From positions 1 through 57,791 of the forward strand of contig JAFTEC010000083.1 of NCBI GenBank assembly GCA_017453865.1: a stretch of 57,791 bases of DNA, written 5' to 3'. This DNA is from Lachnospiraceae bacterium (GTDB lineage Bacteria; Bacillota; Clostridia; Lachnospirales; Lachnospiraceae). Below, one piece after another: positions 1 through 57,791 of the stretch. Within the stretch, counting starts at the first letter, position 1. Every line of letters starts with the position of its first letter. The position numbers and the translations under genes were made by a program. The notes beneath the pieces were generated by a model, which had not been told where the DNA came from, ran no database searches, and was given only the letters and a program-made list of their open reading frames with translations.

Positions 1-409
<409 letters not shown>

Positions 410-413
410 TTAT

Positions 414-1070
414 TCACTTCGCGACTCCCACCATCGAATGGCGGACGACGCTGTCGTTATACATATAGCCCTTCTGAAGCTCCTGCGCTATGATGCCGCT
501 GTCATATTCCTCACTGTCGACCTGCATCACCGCGTTGTGGAATTCGGGGTTGAATTCCTGACCCACTGCCTCTATGGGCTTAACTCCTATCTTATCAAGC
601 TCATCCATAAGCTGCTTATAGACCTTCTTCATACCATCCATAAAGGGGTCCGCGTTTTCTTCGCCCTCACCGCTGTCCGGCGCCATATCAAGGGCTCTTT
701 CAAAATTGTCGATAACCGGCAGTACCTTCTCTATAACGGACTTCGCACCGGTCTCAAACATCTGGTCCTTTTCCTTGTCGGAGCGCTTGCGGAAGTTCTC
801 GAATTCCGCCATAAGCCTCAGATTCTTATCGTTTAATTCCTCTATTTTCTCATCCCGTGGATCCTTCTTTTCCTCCGGAGCACTGTCCTCTGCTGCTTCT
901 CCAGCCACAGCCTCTGCCTCAGGCTTTTCCGCTCCCGCTTCCCCTCCGGCTTCGTCCGTCCCTTCGGTATTCTCTTCTTCGGGGGACAGGTCGATATTTT
1001 CCTTAAGATCTTCTTTATTTTCAGCTGAAGGCTTTTCCGTCTTCACTTCCTGGTTCTTTTTCCTGCTCAA
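414..1070 (-). CDS. grpE: Nucleotide exchange factor GrpE
   Basis: 218 residues. GrpE releases ADP from DnaK and so resets the chaperone cycle in the cytosol. Residues 1-75 are a long acidic, Glu/Ala-rich, probably disordered tail. Residues about 75-130 form the dimerising helix (LNDKNLRLMAEFENFRKRSD). The C-terminal beta domain contains the family signature around GQEFNPEFHNAVMQV and ends GYMYNDSVVRHSMVGVAK. It sits 52 bases before dnaK and 63 bases after hrcA, in the standard heat-shock operon order. The acidic tail is longer than in E. coli GrpE, which is common in Gram-positive bacteria. Confidence 0.97.
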   Translation of the reverse strand: MSRKKNQEVKTEKPSAENKEDLKENIDLSPEEENTEGTDEAGGEAGAEKPEAEAVAGEAAEDSAPEEKKDPRDEKIEELNDKNLRLMAEFENFRKRSDKEKDQMFETGAKSVIEKVLPVIDNFERALDMAPDSGEGEENADPFMDGMKKVYKQLMDELDKIGVKPIEAVGQEFNPEFHNAVMQVDSEEYDSGIIAQELQKGYMYNDSVVRHSMVGVAK

Positions 1071-1133
1071 TTTGTTTACCTCGTTTTATTTAATATTCTT
1101 CGCTCCGCTCAGAAAGACGTGGGCTCCCCACCG

Positions 1134-2174
1134 CTACTTCTTATACAGGGTGTCCAGCTGCTCCTGCAGAGTCTCCAGGGCATGGGTGACCTTTTCATAA
1201 TCCATTCTCTTCGGGCCGATGATACTCATCATTCCCTTCATATTGTCTCCCAGCTCATACGTCGCCGTCACCACCGAGCAGTCCTTCATAGACTCAATGG
1301 GCGACTCATTTCCTATATAAACCTGTATGCCCTTCTTATCATCGCCGCCGGTTCTTTCCTTTTCCAGGGACTCACTGATAAGGTTTCCGAACTGGTTCTT
1401 CTCCTCAAAGGTACTTATTATCTCGCTTGCCTTCTGATTATCCGCAAGCTCGGGATATTTGAAGATATTATTTGCACCGCTGGTGTAGATCTCCAGATCC
1501 TCGTCGGCTCTTACCGCATCGGCAACAGCATCAATAACCTCCGCGATCACGTCTGAATGTATCCCCGCTCTTTCCTTGATAAGGGTAATCAACCCGAGAT
1601 TTATCTCCTCAAGTGAAAGGCCGTTCAGGTGGGTATTCAGGAGAAGATTCAGCTTCAGGAGAGTATCGTCATCCATCTCACCGTTAACGCTTATCATCTT
1701 GTTCTTGATGATATTGCCTTCCACCACGATGACTGCAAGTATATTCCCTTCATCCACCTTGGAAAGCTGCAGGAATTTCAGCTTGTTCCTGTGTATCTGG
1801 GGTGAAGAGATGAGAGCCGCATAATTCGTGTTGTCGGCAAGGAGTCTCGCAACCTGCTTCAAAAGCTCCGAAAGCTCACCGGCCTTTTCCACCACCATCT
1901 CGTGCATATCCGAAACTTCTTTTTCCCGGTCGGCCATCATTCTGTCCACATAGAATCTGTAGCCCTTGTCCGAGGGGATACGCCCTGAAGAGGTATGGGG
2001 CTGGATGATATAACCCATTTCCTCCAGATCCGACATCTCATTCCTTATGGTCGCGGGAGAAAGCTTGATATCAAGATACTTGGAAAGGGTCCTGCTTCCC
2101 ACCGGATCTCCCGACTCCAGATAATTCCTGATTATCGCCTCTAATATTTTGGTTTTTCTCTCATTTAATTCCAT
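1134..2174 (-). CDS. hrcA: Heat-inducible transcription repressor HrcA
   Basis: 346 residues from the chosen start. HrcA binds CIRCE operators and represses class I heat-shock genes, with GroEL sensing misfolded protein. An N-terminal winged helix (MELNERKTKILEAI, GSRTLSKYLDIKLSPATIRNEMSDLEEMGY) is followed by a GAF-like dimerisation domain and ends with the usual Leu-rich helix. A longer frame begins at 2198, but that ATG lies inside the CIRCE operator. The ATG at 2174 gives the normal HrcA N-terminus and has AAAGGG just upstream. First gene of hrcA-grpE-dnaK; it represses its own operon and probably the hsp20 gene at 34.4 kb. Confidence 0.96.
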   Translation of the reverse strand: MELNERKTKILEAIIRNYLESGDPVGSRTLSKYLDIKLSPATIRNEMSDLEEMGYIIQPHTSSGRIPSDKGYRFYVDRMMADREKEVSDMHEMVVEKAGELSELLKQVARLLADNTNYAALISSPQIHRNKLKFLQLSKVDEGNILAVIVVEGNIIKNKMISVNGEMDDDTLLKLNLLLNTHLNGLSLEEINLGLITLIKERAGIHSDVIAEVIDAVADAVRADEDLEIYTSGANNIFKYPELADNQKASEIISTFEEKNQFGNLISESLEKERTGGDDKKGIQVYIGNESPIESMKDCSVVTATYELGDNMKGMMSIIGPKRMDYEKVTHALETLQEQLDTLYKK

Positions 2175-2187
2175 ATGCCCTTTTGTG

Positions 2188-2214
2188 TTAGCACTCATTT
2201 AATTTGAGTGCTAA
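2188..2214 (-). promoter_or_regulatory. CIRCE operator upstream of hrcA
   Basis: Perfect TTAGCACTC-N9-GAGTGCTAA inverted repeat with a 9-base spacer, the HrcA binding site. It lies between the promoter and the hrcA ATG, so bound HrcA would block initiation or early elongation. A second perfect CIRCE lies at 34295-34321. Confidence 0.97.
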
Positions 2215-2228
2215 TATCTTCAGACCAT

Positions 2229-2257
2229 ACGATAACACCCCCGCCTTCGTTTGTCAA
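2229..2257 (-). promoter_or_regulatory. Sigma-A type promoter of the hrcA operon
   Basis: On the minus strand, TTGACA is followed by a 17-base spacer and TATCGT. The CIRCE element begins 15 bases downstream of the -10. The -35 matches consensus; the -10 is one or two positions off. Confidence 0.7.
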
Positions 2258-2278
2258 CAGGATTTTCACTTAAGTTTT

Positions 2279-4024
2279 TTACTTAAGTGTCCAGAGCTCG
2301 GTGTTCCAGACCTGTCTGCCCGTGCGGAGCTTATACTCACCGGCTTTTTCATATTTCAGTGAGAGATCGCTTCTGTCAAATACCTCATCGGTTCCCTCAA
2401 TATAGGAAACAAGGGAATACTCTCCCTTCCTGACCTTATCAAGGATCTTCTCCCTGAAAGCAAAATGTGAGGTAAAGATATTTTCGGCATAGGGATACTT
2501 CTCCATCTTGTCGGGGTGCCGGTGGTAGCTCTTATAAAACCTTTCGGAGACCACAAAGGGCTGCCCCGTATTGTAGATGTAGATGCCTTTCGCTATTCCG
2601 TAGTATCCGAGAAGCGGATAAAGATACATATCGCCGTCGTTTTCATTAAGTACCTTCTCGGCCTCCTCCCATTCTCTGTGATCCTCCTCCGACAAAGGGG
2701 ACACAGGCAGTCTTTCATCTGCCCTGGAAATGGGAAAGCCTATAAACATTAAAAACAACGCCGACAAAATAAGAAGCGATGTTCTTTGGTTTACGCCAAA
2801 TAAGCCCTTTACACTGAGCTCCATGCTGAATTTCTTAAATAATACCAGAGCTCCCATTATAAGGGCAGGCATAAACAATTCGAGATAGTAGGAAAGCCAG
2901 GCCCCGTCATTCTGTCCGAGATAAATAAGGCAGATCCCGGATACCGCCATATGTATGAGCATTAATAAGTCAAACTCATCAATGCCCGCATTTTTCCCGG
3001 CTTCCGTGATGGCGGAAAGACCCTTTGTCCCTGCCGCCTCTTCCGCCTTAAGCTTTTTCCATTCCCTTATAAAGGCTGCAAGGAAATAGATGCATCCCAC
3101 TGCCTCCGCAATAAAGAAGGTCAGAAAGATGCCGCCTAGGGACATGATCTGCTGGAAATTAAATTCCATTCCGCTCATCCTGACGGTTCCCCTTTTCACC
3201 GTGGACGCGATGCCCGTTCCCGGGCCCTTGGCAAAGTACAGCATATAGGTCTCAAAAAGCGGACAGGTGAGCTTCAGCAGGGCTACGGTGCCTGCGGCTA
3301 AAACCCCAAAGGAGATCAGGTATTTCAGAACACATTTTATCCCTTTAAATAAGAAGAAAAACGCAGTTGCGGTTCCTGCGATCAGGAGGAAATACTGCTT
3401 AGTAAAGAATACCGCCACCGTCAAAAGGGCGCAGAGTATCTCCTTCCCCTTGAAATCCCGAACTGTTAAAAGAAAGAGGATAAGCATCATTATGCAGAGC
3501 CCCATGCTGTCAGGATTTGCATTGACGTAGTTATAGCGCCAGTTACAGTTGATAAGGAAAATAAAGGCTGCCAGCCCCAATGTCATAGAACCGGTTTTCT
3601 TCCATACGGGGTAAAAGGCCAGTGAGGCGGAGACCAGCATAAACAAAAAGGTCATAAGATAGTGGAGAAGTATGATGTCCGGAGCCAGTCCCACCGCTTT
3701 CAGCAGTGTACCCGCACCCGCGACTGCAAGAGAGTACAGCGGCCCGTAGAGATAGATAAAGGGCGGATACTCACCGTTCAGGGCACTCAAGGCATAGGGA
3801 TTATTTCCCTTCATCAGCTCCTCTGTCATCAGCACATTGGCGCACTCCCTGTACTCATTGGGAATACTAAGGTCCGTAAAGGTATGGGAAAGGATCCCCC
3901 CAAGTATGTAAAGTGCAATAAATACAAGGGGCAGGAACATCAGGGCGATTATCTTCCCGTAAGTGCTTTTTTCTGAAAAAGAAAGCCGGATCCTTTCGAG
4001 TCCGGCCTGAACTATATTATTCAT
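2279..4024 (-). CDS. Multi-pass membrane protein, GT-C/GT87-like
   Basis: 581 residues with about ten hydrophobic segments, the first near residues 25-48. After the first segment comes a polar loop with IPNEYRECANVL and then NPYALSALNGEYPPFIYLYGPLYSLA. That NPY...PP.YLYGPLY arrangement is typical of polyprenyl-phosphate-sugar-dependent GT-C enzymes (GT39/GT87/DUF2029-like). The C-terminal roughly 130 residues form a soluble extracytoplasmic domain. The likely role is transferring a sugar to a cell-envelope glycan or protein on the outer face of the membrane; donor and acceptor cannot be told. It starts 3 bases after the stop of the Lys/Ala-rich gene, so the two are co-transcribed. No terminator is visible before hrcA. 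Confidence 0.65.
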   Translation of the reverse strand: MNNIVQAGLERIRLSFSEKSTYGKIIALMFLPLVFIALYILGGILSHTFTDLSIPNEYRECANVLMTEELMKGNNPYALSALNGEYPPFIYLYGPLYSLAVAGAGTLLKAVGLAPDIILLHYLMTFLFMLVSASLAFYPVWKKTGSMTLGLAAFIFLINCNWRYNYVNANPDSMGLCIMMLILFLLTVRDFKGKEILCALLTVAVFFTKQYFLLIAGTATAFFFLFKGIKCVLKYLISFGVLAAGTVALLKLTCPLFETYMLYFAKGPGTGIASTVKRGTVRMSGMEFNFQQIMSLGGIFLTFFIAEAVGCIYFLAAFIREWKKLKAEEAAGTKGLSAITEAGKNAGIDEFDLLMLIHMAVSGICLIYLGQNDGAWLSYYLELFMPALIMGALVLFKKFSMELSVKGLFGVNQRTSLLILSALFLMFIGFPISRADERLPVSPLSEEDHREWEEAEKVLNENDGDMYLYPLLGYYGIAKGIYIYNTGQPFVVSERFYKSYHRHPDKMEKYPYAENIFTSHFAFREKILDKVRKGEYSLVSYIEGTDEVFDRSDLSLKYEKAGEYKLRTGRQVWNTELWTLK

Positions 4025-4027
4025 ATA

Positions 4028-4564
4028 TCAGATGGCAAAGCTTCCTGTATCTTCACCGTTGTTGACTGCGAAGTACACAGCTGAATCCTCCGGTTTGATA
4101 TAGAAGGTAACTTCCTTAACGTCAGAAGCCTTCCTGCCGTAGTCCTTTGTCCAGACATCGCTGAATCTTTCTCTGATCTGATCGGTGCTTACCTCACGGC
4201 CTCTGAACTGAACCACCATATTCTCGCTTACGCTTGCTGCCGCTTTCTTTGCGGGAGCCTTATTTGCAGAAGGCTTCTTTGCAGCAGTGGTCTTCTTCGC
4301 TGTCGTCTTCTTTGCCGTAGTCTTCTTTGCTGCGGTCTTCTTTTCTGCAGCCGCGGTCTTCTTCGCAGCAGCCTTTTCCGTGCTCTCCGTCTTCTTTGCA
4401 GCAGTGGTCTTCCTTGCTGTGGTCTTCTTTGCTGCAGGCTTCTTCTCCGCTGCCTTAGGTGCCTCAGCCTTCTCTTCTTTCTTTACCTCTGCTGCAGGTG
4501 CTGACTTCACCTCTTCCTTTACATCGGTGGTTGCAGCCGCAATAGCTCTTTTCTGTATTGCCAT
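4028..4564 (-). CDS. Lys/Ala-rich DUF6465-like protein
   Basis: 178 residues in two parts. Residues 1-110 are low-complexity Lys/Ala/Thr with repeated AAKKTTA units, resembling eukaryotic H1 tails and bacterial histone-H1-like proteins. Residues 112-178 form a small folded domain (ENMVVQFRGREVST, FSDVWTKDYGRKASDVKEVTFYIKPEDSAVYFAVN, ending GSFAI). I associate that C-terminal domain with the DUF6465 family of Lachnospiraceae, from memory. The basic tail suggests nucleic-acid binding, which is inference only. A GGAGGG ribosome-binding site precedes the ATG. First gene of a two-gene unit with the GT-C-like protein. Confidence 0.7.
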   Translation of the reverse strand: MAIQKRAIAAATTDVKEEVKSAPAAEVKKEEKAEAPKAAEKKPAAKKTTARKTTAAKKTESTEKAAAKKTAAAEKKTAAKKTTAKKTTAKKTTAAKKPSANKAPAKKAAASVSENMVVQFRGREVSTDQIRERFSDVWTKDYGRKASDVKEVTFYIKPEDSAVYFAVNNGEDTGSFAI

Positions 4565-4864
4565 TTTTCATTCCCTCCAGATAGAATTTAGCGATCCGGA
4601 ATCCCCCGATCCCGGATATTTCTATAACAAAAATCCTCTAATAACCGATAATATCCCTAATTTTCGGCTATGTCAACGGTTTATATAAGATTCTTTGCTT
4701 CGCATTATCCTTGAAAGTCTCTTTGTTCACAAGGTGTTAACAAACTATTTGAAAAAACTTCATTCACAAATTGAATTTTGTACACAAGATTTGGGTATAC
4801 TCATAGTATCAAAAAACGACAGCTTCCATAGTAGTTAATACTATATTAAAACTTTTTCATAATA
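4565..4864. other. Divergent intergenic region
   Basis: About 350 bases separate the two divergent start codons (4564 and 4916). The DNA is AT-rich, with a possible -10 (TATACT near 4795) but no convincing paired -35. I see no RNA gene or ORF here. Confidence 0.5.
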
Positions 4865-4889
4865 ATGCCAGGTGCCCGGCACCTGGCAT
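4865..4889. repeat. Perfect 11-bp inverted repeat
   Basis: ATGCCAGGTGC, loop CCG, GCACCTGGCAT: an 11-bp perfect stem with a 3-base loop, 27 bases before the preferred GNAT start. As RNA it would form a very stable hairpin in the leader. No T-tract follows, so it is not a classical terminator. Confidence 0.85.
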
Positions 4890-4915
4890 CCTCCCTTTTA
4901 AAGACAGTTTTATAT

Positions 4916-5794
4916 ATGAAGGATCTTAAATACTGTTTTTTCTCCATACGTGATACCGGTGCCCCCTGGCTTGATGAGCTTATGGCTGAGCTAGATAAGG
5001 AGGGTGTCCGGCTTTTTTCACTCGAACCCGGAAGGAAGATCCCTGAAGGCAGTATTCCGGAGGGTTCCTTTACCGTCACGGATAATGAAACCGGCGTTGA
5101 ATTTGCGCGTTTTCACGATACGGGCTATGTACTCTATAAAAAGCCGGAGACCACTCCCTGCCGGACCTTTCCCTCCTCAGCTTCCGAAATCTACTCCGGC
5201 GCCCAGTGCATAATCGAGGGCTTCGATGAGATCACCCCCGATTTTCTTGAGAAAATGTATCAGAGAAAGCGGGGCATTCCCTGGACCATAGCGGAAACCG
5301 GACGCACCATCCTAAGAGAGCTTACACTTAGCGATATCGACCATCTGTTTAAGCTTTATGAGGATCCCGAGATACAGCGCTTTATCCCGCCCCTTATGCC
5401 CACAAAAGAGGAAGAGACTGAATTCCAGAGGGCCTACATTGAAAAGATGTACGGCTTCTTCGGTTACGGCTTCTGGAATATCATTGACAGAGAGAGCGGC
5501 AGGCTGATAGGAAGAGCCGGTATAAGTAACCGCAGGGGCTTCGATATCCCGGAGCTCGGCTACCTTCTGGATAAAGAGCATAGAGGAAGGGGCATAGCCT
5601 ATGAGGTCTGCTGTGCAGTTATTTCCTACGGGGAAAGCATACTCGGAATAAAGGAGCTCAATGCCTTTATACAGAAAGAAAATCTCCCCTCCATCCGGCT
5701 CGCCGAAAGAATCGGCTTTTCGGATACAGGGGAGAGTGTTTCAGGTGTCAACGGTCAGATGCTGAGGAAATATCATCTAAAGATCCTTCGCTGA
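4916..5794 (+). CDS. GNAT-family N-acetyltransferase with extra N-terminal domain
   Basis: 292 residues from the ATG at 4916. An in-frame ATG at 4865 lies inside a perfect hairpin and is unlikely to be used. The C-terminal 170 residues are a RimJ/RimL-like GNAT domain: RELTLSDIDHLFKLYEDPEI, then GFWNIID.ESGRLIGRAGI, the acetyl-CoA loop region LDKEHRGRGIAYEVC and ENLPSIRLAERIGF. The first about 120 residues are not recognised. Substrate unknown. The stop TGA belongs to a copy of the GATCCTTCGCTGA repeat start and lies only 3 bases from the convergent fba stop, leaving no room for a terminator between them. Confidence 0.85.
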   Translation: MKDLKYCFFSIRDTGAPWLDELMAELDKEGVRLFSLEPGRKIPEGSIPEGSFTVTDNETGVEFARFHDTGYVLYKKPETTPCRTFPSSASEIYSGAQCIIEGFDEITPDFLEKMYQRKRGIPWTIAETGRTILRELTLSDIDHLFKLYEDPEIQRFIPPLMPTKEEETEFQRAYIEKMYGFFGYGFWNIIDRESGRLIGRAGISNRRGFDIPELGYLLDKEHRGRGIAYEVCCAVISYGESILGIKELNAFIQKENLPSIRLAERIGFSDTGESVSGVNGQMLRKYHLKILR

Positions 5795-5797
5795 TCA

Positions 5798-6739
5798 TCA
5801 CGCCTTGTTGTCTGAACCGAGAACATTGATTATCTTGTTGTGAACGATATCCTTCACGTACTGGCGGCCGTCAGCAATGTACTGTCTGGGATCAAAGTGA
5901 TCGGGATGTGCTGCCATATGCTCACGGATACCTGCGGTCATTCCGAGACGAAGATCAGAGTCGATATTGATCTTGCATACAGATCTCTTTGCAGCCTCAC
6001 GCAGCTGATCCTCGGGGATACCGATGGCATCCTTCAGAGCTCCGCCGTTGCTGTTTATGATCTTCACGTATTCCTGGGGAACGGATGAAGAACCGTGGAG
6101 CACGATGGGGAAGCCGGGAAGTCTCTTGGAGATCTCCTCAAGGATATCCAGACGGATGTGGGGATCCGTGCCGGGCTTAAACTTATATGCGCCGTGGCTG
6201 GTTCCGATGGCGATAGCAAGGGAATCAACACCTGTGCGCTCTACAAACTCAACTACCTGATCGGGATTCGTGTACTGTGCGGTCTCTGCAGCAACGTTCA
6301 CATCATCCTCAACTCCTGCAAGGGTTCCGAGCTCTGCTTCCACAACAACGCCCTTGTCATGCGCATACTCAGCAACCTTCTTTGATATTTCCACATTCTC
6401 ATCAAAAGGCTTTGATGATGCATCGATCATAACGGAGGTGAATCCGTTATCAACACAGTCCTTACATACATCAAAATCCGCACCATGGTCAAGGTGAAGA
6501 GCAATGGGGATCTCATCCTTTGTTGCGTCCACTGCAGCTTCAACAAGATGCTTCAGATAAGCAGACTGTGCATACTTTCTGGCACCTGCGGATGCCTGCA
6601 GGATAACGGGTGAATGAAGCTCCCATGCAGCCTCGGTGATACCCTGGACTATCTCCATATTGTTTACGTTGAAGGCACCGATGGCATATCCTCCGCTGTA
6701 GGCCTTTTTGAACATCTCGGTAGTTGTAACTAATGGCAT
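5798..6739 (-). CDS. fba: Class II fructose-1,6-bisphosphate aldolase
   Basis: 313 residues, full length. Cleaves fructose-1,6-bisphosphate to dihydroxyacetone phosphate and glyceraldehyde-3-phosphate in cytosolic glycolysis, using a divalent metal. The opening MPLVTTTEMFKKAYSGGYAIGAFNVNNMEIVQG, the zinc-binding LHLDHGADF, the VEAELGTLAGVEDDV region, AIGTSHGAYKF and VLHGSSSVP are all class II aldolase landmarks. The gene stands alone after a 217-base gap holding three hairpins, so it probably has its own promoter. The 3' end nearly abuts the convergent GNAT gene. Confidence 0.97.
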   Translation of the reverse strand: MPLVTTTEMFKKAYSGGYAIGAFNVNNMEIVQGITEAAWELHSPVILQASAGARKYAQSAYLKHLVEAAVDATKDEIPIALHLDHGADFDVCKDCVDNGFTSVMIDASSKPFDENVEISKKVAEYAHDKGVVVEAELGTLAGVEDDVNVAAETAQYTNPDQVVEFVERTGVDSLAIAIGTSHGAYKFKPGTDPHIRLDILEEISKRLPGFPIVLHGSSSVPQEYVKIINSNGGALKDAIGIPEDQLREAAKRSVCKINIDSDLRLGMTAGIREHMAAHPDHFDPRQYIADGRQYVKDIVHNKIINVLGSDNKA

Positions 6740-6821
6740 ATCATTTCCATCCTTTCTTAATGATTATTATTATATATGAACACCGCAAGATTAACGGTGA
6801 GCCTATACTATTATGTATGAC

Positions 6822-6856
6822 TTCCTGCGGACAAAATCGGTGATTGTCCGCAGGAA
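6822..6856. terminator. 13-bp hairpin upstream of fba
   Basis: TTCCTGCGGACAA / TTGTCCGCAGGAA with a 9-base loop, followed directly by a smaller TCCGGC-TTC-GCCGGA hairpin (6857-6871). It lies between the lipid kinase stop and fba start. No T-tract in either direction, so termination is possible but not certain. Confidence 0.5.
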
Positions 6857-6907
6857 TCCGGCTTCGCCGGACACGCCGACCGGCAAGCCGCTCGGCTGGT
6901 CAATTAC

Positions 6908-6939
6908 GATTCTTGTTTTTCCGATGAAAAACAAGAATC
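6908..6939 (-). terminator. 14-bp hairpin downstream of lipid kinase
   Basis: GATTCTTGTTTTTC, loop CGAT, GAAAAACAAGAATC: a perfect 14-bp stem, 18 bases past the lipid kinase stop. The T-rich arm lies within the stem. Probable terminator of the murB-rapZ-whiA unit. Confidence 0.55.
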
Positions 6940-6956
6940 TATAAGATCCGATCTTC

Positions 6957-7868
6957 CTACCCGAGCAACAGGGCGCCGGCAGGAACCATTATGCCGAGAG
7001 ACCTCCGGCAATTCCGGACATTGACCTCCGTTAAGCTTCCCCCGAACTCACCGTCAAGTGTCCATGCCACCGGCTCGTCACTCTTGAAGCTTATCTCACC
7101 GGTCTTGAAATAGCTTACGAGATCGTTGGAGCTGCCGTTCATCACGGCTCCCGCTACCTCTCCCAGCTCCACCGGATCCTCGGGCTTCTTTATAAGAGCA
7201 ACCTCGAAGAGCCCGTCATCCAGTATCACATTCTTCCTTCCAGGGCTCTTAAAGCCTCCAATGGAAACGGAATTACTTATCATTCCGTAAACATACTCAT
7301 TTTCCTCGGTGATGCCGTCGTGCTCCACCTTTATACGGAAGGACTTAATGGGTCCGCCTATTCTGGACATAGCCTCCATGATATAGGCTAAATGCCCAAA
7401 GGTGTTCTTCAGATCCTGCTCGGTTCCGTAGGAGATATCCGTGAACATTCCGAAGGCCGCAACATACACGAAGTTCTTGTCATTAAAGGAGCCTGTGTCG
7501 CATTTGAACTCCACACCCCCTGTCACAACCTCCGCAGCCTTCCGCATATCCCTGGGGATACCTAAGGTTATGGCAAAATCATTGGTACTTCCTGCGGGAA
7601 CGTATCCGATGGGGATCCTTTTTTCCCGCTGCATCATCCCCGCCACCACTTCATCAAGGGTGCCGTCCCCACCGGAGCATACCAGCAGGTCGTAGCCGTC
7701 CTTCATTTCCACGGCTGCACGGGACGCATCCCCTCTCTCCTGGGTGGGGTAAACCGTAACCTCGAAGCCCGCCTTAACGAAAATATCAATGATATCCAGA
7801 AGGTTACTGCGGATCCTCTCCATTCCGGCATGTGGATTGTAGATGAAATAAATTCTCTTTTGCATCAA
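6957..7868 (-). CDS. Diacylglycerol/lipid kinase family protein (YegS/BmrU-like)
   Basis: 303 residues. The DAGK catalytic domain begins RIYFIYNPHAG and includes the nucleotide-binding CSGGDGTLDEVVAG followed by VPAGSTNDFA, the hallmark of DagK/YegS/BmrU kinases. The C-terminal beta domain contains DDGLFEVALIKKP. Likely phosphorylates diacylglycerol or a related lipid at the membrane; exact substrate unknown. The start overlaps the stop of the HPr-like gene by 4 bases (ATGA), so the two are translationally coupled. Last gene of the hprK-to-lipid-kinase block. Confidence 0.9.
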   Translation of the reverse strand: MMQKRIYFIYNPHAGMERIRSNLLDIIDIFVKAGFEVTVYPTQERGDASRAAVEMKDGYDLLVCSGGDGTLDEVVAGMMQREKRIPIGYVPAGSTNDFAITLGIPRDMRKAAEVVTGGVEFKCDTGSFNDKNFVYVAAFGMFTDISYGTEQDLKNTFGHLAYIMEAMSRIGGPIKSFRIKVEHDGITEENEYVYGMISNSVSIGGFKSPGRKNVILDDGLFEVALIKKPEDPVELGEVAGAVMNGSSNDLVSYFKTGEISFKSDEPVAWTLDGEFGGSLTEVNVRNCRRSLGIMVPAGALLLG

Positions 7869-8131
7869 CCCGCGGCGAGCTCGCCCCTCAGATATCTGCA
7901 GATCTCACCGGCGGCATTTTCTTCATCACTGCCCTCGGTAACCACATCAACCCTGTCTCCGTTCTTCAGGGCAAGGGTCATCATTCCCATAATACTTTTG
8001 GCATTCACATGCTTTTCATCATACTCGATATAAACAGTAGCCTCGTACTGGCTTGCTGTCTGAACAAGCATCGCTATAGGTCTGGTATCCGTTCCTCCCT
8101 GCATTGATACCTCAACTGTTTTCCTGGTCAT
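7865..8131 (-). CDS. HPr/Crh-like protein lacking the active-site His
   Basis: 88 residues, normal HPr length and fold. The site that is GLHARPA in HPr reads GTDTRPI, so the PEP-dependent phosphorylation site His15 is replaced by Asp. The regulatory serine segment is kept (NAKSIMGMMTLAL, equivalent to Ser46). This matches Crh of Bacillus, which has Gln there and works only through HprK-dependent Ser46 phosphorylation in catabolite repression. hprK lies five genes upstream in the same block, and rapZ-whiA-HPr-like matches yvcJ-yvcL-crh apart from yvcK. An AAGGAGGA site lies 7 bases before the ATG, which is inside whiA (20-base overlap). It cannot be a PTS phosphocarrier; a regulatory role is inference. 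Confidence 0.85.
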   Translation of the reverse strand: MTRKTVEVSMQGGTDTRPIAMLVQTASQYEATVYIEYDEKHVNAKSIMGMMTLALKNGDRVDVVTEGSDEENAAGEICRYLRGELAAG

Positions 8132-9044
8132 AAAGATTCCTCCTTAGATCATCCGCTATACGGCTGAGCCTTCTCAGCCTGTGGTTTACCCCCGATTTAC
8201 CCACCGGCGGATTTAGAAAATTGCCAAGTTCCTTTAGTGCCGCATCGGGATACTGAAGCCTGACTTCAGCCATTTCCCTTAAGGCATCGTCCAGAAAACC
8301 AAACCCCTTTTTTTCCTTGATAAATTCAATATCATTAACCTGTCTCACTGCAGCGCTGACCGTCTTTTTTATGTTCGCGGTCTCGCAGTTCACACGGCGG
8401 TTCACGTTGTTCCGCATATCCTTGTATATACGGGCGTTTTCCATTTCCATAAGAGCTGCCGGCGCTTCCATGATGTTCAGCATGGTAACTATGTCATCCC
8501 CCTCCTTCAGATAGACGACAAAGCTGCGCTTCCTTCCGGCGATACGGCTTTCGATATTGAAGCCGCTTATTATACTGCGGAGACCTTCCGCTTTCTCCCG
8601 GGAATCACACACGAATTCCATATGGTAGGATCCCTTCGGATCACTGACCGAACCGCCTGAGAGAAAAGCCCCCCTGATAAGATTCCTCCTGCAGCACGAT
8701 CTCTCGTATAATAAGCTGTCCGGCTGACTGTCCCCGGGTCGTATCTTCAGCATCGACAGGACCACGGAGGCCGCCTCTCCCTTCAGCAAAAGCCTGTAAA
8801 CAGGGATTTTTCCCCATCTCACCTGAACATCAGCACTTATTCTAATAGTTTTTCTTAATAATGTAAAGCAAATTCTGATGACGGCCTCATTCTCCGAATG
8901 AAAAGAGATCCTGTCCTCTCCCCCGGTGCCGAAGAAAACATCGGCAGTCATCAGGGCGATCCCCGCAAGAAGTGCTGTTCTGCAGTGTCTTGCTTCCGGA
9001 ATATCCTGGCTTATTTCCTTTTTTACATCCTGTGAAAATGACAT
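8112..9044 (-). CDS. whiA: DNA-binding protein WhiA
   Basis: 310 residues. WhiA is a conserved Gram-positive DNA-binding protein linked to cell division and, in Actinobacteria, sporulation. The N-terminal LAGLIDADG-like domain begins FSQDVKKEISQDIPEARHC and contains RGAFLSGGSVSDP. The C-terminal helix-turn-helix reads EMAEVRLQYPDAALKELGNFLNPPVGKSGVNHRLRRLSRIAD, the most conserved WhiA segment. It lies 3 bases after rapZ and overlaps the HPr-like gene by 20 bases. Confidence 0.96.
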   Translation of the reverse strand: MSFSQDVKKEISQDIPEARHCRTALLAGIALMTADVFFGTGGEDRISFHSENEAVIRICFTLLRKTIRISADVQVRWGKIPVYRLLLKGEAASVVLSMLKIRPGDSQPDSLLYERSCCRRNLIRGAFLSGGSVSDPKGSYHMEFVCDSREKAEGLRSIISGFNIESRIAGRKRSFVVYLKEGDDIVTMLNIMEAPAALMEMENARIYKDMRNNVNRRVNCETANIKKTVSAAVRQVNDIEFIKEKKGFGFLDDALREMAEVRLQYPDAALKELGNFLNPPVGKSGVNHRLRRLSRIADDLRRNLYDQENS

Positions 9045-9047
9045 TCG

Positions 9048-9914
9048 CTACCGCCGGAGGCTATCCTTCATTATGTCCCTGTGCTCTATCCTTATACCGT
9101 AGCTGCCTTTACTTTCGAGACGCTCAAAGAGCCTGTTTGCCAGAGTGACGCTCCTGTGCTTCCCGCCGGTGCAGCCGATGCCGATTACAAGCTGGTTCTT
9201 TCCCTCTATGACATAATTCGGGATAAGGAATTCGATAAGATCCTGCAGCTTGTCGAGGAAGATACCGGCCTCCTTAAAGCCCATAACATAATCCTGAACC
9301 TCCTTATCCTCACCGCTTTTATTCTTCAATTCGTCGATATAATAGGGATTCGGCAGGAACCTCACGTCAAAGACCAGATCGCAGTCATTGGGTATCCCGT
9401 ATTTATAGCCGAAGGACAGCACGGTAATATAGAGATTTCCGTAGTCCTTGTTCTTGGAAAAGATATTATCTATCTCATTCTTCAGCTCCCTGACAAGAAG
9501 ATGGCTGGAATCGATAATATAGGAAGCCTCTTTTTTCAGGAATTTGAGGATCTCACGTTCCTTCCTTATCCCGTCCTCAACCCTGCCGTTCATCACGAGG
9601 GGATGTGCCCTTCTGGTCTCCTTGAAACGCTTAACGAGGACATCATCCTCGCAGTCAAGAAAGAGTATCTCAAAGGAATAGCCCGCATCCTTCATATCCT
9701 GAAGCGCCCGGTCCACCTTTGAGAGCCCGGTCCGTACATCTATCCCCACCGCAACCTTCTGCAGCTCGGAATTCGGCTCATATGAAAGCTCCGCGAACTT
9801 TCCGATAAGAGGAACCGGCAGATTATCTACGCAGAAATAACCAAGATCCTCCAGCATCTTTAAGGATGTACTTTTCCCCGCTCCGCTCATTCCGGTAACA
9901 ATGACAAATTTCAT
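9048..9914 (-). CDS. rapZ: RNase adapter / nucleotide-binding protein RapZ (YvcJ)
   Basis: 288 residues. P-loop protein of the RapZ/YvcJ family. In E. coli RapZ controls GlmZ decay and glucosamine-6-phosphate synthesis; in Firmicutes YvcJ is a GTPase affecting competence. Walker A GMSGAGKST is at residues 8-16 and FCVDNLPVPL follows at about 28. The C-terminal domain has FGYKYGIPNDCDLVFDVRFLPNPYY and IGCTGGKHRSVTLA, which define the family. The ATG directly follows the murB TAA with no gap, suggesting translational coupling. Confidence 0.96.
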   Translation of the reverse strand: MKFVIVTGMSGAGKSTSLKMLEDLGYFCVDNLPVPLIGKFAELSYEPNSELQKVAVGIDVRTGLSKVDRALQDMKDAGYSFEILFLDCEDDVLVKRFKETRRAHPLVMNGRVEDGIRKEREILKFLKKEASYIIDSSHLLVRELKNEIDNIFSKNKDYGNLYITVLSFGYKYGIPNDCDLVFDVRFLPNPYYIDELKNKSGEDKEVQDYVMGFKEAGIFLDKLQDLIEFLIPNYVIEGKNQLVIGIGCTGGKHRSVTLANRLFERLESKGSYGIRIEHRDIMKDSLRR

Positions 9915-10823
9915 TTAAAAATCTCCAATCATCATAACCTCGGATTCAAGCAGAACCCCGGATCCTTCCTTAACCACTTCCCGCACCTTTTTTATCAGTC
10001 TGTAGACATCATCGGAGGTGGCATTCCCCCTGTTGATGATAAAACCGCAATGCTTCTCCGAAACCGAGGCACCGCCGACGGAAAAGCCTGCGAGTCCCGC
10101 ATCCATAATGAGCTTTCCCGCGAAATGTCCCTCCGGTCTCTTAAAGGTACTGCCCGCACTGGGGAATTCCAGAGGCTGCTTCTCCCGCCTCTTTGCCGAA
10201 AGCTCATCCATTTTCGCCTTTATCTCCCCCTCATTCCCGGGATTAAGGGAAAAGATTATCTTAAGGACCGTAAGCCCTTCGCTCTTCACGATACTTTTTC
10301 TGTAGCCGAAGCCCATTTCGCTATTGGATAGGTTCACTCTCTCTCCCTCCGGGGTCAGGGCTTCCACAGACTTCACGACATCCTTCATCTCTCCGCCGTA
10401 GGCTCCCGCATTCATAACCATTGCGCCCCCGGCTGTTCCGGGAATACCTGAAGCAAATTCAAAGCCTGAGAGGGAATTTTTCCGGGCTGTGTCCGCGATC
10501 CCGGAAAGCAGCGCCCCGGCTCCCGCATGGATCTCATTCCCCGACACCTCGATATCCGAAAAGGCCTCAGTCACTGCGATGATGATACCCCTGTAGCCTC
10601 TGTCCGAAACCAGAAGATTGCTGCCGTTTCCGATGATAAAGTATTCCCGGCCTTCTCTCCTGCAAAGCCTGATAAGCTCAGAAAGCTGCTCCGCATTTTC
10701 CGGCATAAGAAAAAGATCCGCCGCCCCGCCTGTGCGGAAGGTGGTATGCTTTTTCATTGATTCGTTTATAAAAATCCTGTCTTCAGGCAGGATCTTTTTG
10801 ATGGTGTCGATATGGTTTTTCAT
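9915..10823 (-). CDS. murB: UDP-N-acetylenolpyruvoylglucosamine reductase MurB
   Basis: 302 residues, consistent with type II MurB. FAD- and NADPH-dependent reduction of UDP-GlcNAc-enolpyruvate to UDP-MurNAc, the second committed step of peptidoglycan precursor synthesis. Visible landmarks are KKHTTFRTGGAADLFL, the FAD-binding FIIGNGSNLLVSDRGYRG, SGFEFASGIPGTAGGAMVMNAGAYGGEM, GFGYRKSI, PLEFPSAGSTFKRPEG (with the catalytic Ser) and GGASVSEKHCGFIINRGNAT. Ten bases downstream of the ROK kinase and directly upstream of rapZ. Confidence 0.97.
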   Translation of the reverse strand: MKNHIDTIKKILPEDRIFINESMKKHTTFRTGGAADLFLMPENAEQLSELIRLCRREGREYFIIGNGSNLLVSDRGYRGIIIAVTEAFSDIEVSGNEIHAGAGALLSGIADTARKNSLSGFEFASGIPGTAGGAMVMNAGAYGGEMKDVVKSVEALTPEGERVNLSNSEMGFGYRKSIVKSEGLTVLKIIFSLNPGNEGEIKAKMDELSAKRREKQPLEFPSAGSTFKRPEGHFAGKLIMDAGLAGFSVGGASVSEKHCGFIINRGNATSDDVYRLIKKVREVVKEGSGVLLESEVMMIGDF

Positions 10824-10833
10824 TAATCAGAAT

Positions 10834-11775
10834 TTATATCAATAGCGCGGCGGCGCCGTAGATGCCTCCGTCGTTTCCGAGGGTCGCCCTGGTGAATATG
10901 GTGTCGCCGCTGGCATGGAAAACATGCTCCTTAAAGTTTTTCGTGATATAGGGCATGATAACGTCCCCCGACATGGAAACGCCTCCGCCGATTATTATTA
11001 TCTCAGGGTTCAGGACACCTGCAACAACCGAAAGACCGGTGCCAAGATACTTTCCGAATTTTTCTGCTACTCTTATGGAAAGCCTGTCTCCGTTTTTAAC
11101 GGCTTCCCACATATTCTTTGAATCAAGGGGCCTGTCCCTCATTTCGGTGGGCTCATCCGGATTATTCTCCAGTTCTTCCTTTAAGAGCCTGACTATGCCC
11201 GTAGCCGAGGCGAACTGCTCGAGACAGCCTCTGTTGCCGCAGTTACAGGGCTCCTTTGTATCGGCGCCCGTGTATATATGCCCTATCTCTCCCGCTGCAC
11301 CCCAGGTTCCGGTGACGATCTGTCCGTTAATGATGACACCGCCTCCGATACCGGTTCCGAGAGTGACCATGACAATATTCTTATAGCCCTTTCCGGCTCC
11401 CATCCAGGCCTCGCCCAGGGCCGCCACATTGGCGTCATTTCCGGCCTTTACCTTAAGCCTCCCGTCAAAGCAGGCCGCCAGCTTCTCCTCCACATTGAAG
11501 GTATCGTGCCAGTGAAGATTTACTGCCTTCCTTATAACTCCCTTATCATCCACGGGGCCCGGAAGCCCCAGACCAACGCCCAGGATCTCTCCGTCAGCTA
11601 TTCCCTTTTCCTTTGACTTTGCATCTATGGAAGCCGCTATATCGGGAAGGATAGCCTCACCGTTATTCTCCGTCCTTGTGGGAACGGACCACTTTTCGAT
11701 GAGCTCCCCTTCTCCGGAAAACAGGCCTATCTTTACTGATGTGCCTCCCACATCAACACCGTAAACAAAGCTCAT
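10834..11775 (-). CDS. glk: ROK-family glucokinase
   Basis: 313 residues. Phosphorylates glucose, or a related sugar, with ATP. The N-terminal phosphate motif is YGVDVGGTSVKIGLF; the ROK sequence includes GTGIGGGVIINGQIVTG and GEIGHI; the zinc motif is CNCGNRGCLE (CxCGxxGCxE). Length and motifs match the Gram-positive GlcK group rather than ROK repressors, as there is no helix-turn-helix. The ATG directly follows the hprK TAA. Its place next to hprK ties it to carbon-source signalling. Confidence 0.93.
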   Translation of the reverse strand: MSFVYGVDVGGTSVKIGLFSGEGELIEKWSVPTRTENNGEAILPDIAASIDAKSKEKGIADGEILGVGLGLPGPVDDKGVIRKAVNLHWHDTFNVEEKLAACFDGRLKVKAGNDANVAALGEAWMGAGKGYKNIVMVTLGTGIGGGVIINGQIVTGTWGAAGEIGHIYTGADTKEPCNCGNRGCLEQFASATGIVRLLKEELENNPDEPTEMRDRPLDSKNMWEAVKNGDRLSIRVAEKFGKYLGTGLSVVAGVLNPEIIIIGGGVSMSGDVIMPYITKNFKEHVFHASGDTIFTRATLGNDGGIYGAAALLI

Positions 11776-12711
11776 TTACTGATCCTCCCGATTTTTCTTC
11801 AGATTGTCCTGTACCCTCTTATAAAGCTCCTGCGCCGCATTGTAGCCCATCTTCTTCTGCCTGTAATTTATGGCTGCGGTCTCACAGATAATGGCAAGGT
11901 TTCTTCCGGGACGGATGGGGATATTGTGGCAGACCACCCTTTTCCCGAGATATTCGGTGTACTCCTCCTCCATACCGAGACGGTCATAGTCCTTGTCTCT
12001 GTCCCAGTCCTCAAGCTTTATCACCAGATCTATGCTCTGGGTCTCCTTTACGGAGGTGGCACCGAAAAGCGCCTTTACATCTATTATCCCGATACCCCGA
12101 AGCTCGATAAAGTGCTTTGTGATATCCGGTGCGGAGCCGATAAGGGTATCGTCACTGACCTTTCTTATCTCCACCACGTCGTCGGAAATAAGCCTGTGTC
12201 CTCTCTTTACAAGCTCCAGCGCGGCCTCGCTCTTTCCTATACCGCTCTCACCGGTGATAAGCAGTCCCTCACCGTTAACGTCAACAAGAACCCCGTGTAT
12301 GGAGATACAGGGTGCAAGCTTTACATTGAGCCATCTGATAGTCTCCGCCATAAAATCGGAAGTGGATTTCGAGGTCTTTAAGAGCGGAACCCTGTTCTCC
12401 CCGGCATACCACTTGAATTTCTCGTCCGGCTCCAGATCCCTGCAGAAGATAACACAGGGAATGCCGCTTGAAAGGAGCTTTCCGTATATCTCATCCTTCC
12501 TGCTCTCCTCCATCTCCAGCATATAGGAATACTCCACAAAGCCCACTATCTCCACTCTGGAGGATTCAAAGTGGTCAAAGAATCCCGTGAGCTGCAGGGC
12601 CGGCCTGTTTATCTCGGGCTGGGTGATATTCACATTGTCGATGGAAATATCCGGAGTAAGGTTATAGAGATTCATTTTGTCGATAAATGTTTTTAAGGAA
12701 ACCGTTGCCAT
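11776..12711 (-). CDS. hprK: HPr kinase/phosphorylase
   Basis: 311 residues. Bifunctional enzyme that phosphorylates and dephosphorylates Ser46 of HPr or Crh according to glycolytic state, the sensor of Gram-positive catabolite repression. The Walker A GESGIGKSEAALELVKRGH lies near residue 155, DDVVEIR follows, and the HprK signature IELRGIGIIDVKALFG lies near 205. N-terminal domain is complete. First gene of an ungapped chain (hprK, ROK kinase, murB, rapZ, whiA, HPr-like, lipid kinase), preceded by a 214-base gap with two strong hairpins. Confidence 0.97.
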   Translation of the reverse strand: MATVSLKTFIDKMNLYNLTPDISIDNVNITQPEINRPALQLTGFFDHFESSRVEIVGFVEYSYMLEMEESRKDEIYGKLLSSGIPCVIFCRDLEPDEKFKWYAGENRVPLLKTSKSTSDFMAETIRWLNVKLAPCISIHGVLVDVNGEGLLITGESGIGKSEAALELVKRGHRLISDDVVEIRKVSDDTLIGSAPDITKHFIELRGIGIIDVKALFGATSVKETQSIDLVIKLEDWDRDKDYDRLGMEEEYTEYLGKRVVCHNIPIRPGRNLAIICETAAINYRQKKMGYNAAQELYKRVQDNLKKNREDQ

Positions 12712-12752
12712 GGCTTTGGATGACGCTCCTTTCAGGTTTATTAAAGAATCAT

Positions 12753-12785
12753 ATCTGTTCAGAACCCCATGGCTTCTGAACAGAT
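12753..12785. repeat. 12-bp inverted repeat upstream of hprK
   Basis: ATCTGTTCAGAA / TTCTGAACAGAT with a 9-base loop, just upstream of the hprK start. No T-tract. May terminate uvrC transcription or be an operator or leader structure. Confidence 0.6.
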
Positions 12786-12790
12786 ACTGC

Positions 12791-12834
12791 GCATTCGGCT
12801 AATTAAATCGTGCTTCGCACGATGAGCCGAATGC
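12791..12834. repeat. Nested hairpin between uvrC and hprK
   Basis: Outer arms GCATTCGGCT / AGCCGAATGC enclose an inner perfect hairpin ATCGTGC-TTC-GCACGAT. A two-tier structure in non-coding DNA, next to the inverted repeat at 12753-12785. Confidence 0.65.
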
Positions 12835-12925
12835 CTAAATTCCAGAGCTTTCATACGCCCTCAGCAGCAAGTGCTTCGGGCTGTTCTGGACAGTTACAAA
12901 GAATCTTCTACAGTATACCATCATT

Positions 12926-14797
12926 TTACTCATTATGAAAGAAAGCGAAGACAGCCTCCGCCGACCTTTTATTCATTTCAGGTACGGCGGCAAGCTCCTC
13001 CTCTGAGGCTTCTTTTATATTCTCTACCGACCCGAATTCCCGTAGAAGTGCCTTTCTCCTGGTATCCCCTATACCCTGGATGTCGTCGAGAATAGAATGG
13101 AGCTGGTTCTTCCCGTGGAGTGAACGGAAGTAATCAATGGCAAAGCGGTGGGTCTCATCCTGTATCCTTGTTACCAGACGGAAGCACTCCGAATGACTGT
13201 CAACCGGCAGCTCTTCATTATTGAAATAGATCCCGCGGGTCCTGTGGTGATCGTCCTTCACCATACCAGCCACAGGGATATCCAGATTTAAGCGGGACAG
13301 TACGTTCAGGGCTATATTGACCTGGCCCTTTCCTCCGTCCATAAGGATAAGGTCCGGAAATCTCACAAAGGAATCCCCTTCCCCTTCGCTGCCGTCAGCA
13401 TTTACAAGTCTCTCAAACCTGCGGGTCAGGACCTCCTCCATTGAAGCATAGTCATTGGGTCCCCTGACACTCTTTATCCTGAACTTCCTGTAATCGGAAT
13501 TCTTGGCTCTTCCTCCCTCAAATACCACCATGCTCCCGACGGACTCGAATCCACTGATATTAGAGATATCATAGGACTCTATCCTGTCAGCCCTGTCGAT
13601 ACCGATAAGTCCGGCAAGCTCGGCCACCGCTCCCTTTGTTTTTTCTTCGCTTTTCCTGAGCTTCTCCCGGTCGGTTTCAAGGATAAGCTCCGCGTTCTTC
13701 TTTGCAAGCCGGAGAAGTCTCTCCTTCATTCCCCTCTTCGGGATAATGAGTGAAACCCCTGCTCCTCTTTTACTGCTGAGCCACTGCTCAATTATCCCGT
13801 GATCCTCTATATCCGTTTCCAGCATGATCTCTTTAGGTATAAAGGGTGTTCCGGAATAGAACTGCTTAACAAAGCTTCCCAGTATCTCGGACGTCCCTAA
13901 ATCCCTTACACCGGTCATATAGTAATGATCCCGTCCGGTGAGTCGTCCCTCCCGGATAAAGAAGATCTGTACAACAGCCTCATCCTCATCGGTCTTGCAG
14001 GCAACGATATCCCGGTCATCATTTTCTCCGGCAAGGGTGATCTTCTGCTTCTGGGCAACACTCTGTACTGAGCCCAGAAGATCCCGCCAGGTAATGGCAT
14101 CCTCGTACCGGAGCTCTTCTGAAGCTTTATTCATCTTTTCCTTCAGCATTGAAAGGATCGGGGTATAGTTTCCGTTCAGGAAATCAAGAGCCCCGTTCAC
14201 CGCTTCCCGGTACTCCTCATCAGTGACACAGCCGCTCTTACAGGGGCCGGAGCACTGCTTAATGTGATAATTCAGACAGGGCCTGTCCTTATCCCTGTCC
14301 CTCGGGAGCACCCTGTTGCAGGTACGAAGACCGTAAATCTTATTTATGAGCTCTATGGTATCCCTCACCGCCCAGGCAGAGGTATAGGGTCCGAAAAGAC
14401 GCTGCCCCGTCTTCCTGTCAGTTCCCGTGTCTCCCCGGGGCCTTCTGCTGAAAAGTATCCTGGGATATGCCTCATTGACTGTGACCCTTATATACGGATA
14501 GCTTTTATCGTCCTTCAGCATGGTATTGTATCTGGGACGATGCTTCTTTATAAGATTGCTCTCTAAAACAAGAGCCTCCATCTCAGAATCGGTGACGATA
14601 TACTCGAAGTACGCGATATGCGTCACCATCTTCATGATCTTGGGGCTCTTTTTATTCTTCCTGAAATAGCTGTGTACCCGGTTAAAGAGGTTTACCGCCT
14701 TTCCCACATAGATGATCTCGTCGTCATCGGCGTGCATAAGGTAAACCCCGGGCTTTTTCGGAAGGACCTTTAAGCTTTCTTCGATGTCAAATTCCAT
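12926..14797 (-). CDS. uvrC: Excinuclease ABC subunit C
   Basis: 623 residues from the ATG at 14797. UvrC makes both incisions around a lesion in UvrAB-dependent nucleotide excision repair. The GIY-YIG domain begins KKPGVYLMHADDDEIIYVGKA, a UVR motif follows (LSMLKEKMNKASEELRYEDAITWRD), then the RNase H-like domain (IESYDISNISGFESVGSMVVFEGG, LILMDGGKGQVN) and tandem HhH motifs at the end (LDDIQGIGDTRRKALLREFGSVENI). The frame is open upstream to 14956, but that part overlaps the ftsH 3' end and is unlike UvrC. The gene begins 13 bases after the ftsH stop. Confidence 0.96.
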   Translation of the reverse strand: MEFDIEESLKVLPKKPGVYLMHADDDEIIYVGKAVNLFNRVHSYFRKNKKSPKIMKMVTHIAYFEYIVTDSEMEALVLESNLIKKHRPRYNTMLKDDKSYPYIRVTVNEAYPRILFSRRPRGDTGTDRKTGQRLFGPYTSAWAVRDTIELINKIYGLRTCNRVLPRDRDKDRPCLNYHIKQCSGPCKSGCVTDEEYREAVNGALDFLNGNYTPILSMLKEKMNKASEELRYEDAITWRDLLGSVQSVAQKQKITLAGENDDRDIVACKTDEDEAVVQIFFIREGRLTGRDHYYMTGVRDLGTSEILGSFVKQFYSGTPFIPKEIMLETDIEDHGIIEQWLSSKRGAGVSLIIPKRGMKERLLRLAKKNAELILETDREKLRKSEEKTKGAVAELAGLIGIDRADRIESYDISNISGFESVGSMVVFEGGRAKNSDYRKFRIKSVRGPNDYASMEEVLTRRFERLVNADGSEGEGDSFVRFPDLILMDGGKGQVNIALNVLSRLNLDIPVAGMVKDDHHRTRGIYFNNEELPVDSHSECFRLVTRIQDETHRFAIDYFRSLHGKNQLHSILDDIQGIGDTRRKALLREFGSVENIKEASEEELAAVPEMNKRSAEAVFAFFHNE

Positions 14798-14810
14798 CTG
14801 AGATCCGGGA

Positions 14811-17048
14811 TCATACGGGGATCCCGCTGCTGTCTCCGTCTGTTCCTCCGGCATCGCTGCCGTTTCCGCCGCCGTTATCCGTAGCTCCGGCCTCTTTATC
14901 CGGTAGCCTGTCCGTCTTCCCTGCAGCATTCCTGTCAGGGATAAGGCTGTCGTCAATGGTAAAATCTATCTGCTGTCCCGGCATATGGTTCTGCGGCGCA
15001 TTGTTCCTTGCCTGCCAGTCATTCTGCGGAGAATATCCGTTGTTTCCGGTATTATCGGCTCTGTCCTGCCGGAGACTCAGCTCCTTCTGCTCCGGTTTCT
15101 CCTCCGGAGGGGTCGTATCCTCCTCATCCCTGCTGTCCCGCTTCGCTTCCTTGAACCTCTCCTCATAGGACTTCTTTTCGGGAACGGGGATTCCTTTTTC
15201 CCTGCAGTAGATCTTCATAAACTCGGCGCCGGTAATCGTCTCCCTCTTAATAAGGAAGGCCGCCAGCTTATCCAGAAGCTTCCTGTTCTCCTTTAAGAGC
15301 TTCTTCGCCTCCTTATAGGATTCCTTCAGAAGCTTCATAACCTCATTATCCACATCTGCCGCGGTCTCATCGGAGCAGTGCATCACCGCCCTGCCGTCAA
15401 GGTAGCGGTCCTCTATGGATTCAAGGCTCACTAGTCCGAATTTCTTACTCATTCCGTACTGGGTAACCATAGCCCGGGCGATCTTCGTTGCCTTCTCGAT
15501 ATCATTGGACGCTCCTGTGGTGACCGTATCAAATACCAGCTCCTCCGCAGCCCTGCCCGCCAGAGTGGTCACGAGCATTGCCCGAAGCTCGGCTTCGCTG
15601 TTTAAGTACTTCTCCTCCTCCGGAACCTGCATCACATAGCCCAGAGCCCCCATGGTACGGGGTACAATGGTTATCTTCTGCACAGGCTCACTGTTTTTCT
15701 GCAGGGCGGAAACAAGGGCATGCCCTATTTCGTGATAGGAAACTATCCGTCTTTCTTCCTTACTTAATACCCTGTCCTTCTTTTCCTTACCCACAAGGAC
15801 TATCTCCACGGCATCCATAAGGTCGTTCTGTGAAACATATTCACGGCCTGCCTTTACAGCGTTGATGGCAGCTTCATTCACCATGTTCGCAAGATCCGAA
15901 CCCACGGCACCGCTTGTTGCCAGAGCCACATCCTCGAAATTCACGGTCTCATCGAGCTTAACGTCCTTCGCGTGAACCTTAAGGGTATCTATCCTGCCCT
16001 TCAGATCGGGCTTGTCAACGATGATCCTCCGGTCAAAACGTCCCGGACGGAGAAGAGCCTTATCCAGGGTTTCCGGCCTGTTGGTGGCGCCGAGTATCAG
16101 TATTCCCTTGGAGGTATCGAAACCGTCCATCTCTGAAAGGAGCTGGTTTAAGGTCTGTTCCCTCTCGTCATTTCCGCCGTATCTTGAATCCCTGCTCTTT
16201 CCTATGGCATCAATCTCATCTATAAAGATTATGCAGGGCGCATTTTTCTCAGCCTCCCTGAAAAGATCCCTTACCCTGGAGGCACCAACGCCCACGAACA
16301 TTTCCACAAAGTCGGAGCCCGCAAGGGAAAAGAAGGGCACATGGGCTTCACCCGCAACAGCCTTTGCAAGCAGGGTCTTTCCTGTTCCCGGAGGTCCCAC
16401 GAGAAGAGCTCCCTTTGGAAGCCTCGCGCCTATCCGCGAATACTTGGCGGGATTATGGAGGAAATCCACCACCTCCTGCAGGGATTCCTTAGCCTCATCC
16501 TGACCTGCCACGTCCTTAAACGTAACCCCGGTCTCCTTCTGGACAGAAACCTTGGCATTGCTGCGGCCCACGCCCATCATGCCTCCGCCGCCCATACGCT
16601 TCATCAGAAAATAGGTAAGTCCGCATACCAGAAGGATAGGGAAAACATAGCCGATAAAGCCCGATACCATGGCACCTGACCTGTCCGGCACCTGACTCTT
16701 GAAGTCTATTCCCGCCTCCGTCAGCCTGTCCGTAAGAAACGGATCAACCACGATACCCGTATAATAGGTCATCTGCATGGAGAGAGGGTTATTGCTCTTC
16801 TCATCCTTCGGATAAATCGTGATCTTGTCCGGGTCGATCTCCACACTTCCTATCTGGTTCGCTGAGATCATTGAAAGGAATTTGGAATAGCTGATCTCCT
16901 GTGTGGAATTCCTGGTGACAAGACTGCTCATCATGCTCATGCAGAAGAAGGTAAGCACCGTCGCCACTATCATCGCGATCAGGGTCTGTCTGTTTCTGGG
17001 ATTTCTTCCGCCGTTATTATTGTTCTGGTTATTATTGTTTTCATTCAT
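14811..17048 (-). CDS. ftsH: ATP-dependent zinc metalloprotease FtsH
   Basis: 745 residues, longer than the usual 610-650. Membrane-anchored AAA+ protease that degrades unstable or unassembled membrane and cytosolic proteins. An Asn-rich N-terminus precedes transmembrane segments near residues 22-44 and 128-150, flanking a periplasmic-type domain. Walker A is GPPGTGKT near 219 and Walker B IIFIDEIDAIG; the SRH reads TNRPETLDKALLRPGRFDR. The zinc site is HEIGH rather than HEAGH, a tolerated variant. The last roughly 110 residues are a polar Gln/Asn/Gly/Asp tail not found in E. coli FtsH. It precedes uvrC with a 13-base gap. Confidence 0.97.
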   Translation of the reverse strand: MNENNNNQNNNNGGRNPRNRQTLIAMIVATVLTFFCMSMMSSLVTRNSTQEISYSKFLSMISANQIGSVEIDPDKITIYPKDEKSNNPLSMQMTYYTGIVVDPFLTDRLTEAGIDFKSQVPDRSGAMVSGFIGYVFPILLVCGLTYFLMKRMGGGGMMGVGRSNAKVSVQKETGVTFKDVAGQDEAKESLQEVVDFLHNPAKYSRIGARLPKGALLVGPPGTGKTLLAKAVAGEAHVPFFSLAGSDFVEMFVGVGASRVRDLFREAEKNAPCIIFIDEIDAIGKSRDSRYGGNDEREQTLNQLLSEMDGFDTSKGILILGATNRPETLDKALLRPGRFDRRIIVDKPDLKGRIDTLKVHAKDVKLDETVNFEDVALATSGAVGSDLANMVNEAAINAVKAGREYVSQNDLMDAVEIVLVGKEKKDRVLSKEERRIVSYHEIGHALVSALQKNSEPVQKITIVPRTMGALGYVMQVPEEEKYLNSEAELRAMLVTTLAGRAAEELVFDTVTTGASNDIEKATKIARAMVTQYGMSKKFGLVSLESIEDRYLDGRAVMHCSDETAADVDNEVMKLLKESYKEAKKLLKENRKLLDKLAAFLIKRETITGAEFMKIYCREKGIPVPEKKSYEERFKEAKRDSRDEEDTTPPEEKPEQKELSLRQDRADNTGNNGYSPQNDWQARNNAPQNHMPGQQIDFTIDDSLIPDRNAAGKTDRLPDKEAGATDNGGGNGSDAGGTDGDSSGIPV

Positions 17049-17079
17049 AATTATCTACTCGATGGAAAGATCCTTACTG

Positions 17080-17216
17080 TTGCTTCGCGTCTCGTCTCCC
17101 GACTCGGTCCGCGCTAAACGCGTGCCACTGGCACGCAGCGCCCCTCGCCGGGGCGGCATCCCACATCTTCGATGTGGGATAAGCGTCGCTGACGCTCAGG
17201 ATGACATTGGTCAGCT
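17080..17216. repeat. Intergenic repeat, divergent member
   Basis: The 300-base gap between ftsH and the PilZ gene carries several short hairpins: CGTGCCACTGGCACG, CCCACATCTTCGATGTGGG and GCGTCGCTGACGC. It ends in GACGCTCAGGATGACAT, the same ending seen near other copies of the GATCCTTCGCT repeat family. It is probably a rearranged member; similarity to the main copies is limited. Confidence 0.5.
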
Positions 17217-17280
17217 CAGATTGACAATACTGTGGTTTTGCATTTCTTCATAATAAAGCCACTTGCCTAAAAACGCAAGC

Positions 17281-17321
17281 AATAAAATACCCTCCTGCTG
17301 TAATGTCCGCAACAGGAGGGT
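17281..17321 (-). terminator. Terminator after PilZ gene
   Basis: Minus-strand stem ACCCTCCTG / CAGGAGGGT (17289-17297 with 17313-17321) followed by ATTTTATT, 29 bases past the PilZ stop. A good intrinsic terminator. Confidence 0.75.
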
Positions 17322-17349
17322 ACCAGAGCTTATTTTGATTCTGTGGGCA

Positions 17350-17688
17350 TCAGTCGCCGGAATTTCCGATGTGCTTGAAGAGATATTCAAGTACATCCGG
17401 GGTGAATTTCTTGGCACTTATTCCAACGGTATAGGTGCCGTCATCGCGCTTTACCATACGTGCAACGGTAGCGTACATGATAACAGTATCCGCAACGATG
17501 ATGATGTCCTTATTGGCTATATCCGGCCGGTCATCCTTCATCCAGAGTCCCATACCCCGGGGACTCGCATCCTCCACCATCACGTACAGGGTTTCGCCGG
17601 TGTCACAGAGCACGATAACGCTCGGTGCCTTGAACTCGACTCTCCCTATCTTACGCTTGTCGCTGGTTACTTCTGCCTCCAATGTCAT
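17350..17688 (-). CDS. PilZ-domain protein
   Basis: 112 residues, a single small domain. The PilZ c-di-GMP binding pattern is visible: RKIGR (RxxxR) near residue 12 and DASPRGMGL (DxSxxG) near 40, correctly spaced. It probably binds c-di-GMP and acts through a partner. The gene lies 43 bases downstream of the giant surface protein gene, on the same strand, with no terminator between them, so c-di-GMP control of that surface protein is a reasonable inference. Confidence 0.75.
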   Translation of the reverse strand: MTLEAEVTSDKRKIGRVEFKAPSVIVLCDTGETLYVMVEDASPRGMGLWMKDDRPDIANKDIIIVADTVIMYATVARMVKRDDGTYTVGISAKKFTPDVLEYLFKHIGNSGD

Positions 17689-17731
17689 TTAAGTGTACCT
17701 CCTCCTAAATTCTGTTACCCCATACCTTTCT

Positions 17732-20700
17732 TTATCTTCCCTGCTTTGCGGCCTCCTCTTCCTTCCTCTTTCTGTGATCCATATACATCTTGACCCCTGT
17801 TGCACCGAGGATAAGGATCAGCAGCCACCATCCGAAGGGAATGCTTGCCTTAACGTCATCATTGAGAACCATGCTTCTGTCGAAGGTTCCGTTCTCCACG
17901 GCCTCAACGACGGGTGCAAGTCTCTCTCCGAGTACCTGAGCTACAGGATTTGCCCTGTCTCCGAGAACCTCTGATGTGACTCCGCCTGCAGCCTCTTCAA
18001 CTGCTCCTGCGGGTGCTGCTGCGTCCCCGAGTACCTCTCCTGCGGGGGTGCCGGCATCTTCGAGTACTGCTCCGCCGTCAACCGCTCCGCCGCCTGCTTC
18101 CAGAGTTACAGTCTCTCCGATAGCTGCCGGTGCTCCTGCATCAGTAAATGCACCGTCCGCCGTTCCGGTGTAAGTGGTAACTGCAACGGGTGTGCCGGGG
18201 GCAGCCGTCTCAGCCGCTGCAACTCCCGTAGCTCCGGCATCTGCTGCGGGTGCTCCTGTATCAGCTGCCGCAGATCCGTCAACCTCAGAGGCTGCTGTGT
18301 CATCATCTCCGCCGCCTGAGCTGGATCTTGTCCTCGTTCTGCTGCTGGTAGTTGTTGTTGTTGTACTCTCACCGCCGCCGGCGGGAGGAGCTACGCTGTC
18401 GCCACCGGAACCATTTCCGCTGCCGCTGTCGGAATCTGAAGGATCATTGTCTCCGATGACGGGAGTGTTGTCCGTTGATGCCGACTTCACCTTAAAGCCA
18501 CTCTCAATTATTTTATCTATCTCGGCCTTAAGATTCTCCAGATCTCCCTTTACTTCTTCATACTTTGTGTTTGCATCATTATACTTTTGCTGAGCCTCTG
18601 CAAACTCATCCTCAAGCTGTTTGATCTTCGCAGTACTTACAGACTGCTCATAGCTGGCATTCACAAGAGCCTCTGCTGCATCATTTACTCTCTGCTGGGC
18701 ATATTCCGCAGTCTTCTGGATCTTCATCATCTTCCCGTATTCTACAACGGCAGCGGCATATTCCTTAACTGCCTTCGCATAGGAAAGATCCGTATTCAGA
18801 TCATCAAACATGCTCTGATAAGCATTTTCGTCGATATAACGTGATCCCTCATCAAATTTCCCTCCCAGACTGAGCTGTCCGTCCGCGCCGGTATTGCTGA
18901 CTACTACGATGTTTTTCACAATGGAGGTATTCTTTAATCCCGACTGATCCAGAACATGTTCACCGTTTTCATCCAAAGCAAGATAATCAAAGTAGAATTT
19001 TTTGGTTTCATCCCCGATCTTATACGTGATCTCACCATAATTATTCTCTGAACCCTGGCCGGTTCTCCACCAAACCGATCCGTCACTATTCCGCTTTACG
19101 TCCATAGTAACAGTGGACAGATCAACGCCCTGCTCCTTCAGCTCCTGCATAAGCTTATACTGGGTAAGAAGCGATGCCAGCTCTCTGAATTCTATATAGC
19201 TCTCCTGAATGTTGTTGCCTTCTTTAACCTTTACATTACCAACCGTCTCCTGCTGAATCTTTATCTTCTCGATCAGAGAAGAAAGTACATTGTAGCTATT
19301 ACTGATAGCTTCATATCCGGTATTTGCCTTTTCTGCGCTTGCCTTTGCGGCATCATATGCTTTCTGTACTCTATCCTTATAGGCTTCATCAGTTTCATCT
19401 TCGCCCTTGCTGCCTGCCAGTATTTCCCGAATGGTATCCGCATTGTTATTCAGATCATTCATGGCTTCAACAGCCTTGTATGCGGCTTCGGCAGCTGTAA
19501 AGGAAGTATTTACTTCGTTAAACCTGGCATTTGCTTCATCAAGCTTATTGCCTGCCTCAGTCACTTTTCCTTCAGCCTTGGTAATATTATCGCTTAAGTT
19601 CTGCAGATTAGTCTTGGAGGTATTATAGCCATCAAGATAGCCGATCAGATCCAGTTTTTTATCCTCACTATCACCGACTGTTATGGATTTTCCTGTGACA
19701 GTCTTACTATCATCCCTGTCCAGCTTAACCTCACCTAAAACCGTATCTGTGTCTTTCCCGTTCTCAACCAGCACGACCTTGTATGTGTCATAATCATTGC
19801 TTAATTTGTCGTTAGGAGTCCCCTGGGCATCATATTTCATCCAATTGAAAATAAGACTCTTTTGTTCACCGGACTTTGTTGTATAATTTACTGTTATTCC
19901 TCCGTCTATCTTCTTTCCGATGCTGGTTACAATACCGGTCTTTTTGTCAATCGAAGGTTGGTTATCTTTATCAACCTCAATGGACTCCGCTTCTGCATCT
20001 TCATTGTCAATGAGATACAGCTTTGCAAAATAGAAGGCCAAAGCACGATTTTTCCCCCAATTGTCCTCCACATTTGTCAATTTGCTGTCTATAGTCTCAT
20101 AAATTGATGCATGGACTTCATCATATGTTTCCTGATGCGTGGCGAGAGCCGTATCATAGTTATTCTGCGCTGAGGTCAAGTCGTTCTCTGCTTGCGTCTT
20201 GGCTCCTTCTGCCGTAGACACTTCACTTGCCGCGGTTTCACTCTCAGACTTAGCAGTATTGTATGCCTCTGTGATCGCTTCGGAATTCTTGGCCAGCGTC
20301 TTAACCGCGTCTACTCCCGCCTGTGAATAGTCTGCATCGGCTTCATCCACTTTTTTCTTTGCTTCATCAACAGCGTCAGCCGCTTTTTCTGCATTTGACT
20401 TTGCGTTTTCAACAGCCTTAGCCGCACTGTCAATAGCAGCCTTGATATCCCCATCCAGATTTGAGATGTCGCCGACCGCCTTAATTGTATCTCCTTCTTC
20501 CGTAGCGGAAATGCCATTAGCCTTAAGGAGATCCCTAAAGTTTTCCTTTGCGTCATTCAGAGCTTTATCGGCTTCGCCCTTTGCTTCCTGAGCTTCCGTC
20601 AACTGTGATTCTGCATTGTCAAGTGCCTGTTTTGCTGAACCCAGATCTGTTTTGGCAACATCGATGACTCTGTTTGCTTCTCCAACTGCCTTATCCAGCT

Positions 20701-21769
20701 GAGTCTGTGCCTCAGTCTTTGCAGCATCAGCCGCATCCTTGTCTTCATATCCGGCAGAAGCAGCCTCGGAAACATCCTGTTTTACAGTCACGCCAATATT
20801 GGTATTTACCTCGGTATCTGCTGTCTTAACTGCGTTCTCGGCAGATGGCATTGTCCAATCGTTAAAGACAGCCAGAAACTCATTATTCTCAACTTCCTGA
20901 GCTGCAGCAACAGCAGCAGCATCCACTTTTGCAGCATCAGCAAAAGCTTTATCCACTGCAGCAGAGGCATCCACAATATTATTCAGGCTGCCTGCAGCAT
21001 CAGACAAGGGTTCGCTTACACTCTGATATCCGCCGGTCTCCTCGCCTGTCCCGGCCTGGGCGCCGGCACCTTCTTCAGTGCCTATCGCACCTGCTTCGTT
21101 ATTGATCTCATTTTCTATTACTCCGGTAGCATCTGTAGGCGAAGCACCAAGCAATTCCGGAACGTTAACTGCCTCATCTCCTGAAGCTCCGGTTATCTCC
21201 GGAACGTTAACAGACTCGTCACCTGCAGCCTCACCGCCGGCAGCTTCTTCGCCACCGCCAGCAGATTCTCCGCTTCCGCCGTCAAATACTTCTCCGCCGC
21301 CAGTGGACTCTTCGCTTCCGCCGTCGTAGGATTCTTCTCCGCCGCCATCATATGATTCTTCACTTCCGCCGTCGTAGGATTCTTCTCCACCGCCATCATA
21401 TGACTCTTCGCTTCCGCCGTCATCATAAGACTCTTCACCGCCGTCGGATTCGCCATCATCACCGGACTCGTCTCCGCCGCCTTCTTCGTCCCTTACCTCA
21501 TCGGCAGCATCTTCTACATCATCATGAGAGCTTTCCACATCATCCGTGTGCTCGCTGTGATCCTCGTGATCGTCATGGCTGTCGCTGTCGTGGCTGTCGC
21601 TGTCATGGCTGCCGCTGTCACTGCTCTCGCTGTGGCTGGAGCTTCCGCTGTCTCCGCCGCCCTCACCGTCATCGGCAAAAGCGGTAACTGTTGGCATCAT
21701 CGCCATAGCTGCCGCGAGCCCTATTGTTATTGCTTTCAATACCTTCCTGCTGACTTCTGTGTTCTTCAT
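17732..21769 (-). CDS. Giant surface protein, coiled-coil, C-terminally anchored
   Basis: 1345 residues from the ATG at 21769, which follows a strong purine-rich ribosome-binding site; an in-frame ATG at 21808 is less likely. A signal peptide (ends about AFADD) leads to a Ser/His/Asp tract, then at least five degenerate EESYDGG units. Two long Ala/Glu-rich coiled-coil stretches each lead into a beta-rich segment of about 100 residues; the two segments look alike (see findings). A Gly/Ser/Thr/Ala-rich stalk with VLGD and VLGER motifs leads to one transmembrane helix (FGWWLLILILGATGVKMYM) and a basic tail. There is no LPXTG. Function unknown; extracellular display is strongly implied. Confidence 0.85.
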   Translation of the reverse strand: MKNTEVSRKVLKAITIGLAAAMAMMPTVTAFADDGEGGGDSGSSSHSESSDSGSHDSDSHDSDSHDDHEDHSEHTDDVESSHDDVEDAADEVRDEEGGGDESGDDGESDGGEESYDDGGSEESYDGGGEESYDGGSEESYDGGGEESYDGGSEESTGGGEVFDGGSGESAGGGEEAAGGEAAGDESVNVPEITGASGDEAVNVPELLGASPTDATGVIENEINNEAGAIGTEEGAGAQAGTGEETGGYQSVSEPLSDAAGSLNNIVDASAAVDKAFADAAKVDAAAVAAAQEVENNEFLAVFNDWTMPSAENAVKTADTEVNTNIGVTVKQDVSEAASAGYEDKDAADAAKTEAQTQLDKAVGEANRVIDVAKTDLGSAKQALDNAESQLTEAQEAKGEADKALNDAKENFRDLLKANGISATEEGDTIKAVGDISNLDGDIKAAIDSAAKAVENAKSNAEKAADAVDEAKKKVDEADADYSQAGVDAVKTLAKNSEAITEAYNTAKSESETAASEVSTAEGAKTQAENDLTSAQNNYDTALATHQETYDEVHASIYETIDSKLTNVEDNWGKNRALAFYFAKLYLIDNEDAEAESIEVDKDNQPSIDKKTGIVTSIGKKIDGGITVNYTTKSGEQKSLIFNWMKYDAQGTPNDKLSNDYDTYKVVLVENGKDTDTVLGEVKLDRDDSKTVTGKSITVGDSEDKKLDLIGYLDGYNTSKTNLQNLSDNITKAEGKVTEAGNKLDEANARFNEVNTSFTAAEAAYKAVEAMNDLNNNADTIREILAGSKGEDETDEAYKDRVQKAYDAAKASAEKANTGYEAISNSYNVLSSLIEKIKIQQETVGNVKVKEGNNIQESYIEFRELASLLTQYKLMQELKEQGVDLSTVTMDVKRNSDGSVWWRTGQGSENNYGEITYKIGDETKKFYFDYLALDENGEHVLDQSGLKNTSIVKNIVVVSNTGADGQLSLGGKFDEGSRYIDENAYQSMFDDLNTDLSYAKAVKEYAAAVVEYGKMMKIQKTAEYAQQRVNDAAEALVNASYEQSVSTAKIKQLEDEFAEAQQKYNDANTKYEEVKGDLENLKAEIDKIIESGFKVKSASTDNTPVIGDNDPSDSDSGSGNGSGGDSVAPPAGGGESTTTTTTSSRTRTRSSSGGGDDDTAASEVDGSAAADTGAPAADAGATGVAAAETAAPGTPVAVTTYTGTADGAFTDAGAPAAIGETVTLEAGGGAVDGGAVLEDAGTPAGEVLGDAAAPAGAVEEAAGGVTSEVLGDRANPVAQVLGERLAPVVEAVENGTFDRSMVLNDDVKASIPFGWWLLILILGATGVKMYMDHRKRKEEEAAKQGR

Positions 21770-22404
21770 AAGCCTTCCCTCTTCCTCGTATCTTTCTTTC
21801 AACGACACCCTTTAGTTACCGTCCAACCGGGCGGACATTTCCCTTTTTGTATAGCCTAAAAAATAATACAATAAATATCCTCAATTGCCTTCTATTTCAA
21901 AAATGGACAGGTAAACTGAAGATAAATATTCTTATATCTCTTATATCGACAATTCTAACAGATATGTTAGGTAAAATTAATAGAAAAAGAGCAAATAAAA
22001 AAAGATTGTATAAAATTACTTAAACAATTAAGTTTCGACCGTTATTTTTTATTTAAACTTAGTAATCATGAAACGGCTCTGTGAACGCGTACGATCAAAA
22101 GACAGAGCGTTTATTCATTTGAATAGTTAAAAAGCACGAATTCTTCAAACAGTGGCAGGTACATTTTAAGACCCCGTACTCGTCCTATTTACGTTTTATA
22201 AAATGAATTACGCTTCTTTACTTCTTTTTACGTTTCGTATATCAGTTTAAGCCCTTTTACGCTTTTGTCAATTCAGCTGTTTGTCTTCATTTTGCTGATA
22301 TGATATTATTTCAGTGACTTTGTTTCCCCGGAGCCAGTGTACTGTGAAATGAACCTGTCAGTCCACCAGGCCCTCAAAAAACGGAAGGAGCGCTTGGACT
22401 GTAT
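21770..22404. other. 635-base AT-rich divergent intergenic region
   Basis: Separates the surface-protein gene and the PucR-type regulator gene. AT-rich, with no plausible ORF, tRNA or recognised riboswitch. A cluster of TTTACG-like words lies around 22190-22262. The region must hold both promoters, but I cannot assign them with confidence. Confidence 0.5.
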
Positions 22405-23499
22405 ATGATAGCAAATCCCATTATCAAGTCCTGTCTGGACGAATTAAAGGCAATATCAAAGGTGGAGCTTGCCTGCTATGATATAGACGGTACGCTTGCA
22501 GCCACAACAGATAAAGGTCCGGAGGTAAACGCCCTCAGCATACGTTCCTTCCTTGACAGCGGCGCAGATTCGCAGGTTCACGGCGGCTGCCATTTCTTCC
22601 GGGTCACGGATGGGGATATTGCGATCTACGTCGTTGTTACCGAAGGCAGCAGCGAGAATTCTTCACTGACCGGGCGTATGGCCGTAAGCGAGCTTTCACA
22701 TCTTGACCGGGCCTACAGGGATAAATTCGACAAAAACTCCTTCTTCCAGAATCTCCTTCTTGATAATCTTCTCCTTGTGGATATCTACAATAAGGCGAAA
22801 AAGCTCCATATCGACGTTGAAAAGAAGCGTGCGGTCTACATCGTCGAGCAGAAGAACAACGGGAACGGCGACAATATAATCGATGTAATAAAGGGACTTT
22901 TCAGCAGTGCCCACGGCGACTATGTGACAGCTGTGGATGAGAGAGAGGTCATCGTAGTAAAGGAGCTGGAAGCTGATGACAGCCCCGAAGCCATGAAGAG
23001 TATAGCCGCAACCCTTGTTGATATGGTTAATACAGAAGCCCTTGCGGATGTCAGAGTGTCCTATGGGACCGTGGTGCACGAAATAAAAGAGGTCTCAAAA
23101 TCATATAAGGAAGCCCGCATGGCTATGGATGTGGGAAAGATCTTCTATGATAATGAGAACATTTCCGCCTACTCCGAGCTTGGCGTGGGGCGTCTTATCT
23201 ATCAGCTGCCGGAAAATCTCTGCAACTTCTTCCTGCATGAGATCTACGGGGACAGGATCCCCTGGCATCTGGATGAGGAAACACTGCAGACCATAGACCG
23301 CTTCTTTGAAAACAACCTGAATATTTCCGAGACCTCCAGACAGCTCTACGTTCACAGAAACACTCTGGTCTACAGGATAGAAAGGCTTCAGAAGACAACA
23401 GGGCTGGACATCCGGAGGTTTGATGATGCCCTGACCCTGAAGATCTCGCTTATGGTCATAAATTATCTCGCTTACCTGAAGAAAAGGAACGGTCTGTAA
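22405..23499 (+). CDS. PucR/CdaR-type transcriptional regulator
   Basis: 364 residues. The C-terminal HTH_30 domain is clear: TIDRFFENNLNISETSRQLYVHRNTLVYRIERLQKTTGLDIRRFDDALTLKISLMV, with the HRNTL.YRI signature of PucR/CdaR activators. The middle (about 140-265) resembles the CdaR GGDEF-like domain (VSYGTVVHEIKEVSKSYKEARMA). The N-terminal sensor domain is not recognised. A GGAAGGAG site lies 14 bases before the ATG, a long spacing. tadA begins at the next base. Possible targets are the divergent surface gene or a sugar-acid pathway elsewhere; neither is shown. Confidence 0.85.
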   Translation: MIANPIIKSCLDELKAISKVELACYDIDGTLAATTDKGPEVNALSIRSFLDSGADSQVHGGCHFFRVTDGDIAIYVVVTEGSSENSSLTGRMAVSELSHLDRAYRDKFDKNSFFQNLLLDNLLLVDIYNKAKKLHIDVEKKRAVYIVEQKNNGNGDNIIDVIKGLFSSAHGDYVTAVDEREVIVVKELEADDSPEAMKSIAATLVDMVNTEALADVRVSYGTVVHEIKEVSKSYKEARMAMDVGKIFYDNENISAYSELGVGRLIYQLPENLCNFFLHEIYGDRIPWHLDEETLQTIDRFFENNLNISETSRQLYVHRNTLVYRIERLQKTTGLDIRRFDDALTLKISLMVINYLAYLKKRNGL

Positions 23500-23979
23500 A
23501 TGCTGCCGGTCGATGAAAAATATATGCGGGAGGCCCTTAAACAGGCAAAAAAGGCCCTTGCGCTAAAGGAGGTTCCCATCGGCTGCGTGATAGTCAGGGA
23601 CGACGGTGTCATAATGGGGCGTGGCTACAACCGGAGGAATACGGACAAGAGCACCCTTTCCCATGCGGAGATATCCGCCATTAAAAAGGCCGTGAAAAAG
23701 GCCGGAGACTGGCGCCTCGAGGACTGTACCATATATATCACACTCGAGCCCTGTCCCATGTGTGCGGGAGCCATAGTGCAGTCAAGGATAAAACGCTGTG
23801 TCTTCGGTGCTTCCTCCCCGAAATCCGGCTGTGCGGGAAGCATACTGAATATACTTGATGAGGAGAGATTCAATCATCAGGTGGAAACTGTGCAGGGTGT
23901 TCTTCAGGAAGAATGTACGGAGATATTGCAAAGCTTCTTTAAGGATTTAAGAGAAAGGCTGAAGGCTTCAGATGAATGA
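23500..23979 (+). CDS. tadA: tRNA-specific adenosine deaminase TadA
   Basis: 159 residues. Converts A34 to inosine in tRNA-Arg(ACG). The zinc and catalytic motifs are HAEISAI (HAE) and PCPMCAGAIVQSRIKRCVFGA (PCxxC); the SPKSGCAGS segment is typical of TadA. Residues 1-10 (MLPVDEKYMREALKQAKKA) match the family N-terminus. The ATG directly follows the regulator stop, and FkbH overlaps its end by 8 bases, so the three genes are co-translated. Confidence 0.95.
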   Translation: MLPVDEKYMREALKQAKKALALKEVPIGCVIVRDDGVIMGRGYNRRNTDKSTLSHAEISAIKKAVKKAGDWRLEDCTIYITLEPCPMCAGAIVQSRIKRCVFGASSPKSGCAGSILNILDEERFNHQVETVQGVLQEECTEILQSFFKDLRERLKASDE

Positions 23980-25747
23980 ACTTCTAAAGGAATCCACCCA
24001 CAAACTGATAAAGCTCGCGAACCGGCTTATCAAAGCTCCCGATAATTATTCACGGGCAAGAAAAAGCGCTTCTTATAAAAAGCTGAAGATAGCTGTTCTC
24101 GGCTCTTACTCTATACAGCACTTTGTAAAGCTTCTCCGGCTTTTTCTGGACTATGAAAATATTATCGCCGATATTTACGAGGGTGAATATGGCGGCATAA
24201 ATATGGATGTACTGGATCCGGCTTCACCTCTCTACTCCTTTGAACCCGCTTTCGTTATCCTCCTTTTAAGACATAATGATTTTCGTTTTCAGGATGAATG
24301 CGGGCTTAAGGAAGCCATAGAGTATACGGATAATATATTTTCCCATATTTCAAAGATCGATGGTGTAACCGTTTTTATCTCAAATATTGCTCTTCCTCCC
24401 GAACGCCCCTGGGGTACTCTGGAAGCGGATTACGCTCATACTTCCCGTTCCCTTATGCAGAAATACAATTTGCATTTAACGGAACATCACCCCGGCAATG
24501 TGCGGATACTTGATATGGAGTATCTGTCCTCACTGAAGGGGAAGGAGAGCTGGTTTGACGACACCGCCTACTTCCTCACGAAGCAGGGCTTCAATATGGA
24601 TTACCTGAAGGATGTGGCAGCGGAGGTCACGAAAATGATACTTCCGGATCTGGGAATGGTACGCAAGTGTCTCGTTCTGGATCTGGATAATACCCTCTGG
24701 GGCGGCATAGTTGGTGACGACGGTCCCGAGGGAATAAACGTCGACCCTAATGATCCTGCGGGCGAAGCCTTCCGTGCATTTCAGAGCTACATTCTTTCCC
24801 TGAAAAAGAGAGGCGTACTCATTGCAGTCAATTCCAAGAATGATGAGGATATCGCGAAAGAGCCCTTTGAGAAAAATCCTAACATGATCCTGAAGCTTTC
24901 CGACATAGCCTGCTTCACGGCAAACTGGTCTGATAAGGCCGGCAACATGGCCTACATCGCAAAGCAGCTTAATATCGGGATGAACAGCCTCGTTTTCTTT
25001 GACGACAATCCGGCGGAAAGAGAGATGATCCGCCGCTTCTGTCCTGAGATACTCGTGATCGATGTGCCTGATGCTCCGGAAAACTATGTGCAGACTCTGG
25101 ACCGGGCTGATCCCTTTGAATGGACTGTTATCACAAAAGAAGATATGAACCGCTCGGATTCCTATCAGGAAAACCGGAAAAGAGAGGAGATGGCCGCATC
25201 CTTTGTTGATTATAAGGAATACCTGAAAGCCCTCGAAATGAAAGGACGTACCGGGATCGTCGGTGAAAAGGAGGCTGAGAGATTCGCACAGCTTACCAAT
25301 AAGTCAAATCAGTTCAATCTGCGCACTATGCGGTACTCCGACGGAGAAATAAGGAAAATGATGTCAGCAGACGATACACGTCTCATCTTTGTATCACTAT
25401 CCGATAAGTTTACGGAGTACGGTATCATTTCCTGCATCGTACTAAAGAAAAGCTCCGGCGTACCGGAGCTTGGAAATACTGATTGTTTCATTGAGAACTG
25501 GTGTATGTCCTGCCGCGTTCTGAAAAGAGGCGTGGAGAACTTTGCCTTCAAAGCAGTATGCGATGCCGCCCGGGAAATGGGATGCTCACGTCTCGTCGGC
25601 GAATATATAAGAACCCGGAAAAATGGCATGGTTGAGGGGCTCTACGCCTCCCTCGGCTTTTCTCCGATGGAATATCCCGGCCGTGTTCTCTATGAATATG
25701 ATCTGGCAAAAACAACAGAGACGGACGGTGTTATACTGTCATCCTGA
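23972..25747 (+). CDS. FkbH-like HAD-IIIC phosphatase/acyltransferase-like protein
   Basis: 591 residues. The N-terminal about 200 residues resemble an SGNH-type domain (LKIAVLGSYSIQHF at the start). A HAD-IIIC domain begins KCLVLDLDNTLWGGIVGDDGPEGI near residue 230 and includes NSKNDEDIAKEPF and LVFFDDNPAEREMIR. The C-terminal about 150 residues are GNAT-like (RLIFVSLSDKFTEYGIIS). This order defines FkbH-like proteins, which load glyceryl units on an acyl carrier protein in polyketide and some glycan pathways. A free-standing ACP gene lies at 36.1 kb, but no polyketide genes are present. The final codons and stop lie in the start of an intergenic repeat. Confidence 0.85.
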   Translation: MNELLKESTHKLIKLANRLIKAPDNYSRARKSASYKKLKIAVLGSYSIQHFVKLLRLFLDYENIIADIYEGEYGGINMDVLDPASPLYSFEPAFVILLLRHNDFRFQDECGLKEAIEYTDNIFSHISKIDGVTVFISNIALPPERPWGTLEADYAHTSRSLMQKYNLHLTEHHPGNVRILDMEYLSSLKGKESWFDDTAYFLTKQGFNMDYLKDVAAEVTKMILPDLGMVRKCLVLDLDNTLWGGIVGDDGPEGINVDPNDPAGEAFRAFQSYILSLKKRGVLIAVNSKNDEDIAKEPFEKNPNMILKLSDIACFTANWSDKAGNMAYIAKQLNIGMNSLVFFDDNPAEREMIRRFCPEILVIDVPDAPENYVQTLDRADPFEWTVITKEDMNRSDSYQENRKREEMAASFVDYKEYLKALEMKGRTGIVGEKEAERFAQLTNKSNQFNLRTMRYSDGEIRKMMSADDTRLIFVSLSDKFTEYGIISCIVLKKSSGVPELGNTDCFIENWCMSCRVLKRGVENFAFKAVCDAAREMGCSRLVGEYIRTRKNGMVEGLYASLGFSPMEYPGRVLYEYDLAKTTETDGVILSS

Positions 25748-25870
25748 GGAGCGCAGTCTACGGGGCACTGACGCGCTCAGCGCGTCAATACGTGCCCGAA
25801 AAATGTCCACTGGACATTTTTCCATCCTGAAGGCTTTGCCCGAAGGGTCTGAGCGTCAGCGAAGGATCTT
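25740..25870 (-). repeat. Intergenic repeat, copy A
   Basis: Read on the minus strand it opens with GATCCTTCGCTGACGCTCAG and contains hairpin 1 (AAAAATGTCC-AGT-GGACATTTTT, 25799-25821), then GGGCACGT, hairpin 2 (GACGCGCT/AGCGCGTC, 25770-25786) and CAGTGCCCCG, ending CTCAGGAT. It fills the gap between the convergent FkbH-like and ABC ATPase genes. Copy B at 41618-41730 has the same order. Confidence 0.85.
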
Positions 25871-26984
25871 AATTCGTGATCGTCTTCTCTGTGTCTTTGT
25901 CAAAGATGTGGATCTTCTCTGTGTCTATCGCAAACTTTACCTTATCACCGGGACGGGCGTTTGTCCTGGGATCTACCCTTGCAGTCATCGAGAAACCGGC
26001 AAAATCAAAGTACAGGAACACTTCTGCTCCGAGAAGCTCATAAACCCTGATCTCAGTCTCGAATACCGCTTCCGGATTTATGGTGCTGACTGCCATCTCC
26101 GAATCATATACATCCTCGGGACGGATACCGAAGGTAACGGTCTTCCCGTCATAGCCTCCTTCTATTACCTTCTTTGCCTTTGCGGGGGGAAGCGGGATGG
26201 AATGTCCCTCGATCTCCAGGCTTGCCTTCTCTCCTTCGGCCTTTACGACCGCATCGAGGAAATTCATCTGCGGGGATCCCATGAAGCCTGCCACGAAAAG
26301 GTTATCCGGCTTCTCATACAGATTCTGCGGTGTATCAACCTGCTGTACTACGCCGTCCTTCATGACTACTATCCTGTCGCCCAGCGTCATAGCCTCTGTC
26401 TGGTCGTGGGTAACGTAAATAATGGTGGTGCCAAGGGTCTGGTGGAGCTTCGCGATCTCTATTCTCATCTGTACACGGAGCTTCGCGTCCAGATTGGAAA
26501 GGGGCTCGTCCATAAGGAAAACCTTGGGATTCCGGACAATGGCACGACCCATGGCAACACGCTGTCTCTGTCCTCCGGAAAGAGCCTTTGGCTTCCGGTC
26601 GAGAAGCTTCCCAAGATCCAGTATCTCAGCGGCCTTACGCACCTTCTGGTCTATCTCATCCTTCGGAACCTTGCGGAGCTTCAGTCCGAACGCCATATTG
26701 TCGTAAACCGTCATATGGGGGTAAAGAGCATAATTCTGGAATACCATGGCGATATCCCTGTCCTTCGGCTCCACATCATTTACCATCTTGTCACCGATAT
26801 ATAATTCTCCCGAGGTGATCTCCTCAAGTCCCGCAACCATACGAAGGGTGGTGGACTTTCCGCAGCCCGAGGGTCCTACGAAGATTATAAATTCCTTGTC
26901 CCCGATCTCCAGATTGAAATCCTTTACGGCCTCAAAGCCGTTGGGATATTTTTTGTAAATATGCCTTAATGATAAACTAGCCAT
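25869..26984 (-). CDS. ugpC: Sugar ABC transporter ATP-binding protein (UgpC/MsmK type)
   Basis: 371 residues. Energises CUT1-family carbohydrate importers at the inner face of the membrane; one such ATPase often serves many transporters in Firmicutes. Walker A GPSGCGKST near residue 37, Q-loop, signature ALSGGQRQRVAMGRA, Walker B VFLMDEPLSNLDAKLR and switch His in YVTHDQTEAM are all intact. The C-terminal TOBE/MalK regulatory region contains FGIRPEDVYDSE. No permease or binding-protein gene lies nearby, which fits a shared ATPase. Confidence 0.94.
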   Translation of the reverse strand: MASLSLRHIYKKYPNGFEAVKDFNLEIGDKEFIIFVGPSGCGKSTTLRMVAGLEEITSGELYIGDKMVNDVEPKDRDIAMVFQNYALYPHMTVYDNMAFGLKLRKVPKDEIDQKVRKAAEILDLGKLLDRKPKALSGGQRQRVAMGRAIVRNPKVFLMDEPLSNLDAKLRVQMRIEIAKLHQTLGTTIIYVTHDQTEAMTLGDRIVVMKDGVVQQVDTPQNLYEKPDNLFVAGFMGSPQMNFLDAVVKAEGEKASLEIEGHSIPLPPAKAKKVIEGGYDGKTVTFGIRPEDVYDSEMAVSTINPEAVFETEIRVYELLGAEVFLYFDFAGFSMTARVDPRTNARPGDKVKFAIDTEKIHIFDKDTEKTITN

Positions 26985-27137
26985 TTCTCCTCCTCTGCCA
27001 ATACTGTTTTTGATCTATGGTTTTCAACCCACAAGGAATGATAGCACAAGGCGGCAAACGAAACCATCAACGTGTTGCCCAAAGATTTTCATAAAGTGAT
27101 GTGCAGATTTACGGGAATACTGTGAAGAAGGAGCTTC

Positions 27138-27749
27138 TCACAGCCTTTCAAAAAGCTTCCTGAAAATATACGAGGAGGCAAGGGAAATAAGAGAAAAGCC
27201 CATAAAAAGATAGAAGGGGATCCCGATAAGCGGGTAAAAAAAGCCGGCGAGAAAAGGGAGCACCATAAGCAGGAGCAGCACCACAGTCCATGGCAGGAAG
27301 CGGATGGACAGGAGAAGTGCATTTTTCAAGGTGTTTTTTATTGTATTGTCAAACCTTGCGAGCAGGGGGAACACGTAGACAAATACAAAGAGCCACATGA
27401 GACCCGCGGGAAAGGTAAGGCACCATAAAAGGAAAAATATCCCGCCTGTTCCGTATTTTAATAATACAAGGAGATCCGTTACAAATACCAGAGCGAAGAA
27501 AAGAAGTATGAGCCAGATGGCTGTTGCCTGGAGAAAATTCTCCTTAAAAGCCTTGAAATAGCCCCTTAGGATATAGCCCTCCTCCTTTCCTGCCATTTTT
27601 CGGGTAATGGTCGAAAGGGCGGTAAGCGCGGCTCCTGCAGTAAAAACAGGTATGCAGCATATTATAAATATGAGATTCAGGATAAGGAGATCCGCAAGGC
27701 GCTCCAGAAAGCTTATCAAAGGACCTTCATAGCTAAAAAGGTTACCCAT
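27138..27749 (-). CDS. YesL-family (DUF624) membrane protein
   Basis: 203 residues with about five hydrophobic helices. The opening MGNLFSYEGPLISFLERLADLLILNLIFIICCIPVFTAGAALTAL is the DUF624/YesL signature. These genes usually lie next to carbohydrate ABC transporter or two-component genes; the biochemical role is unknown. The start is one base past the dgt stop, and the sugar ABC ATPase lies downstream, separated by about 150 bases. Confidence 0.85.
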   Translation of the reverse strand: MGNLFSYEGPLISFLERLADLLILNLIFIICCIPVFTAGAALTALSTITRKMAGKEEGYILRGYFKAFKENFLQATAIWLILLFFALVFVTDLLVLLKYGTGGIFFLLWCLTFPAGLMWLFVFVYVFPLLARFDNTIKNTLKNALLLSIRFLPWTVVLLLLMVLPFLAGFFYPLIGIPFYLFMGFSLISLASSYIFRKLFERL

Positions 27750-27750
27750 T

Positions 27751-28992
27751 TCAGTACCTCAGAAGCTCCTGATAGGACGATATGGCATACTGATCAGTCA
27801 TTCCGGCGATATAATCAATAACAGCCTGAGTGAATATGCGCTCCGATTCCAGAGCCCCGTATATCTTCTGATTATCACAGTCAGGACGGTTGAAGCCCGC
27901 AATGCTTATCCTCGCGCCGGGAAGGGTCACATACCTTGCAAGCCATTCCCCAAATGGAAGCATGAGCTTCGGATAATGCTCTCCCGCCTCATGAATCCGT
28001 TCAAAGGTCCTGTCGCCGTCATAAACATCACTTAATGCCATAAAGAGCTCACAGAGCACCAGCTCGGCGTAGTGCACGAAGGGCAGGAGCCAGTTACTGT
28101 TGTAAATATGCTCATAATTAAATTTCTTTATCCTGACAAGCTTCTTCAGTCCTTCACGGCTAAGAGCAATGCCTGTGTCCGGATCCGAGTTTTCGCAGAC
28201 ATCTATGATCATACTGTGCATTATGATACCGGTGTTTATGGCGCCCTCCGACTCGTCTCCCGCCATTTCCTCCAGGGTCTTCAGCTGTCCTCTGTCCAGT
28301 ATCTTAAGGGACATGGCATCCTCAATATCACGTCCGAGATAGGCGATCTTGTCCGCGATCTTTACCACCGCACCCTCCCAGGTAACAGGCTGGAATTCAC
28401 CGGCCTTCTTGAAATCCGTCTCAAGGTCTATGAAGTCCTCCCTCGGACGGATGGCATTATCGTCCACCTCTCCGCAGTGGGATATGATACCGTCCCTCAC
28501 TGCGTATGTCAGATCCAGATTCCTGTAATGCCTGAAATTATCCTCCAGAAGCTCTACCCGGTCCACAAGGCGGAGACCGTTCCTCTCATGCCAGAAGCCG
28601 TGTCCGAGATATTTTTCCGACAGCCTTGAAAGGGTCTTCTCTCCCTCATGCCCGAAGGGCGCGTGCCCCAGGTCATGCCCCATGGCTATGGCCTTGATAA
28701 GCTCCAGATTCAGTCCCAGGTATTTTCCGATGGTACCCGCCACGGACTCCACATGAGCCACATGCTCAATACGGGTACAGATATGGTCCGAGCCCGCCGC
28801 ATTGTAGAAAACCTGGGTTTTGTGCTTCAATCTCCTGTAGGCGAGACTGTGAAGTATCCGGGTATAGTCCCGTGCAAATTCACTTCTGATATCGTCCTGT
28901 CTCGTGTAAAGAGAGTACTGCCTCTCTGTTAATTTTTCATAATTCGGATTGCCCGGAAAGGCGGCAACCTCCCTGAATGTTCCCTGCTGCAA
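27751..28992 (-). CDS. dgt: Deoxyguanosinetriphosphate triphosphohydrolase (HD domain)
   Basis: 413 residues. Hydrolyses dGTP, or dNTPs more widely, to nucleoside and triphosphate. The family signature FARDYTRILHSLAYRRLKHKTQVF is followed by HICTRIEHVAHVESVAGTIG, the HD motif AIAMGHDLGHAPFGHEGE, and KIADKIAYLGRDIEDA with the late Asp. Residues from all parts of the HD site are present. The start codon is TTG at 28992 with GAAGGAAA before it; no suitable ATG exists nearby. Fifteen bases after dnaB. Confidence 0.93.
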   Translation of the reverse strand: MQQGTFREVAAFPGNPNYEKLTERQYSLYTRQDDIRSEFARDYTRILHSLAYRRLKHKTQVFYNAAGSDHICTRIEHVAHVESVAGTIGKYLGLNLELIKAIAMGHDLGHAPFGHEGEKTLSRLSEKYLGHGFWHERNGLRLVDRVELLEDNFRHYRNLDLTYAVRDGIISHCGEVDDNAIRPREDFIDLETDFKKAGEFQPVTWEGAVVKIADKIAYLGRDIEDAMSLKILDRGQLKTLEEMAGDESEGAINTGIIMHSMIIDVCENSDPDTGIALSREGLKKLVRIKKFNYEHIYNSNWLLPFVHYAELVLCELFMALSDVYDGDRTFERIHEAGEHYPKLMLPFGEWLARYVTLPGARISIAGFNRPDCDNQKIYGALESERIFTQAVIDYIAGMTDQYAISSYQELLRY

Positions 28993-29006
28993 ATTTCTTT
29001 CCTTCT

Positions 29007-30353
29007 TTAATTATAATCAATATCCATAAACTTCGTGAACTCCGGCGTCCATCCGAGCTTTCTCGTTCCCACCGCTCCGTTTCTCTGCTTCGCTATCATT
29101 ATTTCCGCGATGTTCTTTTCTTCCGTATCAGGGTGGTAATAATCCTCCCTGTATATAAACATAACCACGTCCGCATCCTGCTCAATGGCGCCCGATTCCC
29201 TGAGGTCGGAAAGCATGGGGTGCTTGTCCGGACGCTGCTCGACCGCACGGGAAAGCTGGGAAAGCGCCACTACAGGGACATTCAGCTCCCTTGCAAGTGC
29301 CTTCAGGGATCTGGAGATCTCAGAGATCTCCTGCTGCCTCCCTGCATCCCGTCTCATATTTCCCGCACTCATAAGCTGGAGATAATCCACCATCACGAGA
29401 TCCAGTCCGCCCTCCATCTTCTGCTTCCGGCATTTGCTGCGCATTTCCGCTACCGTGATCGCGGGAGTGTCATCTATCACAAGCTTTGATCTTCCTATGA
29501 TGGCGGCGCTTCCTATGACATCCTTCCATTCCTTTTCCATGATCTGTCCTATCCTGATCTTTGAAGCATTCACATAGGACTCCATGGCAATAAGCCTGTT
29601 GACAAGCTGTTCCTTTGACATTTCCAGGGAAAAGATCATAACGGGCCTGTTTTTCCTGAAGGCGGCATATTCTGCGATATTCAGGGCGAGGGCCGTTTTT
29701 CCCATGGAGGGACGGGCCGCTATCAGTATAAGATCCGATTTCTGCAGACCGGCGGTCATGTTGTCTATGCCTCTGAAGCCGGTCTCCACTCCGGTCACCG
29801 TGCTTCCGCTTTTCTGGGCTTTCTGGATATTGTCAAGAACATCCATCACTATCCTGCTGATAGGAGTAAGACCCTCGCCTGTTCCTCCTGACTGGACTAT
29901 ATCGAAGATCCTCTTTTCCGCAAGCTCCAGAATACCCGGGGTTTCAAGTGCTCCCTTATAGCACTCGGTGGCAATTTCCTCATTTGCCCGTATAAGCTCC
30001 CTCTTTATGGCATTATCCCGTACGATCCTTGCGTAGGAGCGTATACTCGTGCTGGAAGGCACGCTCTCTATAAGCTCTGCGATAAAGCGGGCATTCCTTA
30101 TCTCGGGCGGAGCCTGCATTTCCTTCAGCTTTTCAAGGATAGTGACCGAATCCACGGGCTTTCCCGCGTTATAGATCTCCAGTATCGCCTTAAAAAAAAT
30201 GCCGTACTGCCTGGCATAAAAGCTTTCCGGAGTAAGCATTTCGGATGCCGTCAGAATGGCATCCGGTGAAAGCATCATTGAGCCGATAACGGACATCTCC
30301 GCGTCCATTGAATTCGGCGGAGTCCTGTTTATAGCTGTTCCTTCCGCATCCAT
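29007..30353 (-). CDS. dnaB: Replicative DNA helicase DnaB (DnaC of Bacillus)
   Basis: 448 residues. Hexameric fork helicase. N-terminal domain: NSMDAEMSVIGSMMLSPDAIL; RecA-like domain: GVETGFRGIDNMTAGLQKSDLILIAARPSMGKTALALNIA (Walker A), MIFSLEMSKEQLVNR, LVMVDYLQLM (Walker B) and SQLSRAVEQRPDKHPMLSDLRESGAIEQDADVVMFIYR. Complete, with no intein. AGGAG lies 8 bases before the ATG, overlapping the end of rplI. Its place in gdpP-rplI-dnaB is the usual Firmicute order. Confidence 0.97.
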   Translation of the reverse strand: MDAEGTAINRTPPNSMDAEMSVIGSMMLSPDAILTASEMLTPESFYARQYGIFFKAILEIYNAGKPVDSVTILEKLKEMQAPPEIRNARFIAELIESVPSSTSIRSYARIVRDNAIKRELIRANEEIATECYKGALETPGILELAEKRIFDIVQSGGTGEGLTPISRIVMDVLDNIQKAQKSGSTVTGVETGFRGIDNMTAGLQKSDLILIAARPSMGKTALALNIAEYAAFRKNRPVMIFSLEMSKEQLVNRLIAMESYVNASKIRIGQIMEKEWKDVIGSAAIIGRSKLVIDDTPAITVAEMRSKCRKQKMEGGLDLVMVDYLQLMSAGNMRRDAGRQQEISEISRSLKALARELNVPVVALSQLSRAVEQRPDKHPMLSDLRESGAIEQDADVVMFIYREDYYHPDTEEKNIAEIMIAKQRNGAVGTRKLGWTPEFTKFMDIDYN

Positions 30354-30358
30354 AAAAA

Positions 30359-30805
30359 TTACTCCTGCACTACGTGAAGAGTAAATTCACCGGTAACCGA
30401 CGGATGCAGCTTTACCGGAATACGGTAATCTCCCAAGGCCTTGATGGGATCCTTTAGTACTATCTTCTTTTTGTCCAGCTCTGTCCCCTTCTGCTCCTTA
30501 ACCGCTTCCGCGATCTCCTTTGAGGACACGGATCCAAAGGTCTTCCCGTCCGCGCCGGCCTTAATATGCACGGTGATCTCCATTTGCAGAAGCTCCTCTG
30601 CCGTTTCCTTTGCGGCAGCCAGCTCCTGGGCGGCCACCTTTTCCTCGTTGGCCTTTTTCAGCTTTACGTCATTCAGGTTCTTCTGTGTGGCCTCCACAGC
30701 GAGACCCTTGGTGAAAAGAAAGTTTCTGGCATAGCCGTCACTAACGTTTATAATATCTCCCTTTTTTCCCTGGCTTTTCACATCCTGTAAAAGTATTACC
30801 TTCAT
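30359..30805 (-). CDS. rplI: 50S ribosomal protein L9
   Basis: 148 residues, full length. The N-terminal domain opens [40 protein letters not shown], the L9 signature, followed by the long connecting helix and the C-terminal domain ([33 protein letters not shown]). Binds 23S rRNA at the base of the L1 stalk. The start overlaps the gdpP stop by 4 bases. Confidence 0.98.
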
Positions 30806-32829
30806 TCTATCTCTCCTTTTTCTTCCATTTCGTCAAGAACTTCCTTAAGCTCCCTGCAGGCTTCCTCAATGCTTTTGCCCTCCATCTGGGCTCCCGCGAT
30901 ATTAAGGTGTCCTCCGCCTCCGAATCTCTCCATAATGATCTGTACATTGACCTCGTCTATGGATCTGGCACTAATATATATCTTTCCTTCATATTCGGTA
31001 AGTATGAAGGCAGCCTTTACCTTGTCGATATTTAAGAGCTCATTTGCCGCCTGCGCTCCCGTAACGGTGGGATTCTCAACATCCTTCGGGCTAACGGATA
31101 TGGCAAACTTACCCCTGTAAAGCTCCGCATGCTGAACGGTCTCGGCCCTCGCCTTGTACTCCTTTATGTCATTACGGAAAAGCTTCCTGACCCTTGTCAC
31201 GTTCGCGCCGTTACGACGGAGAAACGCTGCGGCCTCGAAGGTTCTCACACCCGTCTTTGTCATAAAGTTATTGGTGTCTATCATTATGCCGGCGTACAGA
31301 CTGTCCGCTTCCACAGCCTTCAGCTTTATGCCGTCACCTATATACTGCAGGATCTCCGAAACCATCTCACAGGCACTTGATGCGTAGGACTCAATATAGG
31401 AAAGGGTGGCATTGCTTATCCTTTCCGTTCCCATCCTGTGGTGATCCAGAACCACTATGGTCTTTGCTATGGAAAGAAGCTCCGGACACTCGGTATAATT
31501 GGGGCTGTTGGTATCAACCACCACAACCGCGGTATTGTCATCACAGATCTGCTCCGCCTCGTCACTTGATATGATGAGCCCCGGACTGTACTCCCTGTCC
31601 TCGGTAAATGCTTCCACGAAGGGCTTTATCGACTTTGATACCTCATTTATGACAATATTGCACTTTTTCCCGAGAGAATCAGCTGCCCTGAATATACCCA
31701 CGGCAGCGCCCAGAGAATCGATATCCGTATTTTTGTGCCCCATGACAAGGACCTGGTCTTTTCCTTCTATTATCTCTCTGAGCGCATGGGCCTTCACCCT
31801 CGCTCTTACCCGGGTACTCTTTTCAACCTGCTGGCTCTTTCCTCCGAAATAGGTGATATTTTCCCCGGTCTTGATGACAGCCTGATCCCCTCCTCTTCCA
31901 AGCGCCAGGTCTATGGCGTTTCTCGCGTATTCACTGTCGGTAATGAATGATTCGGCCTCCATACCGAAACCGAGGGACAGGGTCACGGACATCTGGTTTC
32001 CGATACTTATGTTCTTCACGGAATCAAGGATGGCAAATCGGTTCTCCTGCATTCTGTCAAAATCAACCCTCTTCATAACGGTGAAGTATTTATCGGTCTC
32101 AACCTTTTTGACTATGGCATCATATTCCTTCAGATATTTGTTTATCTGCCTGTCAACAAGAGCTGTCAGCATGGAGCGCCTCACATCCTCCACACTCTCC
32201 AGGGCATCATCATAATTATCGATATAGATAAGTCCCGCAACCAACGACTGCTCATGGTTTAAGCGCATATAAAGATGGATGTCCGTTACATCAAAGAAGA
32301 AGGCCGTTATAAGGTTTCCGTCAAATTCGGTATTCCTTCTTCTGCCCTCCTTCAAGGGAAGGAGCCGGAGATCCACCCTGTAATCCCGCTTCTCGTAATT
32401 GATATCAAAGGTGACCACCTTCTGATCCCTGGGAAGCATGTCCTTTGTTATTTCGGGGAAAAACGTTGTGATCGAGCTGGAATAAAACCTGTCCTTATGG
32501 ATAATGGCTGCAAAGCCCGCATTACTCCATATGAAATGTCCGTCCTCATCAAGGATGGCATAGGGTATGGCAAGTCCCTTCAGGAGCCCCTTCTGAACCT
32601 GCCCGTATTCCGAGGCAAAGTTCACCATTTCCCTGCGTATCCTCCTCTTCGAGGACGCAAAGAAGAGGCAGACCAGAAGCACATAAACGACCCAGACGAT
32701 CCCCAGTATAAGGGCGGAACACCGGTCGGTCCTGTATATCATAATAAGTGGGAACAAAAAGATAAGGGACATCAAAAGCGGGACTGTCCCCATAAGCTTC
32801 AAAGCACCCTTGGTTCTGGCTTTTTTCAT
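30802..32829 (-). CDS. gdpP: Cyclic-di-AMP phosphodiesterase GdpP
   Basis: 675 residues. Degrades the second messenger c-di-AMP at the membrane, affecting osmotic balance and cell-wall stress. Two N-terminal transmembrane helices (about 11-60), a PAS domain ([20 protein letters not shown]), a degenerate GGDEF domain (about 190-310), then DHH and DHHA1 domains: [32 protein letters not shown] and the [11 protein letters not shown] motif. Every catalytic motif is intact. The start is 15 bases from the YdjC-like gene stop. Confidence 0.95.
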
Positions 32830-32844
32830 CTGAATTCTATACCT

Positions 32845-33609
32845 CTATATCGGATAATACGGCTGCGGCACGGCATGCAGTGAATCCAGAAGCTCCCTGA
32901 CATTACGCATCGGAGTATTCGTATCAACAAGAACGCCTCCGCCGTCATACATCGGATGGACCATCACCTCTATAAGAGAGTCGTCCTTTACCGAACCGTT
33001 CATTGCGGAAAGATCCCTGTAGGATCCGAAATAATCCGCCGTGGTATAACCGCATCTCTTTAATCTTTTGTTATAACTACTCTTATATATCCTCTTCGGG
33101 ATACTCATTTTCAGGAAAAGATTCCTGCTAAGTCTCACGGATCTGAAGCCGTATCTGGCCATCAACGGCAGCAGCAGCCCGATGACAGACCTGTCTGTAT
33201 GCACATGATGATGGGAGTCCAGATGCTTCTCGGGAAGTCCGTAGGAAAAATACTTCCTGATCTGGGCCTCTATCTCCTCGGAAACAGCCCTCGACTCTCT
33301 TCTTCCGATAAACAGCCTGCTGGCGGTATGCTTCTGAAAGTACGCATTGAAGGAGCCGTCCTTCCTGCAGAAGCGCTTTTCCCTCCTAATATGCTTTGTC
33401 AGCGGATAGCCGCTGGTCAGGTTCAGGTGCAGCCCCACCGCCTCGGAAAAGCCGTTCTTTTTTGCCAGCTCCACGGCTTCATCGGCAAAAGGCATATTCA
33501 CCATAAGCGTGGTGTTCGTAATAAAGCCCTTTTCAAAGCTTTCAACTATTGCCTCATTCACTTCGGCACTAATGCCGAAGTCATCACCGTTAACAATTGC
33601 TCTGATCAT
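32845..33609 (-). CDS. ChbG/HpnK (YdjC-type) carbohydrate deacetylase
   Basis: 254 residues from the ATG at 33609; the frame extends to 33654 but the added residues are unlike the family. YdjC/ChbG proteins are metal-dependent deacetylases acting on diacetylchitobiose or N-acetylglucosaminyl groups. The metal site motif AIVNGDDFGISAEVNEAI is at the N-terminus; GLHLNLTSGYPLT and HLDSHHHVHTD hold the other metal-binding residues. Upstream of gdpP with a 15-base gap, and divergent from the dCMP deaminase gene. Confidence 0.88.
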   Translation of the reverse strand: MIRAIVNGDDFGISAEVNEAIVESFEKGFITNTTLMVNMPFADEAVELAKKNGFSEAVGLHLNLTSGYPLTKHIRREKRFCRKDGSFNAYFQKHTASRLFIGRRESRAVSEEIEAQIRKYFSYGLPEKHLDSHHHVHTDRSVIGLLLPLMARYGFRSVRLSRNLFLKMSIPKRIYKSSYNKRLKRCGYTTADYFGSYRDLSAMNGSVKDDSLIEVMVHPMYDGGGVLVDTNTPMRNVRELLDSLHAVPQPYYPI

Positions 33610-33725
33610 TTTTCCACTGTACTTTTTCCGCCGCCCGGTTACTCTTATGAGCACCCCTCACGGGTCTTCTTGATATTTTACCCATTAAGTACCATTTCTG
33701 CAAGTATGGTGGTATATTAATAGCT

Positions 33726-34262
33726 ATGAGAAAACTATTTACCGAATGGGCGATGGAGATCGCCGAAGACAGCAAGGTCCGGAGCACCTGCCTCTCCCGT
33801 CAGGTGGGGGCCGTCATAATAAAGGATAAGCAGATAATCGCTACCGGCTACAACGGTGCTCCTGCGGGGGCTATCCACTGCACGGACATAGGCTACTGTA
33901 TAAGGAAGAAACGCGGCATCCCCTCCGGACAGGGACTGGAGCTCTGCCGGGCGGGACACGCCGAGGCAAACGCCATAGACCAGTGCGCGAGACGCGGCAC
34001 CAGCTGTGAGGGAGCCACCCTCTACGTCACCACACAGCCCTGTGTCTTCTGCTGTATCCATATCATACAGTCGGGGATAAAGAAAGTGATATTCAAGGGC
34101 GAATATCCCACGGGCCTGGGTCTGCAGCTTCTGAAGGAATCCGGTATCAAATACGCAAAATACGAGGATGCGCTGGAAGAGGAGCGCCGCTCCGCCGAAG
34201 AAAAGCACCTGAAAGAGATGGAGCGGGTGAAGGAGTTTCTGAGTGATCCTCCTCTGTATTGA
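33726..34262 (+). CDS. Deoxycytidylate deaminase (ComEB-like)
   Basis: 178 residues. Deaminates dCMP to dUMP for thymidylate synthesis; in Bacillus the orthologue is ComEB. The zinc-binding motifs are GHAEANAI and TTQPCVFCCIHIIQSGIKKVIF (PCxxC). The segment GYNGAPAGAIHC, followed by an insertion with CIRKKRGIPSGQGLELC, is typical of dCMP rather than cytidine deaminases. The gene is monocistronic, and a CIRCE-controlled gene follows. Confidence 0.92.
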   Translation: MRKLFTEWAMEIAEDSKVRSTCLSRQVGAVIIKDKQIIATGYNGAPAGAIHCTDIGYCIRKKRGIPSGQGLELCRAGHAEANAIDQCARRGTSCEGATLYVTTQPCVFCCIHIIQSGIKKVIFKGEYPTGLGLQLLKESGIKYAKYEDALEEERRSAEEKHLKEMERVKEFLSDPPLY

Positions 34263-34294
34263 GTCCGGCGTTCACAAAAAATTCACAAAATTTG

Positions 34295-34321
34295 TTAGCA
34301 CTCATACTTGACGAGTGCTAA
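34295..34321 (+). promoter_or_regulatory. CIRCE operator of the hsp20 gene
   Basis: Perfect TTAGCACTC-N9-GAGTGCTAA. The promoter -35 (TTGACG, 34308-34313) begins inside the spacer and runs into the right arm, so HrcA would compete directly with RNA polymerase. Confidence 0.97.
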
Positions 34322-34336
34322 CAATAGTGATATAAC
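34308..34336 (+). promoter_or_regulatory. Promoter of hsp20 embedded in CIRCE
   Basis: TTGACG, 17-base spacer, TATAAC (34331-34336), close to sigma-A consensus with ideal spacing. The transcript would have a leader of about 80 bases before the ATG at 34426, including a GCTCCC/GGGAGC hairpin near 34357. Confidence 0.8.
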
Positions 34337-34425
34337 ATAATCGTAAACAAAAAGAGCTCCCGTAAACAAGGGGAGCCGCAGAGGACTCAAGAGTTTATGA
34401 GCCGTATGAAAAAGGAGGCTTTATT

Positions 34426-34878
34426 ATGTTATTACCCAGCATCTTTAATGAAAACTTTGCAGACGACGTATTCAATGATTTCTTTGATCTTCCGGTTAGC
34501 TTCAAGCAGGTATGGAATCCCGGCTACGCATCCAATGCAAATCTTATGCAGACAGATGTAAAGGAATCCGACAAGGGCTTCGAGCTCGACATCTCTCTCC
34601 CCGGCTTCAGGAAGGAAGACATCAAGGCGGAGCTTAAGGACGGCTACCTTACCATCAATGCAGAGCACGCCGAGAATAAGGAAGAGAAGGAGGAGGGCAA
34701 GTTCATACGTAAGGAGCGCTACACCGGTCATTGCAGCAGGAGCTTCTTCGTAGGCGAGGAGGTCACCGAAAATGACATCCGCGCGAAGTTCGAAAACGGT
34801 GTCCTGATCCTCAATATCCCGAAGAAGGAGCCTGAAAAGAAGGTTGAGGAAAAGAAGCTCATCGCGATCGAGGGATGA
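34426..34878 (+). CDS. Small heat-shock protein Hsp20 (alpha-crystallin)
   Basis: 150 residues. ATP-independent holdase that keeps denatured proteins soluble. The alpha-crystallin domain runs from about residue 42: TDVKESDKGFELDISLPGFRKEDIKAELKDGYLTINAEH, then RKERYTGHCSRSFFVGEEVTENDIRAKFENGVLILNIPK. The tail contains only IAIEG rather than a clear I-x-I/V anchor. AAAGGAGG lies 10 bases before the ATG. Control by HrcA through the upstream CIRCE follows from the sequence. Confidence 0.96.
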   Translation: MLLPSIFNENFADDVFNDFFDLPVSFKQVWNPGYASNANLMQTDVKESDKGFELDISLPGFRKEDIKAELKDGYLTINAEHAENKEEKEEGKFIRKERYTGHCSRSFFVGEEVTENDIRAKFENGVLILNIPKKEPEKKVEEKKLIAIEG

Positions 34879-34905
34879 TGCGTAAGAAATGACTATTGAA
34901 AAAGG

Positions 34906-34935
34906 CGGTCGCCGGAATCCGGCGACCGTTTTTTT
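34906..34935 (+). terminator. Intrinsic terminator of hsp20
   Basis: Perfect 10-bp stem CGGTCGCCGG / CCGGCGACCG with AAT loop and seven Ts. It overlaps the 3' end of the convergent sirtuin gene by two bases. Confidence 0.93.
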
Positions 34936-35671
34936 AAGTAATATCCCCCAGCACCTCTCCAATGCTGTCGGCGATGCAGAGATCGGCTTCCCGGTCTCTG
35001 GAGGTAGCACCCTTATTTATGAGCACCAGAGCATTCCCATTAAAGTAATCCACCAGCCCCGCTGCGGGATAGACCACGAGGCTCGTGCCCCCGATTATCA
35101 GCACATCCGCCTTTGATATAGCGTCTATCGCACCGCTTATGGTGTTCTGATCCAGTCCCTCCTCGTACAGCACAACGTCGGGCTTTATGATCCCTCCGCA
35201 TTTATCGCACTTCGGTACCGGATCCTTACTTTCCTTCATATAAGCAAGATCAAAGGACTTATGGCAGGACATACAGTAATTTCTGAGGATACTGCCGTGA
35301 AGCTCATAAACCGTTTTGCTTCCCGCTGCCTGGTGGAGTCCGTCGATATTCTGTGTGACGACTGCCGTGAGCTTTCCCTTTTTCTCAAGCTCTGCAAGCT
35401 TCAGGTGGGCTTTATTCGGCTGAGGATCCTTATCTGACCCTATCATCAGGATCTTATCCCTGTAGAACTTATAGAATTCCTCCGGCCTCCTCATGAAAAA
35501 GGTGTGGCTCAAAATGGTTTCCGGCGGATAATCGTACTTCTGATTGTAGAGCCCGTCCACCGAACGGAAATCCGGTATCCCGCTCTCCGTTGACACCCCC
35601 GCACCGCCAAAGAATACGATACGCTTCGCGCCGTCAATTATCTCCTGCAGCTTTTCACGCTCTTTACTCAT
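34934..35671 (-). CDS. cobB: NAD-dependent protein deacylase, sirtuin family
   Basis: 245 residues. Removes acyl groups from lysine using NAD+. NAD-binding motif FFGGAGVSTESGIPDFRS, then TQNIDGLHQAAGS and the catalytic His in VYELHGS. The four zinc cysteines are present as CMSC and CDKC. IKPDVVLYEEGL, GTSLVVYPAAGL and LINKGAT complete the fold. Twelve bases downstream of the MaoC-like gene and the last gene of that run. Confidence 0.95.
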   Translation of the reverse strand: MSKEREKLQEIIDGAKRIVFFGGAGVSTESGIPDFRSVDGLYNQKYDYPPETILSHTFFMRRPEEFYKFYRDKILMIGSDKDPQPNKAHLKLAELEKKGKLTAVVTQNIDGLHQAAGSKTVYELHGSILRNYCMSCHKSFDLAYMKESKDPVPKCDKCGGIIKPDVVLYEEGLDQNTISGAIDAISKADVLIIGGTSLVVYPAAGLVDYFNGNALVLINKGATSRDREADLCIADSIGEVLGDIT

Positions 35672-35682
35672 ACCTGCCTCCC

Positions 35683-36099
35683 TTACAGAAATCCTATCTG
35701 CATTGACCCTCTCAGGACTTTTTCCCCATCGTACTTTTTTATCATGACCTTTACCCGGATGACCCGGTAGGCATCGTTCTTCTCCGCCACCTCGCCGCTT
35801 ACGATCAGTCTGTCCCCGGGATAAACCGGCTTCATAAACTTAAGCTCCGTATTCTGTATAATGCTCTTTTCCCCCGGAAGATACATTCCGGCAAGGGTAG
35901 ACAGAAAGGAAGCGGTCAGCATCCCAAAGGCTGCATGCCCCTTGAAGCCGTGAGCCTTCGCAAACTCATCATCCCTGTGAAAGGGATTGTCGTCTCCGGT
36001 AAGTATACGGAAGCTGTCCAGCATCGAGTCTGTGATCTCTGTCTCAAATTCTTCCCTGTGGCCTGTCTCCAGATCTTCATAATCATAAGTATTCATCAT
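35683..36099 (-). CDS. MaoC-like hot-dog (R)-hydratase
   Basis: 138 residues, a single hot-dog domain. The catalytic Asp-His pair is in GDDNPFHRDDEFAKAHGFKGHAAFGMLTASFLS, the standard (R)-specific enoyl hydratase signature. It should hydrate a 2-enoyl thioester. It overlaps the ACP gene by 4 bases (ATGA), so an ACP-bound substrate is likely. The actual acyl group is unknown. Confidence 0.87.
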   Translation of the reverse strand: MMNTYDYEDLETGHREEFETEITDSMLDSFRILTGDDNPFHRDDEFAKAHGFKGHAAFGMLTASFLSTLAGMYLPGEKSIIQNTELKFMKPVYPGDRLIVSGEVAEKNDAYRVIRVKVMIKKYDGEKVLRGSMQIGFL

Positions 36100-36335
36100 A
36101 ACTTACTCATTATGAGGTCCGCCATTTCGCCCACGTTCTTAAGCTCCCTCACTTCCTTTATATTGAATTTCATATTGAATTCCTTTTCCATAGTCATTAC
36201 GAGCTCAACCTGGGCAAGGCTGTCCCAGTCCTCTATATCGGCGGCATTTGTCTCATCTACGATCACCAGGGAGTCGTCATCAAATTCCTCCCTGAATATC
36301 TCAGTGATCTTCTCGAAAAGCTGTTCTCTTGTCAT
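36096..36335 (-). CDS. Acyl carrier protein
   Basis: 79 residues. The phosphopantetheine attachment site is WDSLAQVELVMTMEKEFNMKF (the DSL serine). It is strongly acidic and helical, as expected. It is coupled with the MaoC-like gene and not next to fatty-acid synthesis genes, so it is probably a dedicated carrier. This resembles the ACPs that partner FkbH-like and AAC(3)-fold enzymes in glycan decoration, by inference. Confidence 0.9.
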   Translation of the reverse strand: MTREQLFEKITEIFREEFDDDSLVIVDETNAADIEDWDSLAQVELVMTMEKEFNMKFNIKEVRELKNVGEMADLIMSKL

Positions 36336-36359
36336 TTATGTATTTTCTTTCCTTTCATT

Positions 36360-36398
36360 GTAATAAAGATCCTTCGCTTTGCTCATCTTGTCATCCCC
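36360..36398. repeat. Fragment of the GATCCTTCGCT repeat
   Basis: AAAGATCCTTCGCTTTGCTCA followed by TCTTGTCATCC. It matches only the first arm of copies A and B. It covers the gap between the ACP gene start and the end of the Cys-cluster gene and encodes the last residues of the latter. Confidence 0.55.
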
Positions 36399-36982
36399 AG
36401 ATCAGGGCGGAGAGGGTCGTAGACCAGCACGATCTCCTTGTCATCCAGCATCCTGTCAATGGACCTCTGCTCAATAAGATCAAGAATAAGCGGATCCCGA
36501 ACGAGGTGCTTCCACACTGTGTAGGTCGCCTTCACAAAATCCGGGTTCAGCTGCATCCTTTCCTTTATCAGCGGACAGGTATAGGGAAGCTCCGAAACAT
36601 TCCAGATAAGCGTGAGATGCCCTTCATCCGGAAAGTGGGGCGAAAGCGGATAGGTCCTGCACTGTATCGGCCTCTTCTCCCTGGGGCAGTTCGGTGCGTT
36701 CTTACAGCGGACGAAGAAGACCTTTCCGTTCCAGGAGTAGGGGAATTCATATTCATCCGTGGACTCCTCACTCCAGAAAAGCCAGTCATCCTTCCTGTCG
36801 TGAACCTTGTCCTCACCGGGCAGAAGGTAGATCCCCAGCTTCTCATCCCAGTGGCTGTCATCCCCCTTTCCGCAACAGACCGATCCGCATAAGCTTCCGC
36901 AGTCATAGCTTAAGGGTGAGACCCTGTCAAGAAAGCGGTAGATCGCCCTGTATTCGTCTTTTCTTATTGTGGACTTAATCAT
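36383..36982 (-). CDS. YkgJ-family cysteine-cluster protein
   Basis: 199 residues. Contains CGSLCGSVCCGKG near residue 28 and CKNAPNCPREKRPIQCRTYPLSPHFPD near 114. This matches the Cx2-8CC...C..P..C..YP pattern of the zinc/iron-chelating YkgJ (CxxCxxCC) family. Function unknown; a metal-binding role is probable. It overlaps the AAC(3)-like gene by 8 bases, so they are co-translated. Confidence 0.82.
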   Translation of the reverse strand: MIKSTIRKDEYRAIYRFLDRVSPLSYDCGSLCGSVCCGKGDDSHWDEKLGIYLLPGEDKVHDRKDDWLFWSEESTDEYEFPYSWNGKVFFVRCKNAPNCPREKRPIQCRTYPLSPHFPDEGHLTLIWNVSELPYTCPLIKERMQLNPDFVKATYTVWKHLVRDPLILDLIEQRSIDRMLDDKEIVLVYDPLRPDLGMTR

Positions 36983-37757
36983 CCTGACCCGTATAGGTGC
37001 AGATCTTTCTGCTCCTGTTATTCCTTACATCGTTAAATATGATATCATAGGTCTTTCCCATTTCAATGGTCTTCATGGGAATCCCGTTGATCTCGTATCT
37101 TCTGGCGGCTCCGGTCTTCTTAAAATCCTCCTCGAAGGGATAGATGGTGATAAATATATCCTTATCGAGATCCCTCACATTCATCGAATAGGTGCGCTTA
37201 CTCTCTACCCCGTCATAGTCAATATATCCCGCCGTGAAGTCTTTCAGATAGCGGTAGCTTATCCCTGCCTGCTCCTCCACGTAATGCACAAAGGTATAGG
37301 AATGCTGGCACTCCACATCAATGAAGACATTCTTCGTATTGTGATCCCTGCAGTAGGTAAAGGGAGAATCCGCCCCGAAGGAGCTCTTATTGGTCAGAGC
37401 GCACAGCTCTTCCGCATCCCTCCCCCGTACAGCAAAGCTGTAGATCGGGTGCTGCGTTCTCCTGAAATCATCCCGTTTCAGCGCCACACTTCCGATAACG
37501 CCTGTCTTACAGGGGGTCTTTCTGATATCAAAGGTCTTTCCCTTACAGAACTCCCAGTTAAAGGTGGGGATCAATATGGTGCCTTCCTCTCCCACCACAT
37601 CTATGATCCCGTCGATCAGATCATTCATATCTCCGGAATCCCCGTTCTCAAGCGCCGTATATATCAGAGCCGTGGCATCGGAGGAAAGCCATATGCTGTC
37701 TCCCTTTTCCAGCCCGAAATACTCCGGGATCCTTCGCAGGGGTATGTAATTATCCAA
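36975..37757 (-). CDS. AAC(3)/YokD-fold N-acetyltransferase
   Basis: 260 residues. Antibiotic_NAT (AAC(3)) family: GDSIWLSSDATALIY, GEEGTILIPTFNW, the acetyl-CoA-binding TGVIGSVALKRDDFRRTQHPIYSFAVRG and FGADSPF. The conserved His of the R..HP segment is present. Many members found among glycan genes act on amino sugars rather than aminoglycoside drugs. Here the neighbours are an ACP, a hydratase and a Cys-cluster protein. Calling it a resistance gene would not be justified. Confidence 0.8.
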   Translation of the reverse strand: MDNYIPLRRIPEYFGLEKGDSIWLSSDATALIYTALENGDSGDMNDLIDGIIDVVGEEGTILIPTFNWEFCKGKTFDIRKTPCKTGVIGSVALKRDDFRRTQHPIYSFAVRGRDAEELCALTNKSSFGADSPFTYCRDHNTKNVFIDVECQHSYTFVHYVEEQAGISYRYLKDFTAGYIDYDGVESKRTYSMNVRDLDKDIFITIYPFEEDFKKTGAARRYEINGIPMKTIEMGKTYDIIFNDVRNNRSRKICTYTGQDD

Positions 37758-37830
37758 GTTTTTTTCTGCCTTTCAGGTTTATTCAGGATTACAATGTGCT
37801 TTGCTTTAGTTTACACCTCCCGATTATACC

Positions 37831-37876
37831 ATAAAAACAGCACCGGGATAAGGAGTTAACCCTGTCCCGATGCTGT
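37831..37876 (-). terminator. Terminator of the secreted-protein gene
   Basis: Minus-strand stem AGCATCGGGA / TCCCGGTGCT enclosing a 16-base loop with further pairing potential, followed by GTTTTTAT. It lies 67 bases past the stop. Confidence 0.8.
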
Positions 37877-37942
37877 GATCGCCTTTTTATCTCCTGCTGC
37901 CCTCAGACGGGAAAAACAGGATACTCATGCTCAGGTATTGAC

Positions 37943-39403
37943 TTAGTCGACCGTAGTGATGAAGCAGTCCTTATCACTGTTGTAATAGCCCTCTCCGACC
38001 GACTTATCTTTTCTCTTCCGGAATGCTGCAACACCCTCCAGATTATGTGCACCGTATACGATCAGCGTATCATAGCCGTCGATAGTCTTTGTGGTGTACC
38101 ACAGATCCTTCTTTGTCTTTTTCTTGAACTCACCCTTAAGGAGACTGCTCTCAAGTGAGTCTGTAACATCAGCATCCTTCAGCTTCTGCATCTTCAGTGC
38201 ATGAGTGATATAGTATCCGGTTGCCTGCACCTTTGCTGCCTTGGGATTTCCGCTGCTCTCCGTGCTCTTCTCGGCTTTATCAGAATCCGCATCCTTCTCC
38301 TTTGTATATGCGATGCTCTTAAACTGAACCGTAGCCTTCTTCAGCTTTCCGCTGTTCTTGAAGTCAAGATCATCTCCCATAATGGTCACATATTTAAAGG
38401 TAGTATTAACAGCTCTGTTATCTTCACCTATATAGTCTTCACTTACGGTTCCGGCAATAGGGCGGCGTCTGATCTCAAATTCTATCTTATTACTCTTAAG
38501 AGCCCTATTAACCTTACTCTTAAGCTTCTTAATCTCTGATGTAGGCTTGATCTTGGTACCGTCCACATCCCTGTAGCTCTTCTTAAGCTTCATCTTGGGA
38601 TAGAAGCTGGGCTGCTTGGAGGGCTTCTGGAAAGCGTTGCTGTTCAGCTTCTGCCACTTTCCATCCTTTGTGGCACAGTAGGAAACAGTAGCATACATAT
38701 TGTTCTTGTAGTAGAGATTGTCTACCGTAAAGAGCCTCAGCTTCTCTGCCTTCTGTCCGCTGCTCCACTTTACCACTGCGGCATCATATATGATCTTTCC
38801 GTTTCCGGTAGCGCTTCCGCCTTTTTCACTCCAGGTGAACTTGTTGTAATCGAATATTCCGGCGGGCTTTCCGTCCACATCCATGCCCCAGCTATTAACG
38901 GATGCGGCAAGAGCCCCGTTTGTGGAAGCTACATATTTGTTGTAATTAGAATCACTTCCGTATTCTCTTCCGAATTCACCGCCGGAAATACCGTATGCAT
39001 AGACCACATAATAATCGCCCTCAACATGGATGCAGTTGTAGGAAATCTCGTTCTGAATACTATCTGCGAGGTACTCCAGGTCGCCACCCGATACAGCAGC
39101 TTTATCAACCTTCTTCCCATTTACTATCTTGTCTGAGGAAACCATGTCCGCATCTTCCAGATCGGTAATCCCCGTCAGATAAAGGAGATAGGTGTGGGCA
39201 ACAGAATAGGGATCCTTGCTCCATGTGGTGGGTTCCTTGCTGGGATCCGAAACAGTAGCCGTACTATCCTCAGCCACTACAGCGGAATCGCTGATCACAG
39301 CCTCATCTCCCGTGCTCTCCGCAGCAAAAGCGAAGGTACCGGAGGTCATGATAAGTGCTGCAGCAAGCAGCAATGCAAGTCGTCTTTTTAATAATTTCAA
39401 CAT
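37943..39403 (-). CDS. Secreted protein of unknown function
   Basis: 486 residues from the ATG at 39403. AGAGGA lies 6 bases before that codon, whereas the previous in-frame ATG (39409) directly abuts the Shine-Dalgarno. A signal peptide (MLKLLKRRLALLLAAALIMTSGTFAFAAE) is cleaved near FAFAAE. The mature protein is Lys/Asp/Ser-rich with no recognised domain. It contains a segment of about 100 residues ending YYVVYAYGISGGEFG and a C-terminal one ending YDTLIVYGAHNLEGVAAF; the shared VVYAYG/LIVYGAH pattern hints at an internal repeat. No sortase signal or membrane anchor, so it is probably released. Confidence 0.8.
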   Translation of the reverse strand: MLKLLKRRLALLLAAALIMTSGTFAFAAESTGDEAVISDSAVVAEDSTATVSDPSKEPTTWSKDPYSVAHTYLLYLTGITDLEDADMVSSDKIVNGKKVDKAAVSGGDLEYLADSIQNEISYNCIHVEGDYYVVYAYGISGGEFGREYGSDSNYNKYVASTNGALAASVNSWGMDVDGKPAGIFDYNKFTWSEKGGSATGNGKIIYDAAVVKWSSGQKAEKLRLFTVDNLYYKNNMYATVSYCATKDGKWQKLNSNAFQKPSKQPSFYPKMKLKKSYRDVDGTKIKPTSEIKKLKSKVNRALKSNKIEFEIRRRPIAGTVSEDYIGEDNRAVNTTFKYVTIMGDDLDFKNSGKLKKATVQFKSIAYTKEKDADSDKAEKSTESSGNPKAAKVQATGYYITHALKMQKLKDADVTDSLESSLLKGEFKKKTKKDLWYTTKTIDGYDTLIVYGAHNLEGVAAFRKRKDKSVGEGYYNSDKDCFITTVD

Positions 39404-39498
39404 TTTCATTCCTCTCTTTTCTTGATACTGAATTGAACTTGACACTTATATAGTAATCAATCTTATCAAAAAGGTTCAAAAAAAGAAAGGAGTTTTTT

Positions 39499-40473
39499 AT
39501 GAAATTTTTGAAATCAGCGCCGACACTCGATTTTTACTTTGATCTTTGGGAGAAATCCTTGGAGGGAACGGTAAAGAGCTCCACAGAAAGATCAGTTCTG
39601 GATAGCTACAGGAGAATAACGGCCTTTACACCGCCGGGTTGGAAGCGGTCCCTTGGCAGGATGAGACTTAGGGACATCGACAAGGAGATGATCCTTTCCC
39701 TCAAAAAATCCCTGTCAGAAAGCTATAACAGTTCCACGGCCAACCTGACACTTTCGCTCCTGAAACGCATCCTTAATGAAGCTCTGGAGGACGGACTGAT
39801 CGAACGTAATCCCTGCAGCGGCGTGAAAACCCTGCGCAGGTGCGGCCCCTCCGCAAGAGAGACCATACACAGGGCACTCACAAGGAAGGAAACCCGGAAA
39901 TTCTTAGGCAGCGCAGAGAATTCCTTCTACTTCGATCTCTACCGCTTCCTGCTCTGCAGCGGTCTCCGCTGCGGAGAAGCCGGTGCGGTAATGATGTCGG
40001 ACATCAGCACACATACCATCCGGGTGCGCCGCACCGTGACCCGCACGGTCCATGGTTATGATATAGGCGAGGATGCAAAGACAGGCTCCGGCCGCAGGGA
40101 CATTCCGCTTACGGAGGAATTAAAGGAGATCTGTGCCGGCCGTATACTTAAAAACAGAACCCTTTTTCACAGTGAAGACAATATTCCGGATTTGGACGGA
40201 CGCCTCTTCAGCTCTCCAAGGGGAGGGCTTCTTATCCCCTCAAATGTGGATCAGGACATAAGGCGGATATGCTTAAGATCCGGTATTGAGCCCTTCACAG
40301 CCCATGCCTTCAGGGACACCTTTGCGACCCGCTCGATCGAGGGCGGTATGAATCCGAAGACACTGCAGGAGATCCTCGGGCACAGCTCCTACGCCATCAC
40401 CATGACCCTATACGCCCACGTCATGCCCTCCACCAAGGCAAAGGAAATGGGAAAGATCAGGTTCCTTAAGTGA
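39499..40473 (+). CDS. Tyrosine recombinase / integrase
   Basis: 324 residues, complete. An N-terminal SAM-like core-binding domain (about 10-120) is followed by the catalytic domain with LLCSGLRCGEAGAV (Arg I), a beta-hairpin Lys in DAKTGSGRRDIPL, HAFRDTFATR (His-x-x-Arg) and LGHSSYAITMTLYAHV (His and Tyr nucleophile). All six catalytic positions appear present. It is unlike XerC/XerD in its N-terminus and length. AAAGGAG lies 6 bases before the ATG. It stands alone except for the tail-to-tail methyltransferase; no excisionase, att site or tRNA is visible next to it. Confidence 0.9.
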   Translation: MKFLKSAPTLDFYFDLWEKSLEGTVKSSTERSVLDSYRRITAFTPPGWKRSLGRMRLRDIDKEMILSLKKSLSESYNSSTANLTLSLLKRILNEALEDGLIERNPCSGVKTLRRCGPSARETIHRALTRKETRKFLGSAENSFYFDLYRFLLCSGLRCGEAGAVMMSDISTHTIRVRRTVTRTVHGYDIGEDAKTGSGRRDIPLTEELKEICAGRILKNRTLFHSEDNIPDLDGRLFSSPRGGLLIPSNVDQDIRRICLRSGIEPFTAHAFRDTFATRSIEGGMNPKTLQEILGHSSYAITMTLYAHVMPSTKAKEMGKIRFLK

Positions 40474-41416
40474 TCTCTGACGTCTTTTGGAATGCGGATG
40501 TGTTTCTTTCCCAGAATACCCCGTCGGAATAGCCCTGTATATCAGGGTCCGTTCCTGCCATTTCCAGGCGTTTTCCCGCCCAGACGCAGTACTGCTCATT
40601 AAGCTCGATACCCACATAATGGCGTCTGAGCTTCCTCGCGGTCACGGTGGTGGAGCCGGATCCCAGGAACGGGTCAAAGACAACGTCTCCGGAATTTGAG
40701 CTTGCGAGAATAAGCTTTGCCAGCAGCTTCTCCGGCTTCTGGGTGGGATGTGCCGTGTTTTCCGGCATAGACCAGTAGGGAATGGAAATATCATCCCAGA
40801 AATTTGACGGATATGTATTGCGGAAATTGCCGGAGCCTGTTTCTTCCCAGTCCTTCGGCTTTCCGTTTTCCTTATACGGAGCAATGACTCTTCTCCGCAT
40901 CTTTACAGCATCCACATTGAATGTGTAGGATCCGGACTTCGTGGCAAACCAGATGTCTTCCATCCCGTTTTTCCAGTTCTTTAGTGCCCCGCGTCCCTTT
41001 TCCCTCTGCCAGGTTATCCTGTTTTGGATAATAAAATATTTTTCCAGAATGCTTTCGATAACAGAGCCTGATCTCCAGTCACAGCACACATATATGGAAG
41101 CATCCTCCTTCATAAGGGGCAGAACCTTCTTTACCCAGGACTCCGTGAACTCCGCGTATTTTTCATCGCTGGTCTTTTTGAATTTTTTTCCGTTGAAGTC
41201 TTTGTCTAGATTATACGGGGGATCCGCAATGACGAGATCTGCGAAGCACCCCGGAAGAAGCGGCATGACAAAAAGGCAATCCCCGAGGATAGTCTTATCA
41301 AGTATGTCTTCCAGAGAAGCGTTTGATGTGATCTTTACCGATCCGGCAAGATATCTCCGTCCTTCCTCGACGGAGATATCAATGGTTTTGTTCCTTCCGG
41401 ACTTTTCCTTTGGCAT
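40466..41416 (-). CDS. Site-specific adenine DNA methyltransferase, DpnA-like (orphan)
   Basis: 316 residues. Beta-class amino-methyltransferase: motif IV (IADPPYNLDKDF) comes before motif I (FDPFLGSGSTTVTARKL, then YVGIELNEQYC). The TAHPTQKPEKLLAKLI segment is typical of N6-adenine enzymes. Overall it resembles the second methyltransferase of DpnII-type systems (GATC), from memory. No endonuclease or second methylase gene is adjacent, so it seems an orphan. It begins 10 bases after the FeoB-associated gene and its 3' end overlaps the integrase by 8 bases. Confidence 0.85.
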   Translation of the reverse strand: MPKEKSGRNKTIDISVEEGRRYLAGSVKITSNASLEDILDKTILGDCLFVMPLLPGCFADLVIADPPYNLDKDFNGKKFKKTSDEKYAEFTESWVKKVLPLMKEDASIYVCCDWRSGSVIESILEKYFIIQNRITWQREKGRGALKNWKNGMEDIWFATKSGSYTFNVDAVKMRRRVIAPYKENGKPKDWEETGSGNFRNTYPSNFWDDISIPYWSMPENTAHPTQKPEKLLAKLILASSNSGDVVFDPFLGSGSTTVTARKLRRHYVGIELNEQYCVWAGKRLEMAGTDPDIQGYSDGVFWERNTSAFQKTSEIT

Positions 41417-41426
41417 TACTGCTTAC

Positions 41427-41600
41427 TCACATTTTTCCATGGCACATGCTGCTGCCCGGACAGGAGCTGCAGCCGCAGCCGCAGCCTCCCGTGCCGTTTT
41501 TTCCGGACTTCTTAAGAGTACTGTACAGTATGCTCACAATAATTACAAGGAGTATGGCTCCTACTATGATCGTTCCAAGGTTATTTATCAACAGGCTCAT
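41427..41600 (-). CDS. FeoB-associated Cys-rich membrane protein
   Basis: 57 residues from the ATG at 41600. One N-terminal transmembrane helix (about 9-28) is followed by GCGCGCSSCPGSSMCHG, the Cys-rich tail of this family (FeoB_associated). It is usually encoded next to feoB in Firmicutes and Bacteroidetes and may take part in iron transfer. Here it is separated from feoB by repeat copy B. Confidence 0.88.
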   Translation of the reverse strand: MSLLINNLGTIIVGAILLVIIVSILYSTLKKSGKNGTGGCGCGCSSCPGSSMCHGKM

Positions 41601-41617
41601 AGTTTGACCTCTCATCA

Positions 41618-41730
41618 GATCCTTCGCTTTGCTCAGGATGGAAAAACGTCCAGCGGACGTTTTTCGGGCACGTTTTGACGCGCTATGCGCGGCAGTGCCC
41701 CGCGAACGTTCCTTCGCTTCGCTCAGGATT
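41618..41730 (+). repeat. Intergenic repeat, copy B
   Basis: Plus-strand order: GATCCTTCGCT..GCTCAGGATGG, hairpin 1 (AAAAACGTCC-AGC-GGACGTTTTT, 41642-41664), CGGGCACGT, hairpin 2 (GACGCGC-TAT-GCGCGGC), CAGTGCCCCGCG and a second TTCGCT..GCTCAGGAT. It corresponds to copy A in inverted orientation. Located between feoB and its small partner. Confidence 0.88.
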
Positions 41731-41739
41731 ACATATTAC

Positions 41740-44205
41740 TCACGCTCCGACCGAGGCTTCCTTCAGGGTATTCGACTCCTTATAGGGCCTGAAGAGAAGC
41801 CAGATGAATACAAGAATCACAACAACCGCAAGGACTGTTCCGATCATATTTCCCGAACCGGCAAGGCTGCTTCCGAGCTGATACACCACGAAGGATACGA
41901 GATAGGCAAAGCCGCACTCATAGCCGATCGCAAACCAGGTCCACTTCGCATTGTTCATTTCTCTCCTGATCGCACCTATTGCCGCGAAGCAGGGAGCACA
42001 GAGAAGATTGAAGATAAGGAAGCTGAGTCCCGAAGCCGAGGTAAAGACCGCCGCAAGTGCTGCCCAGGCAGAGCCCTCTCCGCCGTACAGAACGCCCATT
42101 GTACCTACTATATTTTCCTTGGCTACAAGACCTGTGACCGAAGCCACGGCTGCCTGCCAGTTTCCCCAGCCGAGGGGTGTGAAGATAAAGGCAATGACTC
42201 CTCCGATGGATGCCAGTATGCTGCTGCTTATCTCTTCCTCCTCAAGCATCGTGAATATTCCGTCTCTCCAGCCGAAGCGTGACAGGAACCAGATCACCAC
42301 GGTTGATAAAAGGATTATGGTTCCGGCCTTCTTTATGAAGCTCCAGCCTCTCTCCCACATGCTCCTCAGAACATTGATGAGTGTGGGCCAGTGATATGCC
42401 GGAAGCTCCATTACGAAGGGAGCCGGCTCGCCGGCAAACATCTTTGTCTTCTTAAGTATGATACCTGAGCTTATGATAGCTGCGATACCTATAAAATATG
42501 CACCGGTGGAGATCACTGCGCTTCCGCCGAATATGGCTCCGGCTATCATTGCTATAAAGGGAACCTTTGCTCCGCAGGGGATAAAGGTGGTAGTCATTAT
42601 CGTCATCCGGCGGTCACGCTCATTTTCTATCGTGCGGGATGCCATTATGCCCGGAATACCGCAGCCCGTTCCTATAAGGATCGGTATGAAGCTCTTTCCG
42701 GAAAGCCCGAAGCGGCGGAAGACCCTGTCAAGGACGAAGGCAACCCTCGCCATATAACCGCTGGCTTCCACAAAGGCAAGAAGGAAGAAGAGCACCAGCA
42801 TCTGAGGCACGAAGCCGAGAACTGCACCCACGCCTCCGACGATACCGTCGAGAATAAGCCCCTTCAGCCAGTCCGCACAGTTGACCGCATCAAGCGCACC
42901 CTCTACAATTGCAGGAATTCCGGGAACCCATATGCCGTAATCCGCGGGATCCGGCTCCCCGAAGCCGTTCTCTTCAAAGTAGCCCACGGCATCCTTGTAG
43001 CTCATAGCATTCACATCATCGCCCGCATCCTCCGGAACGCTGTCAAAGTATACCGAGATCTCGCTCTGTTCAAGGGTCTCCTCATCCTCAACCGTATAAG
43101 GAACGACCTCTTCATCCGATGAAAAGCCTTTAAGGGTCTCTATGTCCGCCGACTCGTCAAAGCCCACATAAGCATCCACAGCCTGCATTGCAGCGGTATA
43201 ATTTTCGGCAGCTTCCTCGGCGGCGGGAGTGCCTATCCCGAAAAGGTGATAGCCGTCCCCGAAAAGCCCGTCATTCGCCCAGTCGGTAGCGGGAGCTCCC
43301 ACACCCACCATTGCGATCCAGTAGATAAGGAACATAACGATGGCAAAGATCGGAAGTCCCAGTATGCGGTTCGTAACAATTTTGTCTATCTTATCCGAAT
43401 AGCTGAGCTGCCCGGCATTTTTCTTATTATAAGTACCCTTAAGGATATCCGCGATATAGATATAACGCTCGTTCGTTATAATGCTTTCGGCATCGTCGTC
43501 CATTTCCTTCTCTGCCGCGGCAATATCCTTTTCTATGTGAGCCAGCTTGTCTGAAGGAACATTTAGCTTCTCCAACACCTTTTCGTCACGTTCAAAGATC
43601 TTTATGGAATACCATCTCTGCTGCTCATCGGGCATGTCATGGACTATCGCCTCTTCTATATGGGCGAGGGCATGCTCCACGGGTCCGCTGAAGGTATGCA
43701 TCGGAACCTTTTTCCCGGACTTCGCGGCTTCGATTGCCGCTTCCGCCGCTTCAAGGGTCTTTTCATCCTTAAGGGCGGATATCTCAACTATCCTGCAGCC
43801 AAGCTCCTTCGCCAGCGCCTTCGTATCCAGGCTGTCGCCGTTCTTTCTTACCACATCCATCATGTTAATGGCAATGACCACCGGGATCCCCAGCTCTATA
43901 AGCTGTGTTGAAAGATAGAGATTTCTCTCCAGATTTGTTCCGTCTATTATATTAAGGATGGCGTCGGGCCGTTCCCCTATAAGGTAGTTTCTCGCAACCA
44001 CCTCCTCCAGTGTGTAGGGAGAAAGGGAATAAATACCCGGAAGGTCGATAACCTCCACATCCTTATGGTTCTTAAGCTTTCCTTCCTTCTTTTCAACCGT
44101 GACCCCCGGCCAGTTTCCAACAAACTGGTTTGAGCCCGTTAAGGAATTAAATAATGTGGTCTTTCCGCTGTTCGGATTACCTGCAAGCGCAATTCTGATA
44201 CTCAC
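41740..44205 (-). CDS. feoB: Ferrous iron transport protein B
   Basis: 821 residues. Main Fe(II) importer of anaerobes. The N-terminal G domain has GNPNSGKTT (G1), WPGVTVEKKEG (G2), DLPGIYSL (G3) and a likely NMMD (G4), followed by the GDI-like helical region. The membrane part contains two Gate-like blocks with GTGCGIPGIMASRTIE and FIPCGAKVPFIAMI. Between the first membrane helix (about 275-297) and the next there is an unusually long acidic, probably extracytoplasmic insert of about 140 residues. The start overlaps feoA by 4 bases. Confidence 0.95.
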   Translation of the reverse strand: MSIRIALAGNPNSGKTTLFNSLTGSNQFVGNWPGVTVEKKEGKLKNHKDVEVIDLPGIYSLSPYTLEEVVARNYLIGERPDAILNIIDGTNLERNLYLSTQLIELGIPVVIAINMMDVVRKNGDSLDTKALAKELGCRIVEISALKDEKTLEAAEAAIEAAKSGKKVPMHTFSGPVEHALAHIEEAIVHDMPDEQQRWYSIKIFERDEKVLEKLNVPSDKLAHIEKDIAAAEKEMDDDAESIITNERYIYIADILKGTYNKKNAGQLSYSDKIDKIVTNRILGLPIFAIVMFLIYWIAMVGVGAPATDWANDGLFGDGYHLFGIGTPAAEEAAENYTAAMQAVDAYVGFDESADIETLKGFSSDEEVVPYTVEDEETLEQSEISVYFDSVPEDAGDDVNAMSYKDAVGYFEENGFGEPDPADYGIWVPGIPAIVEGALDAVNCADWLKGLILDGIVGGVGAVLGFVPQMLVLFFLLAFVEASGYMARVAFVLDRVFRRFGLSGKSFIPILIGTGCGIPGIMASRTIENERDRRMTIMTTTFIPCGAKVPFIAMIAGAIFGGSAVISTGAYFIGIAAIISSGIILKKTKMFAGEPAPFVMELPAYHWPTLINVLRSMWERGWSFIKKAGTIILLSTVVIWFLSRFGWRDGIFTMLEEEEISSSILASIGGVIAFIFTPLGWGNWQAAVASVTGLVAKENIVGTMGVLYGGEGSAWAALAAVFTSASGLSFLIFNLLCAPCFAAIGAIRREMNNAKWTWFAIGYECGFAYLVSFVVYQLGSSLAGSGNMIGTVLAVVVILVFIWLLFRPYKESNTLKEASVGA

Positions 44206-44435
44206 TTCTCCACCTCCGTTACTTCGATCATCTCCGCATCGGCCTTTCTCAATGAAAGCTCATACCCGCGGACCGTTATCTCCACAGGATCCCCCAAAGG
44301 TGCAACCTTGCGTACATATATGCCGGTTCCCCTGGTTATCCCCATATCCATGATCCGCCTTTTGATGGCGCCCTCACCGTGTATCTTTACCACGGAAACC
44401 GTGTCGCCGATCTTCACATCCCTTAAAGTATTCAT
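44202..44435 (-). CDS. feoA: FeoA-family protein (1)
   Basis: 77 residues, an SH3-like domain: LRDVKIGDTVSVVKIHGEGAIKRRIMDMGITRGTGIYVRKVAPLGDPVEITVRGYELSLRKADA, the full FeoA motif. Cytosolic partner of FeoB. It overlaps feoB by 4 bases and lies 17 bases after the second feoA gene. Confidence 0.93.
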   Translation of the reverse strand: MNTLRDVKIGDTVSVVKIHGEGAIKRRIMDMGITRGTGIYVRKVAPLGDPVEITVRGYELSLRKADAEMIEVTEVEK

Positions 44436-44452
44436 ATTTTCTCTCCTTTGTT

Positions 44453-44665
44453 CTACACCATTACCTTTCTGGCAAGAGCTTCATCCAGTGCGATCCTTGA
44501 TTCCTTCACCTTTACTATCACATTTCCCCCGACTGCACTTATCAGAGTCACATCTCCGCCGACTGTAAAGCCCAGATCCTCGAGATGCCTTTTCACCTCC
44601 GGGCTTCCTCCTATCTTCGTGATAACGTACTCTTTACCTGCATCGGCCAGGATAAGTGGTAACAT
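44453..44665 (-). CDS. FeoA-family protein (2)
   Basis: 70 residues from the ATG at 44665, which has GGGGG 11-15 bases upstream and gives the family N-terminus MLPLILADAGKEYVITKIGG. An in-frame GTG at 44686 would only add seven residues. Core: EVKRHLEDLGFTVGGDVTLISAVGGNVIVKVKESRIALDEALARKVMV. First gene of the iron-uptake operon; tandem feoA genes are common in Clostridia. Confidence 0.9.
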   Translation of the reverse strand: MLPLILADAGKEYVITKIGGSPEVKRHLEDLGFTVGGDVTLISAVGGNVIVKVKESRIALDEALARKVMV

Positions 44666-44691
44666 ACGCGCATTAACCCCCTTCACTTTTT

Positions 44692-44707
44692 GTTAGCTCC
44701 CTCTAAC
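44692..44707. promoter_or_regulatory. Inverted repeat GTTAG-N6-CTAAC
   Basis: Short perfect inverted repeat just upstream of the feo start codon. It resembles half-sites of metalloregulator boxes but is short. Weak candidate operator. Confidence 0.35.
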
Positions 44708-44749
44708 CCTGTTATAACTCCCAATATTTTATTTGTCAAGAATAATTGG

Positions 44750-44779
44750 AACTAAAGTTAAATATTTTTAATTTGAGTT
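44750..44779. promoter_or_regulatory. Candidate metalloregulator operator
   Basis: AACTAAAGTTAAA and TTTAATTTGAGTT, 13-base arms with a 4-base spacer and 11 of 13 complementary positions. Located between the divergent feo operon and the DtxR/MntR-type gene, where an autoregulated Fe/Mn operator would be expected. Confidence 0.45.
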
Positions 44780-44811
44780 TAAATAAAACAGTTTTTATGG
44801 TATTATGCTGA

Positions 44812-44870
44812 AAGATCCTTCGCTGACGCGCTGAGCGCGGCGGTGCCCCGCAAAGGATGTTCGGATGACA
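44812..44870 (+). repeat. Intergenic repeat, short copy C
   Basis: GATCCTTCGCT joined directly to GACGCGCTGAGCGCG and GCGGTGCCCCGC. It keeps the first arm and hairpin 2 but lacks hairpin 1. Lies just upstream of the metalloregulator gene. Confidence 0.7.
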
Positions 44871-44881
44871 AGGAGATTTTT

Positions 44882-45256
44882 ATGAACGTAGAAAAAACCA
44901 TAGAGGATTATTTGGAAGCAATACTTATGATAAAGGAAAAGCAGGGCTATGTGCGCTCCATCGACGTGGCGGATCATCTCGGGGTCACGAAGCCCAGTGT
45001 AACCTATTCCACGAAAAGACTTAAGGAAAAGGGCTATCTCACCAGCGATCACGCAGGTATGCTGGTCCTCACGGACGCCGGTATGGAGATCGCGGACAGA
45101 ACCTATACGCGGCACAAGACCCTCACAAAATTCTTTACGCAGCTGGGAGTGGATCCGGATGTCGCAAGGGAGGATGCCTGCAAGATAGAGCATGACCTGA
45201 GCGAAGAGACCTTCCAGGCTCTCTGTAAGCATGCAAAACTGGAATTGTCAGAGTAA
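44882..45256 (+). CDS. MntR/DtxR-family metal-dependent regulator
   Basis: 124 residues from the ATG at 44882; the upstream extension to 44843 lies in repeat sequence. Winged helix: TIEDYLEAILMIKEKQGYVRSIDVADHLGVTKPSVTYSTKRLKEKGYL. The dimerisation helix is RHKTLTKFFTQLGV and EDACKIEHDLSEE. The putative metal ligands (Asp and Glu in EDYLEA, His in RHKT, Glu and His in KIEHD) match MntR. There is no SH3-like third domain, as in MntR. Divergent from the feo operon, so probably its repressor. Confidence 0.9.
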   Translation: MNVEKTIEDYLEAILMIKEKQGYVRSIDVADHLGVTKPSVTYSTKRLKEKGYLTSDHAGMLVLTDAGMEIADRTYTRHKTLTKFFTQLGVDPDVAREDACKIEHDLSEETFQALCKHAKLELSE

Positions 45257-45310
45257 ATGTATTAGAATAGAAGTTCCTATAATCATTGAAAGGAGAATTC
45301 CCGTCGATTA

Positions 45311-46669
45311 ATGGCAGTCCGTAAAGAAAATAAGATGGGCGTCCTGCCCGTAAAGAAGCTCATCATAATCATGTCCCTTCCTATGATGATCTCCATGCTG
45401 GTGCAGGCACTGTATAATGTTGTTGACAGTATTTTCGTATCCCAGATCAATGAAAATGCCCTGACCGCGGTTACGCTCGCCTTCCCCATGCAGAACCTTA
45501 TGATAGCCGTGGGAAGCGGAACCGGCGTCGGCATCAACGCGCTTCTTTCCCGATCACTTGGCGAGAAGCGCTATGACCGTTCCGATGCTGCGGCAAATAT
45601 GGGTATATTCCTGACCTTTTTATGCTTTATTCTTTTCCTTATAATAGGTCTCCTTTTTTCCCGAAGCTTCATAATGACCCAGACAGATAACAGCGAGATC
45701 CTGGAATACGGGACCACCTACCTCAGGATAGTAAGCTGCCTGTCTCTCGGGATCTTTTTCCAGATGACCTTTGAGCGTCTTTTACAGTCCACGGGCAGAA
45801 CCTTTTACAGTATGATCTCCCAGGCCACCGGTGCCATCATCAATATCATCTTTGACCCCATATTGATCTTCGGTCTCTTCGGTATTCCGAAGATGGGAGT
45901 TGCAGGCGCGGCGATAGCCACGGTTCTGGGGCAGTCCGTTGCGGGGACGCTGGGTCTCTTCCTCAATCTTAAATACAACAGTGATATCAATCTTTCATTA
46001 AAAAGGGTATTGAATATTGACGGTTCCGTGATAAAAGAGATCTACATGGTGGGAGTTCCTTCCATATTGATGATATCCATCGGTTCTGTTATGACCTACC
46101 TTATGAACAGGATCCTCATAGTATTCTCCACTACCGCTACGGCGGTATTCGGTGCATACTTCAAGCTGCAGAGCTTCTTCTTTATGCCCGTATTCGGCCT
46201 TAATAACGGAGTGATACCGGTCCTCGCCTACAATTATGGTGCAAAGAAAAAGGAGCGCATAAAGGAAACCCTTAATTTTTCCATTACACTCGCGGTCTGT
46301 GTTATGTTAACCGGAACCGTGATTTTTGAAGCAATGCCGGAAAGACTTCTCGGCTTCTTCAATGCCTCGGAGGAAATGCTTGCGATCGGAGTTCCGGCCC
46401 TCAGGATAATGGGGCTCATCTTCCCCTTTGCGGGAGCCAGCATCGCAATGGGTTCCATATTCCAGGCCTTTTCCGAGAGCATTTATTCTCTGATAGTTTC
46501 GGTCGGAAGGCAGCTTATACTGCTGATCCCCGCCGCCTGGCTTTTGTCCCTTACCGGGGTCGTGGATAATGTGTGGTGGGCTTTCCCTATCGCGGAGATC
46601 GGCTCTTTTATACTGTCCACCATCTTTTTCAGGCGCCTTATGAAAAAGGTGTCCGCGGAGCTGTCATGA
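45311..46669 (+). CDS. MATE-family efflux transporter
   Basis: 452 residues with about twelve hydrophobic helices in two similar halves. The first half begins KKLIIIMSLPMMISMLVQALYNVVDSIFVSQINENALTAVTLAFPMQNLMIAVGSGTGVGINALLSR, a clear MATE signature. Exports drugs or metabolites using Na+ or H+. Coupled to the next gene by an ATGA overlap. The ribosome-binding site GGAG is about 15 bases before the ATG. Confidence 0.93.
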   Translation: MAVRKENKMGVLPVKKLIIIMSLPMMISMLVQALYNVVDSIFVSQINENALTAVTLAFPMQNLMIAVGSGTGVGINALLSRSLGEKRYDRSDAAANMGIFLTFLCFILFLIIGLLFSRSFIMTQTDNSEILEYGTTYLRIVSCLSLGIFFQMTFERLLQSTGRTFYSMISQATGAIINIIFDPILIFGLFGIPKMGVAGAAIATVLGQSVAGTLGLFLNLKYNSDINLSLKRVLNIDGSVIKEIYMVGVPSILMISIGSVMTYLMNRILIVFSTTATAVFGAYFKLQSFFFMPVFGLNNGVIPVLAYNYGAKKKERIKETLNFSITLAVCVMLTGTVIFEAMPERLLGFFNASEEMLAIGVPALRIMGLIFPFAGASIAMGSIFQAFSESIYSLIVSVGRQLILLIPAAWLLSLTGVVDNVWWAFPIAEIGSFILSTIFFRRLMKKVSAELS

Positions 46670-47151
46670 ACGATAAACTAAAGCAGGAGATCAGCCTGAT
46701 CCTGAGAAGCGATGTTTTTTCGAGGCTAAAGGGACAGACCCATCATATCAATACCACTCTTGACCGGCACATTATCTCGGTAGCCCTTGTCTGCAAAAGG
46801 ATCTCTTCATTTCTAAAGAGATTCAATGCAGGGATAAATGAGGATGAGCTGATAATCGCGGCTCTCTGCCACGATCTTGGTATGTCTGACAGGCATGATA
46901 AGAAGGTTTTTCCGACGCATCGGGATCTGGCGCTTAAGCATGGCGAGAGGAGTGTTTATTATGCAAGGGAGATACTTGGGCTTGCTTTTACCGAGAGGGA
47001 AGAAGATATAGTGAAGCAGCATATGTTTCCGATGCTGCGGCCGCCCCGCAGTATAGAGGGCTGGATACTGATAACTGCCGATAAATTCTGTACTGTATGG
47101 GATTTCCTGGGATGTGCCTTAAACCGTTTACCTTTTCATAAGAAATCTTAA
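46666..47151 (+). CDS. HD-domain phosphohydrolase
   Basis: 161 residues from the ATG at 46666, overlapping the MATE stop by 4 bases. HD motif AALCHDLGMSD near residue 65, preceded by TTLDRHIISVAL. Later motifs are THRDLALKHGERSVYYA and VKQHMFPM, then ILITADKFCTVWDF with the final Asp. Small HD proteins of this kind hydrolyse phosphate esters of nucleotides; substrate unknown. Confidence 0.85.
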   Translation: MNDKLKQEISLILRSDVFSRLKGQTHHINTTLDRHIISVALVCKRISSFLKRFNAGINEDELIIAALCHDLGMSDRHDKKVFPTHRDLALKHGERSVYYAREILGLAFTEREEDIVKQHMFPMLRPPRSIEGWILITADKFCTVWDFLGCALNRLPFHKKS

Positions 47152-47200
47152 GAAATTCTTTTGTTCAAAGACACAAACCGTTTTCAAAGATAACGTATTT

Positions 47201-47228
47201 TTGACACAGTTTCCCTGTATTATATGTT
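47201..47228 (+). promoter_or_regulatory. Candidate promoter in intergenic gap
   Basis: TTGACA, 16-base spacer, TATGTT, with no gene downstream on this strand before a terminator at 47294. Confidence 0.4.
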
Positions 47229-47234
47229 TCATAA

Positions 47235-47323
47235 AAGAAATGTGAATTGACTTTTTCATAACTCTCCTTAAACTAATTATTTTACTCCCACTAAGCCCGC
47301 TATTGTGCCGCGGGCTTTTTGAT
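47235..47323 (+). ncRNA. Possible small RNA of about 85 nt
   Basis: Defined only by the upstream candidate promoter and the downstream intrinsic terminator. It contains CTCTCC, which could pair with Shine-Dalgarno sequences. No known family recognised. Confidence 0.25.
47294..47323 (+). terminator. Intrinsic terminator
   Basis: Stem AGCCCGC / GCGGGCT (47294-47300 with 47310-47316), 9-base loop, followed by TTTTGATTT. It ends the MATE-HD unit or a small RNA. Confidence 0.88.
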
Positions 47324-47343
47324 TTGCCGGAAAAGCACGGTTT

Positions 47344-48279
47344 CTATACCTCTTCGTAGAAGGTGTCCGGTCTTTCACTGTCAAACTGCTCGTTTGCAAA
47401 CATAACCGTCACGAGATCCCTGTCAGACTCAAGGTTCGTGATACTGTGGGTATACCCGGGCAGCATTATGACAGCCCTCATATCCTCGCCCCTAACCTCA
47501 AAGCTATGAACCCTGTCGCTTCCGATCCTTCTTAGCTTTATGAGCCCGTGTCCCGATACAACGATAAAGATCTCCCACTTGGTATTATGCCAGTGCTGGC
47601 CGCGTGTCACCCCGGGCTTTGCAATGTTAACGGAGACCTGTCCGCAGCTACCGGTTTTGATTAGCTCGCTGAAAACTCCCCGGTTATCCGTATTCATTTT
47701 CACGGGATAGGACATCCTTTTCTCCGGAAGGAAGGAAAGATACAGGGAATACAGCTTATAGGAAAAGCTGCCCCGGGGCATTTCGCGGATAAAGAGGGTG
47801 CTGTTCAGGCTGCTGAAGGACTCCAGTGCCTCGATAACGGAGTCCACCGTAACCTTATAGGTCTTCGGACCTGAAACCGTTGGTTCCGCCTGCTTCCCCT
47901 CCAGTACGTCCAGTACCTCCTCTATCAGATCCTCCACGAACATAAGCTCCAGCACCTCGCCGGAGGAATACGCGGGATAATCCTTTTTATCCGCTGCTGC
48001 CTCGCAGAGCCTCTGCATAAATGATCCGGAATCGTCCCATTTGCCCACTATCATGGGCGTAGGGTAACTAAGGAGCTCCCTGCCCCCGCTTTCCACCCTT
48101 AAAAGGTCTTCTTTTTCCGAAGGAAGGATTATCCGCGTATCCCCTCCCTCGCAGCCTGAAACCGAGCTTATGGAGAGCTCTGCCCTGCTCCGGTTCCTTC
48201 CGTCTGAGATTGCCTGAAGGTTTTCCAGAAAATTCTTTTTTATAAAATCATCTTTTCCTATTACCGAGATCTTCATCAC
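47344..48279 (-). CDS. CapF-like protein: eroded reductase domain plus cupin
   Basis: 311 residues. The C-terminal about 120 residues match the CapF/WbjC cupin domain: VNIAKPGVTRGQHWHNTKWEIFIVVSGHGLIKLRR and MLPGYTHSITNLES, with the metal ligands (His, His, Glu and a late His) in place. In CapF the N-terminal half is an NAD(P)-dependent SDR reductase. Here the expected GxxGxxG reads VIGKDDFIKKNFL, with the last two Gly lost, and no YxxxK catalytic pair stands out. The protein is shorter than CapF (about 370). No capsule genes are near. It overlaps the radical SAM gene by 4 bases. Confidence 0.78.
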   Translation of the reverse strand: MMKISVIGKDDFIKKNFLENLQAISDGRNRSRAELSISSVSGCEGGDTRIILPSEKEDLLRVESGGRELLSYPTPMIVGKWDDSGSFMQRLCEAAADKKDYPAYSSGEVLELMFVEDLIEEVLDVLEGKQAEPTVSGPKTYKVTVDSVIEALESFSSLNSTLFIREMPRGSFSYKLYSLYLSFLPEKRMSYPVKMNTDNRGVFSELIKTGSCGQVSVNIAKPGVTRGQHWHNTKWEIFIVVSGHGLIKLRRIGSDRVHSFEVRGEDMRAVIMLPGYTHSITNLESDRDLVTVMFANEQFDSERPDTFYEEV

Positions 48280-49106
48280 ACATTCCCTTCATATACGTAT
48301 TCAAGGCTTTCCCTGGCGGCAGCCGCAAGGTCAAAGATAAGCTTCCTGTCCGTCGCTTCTCTGTCAGTCATATTATACTGCGGGAAAAATCTGGAAATAT
48401 GGTATGGGATCTCATGACCCTTACCGTCATTGAGTCCCGCGATCCATGATACTATCTCACGTATCTCATCGGCCGTATCATTGATCCCCGGGACAATTAA
48501 GGTCGTGATCTCCATATGACAGCTCTTCGCAGCCTCCTCTATAAAGCTTAGAGTCTGATGAAGGTCCCCCTTCAGGATATCCCTGTACACCTTTTCCGAA
48601 AAGGATTTGAGATCGATATTCATGGCATCGATATAGGGAAGGATCTCCCGTAGAACATTAAGCTCCGCGGTACCGTTTGAAACAAGCACATTCTTCATAC
48701 CGGCTCTTTGTACCAGACGGGCGGTATCCCGCACGAATTCATAGCCTACCAGAGCCTCGTTATAGGTGAAGGCAACACCGATATTTCCGTTCTTTCTTTC
48801 CCTTTCCGCGATACTTAAGATCCACTCCGGATCTGCCCTGTCAAAGCCAATGTCGTCTGTCTGGGAGATCTCGTGGTTCTGGCAGAAGGGACAGCGGAGA
48901 TTGCAGCCGTAGGAACCAAGGGACAGGATGCGGCTTCCCGGGAAAAAGCGGTGTAAGGGCTTCTTTTCTATCGGATCAAGGGCAAGGGAGGTAATGACAC
49001 CGTAATTTTTGGCTTCGATCCTGCCCCCTTTATTATGTCTTGCCCTGCAGTAGCCTGTCTGACCCTCCTTAAGCTCGCAGTGACGGAAACATACCTCACA
49101 CCTCAT
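48276..49106 (-). CDS. amrS: AmmeMemoRadiSam system radical SAM enzyme
   Basis: 276 residues from the ATG at 49106, which begins MRCEVCFRHCELKEGQTGYCRARHN. The longer frame to 49196 lies within the upstream gene and does not fit the family. The radical SAM cluster motif is SYGCNLRCPFCQNHEIS (CxxxCxxC). Additional Cys near the N-terminus (CEVC..C) are typical of this group. FTYNEALVGYEFV and VSNGTAELN follow the PflA-like pattern. The target reaction is unknown. It overlaps the MEMO-AMMECR1 gene by 11 bases and the CapF-like gene by 4. Confidence 0.92.
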   Translation of the reverse strand: MRCEVCFRHCELKEGQTGYCRARHNKGGRIEAKNYGVITSLALDPIEKKPLHRFFPGSRILSLGSYGCNLRCPFCQNHEISQTDDIGFDRADPEWILSIAERERKNGNIGVAFTYNEALVGYEFVRDTARLVQRAGMKNVLVSNGTAELNVLREILPYIDAMNIDLKSFSEKVYRDILKGDLHQTLSFIEEAAKSCHMEITTLIVPGINDTADEIREIVSWIAGLNDGKGHEIPYHISRFFPQYNMTDREATDRKLIFDLAAAARESLEYVYEGNV

Positions 49107-50487
49107 GCCTTGTAACCTCAAAGCGCTCCAGCCGTACATCCTTATCACTGACAGGGATACCTGCCTTCTGCTTTGCAATGGCGACCTGTTCCTCAATGGT
49201 ATCCACGCCGTCTAGGTTCGGGAGCAGAAGTCCTCTCTTCATCCCCTTTGTGACTATCACCCCGTAGCGCTTCACATCCAGCTCATCTTCCGAATCTATT
49301 TCCTCCGGCTCATCCAGAATATCCACACTGTATTCAAGGAACGGAAGCTCATCCTCCCTGACCGGAGCAAACCTTGGATCGCGGGTGGATGCGCTTATGG
49401 CATTGCTGATGATCTCTTCCGCGATGGAATCCCTTACCGGAAGGATCGTCCCGATGCAGCCTCTAAGAGCCCCGTCTATATGAAGGGATACAAAGGCTCC
49501 GGCTCGTTTTTCCAGCATTTCCGAGGGAAGCTCCTCCGGGAGCTTTATTATCTTCCCGTCCTTTATATAGCTCTCTATGGTCTGCCTGGCAAGCCTAATA
49601 TACTCATCCTCAGCGCTCTTCCTCATTTCAAGCTTCTCCTTTGCGGCGAAATACCACTTATCGAAAAAATTCCGTTTCGGATCCTCTCCCCTGACGCGGA
49701 AGGTGCAGATACCGTAGCCCACACCGGTCACATCCTGATGGGAAAGCCTCTCTATATCCAGGGCTGTCCTGTCAAAGGCGCCGGCCATTATCACAAAGGA
49801 ACGGTGCCCGCATTCCGCAGATTTCTCGAGGAGCTCAGGCTCAAAATCCATTAGTCTCTCAAACTCCCCGCTTCCCATTACATCCATGATCCTTTTATCA
49901 TATTCCGGACCTGCGGGGTCAAAGCCATAGGGACCGTGATGCTTAAGCTTATGGGAAAGGTCTCCGCTTGCCACATAGAGTACCCGCCTGTCAAGCTCCT
50001 CCGCAGCCTTTTTTATCATCATTCCAAGGCTGTAATGCTCCAGAAGGGAAATTCCGGATATTCCAAGCCTTACAAGCTTAAATGCCGTATATTTTTTTAG
50101 GATAAAATATAGCGGTACCATGGTGCCGTGATCAAGCTCGGGACTTCTCTCTCCCTCCGTACCTGCGGGAAAATTCACCTCGGCACAGAGCTCTACTATA
50201 CGATCCCTTAGCTCACAGTCATAGTCCACATTCATACCTGCCCCGGGAGCATTGAACTGCCTAAGGTTTCCCCCGGCTCCGTTTCCCGGACAGATATGCA
50301 GGTAGTCCGCGTACATCACCACATGGGGCGATGACAGGACTATCGTATCGGGCTTCAGGGCGGCGACAAATTCCGCCGCCTTTTCATAAGCCCTGGTGGT
50401 TTCTTCTATGACTCTCTCTTCACCCTTTCCAACCTCCGGAACAATGAGGGGAGGGTGAGGCACCATTATACCGCCGACTATTGCCAT
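49096..50487 (-). CDS. MEMO-AMMECR1 fusion protein (AmrB-AmrA)
   Basis: 463 residues in two domains. Residues 1-265 are a MEMO/LigB-like class III dioxygenase domain: GGIMVPHPPLIVPEVGKGEE, LSSPHV, DHGTMVPLYFI, YVASGDLSHKL and FGFD-like FEPELLEKSAECGHRSF. Residues 290-463 are AMMECR1: EYIRLARQTIESYIKDG, GAFVSLHIDGALRGCIGTILPVRDSIAEEIISNAISASTRDPRFAPV (LRGCIG motif). These domains are often separate genes; fusion supports joint action with the radical SAM partner. AAAGGAGGA precedes the ATG. It starts 23 bases after thiT with no terminator. Confidence 0.93.
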   Translation of the reverse strand: MAIVGGIMVPHPPLIVPEVGKGEERVIEETTRAYEKAAEFVAALKPDTIVLSSPHVVMYADYLHICPGNGAGGNLRQFNAPGAGMNVDYDCELRDRIVELCAEVNFPAGTEGERSPELDHGTMVPLYFILKKYTAFKLVRLGISGISLLEHYSLGMMIKKAAEELDRRVLYVASGDLSHKLKHHGPYGFDPAGPEYDKRIMDVMGSGEFERLMDFEPELLEKSAECGHRSFVIMAGAFDRTALDIERLSHQDVTGVGYGICTFRVRGEDPKRNFFDKWYFAAKEKLEMRKSAEDEYIRLARQTIESYIKDGKIIKLPEELPSEMLEKRAGAFVSLHIDGALRGCIGTILPVRDSIAEEIISNAISASTRDPRFAPVREDELPFLEYSVDILDEPEEIDSEDELDVKRYGVIVTKGMKRGLLLPNLDGVDTIEEQVAIAKQKAGIPVSDKDVRLERFEVTRHEV

Positions 50488-50510
50488 CTTTCCTCCTTTG
50501 TACGGAAGCT

Positions 50511-51197
50511 TCAGGCAGCCTTTACAACGCCCTCCTGCTGCAGCGCAAGTGCTTTCACGCTGTTCAATGCCTTAGAAACCGCAGGCACAAGAAGTATCAC
50601 AATCGTGAACCCTGCTTCCGCAAAAATATATGCACCGTTATAAGTAAAAGAATACACTGCAGGATTCATTCCCTCGGGGGCATAATCCGCGAAGAAGATG
50701 AAGCCTGAAAGGAAGGAGAATACAAATCTCCCGATGACACCTATTATATACCCTTTTATCAATCCATGCTTTGCATTATGGAAAATACCTGAGAGCCCCA
50801 GAGCTCCAAAAGCAAAGATATAATCACAGAATACCTGTGGTACGCTTAAAATGTAGGGGTCAACTATAAGCTGGAGAAGACCATACGCAAGGGCTGCGCT
50901 AAGTCCGGTCCTGAGTCCGTACCAGTATCCGATCAAAGTGATAAAGAACATGGAAAACAGCGTGACTGATCCGCCCATTGGCATATGAAATATCTTGATA
51001 AATGATGTTACATAGGCAAGCGCCATAGCCATTGCCGCGAAAACGAGTCTCCTGGTACCGGTCCTCACCCTGGTCGTCGACGACGTAAGATAGCAGGCAA
51101 TAAGCAGCAACAGGAGCATCAGCACTATGACCGCCGTATAGCCTACTCCTGTAAGTGCATAACTTCCGTCCTCTGTGAGTGTTGCAAAAATAGACAT
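50511..51197 (-). CDS. thiT: Thiamine transporter ThiT (ECF S component)
   Basis: 228 residues, about seven hydrophobic segments; the first (about 17-38) is an extra N-terminal helix. The ThiT core contains RRLVFAAMAMALAYV, FHMPMGGSVTLFSMFFITLIGYWYGLRTGLSAALAYGLLQLI, IFAFGALGLSG and FADYAPEGMNPAVYSFTYNGAYI, including the aromatic and Glu/His residues of the thiamine pocket. It needs the shared ECF module encoded elsewhere. A TPP riboswitch lies upstream. First gene of the unit containing the AmmeMemoRadiSam genes. Confidence 0.94.
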   Translation of the reverse strand: MSIFATLTEDGSYALTGVGYTAVIVLMLLLLLIACYLTSSTTRVRTGTRRLVFAAMAMALAYVTSFIKIFHMPMGGSVTLFSMFFITLIGYWYGLRTGLSAALAYGLLQLIVDPYILSVPQVFCDYIFAFGALGLSGIFHNAKHGLIKGYIIGVIGRFVFSFLSGFIFFADYAPEGMNPAVYSFTYNGAYIFAEAGFTIVILLVPAVSKALNSVKALALQQEGVVKAA

Positions 51198-51203
51198 AAA
51201 AAA

Positions 51204-51230
51204 ACCTCCTTAAAAATACACACGGAGGGG
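51204..51230 (-). promoter_or_regulatory. Anti-Shine-Dalgarno hairpin in thiT leader
   Basis: In the RNA, CCCCTCC (51224-51230) can pair with the Shine-Dalgarno GGAGG (51205-51209), 7 bases before the ATG. Such a hairpin would let the TPP riboswitch control translation of thiT. Confidence 0.5.
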
Positions 51231-51257
51231 AAAAATGACATCAAAAACAATGTCTCT

Positions 51258-51360
51258 GCTTTCCTACGCCGGTATTACCCGGTTCAGGTCCAAGGGTCCC
51301 GGTGTTCTGCCAAAAAACAGGCTCTCCACAGGTTCTCAGCGAAAGCTCCCCCAGCGTTCT
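51258..51360 (-). promoter_or_regulatory. TPP (THI-element) riboswitch
   Basis: Read on the minus strand it has GCTGGGGGAGC, the diagnostic CGCTGAGA, then ACCCTTGGACCTGAACCGGGTAATACCGGCGTAGGAAAGC, all conserved thi-box parts in order. The P3 region has an insertion with a T-rich loop. It precedes thiT by about 60 bases. No T-tract terminator follows, which favours translational control. Confidence 0.96.
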
Positions 51361-51544
51361 CATTAAGTTTCGGCACTACTATAGCGGTTTTCCGCCCTGC
51401 GGTCAAGTTTGTTTTCCGCATTCCGGGGATAAACGCAGTAATCATTGCAGCGTTAATCCCTTCCCACCCAAGTTTTGATTGAAAACACAGCGTAAGTATG
51501 GTATTTTCTTTCGTGGAAAATCTGAGAAAGCTGGTAATAATACT

Positions 51545-52579
51545 ATGGAAATGCCGATGGAATTCATACGGAAGCTGCCTACTCCCATGGAGCTGAAGGA
51601 GCAGTTTCCCGTAAGCAAGGAATTAAGCAGAATAATTGACAGACGGCTTGACGAGATAAAGGCTGTTTTTGAAGGAAGGGACGACCGCTTTCTTCTGATA
51701 ATCGGGCCCTGCTCCGCGGACAATGAGGATGCGGTGATGGACTATCTCACAAGGCTTGCCGGTGTTTATGATAAGGTTAAGGAACGGATCCTGATAATAC
51801 CCAGGGTCTATACGAATAAGCCCCGTACCAAGGGCACAGGCTACAAGGGTATGCTGCACCAGCCTGACCCCGAGGGAAACGAGGATCTTCTTGCCGGAAT
51901 AATCGCCATAAGGGAAATGCACACGAGGGTTGTCCGTGAAACCGGCTTCACCTGTGCGGAGGAAATGCTCTATCCCGAAAACCACCGCTACCTGTCGGAT
52001 CTTTTGTCCTATGTGGCTGTAGGGGCGAGATCCGTAGAAGACCAGCTGCACCGTATCGTTGCCAGCGGTATCGGCATCCCTGTGGGAATGAAGAATCCCA
52101 CCGGCGGCGATATCACGGTAATGATGAATTCCATTTCAGCCGCCCGCAGCAGACAGAAATTCCTCTACAGGGGCTGGGAGGTTAAGACCGAAGGAAATCC
52201 TCTCGCTCACGCGATCTTAAGAGGATACGTGGACGCTTACGGCATAAATCACGCAAATTATCACTATGAGGATCTCCGGACCCTCATAAAGAGCTATAAG
52301 GATAACGGACTGGACAACCCCTCAGTTATCATAGACTGTAACCACGCAAATTCCGGAAAGAAATACTTAGAGCAGATCCGGATCGCAAAGGACGTGATCC
52401 ACAGCCGCCATGTTTCAAAGACCATCAGGGGAATAGTGAGGGGTCTTATGATAGAGAGCTACATTGAGGACGGCGCCCAGAAGATCGGCGAGGGCGTATA
52501 CGGAAAATCCATAACCGACCCCTGCCTCGGCTGGGAAAAAAGTGAACGGCTGATCCTTGAGCTCGCAGAGATACTTTGA
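51545..52579 (+). CDS. 3-deoxy-7-phosphoheptulonate (DAHP) synthase, class I AroG type
   Basis: 344 residues from the ATG at 51545. The frame extends to 51479 but the family begins near FIRKLPTPMELKEQFP. First step of the shikimate pathway, joining PEP and erythrose-4-phosphate. Landmarks are LIIGPCSADN, VYTNKPRTKGTGYKGMLHQPDP, ARSVEDQLHRIVASG, GMKNPTGGDITVMMNSISAA, CNHANSGK and GVYGKSITDPCLGW. This is the E. coli-type (AroF/G/H) enzyme without an ACT or chorismate mutase domain. Convergent with the ACT gene of the indolepyruvate oxidoreductase locus, so synthesis and breakdown of aromatic amino acids lie together. Confidence 0.95.
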   Translation: MEMPMEFIRKLPTPMELKEQFPVSKELSRIIDRRLDEIKAVFEGRDDRFLLIIGPCSADNEDAVMDYLTRLAGVYDKVKERILIIPRVYTNKPRTKGTGYKGMLHQPDPEGNEDLLAGIIAIREMHTRVVRETGFTCAEEMLYPENHRYLSDLLSYVAVGARSVEDQLHRIVASGIGIPVGMKNPTGGDITVMMNSISAARSRQKFLYRGWEVKTEGNPLAHAILRGYVDAYGINHANYHYEDLRTLIKSYKDNGLDNPSVIIDCNHANSGKKYLEQIRIAKDVIHSRHVSKTIRGIVRGLMIESYIEDGAQKIGEGVYGKSITDPCLGWEKSERLILELAEIL

Positions 52580-52598
52580 CAGATTAAGAGCGAAGCCC

Positions 52599-52630
52599 GA
52601 AGAATCTTTCTACCGATAGAAAGATTCTTC
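52599..52630. terminator. Bidirectional hairpin between convergent genes
   Basis: Perfect 14-bp stem GAAGAATCTTTCTA / TAGAAAGATTCTTC with a CCGA loop, in the 63-base gap between the DAHP synthase and ACT genes. There is no T-tract, but position and stability suggest termination in both directions. Confidence 0.65.
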
Positions 52631-52642
52631 GCTTCTCGCCGC

Positions 52643-53077
52643 TCACATTTCAGAGATATTTTCCTGATCCACCAGGTGGAAGCCCCCAAGCTCCAGAGTC
52701 GATTCGGCTCTGTCTATGTGTGCAACCTTCATTATGAGAAAGGCCTTATTGACTTCCTTCCCCCCGAGAAATGCATACATATATTCAAGATTTACCTGGG
52801 CTGCGGACAATGTCTTCAGAACCTTATTCAGTCCCCCGGGCACATCCGGTATCTCGACCGCCAGAACATCACTAAGGCGGTTGACGAATCCCGCATCCTT
52901 TAATACCGTTGTGGTCTCGTAGACATCATCCACTATGAGCCTTGCTATTCCGAAGTCCTCGGTCTCCGCCACGGAAATAGCCCTCATATCGATATTGTTC
53001 TTTGCCAGCACATCCGTCATTTCTTCAAGGGTGCCGGGTTTATTCTCCATAAAAACCGAAATCTGCTTTATACTCAT
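52643..53077 (-). CDS. Tandem ACT-domain protein
   Basis: 144 residues with two ACT domains: MSIKQISVFMENKPGTLEEMTDVLAKNNIDMRAISVAETEDFGIARLIVDD and then the second from VEIPDVPGGLNKVLKTLSAAQVNLEYMYAF. ACT domains bind amino acids. Proteins of this type are commonly encoded beside PaaK and IorAB, where they may sense an aromatic amino acid. It lies 13 bases after the CoA-ligase gene. Confidence 0.93.
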   Translation of the reverse strand: MSIKQISVFMENKPGTLEEMTDVLAKNNIDMRAISVAETEDFGIARLIVDDVYETTTVLKDAGFVNRLSDVLAVEIPDVPGGLNKVLKTLSAAQVNLEYMYAFLGGKEVNKAFLIMKVAHIDRAESTLELGGFHLVDQENISEM

Positions 53078-53090
53078 CAGCTCGCCCTCC

Positions 53091-54392
53091 TCAGATCTTT
53101 CTGTTGTCGATAACGCGCACAGCCTTGCCCTCCGATCTCTGAATGGACTTCGGAGCTACCAGTGTAACCTTTGCCTTTATTCCGAGCATTGACTGCATTC
53201 CAGCAACCAGCTTAGCCTGACGTGCTTCGATCTCACCCAGATTATCCGTGAACATCTCGGGAGTCATCTCCACATGCACGTCGAGAGTATCCGTATTGTT
53301 GACCCTTCCCACTATTATCTGATAATTTGCGGCATAGCCGTTATTCAGAAGAACAGTCTCTATCTGCGACGGGAATACATTCACTCCGCGGATTATCAGC
53401 ATATCGTCCGTGCGTCCCTTAGGCTTCGCCATCCTGATAAGGGTGCGGCCGCAGGAGCACTTCTTCCGTGAAAGCTTGCAGATATCACGTGTACGGTAGC
53501 GGAGGAGCGGGAAGGCTTCCTTATCCAAAGCGGTAAATACCAGCTCTCCCTCAGTATCATCCGGCAGAACCTCCCCCGTATCAGGATCGATTATCTCAGG
53601 GATAAAGTGATCCTCATTAACATGCATGCCCTTCTGCTCTGAACATTCAAAAGCCACCCCGGGGCCGGAGAGCTCTGTAAGACCGTAGATATCGTAGGCC
53701 TTTATTCCCATTGTCTTTTCTATGTCATGGCGCATCTCCTCACTCCAGGCTTCAGCGCCGAATATGCCGGCTTTAAGCGGTATTTCCTCGGGTGAAAGGC
53801 CCATCTCCTTCATCCTCTCTCCTAGGAACGCGGCATAGCTCGGGGTACAGCAGATAATGGAAGCCTCCAGATCCCTTATGAACATGATCTGTCTGTCGGT
53901 ATTTCCGGATGATGTGGGTACAGTCAGACAGCCCACCTTATGGCTTCCGTCATTAAGACCCGGTCCTCCGGTAAAGAGTCCGTAACCGTATGACACCTGA
54001 ACCACGCTCTTTTTCGTGCCCCCTGCTGCGGTTATGGCTCTGGCGGTGCAGTCAGACCAAAGCTCCAGATCTTCCTTTGTATAAAAAGCAACTACTCTTT
54101 TACCGGTTGTTCCGGATGTGGACTGGATACGCACACACTTTTCCAGCGGTGCTCCAAGCAGCCCGTAAGGGTAGCACTCCCTTAAGTCCGCCTTTGAAAG
54201 AAAGGGGAGCTTATGGAGATCATCCCTGGACCTTATGTCATCGGGAGAAAGCCCCTTTTCCTCCATCTTTTTCCTGTAATATGCCACGTTGTTCCAAACG
54301 TGCCTTACCTGCTTAACAAGCTTCTCGTCCTGAAGCTTCTTCATATCGCTCCGGGACATACATTCGATCTTTTTCTGAAAATATCTCTCCAT
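53091..54392 (-). CDS. paaK: Phenylacetate-CoA ligase family protein
   Basis: 433 residues, full length. Adenylate-forming enzyme making aryl-acetyl-CoA from ATP, CoA and phenylacetate or indoleacetate. Motifs: IQSTSGTTGKRVVAFYT (P-loop), VSYGYGLFTGGPG, YDIYGLTELSGPGVAFEC, LLRYRTRDICKL and GRTDDMLIIRGVNVFPSQIE. With IorAB it would turn aromatic 2-oxo acids into aryl-acetyl-CoA or recover ATP from it. It lies 26 bases after iorB. Confidence 0.93.
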   Translation of the reverse strand: MERYFQKKIECMSRSDMKKLQDEKLVKQVRHVWNNVAYYRKKMEEKGLSPDDIRSRDDLHKLPFLSKADLRECYPYGLLGAPLEKCVRIQSTSGTTGKRVVAFYTKEDLELWSDCTARAITAAGGTKKSVVQVSYGYGLFTGGPGLNDGSHKVGCLTVPTSSGNTDRQIMFIRDLEASIICCTPSYAAFLGERMKEMGLSPEEIPLKAGIFGAEAWSEEMRHDIEKTMGIKAYDIYGLTELSGPGVAFECSEQKGMHVNEDHFIPEIIDPDTGEVLPDDTEGELVFTALDKEAFPLLRYRTRDICKLSRKKCSCGRTLIRMAKPKGRTDDMLIIRGVNVFPSQIETVLLNNGYAANYQIIVGRVNNTDTLDVHVEMTPEMFTDNLGEIEARQAKLVAGMQSMLGIKAKVTLVAPKSIQRSEGKAVRVIDNRKI

Positions 54393-54418
54393 CTTTTTTC
54401 GGCTACCGCTCCTTTCCT

Positions 54419-55003
54419 TTAATCCTCACCGGCTGCATTAAACCCAAGTTCAAAGGCACGAATATTGATATCCAGCAGCTTTTCAGGCACATTGGCCTTC
54501 AATGCCGCCTCCCATGCTTCCTCCGGAAAATCAAAGTAGTGTGATAATCTTCCCAGAAGCACAACATTCACAGCCTTAATGTTCCCCGCTTCCCCTGCAA
54601 GCTTCAGGCAGTCAAGGGCATCAACCTTTGCCCCCGTCTCCCTCATCTTCGAAACCAGGTTCTCCGGGTACTTTTCAACCCCCAGTACAACCGGCATGGG
54701 ATCTATCTGCTGGGTATTGGTGACTATCTGTCCCCCTTTCTTCAGACGACTTATCCAGCGTGCGGCCTCCATCAGTTCAAAGGAAACTATGATATCCGCC
54801 TCTCCCTCGTCTATTATCGGAGAATAGACCCTGTCGCCGTAGCGTACATATGTTTCTACACTTCCTCCCCGCTGGGACATTCCGTGAACCTCTGATACCT
54901 TCACGTCATATCCCTGATCCAATAAAAGATATCCCAGTGTTTTGCTGGCAAGGAGTGAGCCCTGTCCGCCCACCCCGACTATCATAATATTTCTCGTTTC
55001 CAT
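54419..55003 (-). CDS. iorB: Indolepyruvate:ferredoxin oxidoreductase, beta subunit
   Basis: 194 residues. Gamma-type domain of 2-oxoacid oxidoreductases: NIMIVGVGGQGSLLASKTLGYLLLDQGYDVKVSEVHGMSQRGGSVETYVRYG is the IorB signature. It binds part of the coenzyme A site. Downstream of iorA with a 67-base gap that holds a short repeat fragment. Confidence 0.95.
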   Translation of the reverse strand: METRNIMIVGVGGQGSLLASKTLGYLLLDQGYDVKVSEVHGMSQRGGSVETYVRYGDRVYSPIIDEGEADIIVSFELMEAARWISRLKKGGQIVTNTQQIDPMPVVLGVEKYPENLVSKMRETGAKVDALDCLKLAGEAGNIKAVNVVLLGRLSHYFDFPEEAWEAALKANVPEKLLDINIRAFELGFNAAGED

Positions 55004-55017
55004 TTCAGCGATCTCCT

Positions 55018-55062
55018 TATATTCTTGTCATCCTGCGCGAAGCAGCAGGAAGGATCTTTCCC
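55018..55062. repeat. Short repeat fragment between iorA and iorB
   Basis: GTCATCCTGCGCGAAGCAGCAGGAAGGATC: contains the CCTGC/GCAGG hairpin and ends in AAGGATC, the inverse of the family start GATCCTT. Distant or truncated member of the repeat family. Confidence 0.45.
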
Positions 55063-55070
55063 CGTCTGTG

Positions 55071-56801
55071 TCAGGTATTTGCAAAGGCGTGAACCGCGCA
55101 CATCTGCTCGCACACACCGCAGCCTACGCAGAGTGTGGCGTCAACCTGCGCCTTCCCGTCCTTAAAGGAAATGGAAGGACAGCCGATCTTCATACAGGAC
55201 TTGCAGCCTACACATTTATCCCTGTCAACCTTAAGAGGCGGATTCTTTTTTACATATTTGAGAAGCACACAGGGTCTCCTGGAGATGATCACCGAAGGCT
55301 CCTCCGCAGCCAGCTCCTCCTTTATGACCCGGTCACATTCCTTCAGATCATAGGGATCCACTACCTGTACCCTGTTAAAGCCCATGGCTCTGCACAGAGC
55401 CTCCAGATCTATCTTTCCCGCAGGGTCCCCTTTGATATTGTATCCGGTTAGCGGGTTCTGCTGATGACCCGTCATTCCCGTGATCGAATTATCAAGGATT
55501 ATGGAAACGGAATTACTCTGGTTATAGGCAATGTTTGCAAGACCGGTCATACCGGAATGCATAAAGGTGGAATCTCCTATAACCGCAACCGTATTGTTGC
55601 CGGTTCCCGTTCCGCCCATCTTATTAAAGCCATGGGCAGCTGAAAGGGAGGCTCCCATACAGAGAGTCATATCAACCGCATTTAATGGAGCCGCAGACCC
55701 AAGTGTGTAGCAGCCTATGTCTCCCAGTACCGTACAGTTATTCTTCTTCAGGGTGTAAAAAAGACCTCTGTGGGGACAGCCGGAGCACATAGCGGGCGGA
55801 CGTACCGGCATCTTCTCATCAAGTGCCGCTCCCTTATGCTCTTCGATGCCGAGCGCCTTTGCAACTATGTTTCTGGAGAACTCTCCGGTTACAGGCAGGA
55901 TGTCCTTTCCCGAAACCCTGAGCCCGAGTGCCTTGCAATGATCCTCTATCACGGGATCCAGCTCCTCGACCACGATAAGCCTTTCGACCTTTGAGGCAAA
56001 TTCCTTTATCAGCCTGTCGGGAAGGGGATTCACCAGCCCTATCTTTAATACGGATACGCTGTCGCCGCAGACCTCCTTTACATACTGATAGCTTGTGGAG
56101 TCGCATATTATCCCGGTCTCGGTTCCGGCCATTTCCACACGGTTCACATTATTTGTGCAGCCGTATTCCATAAGCTTCTTTGTACGCTCCTCCACAATTG
56201 GATGCTTCCTTATGGCATATGCGGGAGTCATAACATACTTCTGTATATTTTTCTCATAGGGCTTCTTTTCCGGAAGCACGCGCTCCCCGGCTTCCACCAC
56301 CGACTGCGAGTGCGCAACCCTTGTACACATCTTTAATAATACCGGTGTGTCGAACTCCTCCGACAGCTCAAAGGCAAGCTTCGCAAATTCGTAAGCTTCC
56401 TGCGAATCGGAAGGCTCCAGCATGGGTACCTTTGATGCGATGGCGTGATGCCTCGAATCCTGCTCGTTCTGGGATGAGTGCATTCCCGCGTCATCCGCAA
56501 CCACAATGACCATTCCGGCATTTACCCCGGTATATGACATGGTGTATAAGGGATCCGCAGCCACATTCAGTCCCACATGCTTCATAGCGCAGAATGAACG
56601 TCTGCCAGCCAGGGATGCACCGAAAGCCGCTTCCATAGCAACCTTTTCATTTGGCGCCCACTCCGAATAAACATCATCATATTTTGCAAGCTCCTCCGTA
56701 ACCTCCGTACTGGGAGTTCCCGGATAGCTTGAGGCGAAGCAGACTCCCGCTTCATATAGCCCGCGGGCAACCGCTTTATTGCCGAGCATTAACTGTTTCA
56801 T
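55071..56801 (-). CDS. iorA: Indolepyruvate:ferredoxin oxidoreductase, alpha subunit
   Basis: 576 residues. Oxidises aryl pyruvates to aryl-acetyl-CoA with reduction of ferredoxin, in anaerobic aromatic amino acid breakdown. Domains: an N-terminal pyrimidine-binding part (MKQLMLGNKAVARGLYEAGVCFASSYPGTPSTEV), a TPP-binding part (MCSGCPHRGLFYTLKK, GDIGCYTLG, CMGASLSAAHGF, VIGDSTFMHSG) and two C-terminal 4Fe-4S clusters (DKCVGCKSCMKIGCP and CVGCGVCEQMC). Slightly shorter than some archaeal enzymes but complete. First gene of iorA-iorB-paaK-ACT. Confidence 0.96.
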   Translation of the reverse strand: MKQLMLGNKAVARGLYEAGVCFASSYPGTPSTEVTEELAKYDDVYSEWAPNEKVAMEAAFGASLAGRRSFCAMKHVGLNVAADPLYTMSYTGVNAGMVIVVADDAGMHSSQNEQDSRHHAIASKVPMLEPSDSQEAYEFAKLAFELSEEFDTPVLLKMCTRVAHSQSVVEAGERVLPEKKPYEKNIQKYVMTPAYAIRKHPIVEERTKKLMEYGCTNNVNRVEMAGTETGIICDSTSYQYVKEVCGDSVSVLKIGLVNPLPDRLIKEFASKVERLIVVEELDPVIEDHCKALGLRVSGKDILPVTGEFSRNIVAKALGIEEHKGAALDEKMPVRPPAMCSGCPHRGLFYTLKKNNCTVLGDIGCYTLGSAAPLNAVDMTLCMGASLSAAHGFNKMGGTGTGNNTVAVIGDSTFMHSGMTGLANIAYNQSNSVSIILDNSITGMTGHQQNPLTGYNIKGDPAGKIDLEALCRAMGFNRVQVVDPYDLKECDRVIKEELAAEEPSVIISRRPCVLLKYVKKNPPLKVDRDKCVGCKSCMKIGCPSISFKDGKAQVDATLCVGCGVCEQMCAVHAFANT

Positions 56802-56946
56802 CTTGTAATCTGGTCCTTCCTGATTTGATATACTTATCCGTTACAGTTCCGATGCCGCTTAAGCGACTTTATAAGTTTATCACAATATGAATAATGCGTA
56901 AAATGATTAAAGTTTTATGGTACGAATCAGTAAACAAAAAAAAGAA

Positions 56947-56975
56947 TTGACATAAAAGACCCCTTTGGCTATAAT
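56947..56975 (+). promoter_or_regulatory. Perfect consensus sigma-A promoter of the tRNA genes
   Basis: TTGACA, 17-base spacer, TATAAT: both hexamers perfect with ideal spacing. Located 42 bases before tRNA-Pro, as expected for a strong stable-RNA promoter. Confidence 0.92.
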
Positions 56976-57017
56976 ATCATTTGCGTCACGGTTTTGGAGT
57001 TCCGTGGATGCCCCGAA

Positions 57018-57092
<75 letters not shown>

Positions 57093-57107
57093 TCACTCCA
57101 TAGATAT

Positions 57108-57178
57108 GCAGGCGTGGTTCAATGGTAGAACACCAGCCTTCCAAGCTAGTAACGTGGGTTCGATTCCCATCGCCTGCT
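57108..57178 (+). tRNA. tRNA-Gly (TCC)
   Basis: Acceptor arms GCAGGCG / CGCCTGC, anticodon loop CTTCCAA with TCC at 57140-57142, T-loop GGGTTCGATTCCC, discriminator T. One mismatch in the anticodon stem. It lies 15 bases after tRNA-Pro. An integrase fragment follows, so this is a candidate attachment site. Confidence 0.95.
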
Positions 57179-57225
57179 TTCTTTATTTGCCCAGTATTTT
57201 CAAGTGTTTCACGGTTTTTTTGACC

Positions 57226-57245
57226 CGTTGCAACACGTTGCAACA
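57226..57245. repeat. Two tandem CGTTGCAACA repeats
   Basis: Exact tandem 10-base repeat; each unit contains the self-complementary GTTGCAAC. It lies between tRNA-Gly and the integrase fragment, where arm- or core-type recombinase sites would be expected. Confidence 0.75.
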
Positions 57246-57265
57246 ACTTTTTCAGCAGAGAAATT

Positions 57266-57296
57266 AAGCCCGACGGAATTATTCTCCGTCGGGCTT
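57266..57296. terminator. 12-bp hairpin after tRNA/integrase
   Basis: AAGCCCGACGGA / TCCGTCGGGCTT with a 7-base loop, followed by CTTT on plus and TAATTT on minus. Lies six bases from the integrase stop and probably terminates both the tRNA and the integrase transcripts. Confidence 0.75.
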
Positions 57297-57301
57297 CTTT
57301 A

Positions 57302-57562
57302 CTAATTTTCAGGCTTATCAAAAATCTTTTTCCAGATTTCAGGATCAACATTTATCTTCCCATCAGTCCTGTTATAATGTTCAGTCATAGCGATGTTTGT
57401 ATGTCCCATGATCCTCCGTATCTGTTCCGGATCAACCCCTGCGTTAAAAAGCTCAGTAGCTCCAAAGAAGCGTATCTTATGTGAAGAGAGATAACGTATC
57501 CCGGCTTCCTCACAGTATTTTTTGAGATTTTCATTAAATCTGTTTAGAGTTGAAAGCCATAT
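57302..57562 (-). pseudogene. Tyrosine recombinase, C-terminal fragment
   Basis: The last about 85 residues of a phage/ICE-type integrase: NENLKKYCEEAGIRYLSSHKIRFF, then GVDPEQIRRIMGHTNIAMTEHYNR, ending before a TAG at 57302. The His-x-x-Arg, the GHT His and the Tyr nucleophile are visible. Upstream of about 57562 the frame stays open, but the translation turns into unrelated hydrophobic sequence and then enters the 24-bp repeats. The gene therefore looks truncated at its 5' side. It points towards tRNA-Gly, a common integration arrangement. Confidence 0.75.
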
Positions 57563-57652
57563 AAGATATGATAGAATATAGATGTAACAGTAAGTATTAT
57601 TCAGCAGGTGCAGACTAATTATTATGAATAGGAATGAGATTTTTCGAATATT

Positions 57653-57749
57653 GTTAGAGCCGGGAGAAATTAGCCAATAGTTGCCGAAATATAATAGCCA
57701 AATTGAGCCGGAAGATTTTAGCCACTCATAAGCCGGATTAAAAACGCCA
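57653..57749 (-). mobile_element. Array of four 24-25-bp repeats, probable IS end
   Basis: Plus-strand units at 57653-57676, 57677-57700, 57701-57724 and 57725-57749, each with GCCGRAW at the centre and ending in AGCCA (CGCCA in the last). A partial fifth (ATAGCAATAGCC) follows. Multiple terminal repeats of this kind are a feature of IS21-family elements; the family assignment is from memory. The transposase would lie beyond the window. Confidence 0.5.
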
Positions 57750-57791
57750 ATAGCAATAGCCCCTTATCGTTCATCCCCCTATAATGGTGAT

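Follow-up and report, generated by a model that had tools for sequence, protein, structure and literature searches.

AmmeMemoRadiSam genes behind a TPP riboswitch and thiT in one Lachnospiraceae lineage

The AmmeMemoRadiSam genes are related to human MEMO1 and AMMECR1, and in the literature examined what they do appears unsettled. In the window, the whole 57,791-nucleotide stretch of Lachnospiraceae DNA analyzed here, they lie behind a TPP riboswitch and a thiamine transporter gene, a placement that a sequence-only reading took to link them to thiamine. Do these enzymes work on thiamine, or do they share a message with its transporter? The minus strand carries, head to tail, a TPP riboswitch, thiT, a MEMO-AMMECR1 fusion gene (amrBA), amrS and a CapF-like gene. 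Coordinates and profile searches confirmed this order as originally read, with 23 bases between thiT and amrBA, an 11-base overlap of amrBA with amrS and a 4-base overlap of amrS with the CapF-like gene. We consider it reasonably probable that the locus is the thiamine-uptake operon of a thiamine-dependent Lachnospiraceae lineage, which an amrBA-amrS unit joined once, and that its switch acts translationally on thiT.

The TPP riboswitch aptamer (THI element; 51244..51362, minus strand) features a long P3 insert and matches RF00059 across the full model (1-105 of 105) at 52.3 bits (E 1.7e-8). The Rfam gathering score for this family is 54.3; the window copy is missed at the default threshold because it scores slightly below this value. 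Orthologous aptamers in two related loci (L003 and L004) score above it, at 54.5 and 55.2 bits, and a covariance model (R1), built from 29 other TPP copies with none from the seven linked loci described below, scores the window aptamer at 62.8 bits (E 2.5e-12). No other TPP match reaches E 0.001 in this genome, the assembly of which is 87.5% complete. The start of thiT (50511..51197, minus strand) lies 46 bases downstream of the aptamer match. The 228-residue product is an ECF thiamine transporter S component by PF09515 (E 7e-39) and TIGR02357 (119.9 bits, cut-off 108.45), and matches the PDB ThiT sequence at E 1.1e-12. Aptamer, transporter family and the position of thiT as first gene are those of known TPP riboswitch-thiT loci (RF00059; ThiT/YuaJ, ECF S component), and in the sampled genus a TPP match is found just upstream of 21 of 22 strong thiT genes (at least 79 bits), the exception being G012. 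The window differs from the usual locus in that amrBA-amrS follow thiT, whereas no amr gene was found near thiT in the 15 other loci of the genus that were read.

The amrBA gene (49096..50487, minus strand) encodes a 463-residue MEMO(LigB)-AMMECR1 fusion, with PF02900 at residues 7-259 (E 1.6e-45) and PF01871 at 298-460; it scores well above the cut-off for TIGR04335 (139.1 bits against 99) and barely above that for TIGR04336 (26.4 bits against 26). The 276-residue AmmeMemoRadiSam radical SAM enzyme follows (amrS, 48276..49106, minus strand; TIGR04337, 243.9 bits, cut-off 220), with ATG 49106 as its likely start, which gives the 11-base overlap. Radical SAM enzymes carry a CxxxCxxC motif, and CNLRCPFC is read in amrS. 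The amrBA product contains LRGCIG, which is a named AMMECR1 motif in PMC5502304. The A, B and radical SAM components (TIGR04335, TIGR04336, TIGR04337) are therefore all three over cut-off and adjacent, and the fusion-then-amrS form is also that of most of 100 loci sampled across the class; what differs from AmmeMemoRadiSam loci elsewhere is the position after thiT and a TPP riboswitch, and the CapF-like gene after amrS.

Of the 22 genomes sampled from the genus that have strong thiT and amrS, 7 show the TPP-thiT-amrBA-amrS arrangement, at identities as low as 66% for thiT and 77% for amrBA. Strain AD3010 (L004) carries the arrangement. A 35-row tree of AmrS, drawn from six other genomes and 29 of the 36 in the genus that match amrS strongly, places the seven linked genomes and G008 on one branch with 100/100 support. 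The G008 contig ends inside amrBA and the genome has no strong thiT match, reflecting either an assembly gap or loss; because G008 falls inside the linked branch, two label changes are needed on the tree. Since all seven linked genomes share this branch, with G008 the single further member, one origin of the arrangement is likely. Outside the branch, thiT and amrS lie on different contigs in all 15 other genus genomes with both. The linkage in related genomes on which the sequence-only reading depended is therefore present inside the clade and was seen nowhere outside it. Several clade members retain the neighboring DAHP synthase and MATE genes as well, and conserved adjacency thus proves no functional tie either way. 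ThiC was found in none of the 12 genomes searched and ThiE over cut-off in none of the eight clade genomes; these absences from the clade assemblies suggest that its thiamine supply probably depends on ThiT.

The expression platform between aptamer and thiT looks translational in structural predictions. Its minus-strand elements are an aptamer strand, GGGGGAGC (51345..51352), proposed as an anti-anti-SD because the minimum-energy fold predicted for the free leader pairs it with the anti-SD region; a spacer hairpin GACAT...ATGTC (51237..51254); the anti-SD CCCCTCC (51224..51230); and the thiT Shine-Dalgarno (SD) AAGGAGG (51205..51211), read as followed by T7 and ATG. The spacer stem varies on both sides in relatives (by eye, GGTAT/ATACC in G004 and CCAGAT/ATCTGG in L087), and relatives do not conserve the T-run that follows, which is absent in G004, G006 and G016; the hairpin was rejected as an intrinsic terminator on this basis. 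The anti-SD is present in 7/7 linked leaders, and CCCCTCC...GGAGG also precedes thiT without amr in L095, L096, L097 and L101; the platform is common to relatives that lack amr behind thiT. Predicted unpaired probability of the thiT SD is 0.18-0.65 in the free full leader versus 0.00-0.01 in the platform alone, in all seven linked genomes. Sequestration of the SD was reached by 6-46 of 200 dinucleotide shuffles in the linked leaders, only moderately beyond chance per leader, and by 15-71 of 200 in five unlinked ones. In the free fold the anti-SD lies on the aptamer strand in 5/7 linked leaders, the window included, and in 4/5 unlinked leaders tested; in G019 and G016 the SD is already paired. 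E. coli thiM is a translational TPP riboswitch. As in this type, an anti-SD and an aptamer strand competing for it are predicted here; the present mechanism is a prediction, and a T-run separates SD and ATG.

From these elements we infer the following scheme. A self-contained amrBA-amrS unit would have joined the thiT operon, probably once, in a clade that is probably thiamine-dependent, and the CapF-like gene would have been appended in part of that clade. One promoter would read TPP riboswitch, thiT, amrBA and amrS as one message. When TPP is bound, the aptamer would keep GGGGGAGC, CCCCTCC would pair with the thiT SD and thiT would remain untranslated; when TPP is absent, CCCCTCC would pair with the aptamer strand and thiT would be made. 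The amrBA gene has its own SD, AAAGGAGG (50492-50499), in the thiT-amrBA gap (50488..50510, minus strand), and would probably be expressed from the thiT message, so that TPP would reduce its expression only in an indirect way, by polarity or because the untranslated message decays. Because the switch looks translational on the thiT SD and amr has an SD of its own, the riboswitch placement alone would not bring amr under thiamine control. Translational coupling of amrBA by a hairpin over its SD was considered and rejected: the predicted unpaired probability of this SD is 0.01-0.15 in four linked genomes but 0.22-0.54 in three, and 142/300 shuffles gave a value as low as that of the window.

The scheme would change if the platform acted, also or instead, by premature termination. 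The CCTCC/GGAGG hairpin and the seven U that follow could form a weak intrinsic terminator in the TPP-bound state just before the thiT start, placing amr fully under TPP control and switching it off together with thiT. A T7 or T8 follows the SD in 7/7 linked leaders (after one A in G004), and T-runs are found in most unlinked leaders with the CCCCTCC/GGAGG platform; against this, the stem comprises just 5 pairs around a loop of 11-16 bases, the terminator scan did not call it, and a U-rich spacer between SD and ATG is possible without terminator function. We regard termination as a minority prospect, though the strongest of the alternatives. Slightly less credible is that amrBA-amrS merely sit behind thiT, transcribed from a separate promoter toward the 3' end of thiT, or amrS from one inside amrBA. 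The sigma-70-like promoter predicted ahead of the riboswitch (TTGACC-N17-TATAGT; 51378..51406, minus strand) matches 10/12 consensus positions, and by eye a -35/-10 pair occupies the corresponding place in 7/7 linked loci. The best hexamer pair in thiT and the gap, inside thiT, reaches 9/12, as do minus-strand sites within amrBA at 50222 and 50135, and amrBA has a strong SD; yet the promoter scan reported no minus-strand site between 51197 and 50487, the gap itself is just 23 bases, and 9/12 sites carry little weight because the scan found 15 promoter-like sites of any score in the region on both strands versus 6.9 expected. The terminator scan found no terminator-like site in the gap, which upholds the earlier claim that none separates thiT from the fusion. 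Within thiT it placed three weak candidates on the minus strand (stem starts 50839, 50807 and 50802), in a region with 10 sites found against 6.1 expected by chance. By these sequence features, thiT, amrBA and amrS probably comprise a single transcription unit.

A functional link, in which selection brought Amr under the TPP switch for its part in making, repairing or using something connected with thiamine or TPP enzymes, would agree with a linkage kept in seven genomes of a clade without ThiC and over-cut-off ThiE. The sequence-only reading had proposed a survey of THI elements upstream of amr genes in other Clostridia. We collected amr neighborhoods from 100 of the 103 genomes with amrS in a class-wide sample (leaving out G000 itself, G306 and G249), in stretches of 3.3 to 13 kb, many of which end at contig ends so that some neighbors fall out of view. 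BLAST with the window ThiT (E 1e-4, which distant ThiT could escape) found thiT in 0/100. A TPP riboswitch was found in 1/100, about chance level, by a pattern scan that recovered 26/30 known TPP loci, and the R1 model returned the same single match. This one distant genome, a point in favor of the link, has TPP-thiC about 3 kb upstream of amrB; besides thiC, a small ORF and a phosphate acetyltransferase gene separate the riboswitch from amrB. The proposed general linkage was thus not borne out, and a thiamine-Amr link as a broad rule is rejected on this survey. In archaea, a table in PMC6393860 gives TK0174 for AMMECR1 and TK0173 for a possible thiamine-binding protein. Among 87 archaeal genomes around that of L011, the thiamine-binding family PF01910 occurs in 42, AMMECR1 (PF01871) in 53 and both in 33; the two are adjacent in 0/33, and among the listed places compared the closest pair sharing a contig is separated by about 44 kb. 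This result is for the sample as a whole; it does not extend to Thermococcales taken alone or to the TK0173/TK0174 pair itself. Together with the separate contigs outside the clade, these counts make a functional link improbable. Of the earlier proposal, the gene order stands, recurring in seven genomes, and one transcript is probable; the evidence supports neither a general link to thiamine nor Amr activity on a thiamine substrate. More likely, the linkage is a lineage-specific joining that persisted; since the arrangement has so far been seen in one gut-bacterial lineage, it suggests a shared transcript rather than proving that the enzymes work on thiamine.

The same survey bears on a broader proposal, to which we give the least credence, that AmmeMemoRadiSam serves a vitamin-derived cofactor and was recruited independently behind a TPP-thiamine gene and a riboflavin operon. 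An FMN riboswitch-ribD-ribE-ribBA-ribH-amrBA-amrS cluster is found in 3/100 loci (L114-L116), where amr likewise follows riboswitch-headed vitamin genes; it differs from the TPP-thiT locus in serving riboflavin instead of thiamine, in its restriction to one other genus and in a 24-base gap before amrBA. Genes for rib were searched by BLAST over all 100 loci, with these three positive, while the Rfam riboswitch scan covered 11/100, picked for their partners or TPP match. An AmrBA-like gene shares a run with amrS in 80/100 loci, 48 of which contain nothing else, and remaining partners are mixed: flagellar-looking genes (by eye), phosphofructokinase-L25, amidase, metK and riboflavin genes, with nad genes ahead of one amrS. 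Vitamin-operon enrichment around amr was rejected on this mixture. Were the cofactor reading true, it would suggest that AmmeMemoRadiSam repairs or modifies a heterocyclic cofactor or the enzymes carrying it. If TPP controls amr in the clade, strain AD3010 could be used to ask which metabolite AmmeMemoRadiSam serves. If it does not, the locus cautions against inferring function from a single riboswitch neighborhood, because in another genus riboflavin genes precede the amr unit, and elsewhere it lies beside many unrelated genes.

The last gene of the window locus is an add-on in part of the clade. In G016 and G008 amrS is followed by HD or MATE sequence with no CapF-like match, and CapF was rejected as a core part on this basis; the G004 contig ends inside amrS. 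In the window (47344..48279, minus strand) a GTG start at 48279 gives the 4-base overlap with amrS and an ATG at 48276 a 1-base overlap. The product retains a complete PF14667 cupin domain (1-111 of 111, E 1.2e-42) and a shortened N-terminal reductase domain. Like CapF/Cap5F (NF047837; PDB 4yrd, 2zkl), it has a cupin domain at the C-terminus preceded by the last part of the reductase domain, residues 55-311 aligning to Cap5F 99-359, whereas the first ~98 Cap5F residues are replaced by ~54 residues without a match. Against NF047837 it scores 166.2 bits, below the cut-off of 500 (residues 66-309 to 122-366 of 372). This partial match to Cap5F and the promoter-like site at 51406-51378 are additions to the sequence-only reading.

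The sequence-only reading had described a minus-strand run of TPP riboswitch, thiT, a MEMO-AMMECR1 fusion (amrBA), the radical SAM gene amrS and a CapF-like gene, and its coordinates and gene overlaps for this run are correct. A sigma-70-like promoter (51406-51378, minus; promoter scan) heads the probable operon, followed on the same strand by a full-length TPP aptamer (51244-51362; RF00059, 52.3 bits, E 1.7e-8), thiT (50511-51197), amrBA (49096-50487), amrS (48276-49106) and the CapF-like gene (47344-48279). A default Rfam scan of the window missed the aptamer because its score lies 2 bits below the gathering score; two orthologous copies exceed that score, and the window copy reaches 62.8 bits with a covariance model built on 29 other TPP copies (R1). 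The observation of riboswitch-thiT-amrBA-amrS is correct. A divergent DAHP synthase gene (51479-52579, plus) lies upstream, and a plus-strand HD gene converges on the operon from its downstream side.

In the samples read, the association is confined to a single lineage. Scanning genome contigs with amrBA as query returned ten loci, four of which (L002-L005, Lachnospiraceae) carry thiT, amrBA, amrS and capF; five Oscillibacter-like or Clostridia loci with amrBA-amrS (L006-L010) show no thiT match within the stretch, and the tenth is archaeal. Among L002-L005, only L003 and L004 have a TPP match at the Rfam gathering score; model R1 matches all four, two further loci (L072 and L074) and the window. 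L002, L003, L004 and L005 were counted as the same genomes as G006, G026, G028 and G019. In a genus sample of 37 genomes, thiT was found at 79 bits or more in 22, all with a strong amrS match, narrowly below the family cut-off in two (G027 and G029). The two genes adjoin behind a TPP match in seven of the 22 (the window's genome G000, G004, G006, G016, G019, G026 and G028), with 23 to 50 bases between thiT and amrBA. In the other 15 they occupy separate contigs, and no amr match was found near thiT in any of these 15 loci as read; nor are the genes adjacent in three genomes of the order outside the genus that hold both (G049, G053 and G054). In an AmrS tree of 35 rows, which leaves out seven genus genomes with amrS, the seven linked genomes and G008 form one branch with support 100/100. 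The linkage label requires two changes on this tree owing to G008, in which no strong thiT was found and whose contig stops within amrBA.

A general link between amr and thiamine would predict similar neighborhoods more widely. In a class sample of 291 genomes, amrS was detected at E 1e-40 or better in 103, and the surroundings of 100 of these were read (1,125,620 bases in total). BLAST with the window ThiT found thiT in none of the 100 loci, and a TPP riboswitch occurs in one, L205 (pattern, model and Rfam agree), where thiC, a 112-residue ORF and a phosphate acetyltransferase gene, about 3 kb, separate it from amrB. At least one TPP match is present in 247 of the 291 genomes, therefore well under one to about one chance hit is expected in 1.1 Mb by rough estimate. 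The partner genes of amr differ among these loci. An AmrBA-like gene shares the amrS run in 80, with nothing else in 48 of them, the run lacks an AmrBA match in 18, and the amrS ORF was not called in two. The general link proposed earlier is therefore not upheld across the Clostridia surveyed, and of the expected linkage in related genomes only the seven on one branch stand. We conclude that thiT and amr more likely became linked within this one lineage than through any conserved tie of Amr to thiamine.

Other cofactor genes also neighbor amr. In one class genus (G124, G097 and G152), an FMN riboswitch (113-116 bits) precedes ribD, ribE, ribBA, ribH, amrBA, amrS and a metallo-beta-lactamase-like gene (L114:5320-12101, L115:5355-12136, L116:5336-12116), with 24 bases before amrBA; this is the second case of amr standing behind riboswitch-headed vitamin genes. 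In L166, amrS follows nadA, an FAD-binding protein gene, a quinolinate phosphoribosyltransferase gene and a gene for a protein that matches HTH families weakly, below their cut-offs; gaps of 233 and 93 bases precede the last two steps to amrS. These FMN-rib and NAD cases are few events. ABC transporter genes near amrS in L166 (1402-10829) resemble a set of NMT1/THI5 type that includes a protein of the thiamine-binding family; this stretch has no TPP match and no amrBA match.

Within the linked lineage, the leaders suggest how TPP could act. By eye, all seven feature a spacer hairpin 3' of the aptamer, whose stems vary in sequence yet can pair (GACAT/ATGTC, GGTAT/ATACC), then CCCCTCC (the anti-SD), a loop, the thiT Shine-Dalgarno (SD) AAGGAGG, T7 or T8 and ATG; in G004 one A precedes the T-run. 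When freely folded, five of the seven pair the anti-SD region with the aptamer strand GGGGGAGC, leaving the SD open, and the SD is paired in G019 and G016. Folded without the aptamer, the platform gives an SD unpaired probability of 0.00-0.01 in all seven. Since 6, 10, 11, 11, 14, 21 and 46 of 200 shuffles do as well (unlinked leaders: L087 15, L097 35, L101 35, L096 52 and L095 71), predicted SD sequestration in any single leader is only suggestive; its repetition across seven leaders of common descent lends it some weight. We read the window switch as a putative translational TPP switch on thiT, with a weak terminator at the T-run behind the SD hairpin as a possible alternative. Such a translational switch would make TPP control of amr indirect. 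The 23-base thiT-amrBA gap holds no terminator-like site in the terminator scan, as originally noted, with only weak sites at chance frequency within thiT, and neither the window promoter scan nor a hexamer search found a good promoter inside thiT (best hexamer pair 9/12); read-through from thiT into amrBA is therefore likely on these predictions. amrBA carries an SD of its own; a hairpin over it was not above chance expectation.

ThiC had no match in the 12 genomes tested, eight of them from the clade (the linked genomes and G008), and ThiE exceeded its cut-off in none of those eight (sub-cut-off matches of 19-20 bits versus 27 in four) and in three of the four others. These eight absences, some from incomplete assemblies, would be consistent with thiamine uptake through ThiT in this clade. 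In G015 and G032, salvage operons stand behind a TPP riboswitch (L104:1679-4759, L112:1041-4052); the L104 operon holds genes for a thiazole kinase, a thiamine phosphate synthase, an HAD protein and an HMP kinase, with the same clusters in L112. G015 lacks a strong thiT, and G032 has thiT besides.

The literature searched, whose scope leaves out most subscription papers, contained no paper on AmmeMemoRadiSam function by title, so this function could be known elsewhere; it likewise contained nothing on AMMECR1 together with a riboswitch, or on thiT, TPP riboswitch and Lachnospiraceae together. A paper on AMMECR1 and radical SAM mentions 'Memo-Ammecr1 systems', citing Burroughs et al. 2019 (PMC7159879), and another reports that human MEMO1 binds iron, with dioxygenase activity not detected (PMC11081632).

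The CapF-like protein aligns with Cap5F from Cap5F residue 99 onward and scores 166 against a CapF family cut-off of 500; it has a cupin motif (HWHNTKWE) and a shortened N-terminal reductase domain. In the five genomes with capF behind amrS, it is the sole over-cut-off PF14667 gene, with frames of 310-324 residues; frames of 374-377 residues lie elsewhere in G004, G008 and G016. The gene behind amrS may thus represent the CapF of this clade in a relocated, shorter form. Beyond it lie a plus-strand hairpin and T run near 47290-47330 (by eye) and a minus-strand sigma-70-like hexamer pair (47246-47219, 11/12), with no minus-strand ORF of at least 80 residues directly downstream. The first 97 bases of the HD-domain ORF (46573-47151) overlap the end of a MATE transporter ORF; the true start of the HD gene may be further in. 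Two tandem tRNA genes occupy 57018-57178 on the plus strand.
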